The notes beneath the pieces were generated by a model. The model worked only from the letters and a program-made list of their open reading frames with translations, made no database searches and had not been told where the DNA came from. Made by a program: the position numbers and the translations under genes. Positions 1 through 34,218 of a stretch of 34,218 bases of DNA are shown here, piece by piece; the stretch's first letter is position 1, and the number at the start of each line of letters is the position of its first letter. Origin of the DNA: Actinomycetota bacterium (GTDB lineage: Bacteria; Actinomycetota; Thermoleophilia; Miltoncostaeales; Miltoncostaeaceae); the NCBI GenBank assembly GCA_947475125.1, contig CANJMX010000003.1:1-34218 (forward strand), read 5' to 3'.

Positions 1-2
1 CC

Positions 3-1316
3 GGGCTCGAACTCCTACTGCTGGCTGTCCTCATCGCATGGACGGCCTTCTTCGTTGCCGCCGAATACGCCTTCGTGGCGTCGCGGCCCACGCGCATGCG
101 CGAGTTGGCGGACGAGGGCAACAAGCGTGCACAGCGGGTGCTGGCCATCCAGCAGAACCCGACGATGTTCATCTCGTCAATCCAGGTGGCCATCACATTC
201 AGCGCGCTGGCCACAGGTGCGGTGGGCGAGCCCGCCGTGCGGAGAGTGGTGGAAGACGTCCTGTCGCCTTTGGGTTCGGTGCTGAGCGCCAGCATCGTCA
301 CGATCATCAGCATCGTGCTCGGCTTCCTCGTCATCATCTCCGTCACGGTGGTGCTGGGGGAGATCGTGCCCAAGGCGCTGGCGCTGGCACGCACCGAGCG
401 CATCGCGATGGCCGTGGTGGGCCCCGTGCAGGCATTCACTGCGGTGGTCCGCCCATTCGTATGGCTCCTCGAGCGCCTGTCCGCGCTCACGCTGCGCCTA
501 TTCGGTATGCGGAGCGACATTCGGTTGGGGCGTGGCCACTCAGAGCAGGAATTAAAGATGATCCTCGCGGCGTCATACGAGGAGGGTGTGCTCGAGGCTG
601 ACGAGACGGAGATGCTCTCCCGCGTATTCGACTTCGCCGACACTGAGGCCCGTCAGGTGATGGTGCCGCGCCCGGACGTCGTTGGGCTCCCACTCACTGC
701 AACGGTGTCCGAGGCCGCGGGCATCGCTGAGTCGCACCCGTACACGCGGTATCCGGTGTTCGGTGACGACATCGATGACGTTCACGGAGTGGTGCATATC
801 CGCCAGCTCTTCGAGGCCACGCGGGCCGGCTCACACGACGCCTGGATCCGCGATCTCGTGCGTCCGGTGCAGAAGGTGCCCGAGACCAAGAACCTCGACG
901 CCCTGCTGCTCGACTTCCGACGTACCCAGAGCCATCTGGCCATCGTTGTTGACGAGTACGGGTCAACCGCGGGCGTGGTGACGCTTGAGGACCTCGTGGA
1001 GGAGATCATGGGGGAGATCGATGACGAGTTCGATCTTCCATCTGACGACGTTGTGGTGGGTCCGGGCGGGCGCATCACGGTTATCGGCTCGTACGGGATT
1101 GAGGATTTCAACGAGCGCTTCGGTACCGAGTTCGACGACGAGGACATCAACAGCATCGGTGGAGTCGTATTTCATGCGCTGGGGCGGGTGCCGGAGGAGG
1201 GGGACTCCACGAGCGTGCCGGGCATGAACTTCACGGTGCTTGAGATGGATGGATCGCGCATCGTGCGGGTGCTTGCGACTCCCACGCCCGATCTGCTCGG
1301 CGAGGCAACCGAGTAG
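3..1316 (+). CDS. CNNM/CorC-HlyC family transporter-associated protein (DUF21 + CBS pair + CorC_HlyC domain), 5'-truncated by window
   Basis: Frame is open upstream of the listed GTG (GLELLLLAVLIAWTAFFVAAEYAFVASRPTRM...); TM segments followed by CBS-like VMVPRPDVVGLPLTATVSEA..YTRYPVFGDDIDDVHGVVHIRQL and DEYGSTAGVVTLEDLVEEIMGEIDDEFD. Confidence 0.93.
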   Translation, partial: GLELLLLAVLIAWTAFFVAAEYAFVASRPTRMRELADEGNKRAQRVLAIQQNPTMFISSIQVAITFSALATGAVGEPAVRRVVEDVLSPLGSVLSASIVTIISIVLGFLVIISVTVVLGEIVPKALALARTERIAMAVVGPVQAFTAVVRPFVWLLERLSALTLRLFGMRSDIRLGRGHSEQELKMILAASYEEGVLEADETEMLSRVFDFADTEARQVMVPRPDVVGLPLTATVSEAAGIAESHPYTRYPVFGDDIDDVHGVVHIRQLFEATRAGSHDAWIRDLVRPVQKVPETKNLDALLLDFRRTQSHLAIVVDEYGSTAGVVTLEDLVEEIMGEIDDEFDLPSDDVVVGPGGRITVIGSYGIEDFNERFGTEFDDEDINSIGGVVFHALGRVPEEGDSTSVPGMNFTVLEMDGSRIVRVLATPTPDLLGEATE

Positions 1317-1385
1317 CGGCTCACAGCGGCGGCGGGGAGTCGGGGGTGATGCGATCCTCTGGTACCGTGCCCACCGCAGCAGCGC

Positions 1386-1459
1386 GCGCCAGTAGCTCAG
1401 TCGGATAGAGCGCCGGTCTACGAAACCGGAGGTCGCAGGTTCGAATCCTGCCTGGCGCA
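1386..1459 (+). tRNA. tRNA-Arg (anticodon ACG)
   Basis: GCGCCAG...CTGGCGC acceptor stem, AGCTCAGTCGGATAGAGC D-arm, CCGGT-CTACGAA-ACCGG anticodon arm, GCAGG-TTCGAAT-CCTGC T-arm; CCA not encoded. Confidence 0.95.
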
Positions 1460-1462
1460 TCC

Positions 1463-1482
1463 GGGCCCACTTCACTGGGCCC
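1463..1482 (+). terminator. candidate terminator hairpin after tRNA-Arg
   Basis: GGGCCCA-CTTCAC-TGGGCCC perfect 7-bp stem a few nt downstream of tRNA; weak U-tract. Confidence 0.5.
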
Positions 1483-1537
1483 CTTCGAAGTCCTTACGCC
1501 CGGAACCTGGGCCAATCAGGGCACAGTGTCAAGGCCC

Positions 1538-1549
1538 TAGACTCGTGCC
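1538..1549 (+). promoter_or_regulatory. candidate leaderless -10 element (TAGACT-N6-GTG)
   Basis: TAGACT at 1538-1543, exactly 6 nt before GTG start at 1550. Confidence 0.45.
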
Positions 1550-2314
1550 GTGCACCGATCGATCGTCACTGGAATCCTGCTTTCCGCCGCCATGGCGTCA
1601 TACGCCGTGGCCAGCGCCCCGGAGATCCCGTGGTCGCAGATTGCGAGCCGACCGCACGACCAGCGGGCATTCACCGAAGGCCTGGTGGCGCATGGGCGTG
1701 TACTGCTCGAGAGCACCGGGCTTGAAGGGCGCTCATCGGTGCGCCGGGTTGACCCGGCGACTGGGCGGGTGCTTCGCATCACGCACAGCTCGGCGCGGAT
1801 ATTTGGCGAGGGCCTCACCGTGCTGAAGGGGTCGGCCTGGCAACTGACGTGGCGCAATCGGGTCATCAATGTCTTTGCGCCGGCGAGCCTGCGGAAGAAG
1901 GTTACGAAGCCTTATCCATACGAAGGATGGGGCCTGACCACCGATGGGACATCCCTCATCGCCAGCGACGGCTCGCCCACTGTGCGGTGGCTCAGCCCAG
2001 GCAGCCTCACGATTCAGCGCACCATCTCGGTGCACGACGGCGATACGGCCATTGGACGCCTGAACGAGCTTGAGATGATTGACGGAGTGCTGTGGTCCAA
2101 CGTGTGGCTCACCAGCCGCATCGCGCTCATCGACCCGGCCGACGGACATGTGCGTGCCTGGATCGATCTCTCGCAACTCAACCCGGGCATCTCGGATCCC
2201 GACGCCGTGATGTGTGGCATTGCCGTCGATCCGCTCACACACTTGCCAGTGGTCACCGGCAAGTTTTGGCCAAACATGTACGTGATCAGGCTCGACGCCC
2301 CGATTCCCGCCTAA
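1550..2314 (+). CDS. glutaminyl-peptide cyclotransferase (Glu_cyclase_2-like), secreted
   Basis: N-terminal hydrophobic signal-like segment; HDQRAFTEGL, RNRVINVF, YPYEGWGLTTDGTSLIASDGS, LNELEMIDGVLWSNVWLTSRI motifs typical of the beta-propeller QC family. Confidence 0.9.
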   Translation: MHRSIVTGILLSAAMASYAVASAPEIPWSQIASRPHDQRAFTEGLVAHGRVLLESTGLEGRSSVRRVDPATGRVLRITHSSARIFGEGLTVLKGSAWQLTWRNRVINVFAPASLRKKVTKPYPYEGWGLTTDGTSLIASDGSPTVRWLSPGSLTIQRTISVHDGDTAIGRLNELEMIDGVLWSNVWLTSRIALIDPADGHVRAWIDLSQLNPGISDPDAVMCGIAVDPLTHLPVVTGKFWPNMYVIRLDAPIPA

Positions 2315-2327
2315 AAGGGAACCGGGG
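2298..2327 (-). terminator. candidate terminator hairpin at convergent junction
   Basis: CCCCGATTCCC-gcctaaaa-GGGAACCGGGG; 11-bp stem that pairs fully with one G-U in minus-strand RNA (A-C mismatch in plus-strand RNA); loop includes TTTT on minus. Confidence 0.55.
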
Positions 2328-2339
2328 CGGAGCCGGGTG

Positions 2340-2783
2340 CTACTTGGCCGAGATGGCCACCAGCGGGATCTTGCGGCTGGTCTTCGTCGAGTACTCGTCG
2401 TAGTCGGGCCAGATCGCGGTCATGATCTTCCAGACCCGGTCGCGGTCCTCGTCGGCAACGGTGCGTGCGGTGCCGGTCATGATGTCCTCACCCATCTGGA
2501 TCACGACCTCGGGGTCGGCAACCAGATTGAGGTACCAGTCGGGGTGCTTGGGTGCACCGGCATATGACGCCATCACCACGTAGTCATCGCCGTCGCGGCC
2601 ATAGATCAGCGCGGTGCGGCGGGCAGTGCCGGACTTATTGCCGCGGGTCGTGAGCAGCAGCGTGGGTACGCCCGGCTGCCAGTAATGCCCCTCTTTGCCA
2701 CCCGACTCAACATAAAGCTTCACGTGCTCGGCGATCCAGGAATCACCGGTGGGGTCAATCGGGGTCTCATCAATCAGTGCCAT
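2340..2783 (-). CDS. deazaflavin (F420)-dependent nitroreductase-like family protein
   Basis: PTLLLTTRGNKSGTARRTALIYGRDGDDYVVMASYAGAPKHPDWYLNLVADPEVVIQ; start trimmed to ATG at 2783 preceded by GAGGAG SD. Confidence 0.9.
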   Translation of the reverse strand: MALIDETPIDPTGDSWIAEHVKLYVESGGKEGHYWQPGVPTLLLTTRGNKSGTARRTALIYGRDGDDYVVMASYAGAPKHPDWYLNLVADPEVVIQMGEDIMTGTARTVADEDRDRVWKIMTAIWPDYDEYSTKTSRKIPLVAISAK

Positions 2784-2805
2784 GTGTTGTCTCCTCGGGC
2801 GCCCA

Positions 2806-3063
2806 TCAACCGACGATGCGCCAATAGCGTGGCTGGAAGGGGGCGGGGTCGTGCATGGAGTCGTCACGGGCGGAGTCGAGGTGGACATGCCCCTCAACCT
2901 CGAGCCTGAGCAGGGCATCCACGAAGTGCTCGGGTGAACCGGCGGACTCGCCGCCCATGCGTTCGTAGAGGTACGCCTCGCGCACCGGTTCCCCGGATGC
3001 CCTCAGGTGTTCGATGATCACCGCGTGCAGAGCCTGATCTGGAGCCATCTCGGCTGCCTCCAT
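2806..3063 (-). CDS. small hypothetical protein, possible winged-helix-like fold
   Basis: 85 aa, coherent ORF MEAAEMAPDQALHAVIIEHLRASGEPVREAYLYERMGG..; fits between neighbours. Confidence 0.55.
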   Translation of the reverse strand: MEAAEMAPDQALHAVIIEHLRASGEPVREAYLYERMGGESAGSPEHFVDALLRLEVEGHVHLDSARDDSMHDPAPFQPRYWRIVG

Positions 3064-3143
3064 ACGTCTCGTTCTCGCATCGACTCTACGCCACGGATCC
3101 GCTCGAACACCGGAGTGCGTCGCGTATCAGGCAACATTGCCGC

Positions 3144-4310
3144 ATGGGCTCCACCTCACTTCTCGTAATCCACGATGACGATCTGGGAATGGCCTATGCC
3201 GACCACCCCACGGATCGGCGGCGGCATCAGTTGGCGGTGGCGCTTGCCCGATCCGCTGGAATTCTCGATGCGCCCGGTGTCGAGGTGATTGGCGCGCCCG
3301 GCCCGATGGATGACGAGCAACTCGGCACCATGTTCGCCCCGGCATTCGTACGCGCAATGCGCACCTACAGCCGCACGCCGCAGCTGGCGGCCTCACCTGA
3401 GGCCCGCCAGTGGGGCCTCACGGGCGATATCCATCCGTACCCACTCATGCACCACGACTCGGCCCGCACAGCGCAGGTGGCGTGGGACGCCGGCAGGGCA
3501 GTAGCGGAGGGGCACACCCTCCGCGCCATCAGCCCAGCGGGCGGTGCCCACCACGGTCTGGCCAACAAAGCCGGCGGGTTCGGGCTCTACAACGACACCG
3601 CAGTGGCCATCCATGCGCTCAAGGCGTGTGGGGTAGAGCGCGTGGCCTACGTGGATCTCGATACCCATCACGGGGATGGGACGCAGGGGATGTTCTGGAA
3701 CGACCCCCAGGTGCTCACGGTGTCGGTGCACGAGAGCGGCAAGTTCCTGTTCCCGGGCACAGGATTTGCGTTCGAAGTGGGGGGACCCGACGCCATCGGG
3801 TCGGCAATCAATGTCGCCCTGCCGCCAGATTCGGGTGACGATGCCTACCGGCGGGTGATGGCCGAGGTGGTGCTTCCCGCAGTGCGGACATTTCGTCCCG
3901 ACGCCATCGTCACGCAGAACGGCGTGGATCACCATCACGCCGACCCGCTTTCGCACCTGCTCACCACCATGCCGCTCTACCCGGAGCTGTGGCGTCAGCT
4001 GCGCGAGGTGGCCGATGAATGCTGCGAGGGTCGATGGGCGGCGCTCGCCGGCGGGGGGTACGACCCATGCAATGCACCGCCTCGCGCGTGGGCCATGTTG
4101 ATGGCCGAGATGGCAGGCGTACCTGTCCCGGCGAAAATGCCGGGCGACTGGCTGGCCACCGCGACCGCGGCCGGTTGCGACGCTCCTGCGTCTGCCTGGC
4201 TGCAGGACGACCCCCCCTCTGCCGACCCCGAGCGTGACGCCCGTGTGGCACGCGAAGTGGGGGAGGCGATCAGCACCACGCTCCTGGCGTCACCGCTTCT
4301 GAGGGGCTGA
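3144..4310 (+). CDS. histone deacetylase/AcuC-like family amidohydrolase
   Basis: GGAHHGLANKAGGFGLYNDTAVAIHAL, YVDLDTHHGDGTQGMFWNDPQVLTVSVHESGKFLFPGTG, DAIVTQNGVDHHHADPLSHL, LAGGGY motifs. Confidence 0.93.
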   Translation: MGSTSLLVIHDDDLGMAYADHPTDRRRHQLAVALARSAGILDAPGVEVIGAPGPMDDEQLGTMFAPAFVRAMRTYSRTPQLAASPEARQWGLTGDIHPYPLMHHDSARTAQVAWDAGRAVAEGHTLRAISPAGGAHHGLANKAGGFGLYNDTAVAIHALKACGVERVAYVDLDTHHGDGTQGMFWNDPQVLTVSVHESGKFLFPGTGFAFEVGGPDAIGSAINVALPPDSGDDAYRRVMAEVVLPAVRTFRPDAIVTQNGVDHHHADPLSHLLTTMPLYPELWRQLREVADECCEGRWAALAGGGYDPCNAPPRAWAMLMAEMAGVPVPAKMPGDWLATATAAGCDAPASAWLQDDPPSADPERDARVAREVGEAISTTLLASPLLRG

Positions 4311-4348
4311 GCACAAGGAAAACGCCCGGCGCGGGCGAAATCGGCACC

Positions 4349-5170
4349 GTGGTTCCCAAGCCCAGTATCTCGAAGCTCGTGCTCCCAGCCGATCTTCAGA
4401 ACCCCGGTTACGACCTCTTCATCATCGTTGCGACGGTGCTGTCGCTCTTCAACTGGGTCATTTTGGTGATCCCCAAGCTTCCGGGTCCGGACATCAAGGG
4501 GCTCGTCCTCATGATGACCCCTCTGCTCACGGTCATCCTGCTGAGCGACTTCGCGATGCGGCTGCATTCCTCGCGGCCCAATCGCATGCGCTACCTCAAT
4601 CACCGTGGCGGCTGGCTCGATCTGCTGGGCAGCCTTCCCCTCGCGGGCATTTTCAGGCTCTTCCGGCTCATCCGCGTCACGGCCGCCTTCCGGCATTTCG
4701 GCACCCGCAATGTCATGCGCTGGTTCATCGCCAACCGCGCACGCGGCACCCTGTTCCTCGTCTTCTCGCTCATCCTCATCATCCTGGAGTTCGGCGGGCT
4801 GATGGTGCTTCACTTCGAATCAGGCGCGCCGGGGGCGAACATCCAGACGGGTGGGCAGGCACTGTGGTGGGGCGTTGTCACCATCTCCACCGTGGGCTAC
4901 GGCGACCTGTACCCGGTGACCACGGGTGGTCAGATCACCGCGACAGTGATGATTTTCTCCGGCGTGGCCGTCATCGGCATCTACACCGCATGGGCCGCCT
5001 CGACCTTCACCGGAACAGGCGGCGGCACCACAAAGGGCGGTCCCACCGCGGAGATCACCGTGGCCCCCGAGCCGGCGGAGTATCCGCCTGGACCGATCCA
5101 CGATGTCATCCACGATCTACGCGAACGCCTCGATCATCTCGAGTCGTTGGTGAAGCGCAAGGGGCCCTAG
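4349..5170 (+). CDS. potassium channel family protein (Kv-like, ion_trans/ion_trans_2)
   Basis: Selectivity filter TISTVGYGDLYPVT, preceding Arg-bearing S4-like LFRLFRLIRVTAAFRHF, several TM segments. Confidence 0.9.
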   Translation: MVPKPSISKLVLPADLQNPGYDLFIIVATVLSLFNWVILVIPKLPGPDIKGLVLMMTPLLTVILLSDFAMRLHSSRPNRMRYLNHRGGWLDLLGSLPLAGIFRLFRLIRVTAAFRHFGTRNVMRWFIANRARGTLFLVFSLILIILEFGGLMVLHFESGAPGANIQTGGQALWWGVVTISTVGYGDLYPVTTGGQITATVMIFSGVAVIGIYTAWAASTFTGTGGGTTKGGPTAEITVAPEPAEYPPGPIHDVIHDLRERLDHLESLVKRKGP

Positions 5171-5937
5171 CCGGTACGTCTGCGGTACTGGCGCGTTGCC
5201 AGTGGAATCATCACGGCGCTGATTCCCACCATCCAGATGAGCGAGAGCCACACGAGGTTGCCGACCGGCTGCGCGAGAAATAGCGCACGCACGGCATTCA
5301 CCACCACTGTGAATGGCTGGTTTACCGCGAAGCCCTGAAGCCACGACGGCATGCTGTCGGTGGGCACGAATGCAGAACTTGCGAAGGTGAGTGGGAAGAG
5401 CCAGATGAAGCCCGCTGACTGAACTGCCTCGACCGTCTTCATTGAGAGGGCGATGACCACGCCGATCCACGAGAAGGCGAACGAGGTGAGAAACAGGAGG
5501 CCAAAGGCCACGATCATGGCCCCCACGGATCCCGATGGGCGAAAGCCCACCAGCAGGCCGACGCCCATCATCACCGCCACCACGGCGGCGTTCCGCACGA
5601 GGTCCGACACCGTGCGGCCCACCAGCACTGCAGAGCGGGCCATGGGCAGCGAGCGGAATCGGTCGATGATTCCGCGGCGGAGGTCCTCGGCCAGGCCAAT
5701 GCCGCTCGCCACTGCGCCAAACGCCACGGTCTGCGCGAAGATCCCCGGCATGAGGTAGTTGACGTAACTCTCGCCCGGGGTCTGGATGGCGCCCCCAAAC
5801 ACGTACCGGAACAGCAGCACGAACATGACCGGCTGGATGAGGGCGAAGATGAGCACCTCGGGGATGCGCGGCAACTGGATGAGTTGACGCCAGATCACCA
5901 CGCCGGAGTCCTTGAGCGCACGCGTTGGGGAGGTCAT
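5167..5937 (-). CDS. ABC-2 type transporter permease (DrrB-like)
   Basis: IQPVMFVLLFRYVFGGAIQTPGESYVNYLMPGIFAQTVAFGA...GLAEDLRRGIIDRFRSLPMARSAVLVGRTVSDL. Confidence 0.93.
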   Translation of the reverse strand: MTSPTRALKDSGVVIWRQLIQLPRIPEVLIFALIQPVMFVLLFRYVFGGAIQTPGESYVNYLMPGIFAQTVAFGAVASGIGLAEDLRRGIIDRFRSLPMARSAVLVGRTVSDLVRNAAVVAVMMGVGLLVGFRPSGSVGAMIVAFGLLFLTSFAFSWIGVVIALSMKTVEAVQSAGFIWLFPLTFASSAFVPTDSMPSWLQGFAVNQPFTVVVNAVRALFLAQPVGNLVWLSLIWMVGISAVMIPLATRQYRRRTG

Positions 5938-6902
5938 TCAGCCTCCTCGCCATCGCTGCGCTCGGCGACGTGTCCGGTGAGGGAGAGGAACACCTCATCA
6001 AGCGTCGGCCGGCGCAGACCAAGGTCCTCGGTTGCGATGCCCGCCTCGGCAATGGCCGCCGATACCCGCGCGAGCGCAGCGGCGCCATCGGACACGCCCG
6101 CAATCACCCGGCCACGCTCCACGTCCACGATGGGCTCATCCGACGCCGCCGCGGCAAGAATGCGCGTGGCCGCCGGGAGGTCGGCCGGGCGCACGACGGC
6201 GACCTCCACGCTTTCGTCGCCCACTCGTGCCTTCAGTTCGGCCGGCGACCCGTCGGCGATCACGCGGCCCTGGTCGATGACGGCGATCCGCTGGGCGAGC
6301 CGGTCGGCCTCTTCCAGATATTGGGTGGTGAGAAGCACCGTGGTGCCGTCGGTCACAAGGCGCTGAATGATTGTCCACAGCGACAGGCGACCTCGCGGGT
6401 CGAGTCCCGTCGTGGGCTCGTCGAGAAACAAGATGGGCGGGCGGGCCATAAGGCTGGACGCGAGGTCGAGCCGCCGGCGCATGCCTCCCGAGTACGTCTT
6501 TGAGATGCGGTCGGCGGCCTCGGCCAGATCGAACTCGTCGAGCAACTCCCCGGCGCGCGCGCGGGCATCACCCTTCGGCATGCCCGACAGACGGCCGAAC
6601 ATCACCAGGTTCTCGCGGCCGGTCAGGTACTCGTCAACGGCGGCGTACTGCCCTGCGAGACCAATGCGCTCACGCACCTGTGCCGGGTGGCGCACCACGT
6701 CGATGCCATCGACAGACGCGCTGCCTTCGTCTGGCTGGAGCAATGTGGCCAGGATGCGAACGGTCGTGCTCTTGCCGGACCCGTTGGGTCCGAGAAGGCC
6801 GAACACGATTCCGCGGGGGATCTCGAGGTCGATCTTCTCCAGGGCAATCGTCTTGCCGAAGCGCTTGCTGATGCCATCGGCGCGAATTGCGATGTCACTC
6901 AT
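5934..6902 (-). CDS. ABC transporter ATP-binding protein (DrrA-like)
   Basis: Walker A GLLGPNGSGKSTT, signature YSGGMRRRLDLASSL, Walker B PPILFLDEPTTGLD. Confidence 0.96.
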   Translation of the reverse strand: MSDIAIRADGISKRFGKTIALEKIDLEIPRGIVFGLLGPNGSGKSTTVRILATLLQPDEGSASVDGIDVVRHPAQVRERIGLAGQYAAVDEYLTGRENLVMFGRLSGMPKGDARARAGELLDEFDLAEAADRISKTYSGGMRRRLDLASSLMARPPILFLDEPTTGLDPRGRLSLWTIIQRLVTDGTTVLLTTQYLEEADRLAQRIAVIDQGRVIADGSPAELKARVGDESVEVAVVRPADLPAATRILAAAASDEPIVDVERGRVIAGVSDGAAALARVSAAIAEAGIATEDLGLRRPTLDEVFLSLTGHVAERSDGEEAE

Positions 6903-6914
6903 CGCGCGAACCTA
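6903..6914 (-). promoter_or_regulatory. candidate leaderless -10 element (TAGGTT-N6-ATG)
   Basis: Minus-strand TAGGTT (6909-6914) then 6 nt (cgcgcg) then ATG at 6902. Confidence 0.45.
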
Positions 6915-6963
6915 CCAGCGGCGCACCCGACCGCACTCCCAACGGTTTCCCGGTTATGACGCC

Positions 6964-6975
6964 TAAATTGTGCGC
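6964..6975 (+). promoter_or_regulatory. candidate leaderless -10 element (TAAATT-N6-GTG)
   Basis: TAAATT 6964-6969, 6 nt, GTG at 6976. Confidence 0.4.
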
Positions 6976-7335
6976 GTGGACGACGACCGGCCCCTTCTGG
7001 ATCTCAACCCGACTCTGCTCGAGGATGCCCGAGCGGTGGTGTCGCTTGCGCTCTGGTGCGCCACGAGCCGGCTCGCCCGCACGTCGGCGCTCGAAGACGC
7101 CATCGGGCTTGCCTGCCTGGGCGATGCCGCAGAGGATCTCGGCGCACCGGGCGAGCCGGGCGTGCGGTGGCCGTCGGCGGATCTGCAGGGGCCCATCCGT
7201 GAGGCCGCCCGTCGGGTGATCGAGGCTTCTGCCCAGCACACCGACGACGTCCCCGAGCGTGCTGCCTGGTGGGATGAACAGTCGGCCCGCGCCGAGCGAC
7301 TCCTCACCGCCCTGACGAGGCCGCGGGCAAGCTAG
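6976..7335 (+). CDS. hypothetical protein
   Basis: ORF between divergent and convergent neighbours; listed GTG at 6970, but leaderless spacing favours the in-frame GTG at 6976 (VDDDRPLLDLN...). Confidence 0.6.
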   Translation: MDDDRPLLDLNPTLLEDARAVVSLALWCATSRLARTSALEDAIGLACLGDAAEDLGAPGEPGVRWPSADLQGPIREAARRVIEASAQHTDDVPERAAWWDEQSARAERLLTALTRPRAS

Positions 7336-8297
7336 GCGGTGTGGCCACCGGCCAGCGCCTCGGGGCCCAGATGGGCGCGGCCGTGAGGCGGGGTCAGGTC
7401 TGGGCCATCGGAGACCGGGATGATTCCCGCCGGATTGATCGCGCCGTGCGTCAGGTAGTAGTGGCGCTTGATGTGATCCATCGAGATCGTGTCCATCACG
7501 CCGGGGATCTGGGCGACATCACGCACGAAGCCACACAGGGTGGGGGAGTCGGCAATCAGCCGCTCGTTGCACTTGAAGTGCGTGTGGTACACGGGATCGA
7601 ACCGCACCAACGTGGTGAAGAGTCGGATATCCGCCTCGGTGAACCGGTTGCCAGCCAGCCAGCGGGAGCGTTCCAGAATCGTCTCGACCTCAGTGAGGCC
7701 GCGCGACACATCGGACGCAGCGTCGTCGTACGCAGCCTGCGACGTCGCGAACCCGGCTCGGTACACGCCGTTGTTGATGAGGGGATACACCACGGCGTTC
7801 ACTGCGTCGATCTCTGCCTGGAGGTCTGCAGGCCGCAGCACTGGGGAACCAGATGCGAGGGGGCCGAACCCGGAGTCGAACATGCGCAAAATGTCTTCCG
7901 ACTCGTTATTAACGATGCAGCTCGCCCGCGTATCCCAAAGTACGGGCACGGTCACCCGCCCGGACCAGTCGGAATCGGTTGCCCGATATCCCTCGGAAAG
8001 AAACGCCCAGCGGTTTACTGGATCCGGCTCGTGCGTGAATGCCCATCCACGCTCGTCGCGTATCGGATCCACAACGGTCATCGCAACGACGTCACCCAGA
8101 CCTTTGAGCGCACGGGCGATGATGACGCGGTGGGCCCACGGGCACGCATACGACACGTAGAGGTGGTACCTGCCCAATTCAGGCGGGTGAGGCGTTCCAG
8201 GCGCCACCCAGCCCCGGAACGCCGAGGCCTGTCTGACAAACCGGCCGGAAGGGTCGGTTTCGGCCTCAAACTGAGCCCGAATGGTCAGCGGCGACAC
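7332..8297 (-). CDS. glutathione S-transferase Xi-class / S-thionyl-hydroquinone reductase (YqjG/ECM4 family)
   Basis: YVSYACPWAHRVIIARALKGL (CPWA catalytic motif), TVPVLWDT..CIVNNESEDILRMF, RHYYLTHGAINPAGIIP C-terminus. Confidence 0.94.
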   Translation of the reverse strand: MSPLTIRAQFEAETDPSGRFVRQASAFRGWVAPGTPHPPELGRYHLYVSYACPWAHRVIIARALKGLGDVVAMTVVDPIRDERGWAFTHEPDPVNRWAFLSEGYRATDSDWSGRVTVPVLWDTRASCIVNNESEDILRMFDSGFGPLASGSPVLRPADLQAEIDAVNAVVYPLINNGVYRAGFATSQAAYDDAASDVSRGLTEVETILERSRWLAGNRFTEADIRLFTTLVRFDPVYHTHFKCNERLIADSPTLCGFVRDVAQIPGVMDTISMDHIKRHYYLTHGAINPAGIIPVSDGPDLTPPHGRAHLGPEALAGGHTA

Positions 8298-8310
8298 CCG
8301 CTGCGAGCGA

Positions 8311-8736
8311 TTACGCGGCGAATGCGTCGCTTCGCTGCGTCTGCAACTTCTCGAGGAACCTGTGGGACGGGCAGAAGTCGGACCCGGTCACCGGCACGCG
8401 CTGGCATGCCTTGCCCTTGCGGTTCGTGGCCCGGCACCGCAGCAGATCGGCGCTGCCACGGTCTGCGATCTCCTGGTCGAGATACTCCAGGGCCGCGGCC
8501 ATATGGGCCTCAATGATGTCGTACGCGAGAAGCTGACGGCTGACGGGGAACAGCGAACGGACGTCCGCGAAGAGACTCGCGCCCGGGCGCGCAAATCGCC
8601 GATAATCCCGCGCGAGGCGCTCAACCGTGCGCTCGCATGCTGCGAGAAGCAGTCGCTGCCCGAGCTCAGGCCGAAGCTGCCCCTCAAGAAGAAGTGGCTG
8701 CAAATCACGGTAGATGGCGCGCGAGTACCGGTACAT
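8311..8736 (-). CDS. hypothetical protein with C-terminal Cys/His putative zinc-binding motif
   Basis: 141 aa; C-terminal LLRCRATNRKGKACQRVPVTGSDFCPSHRFLE; SD GAGGGAG upstream of ATG. Confidence 0.75.
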   Translation of the reverse strand: MYRYSRAIYRDLQPLLLEGQLRPELGQRLLLAACERTVERLARDYRRFARPGASLFADVRSLFPVSRQLLAYDIIEAHMAAALEYLDQEIADRGSADLLRCRATNRKGKACQRVPVTGSDFCPSHRFLEKLQTQRSDAFAA

Positions 8737-8857
8737 TTCGGCTCCCTCGAAGTGGGTGAGCGTGCCGCAGGCGCCTTAAGTGGTGCCGAGCGGGGAACGA
8801 TGCTTCACGTGTCATTGAACCCTGTTGTCAAGGTACTGTCAAGGTGCTGTGACGACG

Positions 8858-8876
8858 AAAAAACCGCTCTCAGCGG
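8858..8876 (-). terminator. intrinsic terminator
   Basis: Minus strand CCGCT-GAG-AGCGG-TTTTTT; preceded by two further small hairpins (GGCC-GAA-GGCC; CACCC-GAA-GGGTG). Confidence 0.75.
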
Positions 8877-8915
8877 GCCTTCGGCCGATGAACCGCCAAA
8901 ACCACCCTTCGGGTG

Positions 8916-9101
8916 CTAGGCGGACGTCTTCGGAGCGGCGGGCGGGGCCTCGGCAGGCTCCGAAGCATCGGGCGTCGAGGCCGTGGGGAGCGGCTCCGGA
9001 CCGCACAGGCGGCAGTACCGGCGACCGGTGACCCCGTCCACGCGAACCTGCGGGCAATGATCCGGGTCGTCCCACAGGCAGGAGAGTGCGCTCATAACCA
9101 T
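8916..9101 (-). CDS. small hypothetical protein with zinc-ribbon-like Cys pairs
   Basis: 61 aa MVMSALSCLWDDPDHCPQVRVDGVTGRRYCRLCG...; followed by a clear intrinsic terminator. Confidence 0.6.
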   Translation of the reverse strand: MVMSALSCLWDDPDHCPQVRVDGVTGRRYCRLCGPEPLPTASTPDASEPAEAPPAAPKTSA

Positions 9102-9160
9102 GGCGCGATTGTGACAGAGCCGGAGGCATCATTGGGGGCCTCGCATGGAATGATGTGCGC

Positions 9161-9562
9161 ATGGCACCGGATGCAGGCAAAGTTCGCATTGACAAGTGGC
9201 TGTGGGCCGCACGTTTCTACAAGACCCGTGGGCTTGCGACCGAGGCCGTGGCAGGTGGACGCGTGCACGTGGGTGGCCAGCGCGTCAAGCCGGCCCGGGA
9301 TGTGCGAATTGACGATGTCATCGAGATCACACGATCCGGGCACTCACCGCTCACCGTTGTGGTGCGCGATCTGGCCGACAAGCGCGGGTCGGCCACGGTG
9401 GCCCAGGGGCTGTACGTCGAGACACCCGAGAGCGTGGAGCTGCGCGAGCGCGACCGCCTGATGCGCAAGATGGCCCCGCCGCCGCCTGGCGCGGGCCTCG
9501 GTGCACGACCGACGAAGCGTGACCGGCGTCGTTTCGACGAGGCCAGACGCGGCGGCGGCTGA
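9161..9562 (+). CDS. S4-domain RNA-binding protein, Hsp15-like
   Basis: VRIDKWLWAARFYKTRGLATEAVAGGRVHVGGQRVKPARDVRIDDVIEI..; basic C-terminal tail. Alternative GTG start at 9155. Confidence 0.9.
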   Translation: MAPDAGKVRIDKWLWAARFYKTRGLATEAVAGGRVHVGGQRVKPARDVRIDDVIEITRSGHSPLTVVVRDLADKRGSATVAQGLYVETPESVELRERDRLMRKMAPPPPGAGLGARPTKRDRRRFDEARRGGG

Positions 9563-9567
9563 CGGGG

Positions 9568-9768
9568 CTAGCGCCCGGCGCCGTGCAGGAAGCTGATGTC
9601 ACGCCCGGGCGGATCGACCTCGGCGCGCCGGCGCGCCTCAAGGGCCACGGCCCAAGGTTCCGGAAGCACAGGCCAGCGCTCGAGCACGGTCTTGTGGCGC
9701 AGAAACCACACCAGTTCCGGCCGGGCGCGATCCCGGACGGTATGAAACCCCTCATCGGCCATGTACAC
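9568..9768 (-). CDS. small hypothetical protein
   Basis: 66 aa ORF MYMADEGFHTVRDRARPELVWFLRHKTVLERWPVLPEPW.. with protein-like composition; no recognised family. Confidence 0.4.
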   Translation of the reverse strand: MYMADEGFHTVRDRARPELVWFLRHKTVLERWPVLPEPWAVALEARRRAEVDPPGRDISFLHGAGR

Positions 9769-9912
9769 ACTGTGCCGGTGCGGGGGCCGTGGGTCCAGCG
9801 CGTGCTGCTATTGATCCGCTGGCGCCCGACTCCCGCCCCGGCGGAAATCATTGTTATGCACGTAGGGGATTGTGCCCGCACCACAGGGCGTGCATGGCCC
9901 TGCCCCCCCGCA

Positions 9913-10872
9913 TCAGGACAGTTCTTGCACCGTGGTGACCACGCCGGCTGGCATGTCGGCTGCGAGGGATTCACGGTCGAGCATGAACCCACCGGCCTCT
10001 TCAAGCGCCGCGATGCGTGCCTCCATCGGCGGGTGCGTCTGAAACATGCCACCGAGCGTCCCGAACACACCCTTGCCCTTCACCAACGGCGACTCGATGT
10101 ACAGATGCGCCGTTGCCCGGGCCACGTGGTGCACCTGGCGTGTGTCGGTGTCGAGGATCCCCAGTGCGCGCGCCATTCCCTCCGGATCGCCCGTGATCTC
10201 AGCTGCCGAGGCGTCTGCCTGGTACTCGCGGCGGCGTGAGAGCGCCATCTGCATCATCACGGCGCCGATCGGCGCCAAGATGAGCGCAACCACGGTTCCG
10301 ATGAGCGCAAGCGGGTTCGAGTTATCACGACCCCCGCCAAACACCAGCACGCGAAGAAGCACGTCGGAGAGGATGAGCAGCACCCCCACCAGCACAGCGG
10401 CGAGCGCCATGGTGCGGATGTCGCGGTTTCGGACGTGGGCGATCTCGTGTGCCATAACGGCACGGAGTTCGCGCTGGGGCATTATCTCGAGGAGGCCGGT
10501 TGTTGCCGCCACGTATGAGTGTTTTGGATCCCGCCCCGATGCGAATGCGTTCGGCGCAGGGTCCTGGATCACGTACACGCGCGGCGTCACTGCGAGCCCG
10601 GCCCCCACTGCGGCCGCCTCAACCGCTTGCCACAGTTCCGGGTACTCCTCCCGCGTTACCGGGGTGGCACCCGCCAGAGTCGCAACCAGGCTGCCTGCCG
10701 CGAACCAGGTGACGATTCCGTACACGACCATTCCTGCACCAATGAGAATGAGCACGGGAAGGTCGACGGCAAGTGACGCCGCCGCGAGCACAATCGCAAT
10801 GAGCACAGCGAAGAGAATGAACAGCAGGAGCGTGCGCCAGCGATTCGACCGGATTTGCTGCTGGAGGGTCAC
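9913..10872 (-). CDS. htpX: M48 family zinc metalloprotease (HtpX-like)
   Basis: RAVMAHEIAHVRNRDIRTMALA (HEXXH), SRRREYQADASAAEITGDPEGMARAL, C-terminal THPPMEARIAALE. Confidence 0.95.
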   Translation of the reverse strand: MTLQQQIRSNRWRTLLLFILFAVLIAIVLAAASLAVDLPVLILIGAGMVVYGIVTWFAAGSLVATLAGATPVTREEYPELWQAVEAAAVGAGLAVTPRVYVIQDPAPNAFASGRDPKHSYVAATTGLLEIMPQRELRAVMAHEIAHVRNRDIRTMALAAVLVGVLLILSDVLLRVLVFGGGRDNSNPLALIGTVVALILAPIGAVMMQMALSRRREYQADASAAEITGDPEGMARALGILDTDTRQVHHVARATAHLYIESPLVKGKGVFGTLGGMFQTHPPMEARIAALEEAGGFMLDRESLAADMPAGVVTTVQELS

Positions 10873-11433
10873 CTACTGGTCGAACGAGACCCGCGGTGCG
10901 GTGCGTGCGGCCTCATTCTCCTCTTCGAAGAACTCAGCGGGCGCGAAGTCGCCCATCTTCGCGACGAATACGGTGGGCACCGTCTTCTGCGTGGCGTTGT
11001 AGCTGGCGACGGTCGAGTTGTAGTACCGACGCGATGCCGCCAGCATCTCTTCAACGTTCGCAAGTTCGGTCTGCAACTGCAGGAAGTTGTTTGACGCCTT
11101 CAGGTCCGGGTAGTTCTCGGCCACCGCAAACAATCCCCCGAGCGCGCTGGCCAGGGCGTTGTTCGCCATTCCGGTGGCAGCGGGACCATGGGCCGACATC
11201 GCACCGGTGCGGGCCTCGGTAACGGCCTGAAACACGCCGCGCTCGTGCGCGGCGTAGCCCTTCACGGTCTCAATGAGGTTCGGGATGAGGTCGTATCGCC
11301 GACGCAACTGCACGTCGATGTTCGACCATCCCTGCTGCACCTCAACGCGCAGGCGCACCAGGCGGTTGTAGAGAAATACCGCCCAGAGAACGAGCACAAC
11401 GACAATTGCGAGGACGACAATTAGCGTAATCAT
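10873..11433 (-). CDS. lemA: LemA family protein
   Basis: YNRLVRLRVEVQQGWSNIDVQLRRRYDLIPNLIETVKGYAAHE..ANVEEMLAASRRYYNSTVASYN. Confidence 0.96.
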   Translation of the reverse strand: MITLIVVLAIVVVLVLWAVFLYNRLVRLRVEVQQGWSNIDVQLRRRYDLIPNLIETVKGYAAHERGVFQAVTEARTGAMSAHGPAATGMANNALASALGGLFAVAENYPDLKASNNFLQLQTELANVEEMLAASRRYYNSTVASYNATQKTVPTVFVAKMGDFAPAEFFEEENEAARTAPRVSFDQ

Positions 11434-11477
11434 GGGCGCATCCTTGCAGGTCGAACGGACCAGTCACCGGGGATCGG

Positions 11478-12290
11478 TCACACCGGCACAGTCCGGGCGC
11501 GATCCGGGTCACCGCTGCGCGATGCCTCGTGGAGCGCCGCCGCAATCTCGGCAACGCGGGTGTTGCCGAGGTCGTATGTGCACACGCCCTGCACCTCGCG
11601 CACGGTCCTGCTCTCAACCACAGTCGAGATCACCAGTGCGCCATCGGCGGCTCCCAACTCGTCAAGCGTGCGCGTACGGATGTGCAGATCGGTCACCTCT
11701 GCGAGCAGACGCCGGGTGATCGAGTCGAGCACCCCGGCCGAGAGCGGCGGGGCACATACGTCGTTTCCCTCAAACCACACGAGGCTCGCTACCGGGCACT
11801 CGAGCACTGTGCGCGAGTCGGCTTCCACGAACAGAGCGGTATTCGCCCCCGCGGCGGTCGCCAGGCGCGCCGCCTGCATGTTGGCCGCGTAGCTCAGGGT
11901 CTTCGCGCCGATCAGGAGCGGCGTTACCCGATGGTCCACGGGGTGGATGACCCAGCCGTCAGGCGCCTCGGGAATAAGCGGCTCCTCGCGGTGAACACGC
12001 AGCCCGCCCCTGCTCAACATCGACCGCAGGGCAGAGTCGCCATGGGTCGCGGCGTCGGAGATCGCCGTGATCTCCGCCCGCATCTGAGCACGGTCGAATG
12101 GAATACTCACACCGGCCGCAGAGCGCTCCATCCGGTCGAGATGCGCGTCGAGCGTGCGCGGCACGTGGTCGTACAGGCGCATCCCCTCGAAAACGCCATC
12201 ACCGCGGACGAATCCATCGTCAAGCGGGATAACAGGGGCTTCGCCCTCCGGCAGGAGGACTCCATCGATCATCAGGCGGAGTGCAGTCAT
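11478..12290 (-). CDS. class IV PLP-dependent aminotransferase (branched-chain aminotransferase / aminodeoxychorismate lyase family)
   Basis: LPLDDGFVRGDGVFEGMRLYD-type start, KTLSYAANMQAARLATAAGANTALFVE, GVLDSITRRLLAE; start placed at internal ATG 12290. Confidence 0.9.
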   Translation of the reverse strand: MTALRLMIDGVLLPEGEAPVIPLDDGFVRGDGVFEGMRLYDHVPRTLDAHLDRMERSAAGVSIPFDRAQMRAEITAISDAATHGDSALRSMLSRGGLRVHREEPLIPEAPDGWVIHPVDHRVTPLLIGAKTLSYAANMQAARLATAAGANTALFVEADSRTVLECPVASLVWFEGNDVCAPPLSAGVLDSITRRLLAEVTDLHIRTRTLDELGAADGALVISTVVESRTVREVQGVCTYDLGNTRVAEIAAALHEASRSGDPDRARTVPV

Positions 12291-12341
12291 GCCGCGATTC
12301 TGCACGAATCGGCCGGGAAAGCGAATTCCCGGGTCCCGCCT

Positions 12342-12770
12342 TTAGGGAAGCGGCGCGCGCAGGGGGTCGGTGGTCGCCTGAGGAAGGACGATGCCCAGAC
12401 GCAACCAGTCGCCCCGAGCACCCCCGCTGCGGAAGTCGTTCAGGCCTGCCATCCGTGAGTCCTCATCCGGATAGATCATCACCATTGCCGACGGACGCCG
12501 TTCGAGCCCAGCGGCCTTATCGGGGGGCAGATCCAGTACGACACGCAGGTCGATCTCGATGGGCGAGGTGATGGTGGCCACGGCAACAAGCCCCTCCTCT
12601 CCCCTCTCGATGCTCGCGGTGCCCTTTGGGCGGTCCTCGGCTTCCCAGAGCGCGGCGAGCATCGCGTGCGCGTCCGGTGCGATCTGCCCATGTACCAGCG
12701 CCGGTGATTCGGGCCGGCGCATGAGGATGATGTCGGGGTTTCCGAGATGGAGGGTGATGGATTCGCTCAT
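12342..12770 (-). CDS. hypothetical protein
   Basis: Start trimmed to ATG at 12770 (MSESITLHLGNPDIILMRRPESPALVHGQIAPDAHAMLAALWEAEDRPKG..). Confidence 0.6.
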   Translation of the reverse strand: MSESITLHLGNPDIILMRRPESPALVHGQIAPDAHAMLAALWEAEDRPKGTASIERGEEGLVAVATITSPIEIDLRVVLDLPPDKAAGLERRPSAMVMIYPDEDSRMAGLNDFRSGGARGDWLRLGIVLPQATTDPLRAPLP

Positions 12771-12814
12771 GGCCGGGGACCCTACCCCGTACCCGCGTCT
12801 ATGGTGAGGACGAA

Positions 12815-13759
12815 GTGGCCATCTCACGCCCCGAATTGGAGGCGGCCCTGGGGCATCCGGTGCTCCTCATGGTGCCGCCAGACGCCGACCATCCGGTCAC
12901 CATTGCGGTGTCGGTGGTGGGTGAGCCGGCACGCGTGCGCGCCGCATGGGTACGTGACACCGGAGAGGTGCTGGCACGCGTCGCATGCCCTCCCGGCGTT
13001 CCCAGCGCCGTTCGCCCAGCCATCGCGGCAATCGTGGAGGTCGCAGAGAACGGCGTGTCGGATCGGGTCATTCTCGGCCGTGTGTCGAAGGGCATCACGG
13101 CCGCCCGGCTTCTGGTGGCCGACCCGGATCCGATCACCGTGGCGGTGGCGGACAGTGGGCTGCTCGCCGCCCGGATCCCCATGGGCATCGCAGTGGTGGC
13201 GCTTGAGGTGCTGAGTTCCGAAGGCGAGCCCATCGGGCGCCTCGACCACACGGGGTTCACCGAGCTGCGTCTCGTGGCCGGGCGGCTCGAGGGGCATCTG
13301 GGATCAGGTCACGGGATGGCCGCGGGCTTCGGGGCCGGTGACACGGTGGCCGACCTGGCGATTGCAGAACTCGAGGCGGGGTACGCGGCGTGTCTGCCCA
13401 CATGGCTTCCCGACGGCTTCTCGCAGACAACCGTGCGCGTGGAGCCCGAGGCCGCGTACCCCTTTGCCCCGCCCGCAATCGCCCTGTCATGGACCGGGGA
13501 CGGAGACTCCCGTGTGCTCTTACGGCAGTGCCCTGGCCCGCTGGCGGTCCCCGAACTCCCCGATGCCCGGGGGCGGGCCGTGGATCTCGGGATCGCCACC
13601 GGCGTCCTCCGCGGCCGCGGGCGCGGTATGTCATTCGTTGTGTGGGAGGCCGGGGACCGCGCCTTCGGTCTGCAGGTGCGGGGTGTCGATGACGTTGACG
13701 CAGTCGCAGTGATGGTGGCCTCATCCGTGCCCGCGGCGCCTGCGCCGCCGATGACATAG
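12815..13759 (+). CDS. hypothetical protein; C-terminal part vaguely DUF4367/MucB-like
   Basis: 314 aa ORF; C-terminal CLPTWLPDGFSQTTVRVEPE..AIALSWTGDGDSRVLLRQCPG..VVWEAGDRAFGLQVRGVDDVDAVAVMVASS. Confidence 0.65.
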   Translation: MAISRPELEAALGHPVLLMVPPDADHPVTIAVSVVGEPARVRAAWVRDTGEVLARVACPPGVPSAVRPAIAAIVEVAENGVSDRVILGRVSKGITAARLLVADPDPITVAVADSGLLAARIPMGIAVVALEVLSSEGEPIGRLDHTGFTELRLVAGRLEGHLGSGHGMAAGFGAGDTVADLAIAELEAGYAACLPTWLPDGFSQTTVRVEPEAAYPFAPPAIALSWTGDGDSRVLLRQCPGPLAVPELPDARGRAVDLGIATGVLRGRGRGMSFVVWEAGDRAFGLQVRGVDDVDAVAVMVASSVPAAPAPPMT

Positions 13760-13768
13760 CCTCAGGGC
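13757..13768 (+). promoter_or_regulatory. candidate leaderless -10 element (TAGCCT-N6-ATG)
   Basis: TAGCCT 13757-13762 (its TAG is also the upstream gene's stop codon), 6 nt, ATG at 13769. Confidence 0.4.
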
Positions 13769-14194
13769 ATGGCTGACGCATATACCCACATCGCCTGCTG
13801 CCTCGATGGGTCGGCGGCTGGTGACGCCGCTCTGGCTGCATCGATCCGAATGCACTCGCTCGGGCCGGGCAAGCTGACCCTGATACACGTGACAGAGCCC
13901 GGGCTCGCCTACGCCGGATTCTCAACCGATGCCGGGCTCGAGAATCTCGACACCGTGCGCACGTGGATGAAGAACACTCTCGCCCTGGCCCCCGGCGCCG
14001 ACGGCGTGCTCCTCGAGGGACACCCGGCCAGCGCCATCTCCGACTGGGCAAAGGAGAATGGCGTGGACCTGCTGGTGGCAGTGCGCCATCGCGGCCGCGC
14101 GGAGCGGATCCTGCTTGGAAGCTTCGCCCAGCACATGACGTACAACGCACCCTGTGCCGTGCTTCTTGTGCACCCGCCTGCCCCCGCGGGGTAG
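13769..14194 (+). CDS. universal stress protein (UspA family)
   Basis: YTHIACCLDGSAAGDAALAASIRMH..LTLIHVTEPG..RHRGRAERILLGSFAQHMTYNAPCAVLLVHPP. Confidence 0.9.
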   Translation: MADAYTHIACCLDGSAAGDAALAASIRMHSLGPGKLTLIHVTEPGLAYAGFSTDAGLENLDTVRTWMKNTLALAPGADGVLLEGHPASAISDWAKENGVDLLVAVRHRGRAERILLGSFAQHMTYNAPCAVLLVHPPAPAG

Positions 14195-14248
14195 GAGCCT
14201 CCCCCTTCGCGTCGAATCCGTCCCCGGACACCACGACCCGGAGGACAC

Positions 14249-14599
14249 ATGCCCGTCCACGCTCTCCCCGCCCCCGTGCGGGTACACATGCTCACTCCGC
14301 TGAGCTTCAACGACGCCCAGGAGATCGGCGACCGCATCAAGTCGGGCGCCTCGGTCTTCATGGACGTACGCACCACCGATCGCGACCTCGAAGAGCGGCT
14401 GCGCGACTTCGTTGGTGGCCTCGCATCCGCGCTCGATGGTTCGGTCACCGATGTCGCCCACGGCATCGTGCTTGTGGCGCCCCACGGTGTGAACGTCTCA
14501 GGTGCTCCCGGATCGCAGGCGGACACGTCGCATGACGACTACGCCGGCTACCGCGACGACCGCGACGTCACGCCGATCTTCGGGCGGCGCTCAGCCTGA
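14249..14599 (+). CDS. SepF-like cell division protein paralog (DUF552 family)
   Basis: LTPLSFNDAQEIGDRIKSGASVFMDVRTTDRDLEERLRDFVGGLASALDGSVTDVAHGIVLVAPHGVNVS aligns with the SepF encoded at 33351-33920; SD GGAGGACAC-ATG. Confidence 0.88.
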   Translation: MPVHALPAPVRVHMLTPLSFNDAQEIGDRIKSGASVFMDVRTTDRDLEERLRDFVGGLASALDGSVTDVAHGIVLVAPHGVNVSGAPGSQADTSHDDYAGYRDDRDVTPIFGRRSA

Positions 14600-14622
14600 T
14601 CACCGCCGCACGGCCCCTGGTC

Positions 14623-14961
14623 GTGATCTACGACGGCAACTGCCGGTTCTGCCGTGCGTTTGCGCATGTGGCACGCCGGGCGGCACGCCCGCCCGGCGTG
14701 CGCCTCCTCCCCTTCGGCCATCCGGCCGCAGAGGCCGTGCTCTCGTCGCTCCCCGGTGACGACCGGTACTCATCGGTCCATGCCCTCCGGGGCCGCGAGC
14801 TGTACTCGGCAACCGACGCATTTCGCGTCATCCTGTCGCGCCTGCGCGGCGGCAATGTCTTCATACGCACACGCGCGTACCGCATCTATCCCGTTGTGGT
14901 GCGGCACCGAACAACGATCGGACGCTTTGTGCCGGATATGAGCCAACCGCCGATCGACTGA
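14623..14961 (+). CDS. DCC family thiol-disulfide oxidoreductase (DUF393)
   Basis: VIYDGNCRFCRAFAHVARR (DxxCxxC), GRELYSATDAFRVILSRL, FVPDMSQPP; start may lie further upstream. Confidence 0.88.
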   Translation: MIYDGNCRFCRAFAHVARRAARPPGVRLLPFGHPAAEAVLSSLPGDDRYSSVHALRGRELYSATDAFRVILSRLRGGNVFIRTRAYRIYPVVVRHRTTIGRFVPDMSQPPID

Positions 14962-14985
14962 CCGGCTTGCGGGCGTGGAGGTCCC

Positions 14986-15246
14986 TCAGCCACCTGCTCG
15001 TGGGTCCTGCTCGCGCAGCCTTCGTGCCCGCTCGGTACGCGTGCCCGCCACGATGACCACCGTCGCAAGCACCCCCCAGAACAGGCCGTACCAGAGGCTC
15101 CGACCCAATGGCTGGTTGAGCAAGGACATGTGGATCAGTGCGAGCACGACGAACGAGACGACAAACGCGGCGGCGACCTGAATGCCGATCGCAAGGTCTT
15201 CCCATCGGATCAGCAGTGCAGGGCGCCCGTTCACGCGGCTGAGCAT
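14986..15246 (-). CDS. small membrane protein, hypothetical
   Basis: 86 aa with two hydrophobic segments (IGIQVAAAFVVSFVVLALIHM; SLWYGLFWGVLATVVIVAGT). Confidence 0.6.
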   Translation of the reverse strand: MLSRVNGRPALLIRWEDLAIGIQVAAAFVVSFVVLALIHMSLLNQPLGRSLWYGLFWGVLATVVIVAGTRTERARRLREQDPRAGG

Positions 15247-15258
15247 ACCCGCCCCCGG

Positions 15259-15270
15259 TACCGTGGCCGC
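15259..15270 (+). promoter_or_regulatory. candidate leaderless -10 element (TACCGT-N6-ATG)
   Basis: TACCGT 15259-15264, 6 nt, ATG 15271, in a 24-bp divergent gap. Confidence 0.45.
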
Positions 15271-16749
15271 ATGAACGAGACCGCGTCATGGGCCACCGCA
15301 TGCGAGTGGATGGGCACGCTTGCCGACCTGCAGGGCGCGTCGGCGGTGCTCGAGTGGGACCGCGAGACGATCATGCCGTCCGGGGCCGCCGAGGCGCGAG
15401 GCGCACAGTTGTCCACGCTGGCGGGGCTGCACCACCGTGCACTCCTCGACCCATCAGTGGGCGACGCCCTTGAGCAGCTGCGGGAGTCGGGTGACCCGGT
15501 TCGTGCCGCGTCAGCGCACGAGGGGCAACGGGAGCGCTCCCGCGCCGAGCGGGTTCCCGAGGCCCTGGTTCGCGAACTCACGGAGGTGTCGTCGCGGTCG
15601 GTGGCGATCTGGACCGACGCCCGGGAGCGCGGCGATGTGTCGGCCTTTGTCGAGGGCATCAGGCCGCTGGTTGCCCTGACGCGCGAGCAGGCGACCTGTC
15701 TGGCAAACGGAGGCGATCCGTATGACGCGCTCATCGACCTGTACGAGCCCGGGACCACCTACGCCGACCTACAGCCGGTGCTTGATGATCTTGCTGCCCG
15801 CGTGGCCCCGCTTGTTGAACGCCTCGCGGGCGCAGGCGGACCCGCACTTCCCGAGCGCGAGTGGGATGGCGATCGCCAGATGGCCCTTGCGTCGGCACTC
15901 GCCGACGAGATCGGCTTCGACCAATCCCGGGGCCTTGTGGGCCGCACTGCGCATCCGGTGACCATGGGCCTGGGGGCAGGCGACACACGGCTCTCCACCC
16001 GCGTCGATGTCGCCGATCCGCTGTCGTCAATCATGGCCGTCATGCACGAGGGTGGCCATGCCCTGTACGACCAGGGAATCCCCGAGGTCTGGCGCCGGAC
16101 CCTCGCCGGCGATGCCCCGTCGCTCGGCGCGCACGAATCGCAGTCCCGCTTCTGGGAGAACCACATCGGGCGGTCGCGTGCGTTCTGGGAGGTCGTCGCA
16201 CCGATGCTTTCGGAGCGGTTCCCCCTGTCGTCAGCGGGTCTCGGGCCGGACGACTACATCCGGGCGCTCAACCGCGTGGAGCGCTCCACGCGGCGCGTGG
16301 AGAGCGACGAGGTCACGTACGACCTGCATATCGTCCTGCGCGCGCGCCTTGAGCGGGCGATGATCCTCGGCGACCTCGATGTCACGGACCTGCCCGGAGC
16401 CTTTGACGAAGGTCTTCACGACCTTCTGGGAATCTCCCCCGCCTCCCCGGCGGAGGGTGCCATGCAGGACATTCACTGGGCGGCGGGCATTATCGGCTAC
16501 TTCCCCACCTACACGCTCGGCAATCTGTACGCCGCGCAACTGGCCGACGCGGCAGAGCGGGCTGTGGGACCGATTGATGAGGTCATCCGCGCTCAGGGCA
16601 TGGCGCCATTTCTCGACTTCCTGCGCGAGACCATCCACTGCCATGGGCGCACGATGAGCACTCCGGACCTCATGCGGCAGGCCACTGGAAGCGACCTCTC
16701 CGCCGAGCCATTCGTCCGGCATCTGGAGCGCACCTACGCGCCACAGTAA
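15271..16749 (+). CDS. carboxypeptidase Taq / M32 metallocarboxypeptidase
   Basis: MAVMHEGGHALYDQGIP (HEXXH), GAHESQSRFWENHIGRSRAFWE, QDIHWAAGIIGYFPTYTLGNLYAAQL; start trimmed to ATG 15271. Confidence 0.95.
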   Translation: MNETASWATACEWMGTLADLQGASAVLEWDRETIMPSGAAEARGAQLSTLAGLHHRALLDPSVGDALEQLRESGDPVRAASAHEGQRERSRAERVPEALVRELTEVSSRSVAIWTDARERGDVSAFVEGIRPLVALTREQATCLANGGDPYDALIDLYEPGTTYADLQPVLDDLAARVAPLVERLAGAGGPALPEREWDGDRQMALASALADEIGFDQSRGLVGRTAHPVTMGLGAGDTRLSTRVDVADPLSSIMAVMHEGGHALYDQGIPEVWRRTLAGDAPSLGAHESQSRFWENHIGRSRAFWEVVAPMLSERFPLSSAGLGPDDYIRALNRVERSTRRVESDEVTYDLHIVLRARLERAMILGDLDVTDLPGAFDEGLHDLLGISPASPAEGAMQDIHWAAGIIGYFPTYTLGNLYAAQLADAAERAVGPIDEVIRAQGMAPFLDFLRETIHCHGRTMSTPDLMRQATGSDLSAEPFVRHLERTYAPQ

Positions 16750-17292
16750 CTAGTCGCTGGAGACGTCCTCGGAGGCGTACTGCACCAGCGACATGACGTC
16801 GTAGGTCCCGAGCCGTGCGCGGCCCGGGAGGAACGTGAGTTCCACCACAAATGCCAACCCGGCCACCACCCCACCCAGCTCCTCCACCAGCGCACACTTG
16901 GCGGCGGCGGTTCCGCCGGTGGCGAGCAGGTCGTCGTGCACCAGCACCCGCTGCCCCGGACGAATGGCGTCCCGATGGATCTCGAGCACGTCGGTGCCGT
17001 ACTCCAGGTCGTACTCGCGCGAGATGGTCTCGTACGGCAGCTTTCCGGGCTTGCGGGCACAGGCGAACCCGGCATTGATCTCGCGGGCGATGGCGCCACC
17101 CAGGATGAATCCGCGCGCCTCGGCACCCAGCACCACATCGATGTCGCGGGGCCTGGCCCAGTCCGCGATGGACGCCACGCAGGCGTTAAGCCCCGCCGGA
17201 TCCTCAAACAGCGGCATCAGGTCGTAGAACAGGATGCCCGGCTTCGGGTGGTGCGGGATGCGTCGGATCGCACCGTCGATGTTGTAGGTCAC
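16750..17292 (-). CDS. apt: adenine phosphoribosyltransferase
   Basis: PGILFYDLMPLFEDP, VVLGAEARGFILGGAIA, VLVHDDLLATGGTAAAKCALVEELGG. Confidence 0.96.
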   Translation of the reverse strand: MTYNIDGAIRRIPHHPKPGILFYDLMPLFEDPAGLNACVASIADWARPRDIDVVLGAEARGFILGGAIAREINAGFACARKPGKLPYETISREYDLEYGTDVLEIHRDAIRPGQRVLVHDDLLATGGTAAAKCALVEELGGVVAGLAFVVELTFLPGRARLGTYDVMSLVQYASEDVSSD

Positions 17293-18041
17293 GCACTCTC
17301 CTGAGGCGATGGGGACAGGGAGCTCACGACCCCCCGAAGTTCCTGGACGAGAATGAGATGTCGCACATGCGAGGCGAGGGCGGCCAATGACTCGAGCGAC
17401 TCGAGGGCCTCCTGGCGCCGCTCTGGATTCGATGACTTGAGCCCCGTGGCCAACACCTGCTCAAGGAGTCCCGCCTCGCGCTCCGCCGCCACCTTGAGCG
17501 TGCGCAGATGTCTCGGTTCGAGACCATAGGCACGCAGCTCGACGGCGGTCTTGATGATCTCCCGGTCGTTGTCGTCAAACCGGTCATCCCCGCTCACCAA
17601 TCCGTATTGCTCCAGTGCACGCACGAGTTGACGATCGGCGCCCGTGGCAGCAAGCACGTCCTCAATCCCCGAGAAACCCCCGGGGTCGGGCGCCCCGAGA
17701 TTCTCGCGCTTGATCCGGCGGGCCTGATTCGCCACCCCCACGGCACCGGTGCGCGTCGCATCCAGCTCTTCGCGGATGACCTTGAGCGGGAGGAACTCAT
17801 CTCGCTGAAGGGTGAGGATCGTGCGCAGGCGCTCCACATCGCGCGGGCCGTACAGCCGGTATCCCCCATTGGTGCGCCGGGGCATCACCAGTTCCTGATC
17901 CTCGAGGTACCGCAACTTGGAGATCGAGATGTCCGGGAACTCGGGCTTCAGCAGTTCGCACACCGCGCCGATAGTGCTGCCAGCGGCAAGAGTGTCGTCC
18001 TCGGTTCCGAGGAGCTCTGTCTGGACGCCGGCGCTCCTCAC
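17289..18041 (-). CDS. MerR family transcriptional regulator (FtsR-like)
   Basis: ISISKLRYLEDQELVMPRRTNGGYRLYGPRDVERLRTILTLQRDEFLPLKVIREELD; adjacent to FHA gene. Confidence 0.92.
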   Translation of the reverse strand: MRSAGVQTELLGTEDDTLAAGSTIGAVCELLKPEFPDISISKLRYLEDQELVMPRRTNGGYRLYGPRDVERLRTILTLQRDEFLPLKVIREELDATRTGAVGVANQARRIKRENLGAPDPGGFSGIEDVLAATGADRQLVRALEQYGLVSGDDRFDDNDREIIKTAVELRAYGLEPRHLRTLKVAAEREAGLLEQVLATGLKSSNPERRQEALESLESLAALASHVRHLILVQELRGVVSSLSPSPQESA

Positions 18042-18490
18042 GCCACGAATACCAGCCGGAACTTGCCGACCTGCACCTCGTCGCCGTCGGCAAGGAGTTC
18101 CTCGGTATCGATGAGGCGTCGGTTCACGTACGTGCCATTGGTACTGCCGTTGTCGACCAGTACAAACCCCGCGGGACGCTCATGCACCTCGGCGTGCGCG
18201 CGCGAAACGGTGATGTCGTCGAGGAAGATGTCGCACTCAGGAGATCGCCCGATGGTGGTGCGGGGCCCCACAAGGGGGAAGAACTCCCCGGTACGCCCAC
18301 CCCGGAGCATGATGGCGAGCGCGGGACCGAGACGTGGCGTCGCACTAGGCGGGGTGAGTCCTGGATCGGTGAGGGTCTCGATTGGGCCGGTTGCCTGCGT
18401 ACCGGCCTGGATGTCGGGCATCGTCGCGCCGCAGACGCCACAGAAGCGGTCGCCATCGGGGCGGATCGCACCACACGCCGCGCAGATCAC
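18038..18490 (-). CDS. FHA domain protein with N-terminal zinc ribbon (GarA/FhaB-type context)
   Basis: MICAACGAIRPDGDRFCGVCGA zinc ribbon; FHA core TTIGRSPECDIFLDDITVSRAHAEVHERPAGFVLVDNGSTNGTYVNRRLI. Confidence 0.94.
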   Translation of the reverse strand: MICAACGAIRPDGDRFCGVCGATMPDIQAGTQATGPIETLTDPGLTPPSATPRLGPALAIMLRGGRTGEFFPLVGPRTTIGRSPECDIFLDDITVSRAHAEVHERPAGFVLVDNGSTNGTYVNRRLIDTEELLADGDEVQVGKFRLVFVA

Positions 18491-18631
18491 GCCCGCACCG
18501 CTGATGGCGGGGGCTTCGATGAATTGCGCCTGGGCGCGGTGAAGACGACGATCGACATTTCCGCTCCGGGTCGAGGGTCGTCCATGGTAGTCCCGCCCGG
18601 CCTAACCCTCAAGCCGCGGTTGAGGCCTGCC

Positions 18632-19183
18632 CTACGTCAGCGTTGGCGAACGCAGGCGGTGGATGGCGATGCGCACGTAGTTCACAGCGGTAAGGATGGA
18701 CACCACGACCGCCACGGCAAAGACCCAGTCGATCCACTGGCCGGCAAATCCGAGGGCGACAGCCACGGTCACCATGTTGAGAGCGGAGCTCACCTTTCCG
18801 GCGAGATCGATGCGCATCACCACCCCGACGCGTGCCAACAGCACAAAAGCCACCATGGCGCCGATGTCGCGCACGAGGATGATCGTGGGACCGGGCCAGT
18901 CGAAGCGGCCCATCGCCATCACACCGATCAGGCCCACCGCCATGAGCAGGCGGTCGGCCAATGGGTCGGCGATGCGGCCGAAGTTCGTCTGGGCATGCAG
19001 TGCCCGGGCCAGGAAGCCGTCAAGGAGGTCGGAGAAGGCCAGAATCGCGAACAGGATCGCGGCCGGCACGTACGTGGGGCCGTCTGCCTGCAGGACCATT
19101 ACCAGCAGTACCGGCAGCCCCGCCAGGCGAGCGATGGTGATCGCGTTTGGAAGCCAACGCAGCCGCCTACCCATCACACTCAC
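18632..19183 (-). CDS. pgsA: CDP-diacylglycerol-glycerol-3-phosphate 3-phosphatidyltransferase-like (CDP-alcohol phosphatidyltransferase)
   Basis: CDP-OH-P motif DLLDGFLARALHAQTNFGRIADPLAD. Confidence 0.9.
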   Translation of the reverse strand: MSVMGRRLRWLPNAITIARLAGLPVLLVMVLQADGPTYVPAAILFAILAFSDLLDGFLARALHAQTNFGRIADPLADRLLMAVGLIGVMAMGRFDWPGPTIILVRDIGAMVAFVLLARVGVVMRIDLAGKVSSALNMVTVAVALGFAGQWIDWVFAVAVVVSILTAVNYVRIAIHRLRSPTLT

Positions 19184-19198
19184 TTCTGCTCCGAAAAA

Positions 19199-19272
19199 TC
19201 GGGGCGAGAGGATTTGAACCTCCGACCGCCCGGCCCCCAGCCGGGTGCGCTACCAGACTGCGCCACGCCCCG
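19199..19272 (-). tRNA. tRNA-Pro (anticodon GGG)
   Basis: CGGGGCG...CGCCCCG acceptor (C1-G72), CCCGG-CTGGGGG-CCGGG anticodon arm, GGAGG-TTCAAAT-CCTCT T-arm region. Confidence 0.94.
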
Positions 19273-19307
19273 AAGCGAGGCCGACAATAGCATGGGGGTC
19301 GCCGGCC

Positions 19308-21062
19308 TCAGGTGCTCTGGAGGTCCTGCCAGAGAGCGCGAATTGCGTCGGCTGCACCGCCCAGGCCTACTTCGGTCTTCTGCTGCCCGGCGCGCAGTTG
19401 CACCTCAAGCGGACCGTCGGGAAGTGTCCTCTTCCCCACCGTGATCCGAATGGGGCAGCCGAGGAGATCGGCCTCAACAAACTTCTGGCCCGGCGACATC
19501 CCCGCGCGATCATCCAGCAGCACGTCGAGTCCAAGATCCGACAGTTCGGCCCAGAGGCCCACCGCATATTCGGACTGCTCGCTCTCTGCATCGCCGATCA
19601 GCACGATGTGCACATCGAACGGGGCGATGCCGATTGGCCAGATGATGCCGCCGTCGTCATGGCCCTGCTCAATGGCCGCCATTGCCACGCGCGCGGGCCC
19701 GATCCCATACGAGCCCATCACGATCACCTGCTCCTTGCCGTGCTCATCGAGGTAAGTGGCACCGAGGGGCTCGGAGTACTTGGTACCGAGCTTGAAGATG
19801 TTGCCGATCTCAATCACCGGCACCAGCTCAACGGGGCCGTCGCCGTTCACCGACTGCTCGCCATCCAGCACGCTGCGGATGTCAGCGGTCTCCGCCTGAA
19901 AGTCCCGGCCGAGCACCACACCGCGAAGGTGGAAGCCGTCACGGTTCGCTCCGGTCACGTAGTGGCCGACATGAAGACTGGAGTCGGCGATGATGCGCAC
20001 ATCGTCGCGGACACCGATCGGGCCGAGGGATCCGGGATCCGCCCCAAACCACTCCCTGATCTCCTCGGGACGCGCGGCGCGATGGTTGCCGATGAGATGC
20101 GCGATCTTCTTCTCGTGTACATGGTGCTCGCCGCGCACGATGGCCAGCACCGGGCCGTCGTCGCTCACCAGCACCACGCTCTTCGCGAGGCGTGCGGCGG
20201 GCAGCGTGGTGAACGCGGCGAGCTCCTCGATGCTTCCGATACCGGGGGTCGCGAACTCCTCGGGTGCTGCTGGCGTGTCGCCGAAGTCCGGGTCGGCGGC
20301 GACCGAGACCGCGAGTTCGACATTGGCCGCGTACGAGCCCGACGCGGTGCGCGCAACCACGTCTTCGCCGGCTGGGCTTGGCGCCATGTACTCATGGGCC
20401 CCGCTCCCACCCATCATCCCGACGTCGCTCTCCACCCTGTACCAGGTGATGCCGCAGCGATCGAAGATGCGGGCGTAGGCCTCGGAGTGAGCGGCGTATG
20501 AGCGCTCCAGCCCCTCGGAGTCGGCATCAAACGAGTAGGAGTCCTTCATCGTGAACTCGCGAACCCGCAGCATGCCGCTCTTGGGGCGCGGCTCATCGCG
20601 CAGCTTCGTCTGGATCTGGTACCACGACTGCGGCAGGTCACGGTAGGAGCGCATCTCACGAGCCGCGTGCCAGGTGACGATCTCCTCGTGGGTCATCCCG
20701 AGCACCATCTTCCGGCCACCGCGATCCTCAAGCCGGAACTGCTCGGAGAGGCCGTAGCGACCGGTGGTCTCCCAGATCTCGGCCGGATGCAGCACGGGCA
20801 TGAGGATCTCCTGTGCGCCGATGCGGTCCATCTCCTCACGGATGATCCCCTCGACCTTCGCGACCACCCGAAGCCCGATGGGTGTCAGGGTGTACAGGCC
20901 CGCCGCGAGCTGGCGCACAAGCCCGGCGCGCACCGACAACTTGTGACTGACAGCCTCGGCATCGGCGGGGTCGTCGCGCACCGTGGGCCAGAAACGCCCC
21001 TCAAGCCGCCAGGAGTTCCCGTGGGGGGCCGCAGGCATACGCCAGGTGTCGTCCGTGCTCAA
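19308..21062 (-). CDS. proS: prolyl-tRNA synthetase
   Basis: [77 protein letters not shown]. Confidence 0.97.
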
Positions 21063-22291
21063 GAGGCCCCTTTCGCGGGCTCGTAATGCTCATCCACATA
21101 TCGCTCGACCATCGCGATGAAATCCTCGGCAAGGTGTGGCCCCTCGAGGGTGGTCACCTTCTCGCCGTCAACGTACACCGGTGCGCGCGGCTCCTCGCCC
21201 GTCCCCGGGAGACTGATGCCGATGTCGGCTGCGCGACTCTCCCCCGGGCCGTTCACGATGCACCCCATCACCGCAACGTGAAGATTCTCCACGCCGGGAC
21301 GGTCCACGCGCCACACATCCATCCGGGCGTCCAAGTGCCCCTGAATTGACTGGGCAAGCTCCTGAAACACACTGGAGGTGGTGCGCCCGCAGCCTGGGCA
21401 GGCCGTGACATCGGGGCGGAAGCTTCGAAGGCCAAGACTCTGCAGGATGTCAAGGCAGGCGCTCACCTCAAGCGTGCGGTCGCCCCCGGGCTCGGGAGTG
21501 AGGCTCGCGCGGATGGTGTCGCCGATCCCCGCCTCCAGCAACACCGAAAGCGCGGCGGTGGTGGCGATGATGCCCTTCGATCCCATACCGGCCTCGGTGA
21601 GCCCAAGATGCAGCGGGTAGTCCGACTGCGCGGCGAGTGCGCGGTACACGGCCACCATGTCGGGCAGACGGCTCACCTTGCACGACACCACAATGCGGTC
21701 ATGCGGCAGCCCGATCTCCTCGGCAGCAGCAGCGGAGTCCAGCGCGCTTCGCACCATGGCGTCCCGCAGCACATCGCCGCCTGCCATCGGCGCGGGCAAG
21801 GCCGCGTTCTGCTCCATCAGGGCATCCATCAGCTCCGGGTCGAGCGAGCCGGCGTTGACCCCAATGCGAATGGGCTTGCCGTGCGCAATCGCAGCCTCGA
21901 TCATGGTCGCGAAGTTGCGGTCGTGCCGCGCCCCCCTCCCCACGTTCCCGGGGTTGATCCGGAACTTCGCCAGCGCCTGTGCGGTCTCTGGAAACTCCTG
22001 GAGAAGCGTGTGTCCGTTGAAGTGGAAGTCGCCCACGATGGGCACCTCGACGCCATGTACATCGCGAAGGCGCGCCACGATCTCGGGCACCTGCGCTGCC
22101 GCATCACGGTTGTTTACGGTGATGCGCACGATCTCCGACCCGGCGTGCGCCAGTTCGGCCACCTGCAGCGCCGTACCCGCAGCGTCCTTCGTATCGGTGT
22201 TCGTCATCGACTGCACAACCACCGGGGCGTCGCCACCAATGACGACGTCGCCCACATGGCACTGCACGCTTGCTCGACGGGGGCTACTCAC
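21059..22291 (-). CDS. ispG: 4-hydroxy-3-methylbut-2-enyl diphosphate synthase
   Basis: [69 protein letters not shown] start chosen at 22291. Confidence 0.96.
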
Positions 22292-22310
22292 GGGGCGGGA
22301 GTCTATCCCG

Positions 22311-23399
22311 CTACTTGAAGGTGAAGCCACCGCCCACAATCTTGCCGATGTCGTTCTGCACAGCGAACACGAACACGATGAGGATGAGCGCCCAGCCAAC
22401 CATGCCTGCCCGCTCATACACCTTGGTGCTGATGGGAGCACCCTTTATCTTCTCGAGCACCGCGAACAGGATATGGCCGCCGTCGAGCGGGAAGATGGGC
22501 AAGAGATTGAAGATGGCGAGCACGAGGCTGATGACACCGATGAACCAGATGACATTGGTGAATCCGCTGGAGGCCACCTGGTTGTAGGCGGCTCCGATCG
22601 CGACGACTGAACCCACCTGCTCGCGGGCCTCAGAGCTGCTGAAGAGGCTTCCAATACCGCGCACATTCGCATCGACGAGTTCCCACACCTGGGATCCCGC
22701 ACTCGTGACGCCGCCAAGCGGACCCGCAGATACACGTGGACCGGCGATCTCGTTGAGACCGACGCCGATCCGGCCAATGGTCTGGCCGCCCACCTCGGTG
22801 GCCGTCGGTACGACGCGTCGTGTGATGACTGTGGGCGAGTCGCCGTGCACGAATCGCACCACCACCGGCTGGCCCGGATTCGAGCGAACCGCATTCAGCG
22901 CGTCAAGGGCGGTGCTCTCTCTGGTGGCGCTGATGCCGTTGACCGAGACGATGCGGTCACCCGCAACCATTCCAATGCTCGCGGCTGGCGCCCCGGGCTT
23001 CACATCCTGTACGCCGATTCCGCCGAATCCGGGCACACCGATCCAGAAGTACAGAACGAAGCAGAGGAACGCGACGACGAGATTCACGGCGGGGCCGGCG
23101 GCGATGACCACGATCTTCTTCCACGTCTTCGCCGCGTAGTACGCACGCGGAACCATCTCCGGCGCCAGCTCCTCGTCTCGGCTCATCCCGGAGATGCGCA
23201 CGTACCCGCCAAGCGGAAGCCAGCCGATGCCGTACTCGGTCTCGCCCCGCGTAAACTTGGCCACGGGCCTCCCGAAGAAGATCGAGAAACGCTCGACGCG
23301 CATCCCGCACCACTTCGCGGCCACCATGTGTCCCGCCTCGTGCACGAGCACAAGAAACATGAGCACCAGCACGAACTCGACGATGTTGACCCCGAGCAT
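22311..23399 (-). CDS. rseP: site-2 intramembrane metalloprotease (RseP family, M50)
   Basis: [15 protein letters not shown] (HEXXH), PDZ region [37 protein letters not shown]. Confidence 0.95.
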
Positions 23400-24499
23400 C
23401 AGGCCACCCCTGCGCCAGCAGCCACGACTCTGGCGCGCGCATCGGCGTCCAGTACGGCCTCAAGCGTGTCGGCCGGCTCTGCCGGGACTGCATTCAGCGC
23501 AGCCTCCACCGCTTCTGGGATGCCCATGAAGCCGACGCGGCCGTCCAGGAACGCAGCCACCGCAACCTCGTTCGCGGCATTCAGGATTGCCGGCGCCGTA
23601 CCGCCCACGATCCCGGCCTCGCGCGCCAGGCGCAGGCATGGGAACGCAACGGGATCGGGTTCCTCGAACGACAACGCCATTCCGGCCAGCGGCATCTGGG
23701 CGCGTGCCGGAGGGGCCGCCGGCCAGCGCAGCGCATGACCGATGGGAACCCGCATGTCGGGCGGCCCCATGTGGGCGATCAGGCTCCCATCGTCCAGCCG
23801 CACCATCGCGTGGATGGTGGACTGCGGATGCACCACGACCTCGATCTGGTCATAGGTCAGGCCGAACAGGTGGTGCGCTTCAATGACCTCAAGGCCCTTG
23901 TTCATCATCGTTGCCGAGTCGATGGTGATCTTGGCGCCCATCGTCCATGTGGGATGCGCGAGGGCATCTGTGGGCCTCACATCGCGGAGTTCGTCGGCGG
24001 TGCGACCCCTGAACGGCCCGCCCGATGCCGTGAGGACTGCCCGCGCAACACGCCCGGGATCGAGGCCCTCCAGCAGCTGGAACAGGGCGGAGTGCTCGCT
24101 GTCCACTGGCACCAGCATCGCGCCGGTCCTCGCACGCACGGCGGCGACCAGGTCGCCACCGGCCACAAGGCTCTCTTTGTTTGCGAGCGCCACCGGAATA
24201 CCCCGCTCCAAGGCCGCCAGCGTCGGGGGCAGGCCTGCCGCCCCGACGAGGGCGTTCAAGACGATGTCGGGCGCGGACGCCTCGATGAGCGCCGCGAAGT
24301 CGCTGGACGGCGGAACTGAACCGCCGCCGACCGCCGCGGAGGTCGCGCTGACTGCGCGCTCCGATGCCTGACGCAGCATCTCATCGACCCGGGAGCCGCA
24401 CGCAAGGCCGGTACACACCATGTCATCGGCACTGTCAATGACATCGAGTGCCTGCACCCCAATTGAACCGGTGCTTCCGAGGATGAGGATGCGCTTCAC
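23399..24499 (-). CDS. dxr: 1-deoxy-D-xylulose 5-phosphate reductoisomerase
   Basis: VKRILILGSTGSIGVQALDV, ALANKESLVAGG, PVDSEHSALFQLL, TASGGPFRGR, GAKITIDSATMMNKGLEVIEAHHLF. Start could alternatively be GTG at 24535. Confidence 0.96.
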   Translation of the reverse strand: MKRILILGSTGSIGVQALDVIDSADDMVCTGLACGSRVDEMLRQASERAVSATSAAVGGGSVPPSSDFAALIEASAPDIVLNALVGAAGLPPTLAALERGIPVALANKESLVAGGDLVAAVRARTGAMLVPVDSEHSALFQLLEGLDPGRVARAVLTASGGPFRGRTADELRDVRPTDALAHPTWTMGAKITIDSATMMNKGLEVIEAHHLFGLTYDQIEVVVHPQSTIHAMVRLDDGSLIAHMGPPDMRVPIGHALRWPAAPPARAQMPLAGMALSFEEPDPVAFPCLRLAREAGIVGGTAPAILNAANEVAVAAFLDGRVGFMGIPEAVEAALNAVPAEPADTLEAVLDADARARVVAAGAGVA

Positions 24500-24556
24500 G
24501 CGTTCGAAGGTATCACCGGGCACGGGCGATCCCACCCGTACGAGGCCCCTCCGGAC

Positions 24557-25588
24557 CTACGGAGAGAGAAGAGACTCTGCGGTCTCGCAGAAGGCCACCA
24601 CGAGGTCCACAGACGCATCGAGGTCGGCCGGATGGCAGGTCTCGACCACCTGGTGCACGTACCGCGTGGGGATCGAGACGCACCCTGCCAGGGCCCCATC
24701 GCCCGACAGCTGGAGCTCGCGGGTGTCGGTACCCCCTCGCGACATGATCTCCATCTGGAAGGGAATCTCCCGCGCCTCGGCCACCTCGACCAAATGGTCC
24801 ACCACCCGACGGGGCACAATCACCCCCGAGTCGTACACCTTGATAGCGGTCCCCTCCCCCACCCTCGTGATGCGCTCATGGGGCTTGGCACCCGGCCCAT
24901 CATTGGCCAGGGTGATGTCGATGGCCAGACCGATGTCGGGGCGCACCCGCGCCGCGGCCACACGCGCGCCGCGCAGGCCGACCTCCTCCTGCGTCGTGGC
25001 CACAGCAACCACCTCGCACGTATGGTCCCGAAGCCGCCGAATGGCTTCGAGCATCACGTAGAGCCCCGCCCGGTTGTCGAGGCTTTTACAGGTGATGAGG
25101 TCGCCGAGCGGGGCAAGGGTGCGCTCGCGGGTAACGGCGTCACCCTGGCGCACGATCTCCCGCACACGATCGGCCGGCAGGCCGACATCAATGTAGAAGT
25201 CCTCGGCCTTGGGGAGCCGCTTGCGCTCCTCGTCGCTCATGATGTGAATGGGCTTGCTGCCCATCACGCCGAGCACATCCTCACGGCCGTGGATGATCAC
25301 CCGCTGCGCCACGAGGGTCTTTGGGTCGAAGCCCCCCAGAGTGACGACGCGGATAAACCCCTCGTCGTCGATATGGCTCACCAGAAAGCCGAGCTCATCC
25401 ATGTGTGCGGCGAGCATCACGCGCGGCCCGCCACCCCCTTTGCGCACACCCACAACGCTGCCCATCGGGTCAACGCTGATGTCGTCAACGTGCGGGGTCA
25501 TCTCTGCGATGACCAACTCGCGGATGCGGTCCTCGCGCCCGGGGGCTCCAGGGGTCTCGCACAGGCGGGCAAGAAGGGGAAGGTCCAT
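24557..25588 (-). CDS. M42 family aminopeptidase / endoglucanase-type peptidase
   Basis: LLARLCETPGAPGREDRIRE, LAAHMDELGFLVSHID, CKSLDNRAGLYVMLEA, VATTQEEVGLRGA, SRGGTDTRELQLS. Confidence 0.94.
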   Translation of the reverse strand: MDLPLLARLCETPGAPGREDRIRELVIAEMTPHVDDISVDPMGSVVGVRKGGGGPRVMLAAHMDELGFLVSHIDDEGFIRVVTLGGFDPKTLVAQRVIIHGREDVLGVMGSKPIHIMSDEERKRLPKAEDFYIDVGLPADRVREIVRQGDAVTRERTLAPLGDLITCKSLDNRAGLYVMLEAIRRLRDHTCEVVAVATTQEEVGLRGARVAAARVRPDIGLAIDITLANDGPGAKPHERITRVGEGTAIKVYDSGVIVPRRVVDHLVEVAEAREIPFQMEIMSRGGTDTRELQLSGDGALAGCVSIPTRYVHQVVETCHPADLDASVDLVVAFCETAESLLSP

Positions 25589-25611
25589 GGCCCGATCCTA
25601 CGCGGAGGCGA

Positions 25612-26400
25612 TCAGAAGATCAGCCATACGGTCACCAGATACGTCCCGAGTGACGCGAACAGCAGCGAATCGAATCGGTCCAGCACTCCGCCGTGTCCCA
25701 TCAGGATCCGGCCCGAGTCCTTCACCCCGGCGTCGCGCTTGATCATCGACTCAAACAGATCGCCGATGAAGGCAGTGAGGCAGATGACGACCCCCACGAC
25801 GAGCGACTGCCAGCCGTTGATCCAGTCCATGTACAGGCCAGCCACGAACACACCGAGGGTGCCGCCGACCAGGCCGGTGATGAATCCCTCCCACGTCTTG
25901 TTGGGTGACGTCCGCGGTGCGATTGGCCGTGATCCCCACAGCTTGCCGCCGAAGTACGAGAACGTGTCAAACATCCACACGCCGACGAGAAGATTGACGA
26001 TGACACCGGCGCCATCGGGAAGACCGCGCATGAGCACGAGTACGCCAACCGGGAATGCGATGTACATGGCGCCGAAGAGGGTCATCCCCACGCGCAGGGT
26101 GATCTCCTCGCGGTTGGACAGGCGAAGTGCCGCGAGCGCCGCGAACAGAAGCCCCAGAGCGAGCGCCAGGATGATGGCCCGCTCCGACGGCGTCACCCAG
26201 AGCGCCAGCAACACTGTGGCAACCGCAGTGGCGTATCCCGCCGCCCGCAATGGCATGAACGCGGCGGTGAGCGCATAGAACTCAAAGAGCGCACCGATTG
26301 CGACTGCCAGTGCGAAGAGGGCGAAGACCGGGCCCCCGAGCGCGACCGCCAGAAGAATGATCGCGATGCCCGGGATTGCCACGAGGAGGCGGCTGGTCAT
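25612..26400 (-). CDS. cdsA: phosphatidate cytidylyltransferase
   Basis: Multi-TM; SRPIAPRTSPNKTWEGFITGLVGG...AFIGDLFESMIKRDAGVKDSGRILMGHGGVLDRFDSLLFA. Confidence 0.95.
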   Translation of the reverse strand: MTSRLLVAIPGIAIILLAVALGGPVFALFALAVAIGALFEFYALTAAFMPLRAAGYATAVATVLLALWVTPSERAIILALALGLLFAALAALRLSNREEITLRVGMTLFGAMYIAFPVGVLVLMRGLPDGAGVIVNLLVGVWMFDTFSYFGGKLWGSRPIAPRTSPNKTWEGFITGLVGGTLGVFVAGLYMDWINGWQSLVVGVVICLTAFIGDLFESMIKRDAGVKDSGRILMGHGGVLDRFDSLLFASLGTYLVTVWLIF

Positions 26401-27155
26401 CGCTTGCCAAACCGCCGGTCGCGGGACGCGTAGTCGGCGAACGCGGCCGCGAGATCATCACGTCCGAAGTCCGGCCACATCTGGTCGGAGAACACCAGCT
26501 CGGCGTACGCGGACTGCCACAGCAGGAAGTTCGAAAGCCGCTGCTCCCCACTGGTGCGGATGATCAGTTCCGGGTCCCGGAGGTCGGCGGCGTACATGTA
26601 GTTCCCGAAATCCGAGTCCGGGGCGTCGGGGCCGGCCTCTGCCGCGAACCGGCGGGCGGCATCGACGATCTCGGCGCGGCCGCCATAGTTCATCGCGATA
26701 AACAGGCGCATGCGGGTGTTCCCGGCCGTCACCGTCTCAGCCCGCGCGATCTTCTCAAGCAGCGGCGCATCAAGGGCGGACAGGCGTCCGATAAAGCGGA
26801 TGGACACCCCCTCCTCGTGCAGGTCCGGGACCTCCCGATCGATGAGATCCGAGAAGAGCCCCATCAGATCGTCAACCTCATCGCTCGGGCGCGACCAGTT
26901 CTCGGTCGAGAACGAGAAGACAGTCAGATCCTGCACCCCAAGGTCTCCGGCGGCCCGAACCACCTCCCTCAGTGCCCTGGCCCCCGCGCGATGCCCCGCA
27001 GCGACTGGCAGGCCGTGCTGCTGGGCCCACCGCCCGTTGCCGTCCATGATGATCCCCACTGATCGGGGAACGCGACCGATGGGAACCATTGGCCGGTCGT
27101 CGTGGCGACGACTGAGGGCAGTGCGGGCGGCCCGGAGGCGTGAGAGGAGCGTCAC
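26397..27155 (-). CDS. uppS: isoprenyl (undecaprenyl) diphosphate synthase
   Basis: VGIIMDGNGRWAQQHGLPVAAGHRAGA, LTVFSFSTENWSRP, AMNYGGRAEI, IIRTSGEQRLSNFLLWQSAYAELVF. Confidence 0.96.
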   Translation of the reverse strand: MTLLSRLRAARTALSRRHDDRPMVPIGRVPRSVGIIMDGNGRWAQQHGLPVAAGHRAGARALREVVRAAGDLGVQDLTVFSFSTENWSRPSDEVDDLMGLFSDLIDREVPDLHEEGVSIRFIGRLSALDAPLLEKIARAETVTAGNTRMRLFIAMNYGGRAEIVDAARRFAAEAGPDAPDSDFGNYMYAADLRDPELIIRTSGEQRLSNFLLWQSAYAELVFSDQMWPDFGRDDLAAAFADYASRDRRFGKR

Positions 27156-27195
27156 TGGCCCGTTCCTGCGGTCTGGAAGGTGACGGCGGGTGCCG

Positions 27196-27750
27196 TCAGA
27201 CCTCCATGATCTCCGCTTCCTTGCGGGCGAGCATCTCGTCCACGGCCTTCACCTCGGCGTCAGTGAGCTTCTGCACTTCGTCCTGCGCCCTGCCGAGATC
27301 GTTCTTGGACACCTCGCCGTCCTTCTCGGCACGCTTCATTTCGTTCAAAACATCGCGGCGCACATTGCGCACGGCCACGCGGGATTCCTCGGCCATGCGA
27401 TGCGCCACCTTGACCAGCTCCTTGCGGCGCTCCTCGGTGAGCTGCGGCAGCGGCAGGCGGATCGTGGTGCCGTCGTTGCTCGGGTTCAGGCCGAGGTCGG
27501 ACTCCATGATCGCCCGCTCAATGTCCGTCATCATCGTCTTGTCGAACGGCTGCACCGTGATAAGGCGGGCCTCAGGCGCGTGAATCTTGGCGAGCTGCGT
27601 CAGCGGGGTCATCGCCCCATACGCGTTCACGTTGATTCGGTCGAGCAGCGCGGTGCTCGCGCGTCCGGTCCGCAGGGCCGAGAACTCGTTGGACAAGTTC
27701 TTGGTCGCGCCCTCCATACGGCGCTTGGCGTCCTCGATGCGCTCCTTCAT
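27196..27750 (-). CDS. frr: ribosome recycling factor
   Basis: MKERIEDAKRRMEGATKNLSNEFSALRTGRAS..LDRINVNAYG..LPQLTEERRKELVKVAHRMAEESRVAVRNVRRD; start trimmed to ATG 27750. Confidence 0.97.
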   Translation of the reverse strand: MKERIEDAKRRMEGATKNLSNEFSALRTGRASTALLDRINVNAYGAMTPLTQLAKIHAPEARLITVQPFDKTMMTDIERAIMESDLGLNPSNDGTTIRLPLPQLTEERRKELVKVAHRMAEESRVAVRNVRRDVLNEMKRAEKDGEVSKNDLGRAQDEVQKLTDAEVKAVDEMLARKEAEIMEV

Positions 27751-27751
27751 G

Positions 27752-28543
27752 TCAAGCCTTCCCTCCGGCTGTCGCCGGGCTGCTGACCACTGTGCCCACA
27801 TGCTCTCCGCTGAGGATTCGGGCGAGGTTGCCCTCCTCCTGCATGTTGAACACCAGGAGTGGCAGATCATTGTCCATGCAAAGGGTGAGTGCGGTGGTGT
27901 CCATCACCTTGAGGCCACGCTCGATGGCCTCCATGTGCGTGATGCGGGGAATGAGGGTTGCCGATGGATCCTCGCGGGGGTCGGCGCTCATCACGCCCTC
28001 GACGTTGTTCTTGCCCATCAGAATGCAGGCGGCGCTGATCTCAAGCGCCCGGAGGGCGGCCGTGGTGTCGGTCGTGAAGAACGGATTCCCCGTGCCGGCC
28101 GCGAAGATCACAACGCGCTTCTTCTCAAGATGTCGAATCGCCCGGCGCCGGATATAGGGCTCGGCGACCTCCTGCATGGCGATGGCCGACTGAATACGGG
28201 TGGTGAGGTCGAGCTTCTCGAGGGCATCCTGAATCGCCAAGGCATTCAGCATGGTGGCGATCATGCCCATGTAGTCGGCAGTGGCGCGGTCCATGCCGCT
28301 GGCGGCGCCCATCACCCCGCGGAAGATATTGCCGGCCCCCACCACGATGGCGACCTCTATCCCGCGGTCATGTACGTCGCGCACCTCGCGGGCGACACCG
28401 CTGATGCGGTCAGGGTCAATTCCATACCCCTGATCGCCCATGAGCGCCTCACCCGAGAGCTTGAGCAGCACACGGGAAAAGTTCGCCGGGTCGAGGCGCC
28501 CCGGGCTACCCGGGGCGCCGTCGGTCTGGTCGCTACTCGCCAA
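27752..28543 (-). CDS. pyrH: uridylate kinase
   Basis: [62 protein letters not shown]; no ATG/GTG upstream near the core, so TTG at 28543 (overlapping tsf) is the best guess. Confidence 0.93.
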
Positions 28544-29141
28544 GCTGGAAGATCTCGAACCGTCGGATCGTGATGTTCTCGCCGAGCTCCGATGAGGCCT
28601 CCGCGCGCAACTCCTCCATCGTGCGCTGGTCCTTCCCGGTGCCATCGCGGAAGAACGGCTGCTGAAGAAGGCAGATCTCGCTCAGATGCTTGGCGAGCTT
28701 GCCCTCCACGATCTTCTCGCGGGCGCTCTCCGGCTTGTCCTTGGCCTGGTCGGCGTAGACCTCGCGCTCCTTGGCCTTGTACTCGTCGGGCACATCGTCG
28801 GACGACACATACTGCGGCTTCATCGCTGCCACATTGAGCGCCACGTCGTGGGCGAACTCCTGGAACCGGTCGGTGCGCGCAACGAAGTCGGTCTCGCAGT
28901 TGACCTCAACGAGCACGCCGAGGCGTCCGCCCTGATGGATGTAACTGGCGACCGTCCCCTCATTCGCGTCACGGCCGGCACGCTTCTGTGCGGCGGCGAG
29001 GCCCTGCTTGCGAAGGAGTGTCATGGCCTGCTCAAGATCGCCACCGGTCTCGGTGAGTGCCTTCTTGCAGTCCATCATCCCCGCGCCGGTCTTGTCGCGG
29101 AGCTCCTTCACCAACGCGGCGGGAATCTGTGCGGTGCTCAC
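28533..29141 (-). CDS. tsf: translation elongation factor Ts
   Basis: [68 protein letters not shown]. Confidence 0.97.
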
Positions 29142-30391
29142 GACGCGGGCTCCTCTCCAGCGGCCTCCGGTGCCACGTCGGCAACGGCGATGTCTGCGGC
29201 CAGCTCGAGAGCGGCCTCGTCAAGAATCACCTCGGCAGCAACATCTTCAATAATCTCTGCTGCTGCTTCGATCACGGCCTCGGCCTCGACGATTACCTCG
29301 ACGGCCTCTGCCACGATGGCTGCCTCAACGACGGGGTCGACGTTCTCGGCCTCGACAACCGCCTCAACGACTGCTGCGGCGGCCTCGATCACGGCCTCGG
29401 CCTCGACGACTGCCTCAACGGCATCCGCCACGATGGCGACCTCAATGAGGGCCTCGCTGGAATCGACCTCGACGGCTGCCTCGACAACGGCCTCGGCCAA
29501 GTCGATCACGGCCTCGGCCTCGACGACTGCCTCGATGGCCTCGGTCAACACAACTGCCTCAACGGCCAACTCGCCGGACGCCGCTGCAAGTGCGGCGGCA
29601 TTGGCCTCCGCCCGTGCAGCTGCGCGAGCTGCGCGAGCCGCGTCGGGGTCGCCGGCTGCGGCTGCGATTGCAGCAGCGGCGCGGGCCTCCTCGTAGCCAC
29701 CGGCGGGCTCCAGACCCTTGCCCTCGCGGATCCCGTCAGCAAGCACCGACAGGATGAGCGAGCACGAACGGATCGCGTCGTCGTTGCCGGGGATGATGTA
29801 CGAGGCCTCGTCGGGGTCGCAATTGGTGTCAACCAGGCCGACGACGGGAATGCCGAGGCGGTTGGCCTCGCGCACGCCGATCATCTCTTTGTTCAGGTCC
29901 AGAATCACCACAGCGTCAGGTCGGCGCTGCATGTCGGAGACGCCACCGAGATTGGCCTCGAGCTTCACGAGCTCGGCCTCTGCGGCAAGGCGCTCACGGG
30001 TGGGCAGCAGGGCCAGCTGACCACCGGTTGCCTGGGCACGAAGCTCGTGCAGGCGGCGGATGCGCTGGCTGATGGTCGACCAGTTGGTAAGAAGGCCGCC
30101 CAGCCAACGGTGCGACACGTATGGCATGCCGGCACGGATGGCCTGCTCGCGCACGCTGTCCTGGCACTGCTTCTTGGTTCCCACGAACATCACGGTGCCG
30201 CCGCGCTCTGCGACGTTCTTCACGAACGTGTGTGCGCGCTCCAGCAGCTCAAGCGTCTGCTGAAGATCAATGACGTAGATGCCGGAACGCTCACCGAAGA
30301 TGAATCGCTTCATCTTGGGGTTCCAGCGGCGGGTCTGATGGCCGAAGTGGACTCCGGACTCCAGCAGTTGCTTCATGGTGACGACAGGCAC
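29138..30391 (-). CDS. rpsB: 30S ribosomal protein S2 with long acidic repetitive C-terminal extension
   Basis: Core [72 protein letters not shown]; then about 190 aa Ala/Glu/Val-rich extension. Confidence 0.96.
29177..29527 (-). repeat. 3 x 117-bp (39-aa) in-frame tandem repeats within the rpsB C-terminal extension
   Basis: TCGATCACGGCCTCGGCCTCGACGA occurs on + at 29268, 29385 and 29502 (spacing 117, 117); peptide units [15 protein letters not shown].. / [15 protein letters not shown].. / [15 protein letters not shown].. are 39 aa each. Confidence 0.9.
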
Positions 30392-30505
30392 GCGTCACGA
30401 CTCCTTGTCGGTTCTTGGACGATGAATTCCGACAGGTCGCGGGAGGAGCCGACATATGCCGACCACCACCCCCCACGTGTACCCCGTCGGGGTTGAGTGC
30501 AGGAA

Positions 30506-30532
30506 GTCGGATCCGCCTGATGCGGACCCGAC
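30506..30532 (-). terminator. candidate terminator/leader hairpin between rluD and rpsB
   Basis: GTCGGATCCGC-CTGAT-GCGGACCCGAC; 11 continuous pairs (one G-U) only in minus-strand RNA; weak U-tract. Confidence 0.5.
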
Positions 30533-30540
30533 GCGGGACT

Positions 30541-31482
30541 CTAGCCTGCCCGGCCCGCCCGCACACGCGCCGCGGCAAGGGCGGCCTCCAGATCCGGGGG
30601 CAGCGGGCTTTCAAACACCAGATCCTCCCCAGTCTCGGGATGGGGCAACCGCAGTCGATATGCGTGCAAAAACTGGCGTTCGAGGCCGAATGCGGCGCGA
30701 CCCTGCCCGTAAAGAGGGTCCCCGACCACCGGATGCCGTGCGGATTCAAGGTGCACCCGTACCTGGTGCGTGCGCCCGGTTTCGAGACGCGCCTCGATGA
30801 GGCACAGCGGCCCCAGTCGCTCGATCGTGCGGAAGTGGGTGACCGCCTCGCGCCCGCCGGCGGGGAGTACCGCCTGACGCGTCCGTCGGCGGGGGTCGCG
30901 TCCGAGGGGCCGATCGATGGTCAGTGCCGCGGGAAACTCGCCGTGAACCAGCGCGAGGTAGCGCCGTTCGATGTCGCGGTCGCGCATCATCTTTCCAAGG
31001 CGCCGGTGGGCCCGATCGGTACGTGCAACCAGCAGAAGCCCGGAGGTGTCCCGATCCAGGCGATGCACGATTCCCGGCCGGTCCGGGTCGTCCCCGCCCG
31101 CGATCCCCGCCCCGAGGAGCGCGTGCACGAGGGTCCCCTCGTCGTGCCCCCGGGACGGGTGGGTGACCATGCCCGACGGCTTGTCCACCACCACAATCGA
31201 CTCGTCGGAATAGATGATCGGCACGTCGATCTCCTCGGCGCGCAGATCGCCCGGTGGGCGGGGCGGCGGCCCCAGCGCGGCAATCACGACCTCACCCTCT
31301 GCCAGGCGGTAACGCTTGGCCTTCATCACCCCATTCACCGTCACCTCGCCTGCATCAATGAGGCGCTGCGCCTCGGCGCGGCTGTCGAATATCTCGCACT
31401 CGGCGAGCACTGCGTCGAGGCGGCGCCCCACCATGTCGCCCGCCACGACAAACTTCACCATGCGATCGTCAGCCATCGCCAC
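30541..31482 (-). CDS. rluD: RluA/RluD family 23S rRNA pseudouridine synthase
   Basis: S4 domain RLDAVLAECEIFDSRAEAQRLIDAGEVTVNG; IVVVDKPSGMVTHPSRGHDEGTLVHALL; GIVHRLDRDTSGLLLVARTDRAH. Confidence 0.95.
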   Translation of the reverse strand: MAMADDRMVKFVVAGDMVGRRLDAVLAECEIFDSRAEAQRLIDAGEVTVNGVMKAKRYRLAEGEVVIAALGPPPRPPGDLRAEEIDVPIIYSDESIVVVDKPSGMVTHPSRGHDEGTLVHALLGAGIAGGDDPDRPGIVHRLDRDTSGLLLVARTDRAHRRLGKMMRDRDIERRYLALVHGEFPAALTIDRPLGRDPRRRTRQAVLPAGGREAVTHFRTIERLGPLCLIEARLETGRTHQVRVHLESARHPVVGDPLYGQGRAAFGLERQFLHAYRLRLPHPETGEDLVFESPLPPDLEAALAAARVRAGRAG

Positions 31483-31990
31483 CCGACAGTACGAGCGCGG
31501 TCACCAGCAGAATGGCGCCGGCCACGACACCGATATCGGCCACGTTGAATGGCGGCCAGGGACCGATGGCGATGAAGTCGGTCACGCCATCGCGAAACAC
31601 GCGGTCGATCAGGTTGCCGATGCTCCCGCCGAGGAGCAGTCCCCCACCGATGGGCACCAGGGCGTGCCGGCCCGCAAAGCCCACCAGCAGCACCGCGATC
31701 ACGCCGATCGCGACGAGGGTGAGCACCGAAACCACTGCCTGATTTCCGGGAAAGAGACTGAACGCGATCCCGGTGTTGACGGTATCCACCAGATGTACGC
31801 CCGGAAGAACGTCAACCGTGTCCCCCACCGGGATGGTGGCGCGGACGATGACCTTGGTCAGTTGGTCAAGCGCGATGACCGACGCCGCAATGAGGGCCAT
31901 CAATATGTATCGGTACCCGGCCTCGCGCCGCACCCGCCGCTCGATTGCCTGGGATATCGCCGTTCGTCTCGCGTGATCCGGGCCGTTCAC
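31469..31990 (-). CDS. lspA: lipoprotein signal peptidase
   Basis: ALDQLTKVIV, GAIGNLIDR-like LLGGSIGNLIDRVFRDGVTDFIAIGPWPPFNVADIGVVAG. Confidence 0.95.
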   Translation of the reverse strand: MNGPDHARRTAISQAIERRVRREAGYRYILMALIAASVIALDQLTKVIVRATIPVGDTVDVLPGVHLVDTVNTGIAFSLFPGNQAVVSVLTLVAIGVIAVLLVGFAGRHALVPIGGGLLLGGSIGNLIDRVFRDGVTDFIAIGPWPPFNVADIGVVAGAILLVTALVLSGGDG

Positions 31991-32301
31991 GCGATCTCTC
32001 CCGCCAGCACGGCAAACCGGGCCGTGATCTGATCGGGGTCGCCATCGATCTCGATGAGCTTGCGCGCGCCGGTCGACCCGCGGCGCAGACGGACGGCGCT
32101 CGGACGTACGCCGGCCTGCTCTGCGAGATAGGCACAGAGGGCCGCATTGGACTGGCCCTTATGCGGGGCGGCTGCGATCTGGATACGCACGGCACCATCC
32201 TGCACGCCGACCGCGCCGGTGTGACGGGAACGGGGTACCGCCTTCACGGCGACAGTCACGCCGCCCTCATGGCGGGTGACCCACTCCGGAGCGTCGGTCA
32301 C
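31987..32301 (-). CDS. DUF167 (YggU) family protein
   Basis: GVTVAVKAVPRSRHTGAVG..VRIQIAAAPHKGQSNAALCAYLAEQAGVRPSAVRLRRGSTGARKLIEIDG; GTG start 32301. Confidence 0.92.
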   Translation of the reverse strand: MTDAPEWVTRHEGGVTVAVKAVPRSRHTGAVGVQDGAVRIQIAAAPHKGQSNAALCAYLAEQAGVRPSAVRLRRGSTGARKLIEIDGDPDQITARFAVLAGEIA

Positions 32302-32570
32302 AGCGCCTCGAGCACCCTGACCACCACCACGTTGCCCACGTACAGGGCGATGAGCGCCACGATCGGCGAGAAGTCGAACATGCCGATGCTCGGGATGATG
32401 CGCCGGAACGAGCGCAGATACCACTCGGTGGATTCGTGGAAAAACGCCCACAGGGCCGACATCACGCGTCCAGTTGGGGGGTTTGGGACCCACGACAGCA
32501 GGATGCGGATGAAGATGATGACGATGAAGACTGTGAATACGGCGTTGACGTACTGCGTGAGGATGTCCAC
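32298..32570 (-). CDS. YggT family membrane protein
   Basis: VFTVFIVIIFIRILLSWVPNPPTGRVMSALWAFFHESTEWYLRSFRRIIPSIGMFDFSPIVALIALY; GTG start 32570. Confidence 0.93.
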   Translation of the reverse strand: MDILTQYVNAVFTVFIVIIFIRILLSWVPNPPTGRVMSALWAFFHESTEWYLRSFRRIIPSIGMFDFSPIVALIALYVGNVVVVRVLEAL

Positions 32571-32581
32571 CGGCCCGCCGC

Positions 32582-33346
32582 CTACAGCTCGGCGGCGCGG
32601 CGGGCGGCAGCGCCCAGCGCGCGTTCCACGATGCCTGCGGCCCCTGCATCGTCCATGACCGCGATGCATGCCGCGGTGGTGCCACCCGGCGATGTCACCC
32701 GCGCCTGCAGCTCGGCGGGATCCTCGCCATCCGCCAACAGGCCGGCGGTACCGGCGATGACCGCCTGCACCATGGCACGGGCATCAGTTCGCGAAAGCCC
32801 GTGGGCGACGCCCGTGTCCTCCATCGCCTTTGCGATATAGGCCATGAACCCGGGGCCACTGCCGCCGATGGCGGTCGCAACATCGAAGAGGGCCTCATCC
32901 ATCACCACGACGGCGCCGAGGGGGGCCAGAAGGGCTCTCACGGCCGACACGGCCTCGTCGTCGAGACCCGTCGTCGCCATGGCCACGACCCCGTTGCCAT
33001 TGGCCACCGCCAGATTCGGCATCAGCCGTACCACCGGATGCCCCGGAACGGCGGCGGCGAGGCGGTCAAGCGACCAGCCCGCGGCAACCGACATCACAAC
33101 CGAGCCCACAGAAAGGCGGGGAGTGATCGCCTGGAGCGTCGCCGCGACGTCCTGGGGCTTCACTGCGACCACGACGACGTCGCAGTTCGCAGCATCGCCC
33201 GCGAGTACGCCGAGAGATGACGCCACATCCTGAGCGCGCCCGGACATCGCATCCTCAACGATGACCGTCGTGAACGGGGCGAGGCCGGCGGCGAACGCGC
33301 CGCCCATCGCCCCGACCCCAACGACGCCGATGGCGGCGGGCGTCAC
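32582..33346 (-). CDS. proC: pyrroline-5-carboxylate reductase
   Basis: IGVVGVGAMGGAFAAGL, VVAVKPQDVAATL, VRLMPNLAVANGNGVVAM, TAIGGSGPGFMAYIAKAMEDTGVAHGLSRTDA. Confidence 0.95.
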   Translation of the reverse strand: MTPAAIGVVGVGAMGGAFAAGLAPFTTVIVEDAMSGRAQDVASSLGVLAGDAANCDVVVVAVKPQDVAATLQAITPRLSVGSVVMSVAAGWSLDRLAAAVPGHPVVRLMPNLAVANGNGVVAMATTGLDDEAVSAVRALLAPLGAVVVMDEALFDVATAIGGSGPGFMAYIAKAMEDTGVAHGLSRTDARAMVQAVIAGTAGLLADGEDPAELQARVTSPGGTTAACIAVMDDAGAAGIVERALGAAARRAAEL

Positions 33347-33350
33347 AGAA

Positions 33351-33920
33351 TCAATACTGGTTGAAGAAACCCTTTTCGAGGAGACGCGCGCGCTCCTCGG
33401 CCGACACCTCGACGTTGCGGGGAGTCAGGAGAAATACCTTGTCCGCAATGCGGGACATCCCGCCGTCGAGCGCATACGTAAGCCCACTGGCGAAGTCGAT
33501 GAGGCGCTTCGACAGATCCGTGTCCGCCGACTGCAGGTTGAGGATCACGGGGACCGTGCCCTTGAACTTGTCAGCGATCTGCTGCGCGTCGTTGAAGGTG
33601 CGCGGGATGATGAGGTTCACCTCGACGCCACGATTGTTCCTGGGTGAGTCCACTGCGCGGATGTTCCGCGAGGGGGATGGCACGCCCGGGTCCGAGTAGA
33701 TGTCGTCGAAGTCGTCGGCGCCACGCGATGAGGATCGCCCACGCGAACGGCCACGCGACGACTGATGGTCGTCCCGCGAATGCCGGTCGTCATCGCGCAC
33801 ACGCGCATTGGTTTCCCGGTCACCACCCTCGTGCTCGTCGTACTCGTCGTATTCGTCGTAGCCGTCATCGGCCATCCCGAAATACGCCAACGTCTTCTGC
33901 CAGTAATCGTTAATCGCCAT
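33351..33920 (-). CDS. sepF: cell division protein SepF
   Basis: VEVNLIIPRTFNDAQQIADKFKGTVPVILNLQSADTDLSKRLIDFASGLTYALDGGMSRIADKVFLLTPRNVEVSAEE; acidic/Arg-rich linker; next to yggS, proC, yggT. Confidence 0.96.
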   Translation of the reverse strand: MAINDYWQKTLAYFGMADDGYDEYDEYDEHEGGDRETNARVRDDDRHSRDDHQSSRGRSRGRSSSRGADDFDDIYSDPGVPSPSRNIRAVDSPRNNRGVEVNLIIPRTFNDAQQIADKFKGTVPVILNLQSADTDLSKRLIDFASGLTYALDGGMSRIADKVFLLTPRNVEVSAEERARLLEKGFFNQY

Positions 33921-34218
33921 CTACGGCTCCATCCGCCCTTGGTCGACGATGCCCCTCCCGACGCGCACAATGGTAGCGCCCGCCTCCACGGCAACGATGA
34001 AATCCTGCGAAGTCCCCATTGAGAGATCCCGCAGGTCATGCTCATTTCCCCATTTCAGAGCCAGCGCGTCGCGGAGCAGGCGCACTCGTTCGAACCAGGG
34101 TCGTGATGCCTCGGGGTCCTCCGCAAACGGCGGCAGCGCCATCAGCCCCCCCACTGTCACCCCGGCCATACCTGCTGCCGCCAGGGCGCTATCGAGCTCG
34201 TCGGGAATGAACCCCTGC
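33921..34218 (-). CDS. YggS family PLP homeostasis protein, 5'-truncated by window
   Basis: QGFIPDELDSALAAAGMAGVTVGGLMALPPFAEDPEASRPWFERVRLLRD..DLSMGTSQDFIVAVEAGATIVRVGRGI; frame open to window edge. Confidence 0.93.
   Translation of the reverse strand, partial: QGFIPDELDSALAAAGMAGVTVGGLMALPPFAEDPEASRPWFERVRLLRDALALKWGNEHDLRDLSMGTSQDFIVAVEAGATIVRVGRGIVDQGRMEP

Follow-up and report, generated by a model that had tools for sequence, protein, structure and literature searches.

The uspA–sepF2–DCC locus

The window analyzed here, meaning the whole stretch of DNA of 34,218 nucleotides, carries two genes for SepF, the membrane anchor by which Actinobacteria hold FtsZ via its tail, and a search of the whole source genome returned exactly these two (Table 1). 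The canonical copy announced by a first-pass annotation, sepF1, was real and lies on the minus strand. The other, sepF2, codes for a product of 116 amino acids that matched the Pfam SepF profile PF04472 over residues 12–83 (62.6 bits, 4e-17; curated cut-off 27 bits) and SepF chains of the PDB at 1e-7, and that shares about 35% identity with SepF1 across their common core. The profile score above the cut-off, together with the alpha/beta core fold described below, kept the product within the SepF family, in agreement with its initial description as a paralog. Coding conservation of sepF2 begins at the annotated ATG, and the start codon and the GGAGG motif are fixed across the genus. Nothing beyond weak and distant matches was obtained when a plasmid collection was searched for SepF.

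Table 1. Coordinates of the features considered in the window
Feature	Position	Strand	Basis
uspA-family gene, upstream neighbour	13769..14194	+	Pfam Usp
GGAGG ribosome-binding site of sepF2	14240..14244	+	5' of ATG in all genus copies
sepF2, second SepF-domain gene	14249..14599	+	Pfam 62.6 bits; own clade 99/99; in 16/20 genus genomes
N-terminal segment MPVHALPAPVR, in place of SepF1 membrane helix and linker	14249..14281	+	pN/pS 0.20 (residues 1-19)
SepF core domain, residues 12-84	14282..14500	+	Pfam; pLDDT >90; TM 0.93 to 3zih
Helix alpha2 changes E49 (K101), R52 (I104), S60 (Y112); G57 (G109) kept	14393..14428	+	Column comparison; B. subtilis numbering
D68, at the position of C. glutamicum K125 (contact with the FtsZ tail)	14450..14452	+	Alignment to 6sat
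V74, at the position of C. glutamicum F131 and B. subtilis F126 (contact with the FtsZ tail)	14468..14470	+	Alignment
Linker after SepF2 core, no alpha3	14501..14554	+	pN/pS 0.83; pLDDT <50 over residues 87-106
Constrained C-terminal motif DDRDVTPIFGRRSA	14555..14596	+	Genus consensus; pN/pS 0.28
DCC1-like thiol-disulfide oxidoreductase, downstream neighbour	14623..14961	+	Pfam DCC1-like
proC-like gene beside sepF1	32582-33346		Named from sequence only
sepF1, canonical SepF	33351..33920	-	Pfam SepF 84.1 bits; helix 3-13, core and alpha3 174-182 in model
yggS-like gene beside sepF1	33921-34217		Named from sequence only

The position of sepF2 between uspA and a DCC oxidoreductase, also given by the first-pass annotation, was confirmed by Pfam matches of both neighbours. 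In the genus, uspA is followed by sepF2 and the DCC1-like oxidoreductase and then, in many cases after a ferritin-like gene, by an M32-type peptidase, apt and a MerR-type regulator, these last three being named from sequence only. The gap between uspA and sepF2 measured 53–57 nt in 15 of the 16 genus genomes carrying the gene; in the window this spacer (14195-14248, 54 nt) is strongly conserved, with CCGG repeats before the ribosome-binding site. Signs of a conserved RNA structure in the spacer were weak, with a covariation term of just -0.21 kcal/mol and no convincing covariation. Just upstream of uspA, a protein of 314 amino acids (12815-13756) is conserved in the genus; compared with Pfam and NCBIfam it gave no confident family, the best match being DUF4245, below the cut-off. 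In one genus genome (G007 C6:24897-25306, L039) the uspA adjoining sepF2 is split over two frames, which may come from a frameshift in the assembly or from decay of the gene.

Distribution, descent and selection

Of 20 genus genomes, which represent uncultured aquatic actinobacteria of the order Miltoncostaeales (class Thermoleophilia), 16 carry the gene; a model built on the paralogs gave SepF2 194–219 bits vs. 76–90 bits for SepF1. Three of the four genomes without sepF2 are only 64–67% complete. The fourth, G012, is 96% complete; a true loss there is unlikely and an assembly gap likely, because the DCC oxidoreductase and M32 peptidase genes next to the locus are also missing from the assembly. 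A sister-genus genome (G028) has an ortholog 47% identical at a syntenic locus. Three genomes of the family without sepF2 (G023, G030, and G041) present the ferritin/M32/apt block and no usp-sepF2-DCC; the cassette was therefore either acquired within the g1 + g10 lineage or lost outside it.

By sequence comparison, sepF2 is under purifying selection and is laid out as a core, then a free linker, then a constrained terminal motif: the median pN/pS was 0.20 in residues 1–19, 0.28 in the core, 0.83 in the linker and 0.28 in the tail, the latter computed on the last 16 alignment columns. The acidic tail previously attributed to the protein is thus mostly unconstrained linker, and its conserved part is limited to the last ~14 residues, with a consensus D-V-T-P-[LI]-F...A-COOH throughout the genus that we treated as a putative binding motif. 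At the other end of the protein, M-x-VHALP is invariant, sister genus included.

In a tree of 76 columns, genus SepF2 and the G028 ortholog formed one clade (support 99/99) apart from canonical SepF. A separate SepF paralog clade (99/97) was obtained for a second Thermoleophilia family, f2. In the phylum sample, multiple SepFs occurred in few further lineages, namely a three-copy family with genomes of 8–10 Mb, which we take to be Streptomyces (hence Streptomyces-like), f45, and one f25 genome. In a second tree of 76 columns the Streptomyces-like copies joined their own SepF1 (81/83) and the SepF2 clade was placed elsewhere (99/98); deep forks of these trees are weakly supported because the alignment is short. 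Descent of SepF2 from the Streptomyces paralogs was therefore not supported, since these branch with their own SepF1, and the clade is distinct from both canonical SepF and the Streptomyces-like paralogs. Another genus of the family (G024) contains a very divergent second SepF at a different locus (L048:3277-3597), which attaches to the SepF2 clade on a very long branch, a placement that is unsafe. Its stretch GQVLPFRRP resembles AQVVPLRGR of the shortest Streptomyces-like paralog.

The neighbourhood of sepF2 bears on one alternative, in which the SepF fold would have been co-opted outside division, such as for a stress cassette that also comprises Usp and the DCC oxidoreductase. sepF2, Usp and DCC stay together in the genus; in G028 the three lie within 3.3 kb with ferritin adjoining, in a different gene order; and among 12 genomes tested DCC was limited to SepF2 carriers, barring one weak match. 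Co-location, however, does not amount to function, and the divergent second SepF of G024 is found elsewhere in its genome and without DCC. We consider such a co-option unlikely.

Predicted structure and contact residues

The AlphaFold model of SepF2, based on 57 aligned sequences, reached pLDDT >90 in the core, with modelled elements E12-15, H22-31, E35-39, H45-62, E65-70, and E73-77, and was disordered from residue 87 (pLDDT <50 across residues 87–106). In Foldseek searches the model gave TM values of 0.93 to B. subtilis SepF (3zih) and 0.82 to C. glutamicum SepF. SepF1, modelled by the same procedure, displayed an N-terminal helix (residues 3–13) and a C-terminal helix alpha3 (residues 174–182), whereas alpha3 was absent from the SepF2 model. 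An N-terminal helix was not predicted in SepF2 either: about 11 residues, with two to three prolines, precede beta-1, and therefore there is no room for an N-terminal helix of the SepF1 type plus the charged linker. This bore out the claim that SepF2 is devoid of both elements and the protein is probably soluble, as had also been put forward. The hydrophobic moment of the N-terminus was tried as a test for a membrane helix and did not discriminate.

The SepF2 core aligned without gaps to the SepFs of C. glutamicum (6sat) and B. subtilis, and residue columns were compared between 55 SepF1 and 15 distinct genus SepF2 sequences. The position of C. glutamicum K125 was Asp in 15/15 SepF2 and Arg or Lys in 55/55 SepF1, and that of F131 (F126 in B. 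subtilis) was Val, Ile or Leu in 15/15 SepF2 and Phe or Tyr in 55/55 SepF1; the genus genomes share one ancestor, and each 15/15 counts as one inherited change. In the G028 ortholog the K125 and F131 positions hold Arg and Val, respectively. Loss of the K125-type residue is thus specific to the genus, and the Asp, being invariant across the genus, seems to reflect a newly acquired constraint and not decay. In C. glutamicum, FtsZ-tail binding was no longer detectable with the double mutant K125E/F131A (PMC7118173), and in B. subtilis the F126S change impaired the interaction of SepF with FtsZ (PMC5717166). The proposal that SepF2 acts via FtsZ binding was consequently weakened by these replacements.

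At the putative dimer face, helix alpha2 showed both retained and replaced residues. The equivalent of B. subtilis Gly109, required for SepF polymerization, is retained as G57, whereas conserved alpha2 residues of SepF1 were replaced in genus SepF2 (K101 by Glu, I104 by Arg, and Y112 by Ala or Ser), as were the strand residues I89, N91, and Q93 (by Phe, Asp, and Arg, respectively). Judging from helix periodicity and the published four-helix bundle, the changed alpha2 positions would face the dimer partner, and these three substitutions do not favour the heterodimerization of SepF1 with SepF2 that had been suggested. Taken together, the conservation of these surfaces does not support a SepF2 that would both bind FtsZ and form heterodimers with SepF.

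Mixed polymers of the two proteins are a serious rival explanation, because the published FtsZ-blind mutant (K125E/F131A) co-assembles with wild-type or endogenous SepF, giving extra rings (PMC7118173). SepF2 would then be a dominant modulator that mixes into SepF1 dimers or polymers and, as a protein blind to FtsZ and free of the membrane, poisons arrays of SepF1 and FtsZ or trims them. Its changes hit both positions of that mutant, the glycine needed for polymerization is present, and the polymerizing sheet is without the alpha3 lid. The alpha2 and strand replacements listed above speak against this model; moreover, the toxicity of free SepF in B. subtilis depends on membrane binding (PMC5717166), which SepF2 probably lacks. 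We regard this modulation as rather unlikely.

The tail offered a further alternative, that the C-terminal motif may mimic the C-terminal peptide of FtsZ, fill the SepF1 pocket and compete with FtsZ. Its consensus YYDAMDADVTPLFRSMSA resembles the end of the genus FtsZ1, SFDSGDALDVPSFLKDS (DVTPLF vs. DVPSFL), and it is constrained beyond the neutral linker. The likeness was tested against 937 C-termini and shuffles. The best two tails (L037 and L039) were equalled by just 0.3–0.6% of background C-termini, a marginal result, whereas most other tails had shuffle p values of ~0.06–0.1 or worse, and the SepF2 tail also contains an extra Thr between V and P. For the window tail mimicry was rejected as non-significant, with 20% of background C-termini scoring equally and shuffles matching about half the time. 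Competition of this kind is very improbable.

Proposed role and comparison with known SepF proteins

Two full-length FtsZ genes occurred in nearly every sampled Thermoleophilia genome (e.g., G000:C32:11667-12626; L123-L142), and a search of a collection of papers for two FtsZ in this class found none. The genus FtsZ2 keeps its GTPase motifs, but its long terminal tail, rich in Pro and Glu, has lost the conserved peptide to which SepF binds. SepF2, whose pocket is altered at the peptide contacts, might accordingly be imagined to serve FtsZ2, an altered pocket meeting an altered tail. Three genomes of the family (G020, G022, and G026), however, have a peptide-less FtsZ2 and no SepF2; a SepF2-FtsZ2 pairing was rejected for this lack of co-occurrence, and there is little chance that it explains the gene.

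The second SepF gene is a genuine SepF-domain protein, a repurposed relative rather than a spare copy. The interpretation that we prefer, and to which we give about an even chance on the basis of sequence and models, is that SepF2 would be a neofunctionalised soluble adaptor of the SepF fold with an accessory role in division, and not a second membrane anchor for FtsZ. The protein would keep the alpha/beta core, self-associating probably through the two-helix face, without the membrane helix or the alpha3 lid. The grip of the pocket on the FtsZ tail would be lost via the Asp at the Lys/Arg position and the aliphatic residue at the Phe position, even if aliphatic residues could retain some hydrophobic peptide binding. 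SepF2 may thus work as a small cytosolic SepF-like adaptor, independently of the canonical pocket for the FtsZ tail, its partner being contacted by the C-terminal DVTP[LI]F...A motif and the N-terminal VHALP segment. Its likeliest job would be an accessory tuning of division, with SepF1 polymers, the Z-ring or a further protein of the divisome as target, and perhaps linked to stress because of the Usp/DCC/ferritin neighbourhood. Its partner and its connection with division are both inferred, and Usp/DCC/ferritin is not a division cluster.

A conserved SepF relative seemingly without both defining activities suggests that the SepF core can take another role, and D68, V74, R52 and the VTP[LI]F tail are the exact residues that make this repurposing testable. 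Should SepF2 act by tuning SepF1, this lineage with its two FtsZs would possess a natural regulator made out of the anchor protein. The second SepFs of f2 (G047, G057, G067, G072, G077, G082, and G092; L063-L069) lost the K125-type residue in 7/7 cases and the F131-type Phe in 6/7; the independent loss of the same contact residues, together with the two FtsZs per genome, adds interest to SepF2. A broader and doubtful proposition is that FtsZ-tail-blind SepF paralogs emerged on two or more occasions in Thermoleophilia and work either as in-built antagonists of SepF or as adaptors for a second FtsZ system that has given up the FtsZ tail; if true, the K125E/F131A mutant made in the laboratory would have its natural equivalents in them.

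Among known systems, the extra SepF copies of Streptomyces (SepF2 and SepF3 of S. venezuelae; SflA and SflB of S. coelicolor) are comparable to sepF2 as additional copies, and the shortest Streptomyces-like copy also resembles it in having neither an N-terminal helix of the SepF type nor the FFNQ end. Unlike SepF2, all three Streptomyces-like copies have Arg and Phe at the K125 and F131 positions; SepF2 of Streptomyces links to the dynamin DynB (PMC8748795). The second SepF of f2 is likewise a separate paralog clade that lost the Arg and mostly the Phe, but it is an independent branch that kept the SepF-type N-terminal segment and an FFNQ-like end. Archaeal SepF-like proteins (3zie, 3zig, and 7al1) have the SepF core in common with SepF2, with lower similarity (TM to target 0.75–0.83); as in SepF2, no alpha3 is predicted for the SepFs of archaea, and archaeal SepF binds FtsZ (PMC8178401). 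Canonical SepF (6sat, 3zih) is like SepF2 in its core fold (TM 0.82–0.93), the Gly109-type glycine and the Pfam SepF match, whereas SepF2 differs from it by the lack of the N-terminal amphipathic helix and alpha3, by the replaced equivalents of K125 and F131, and by conserved N- and C-terminal motifs of its own.
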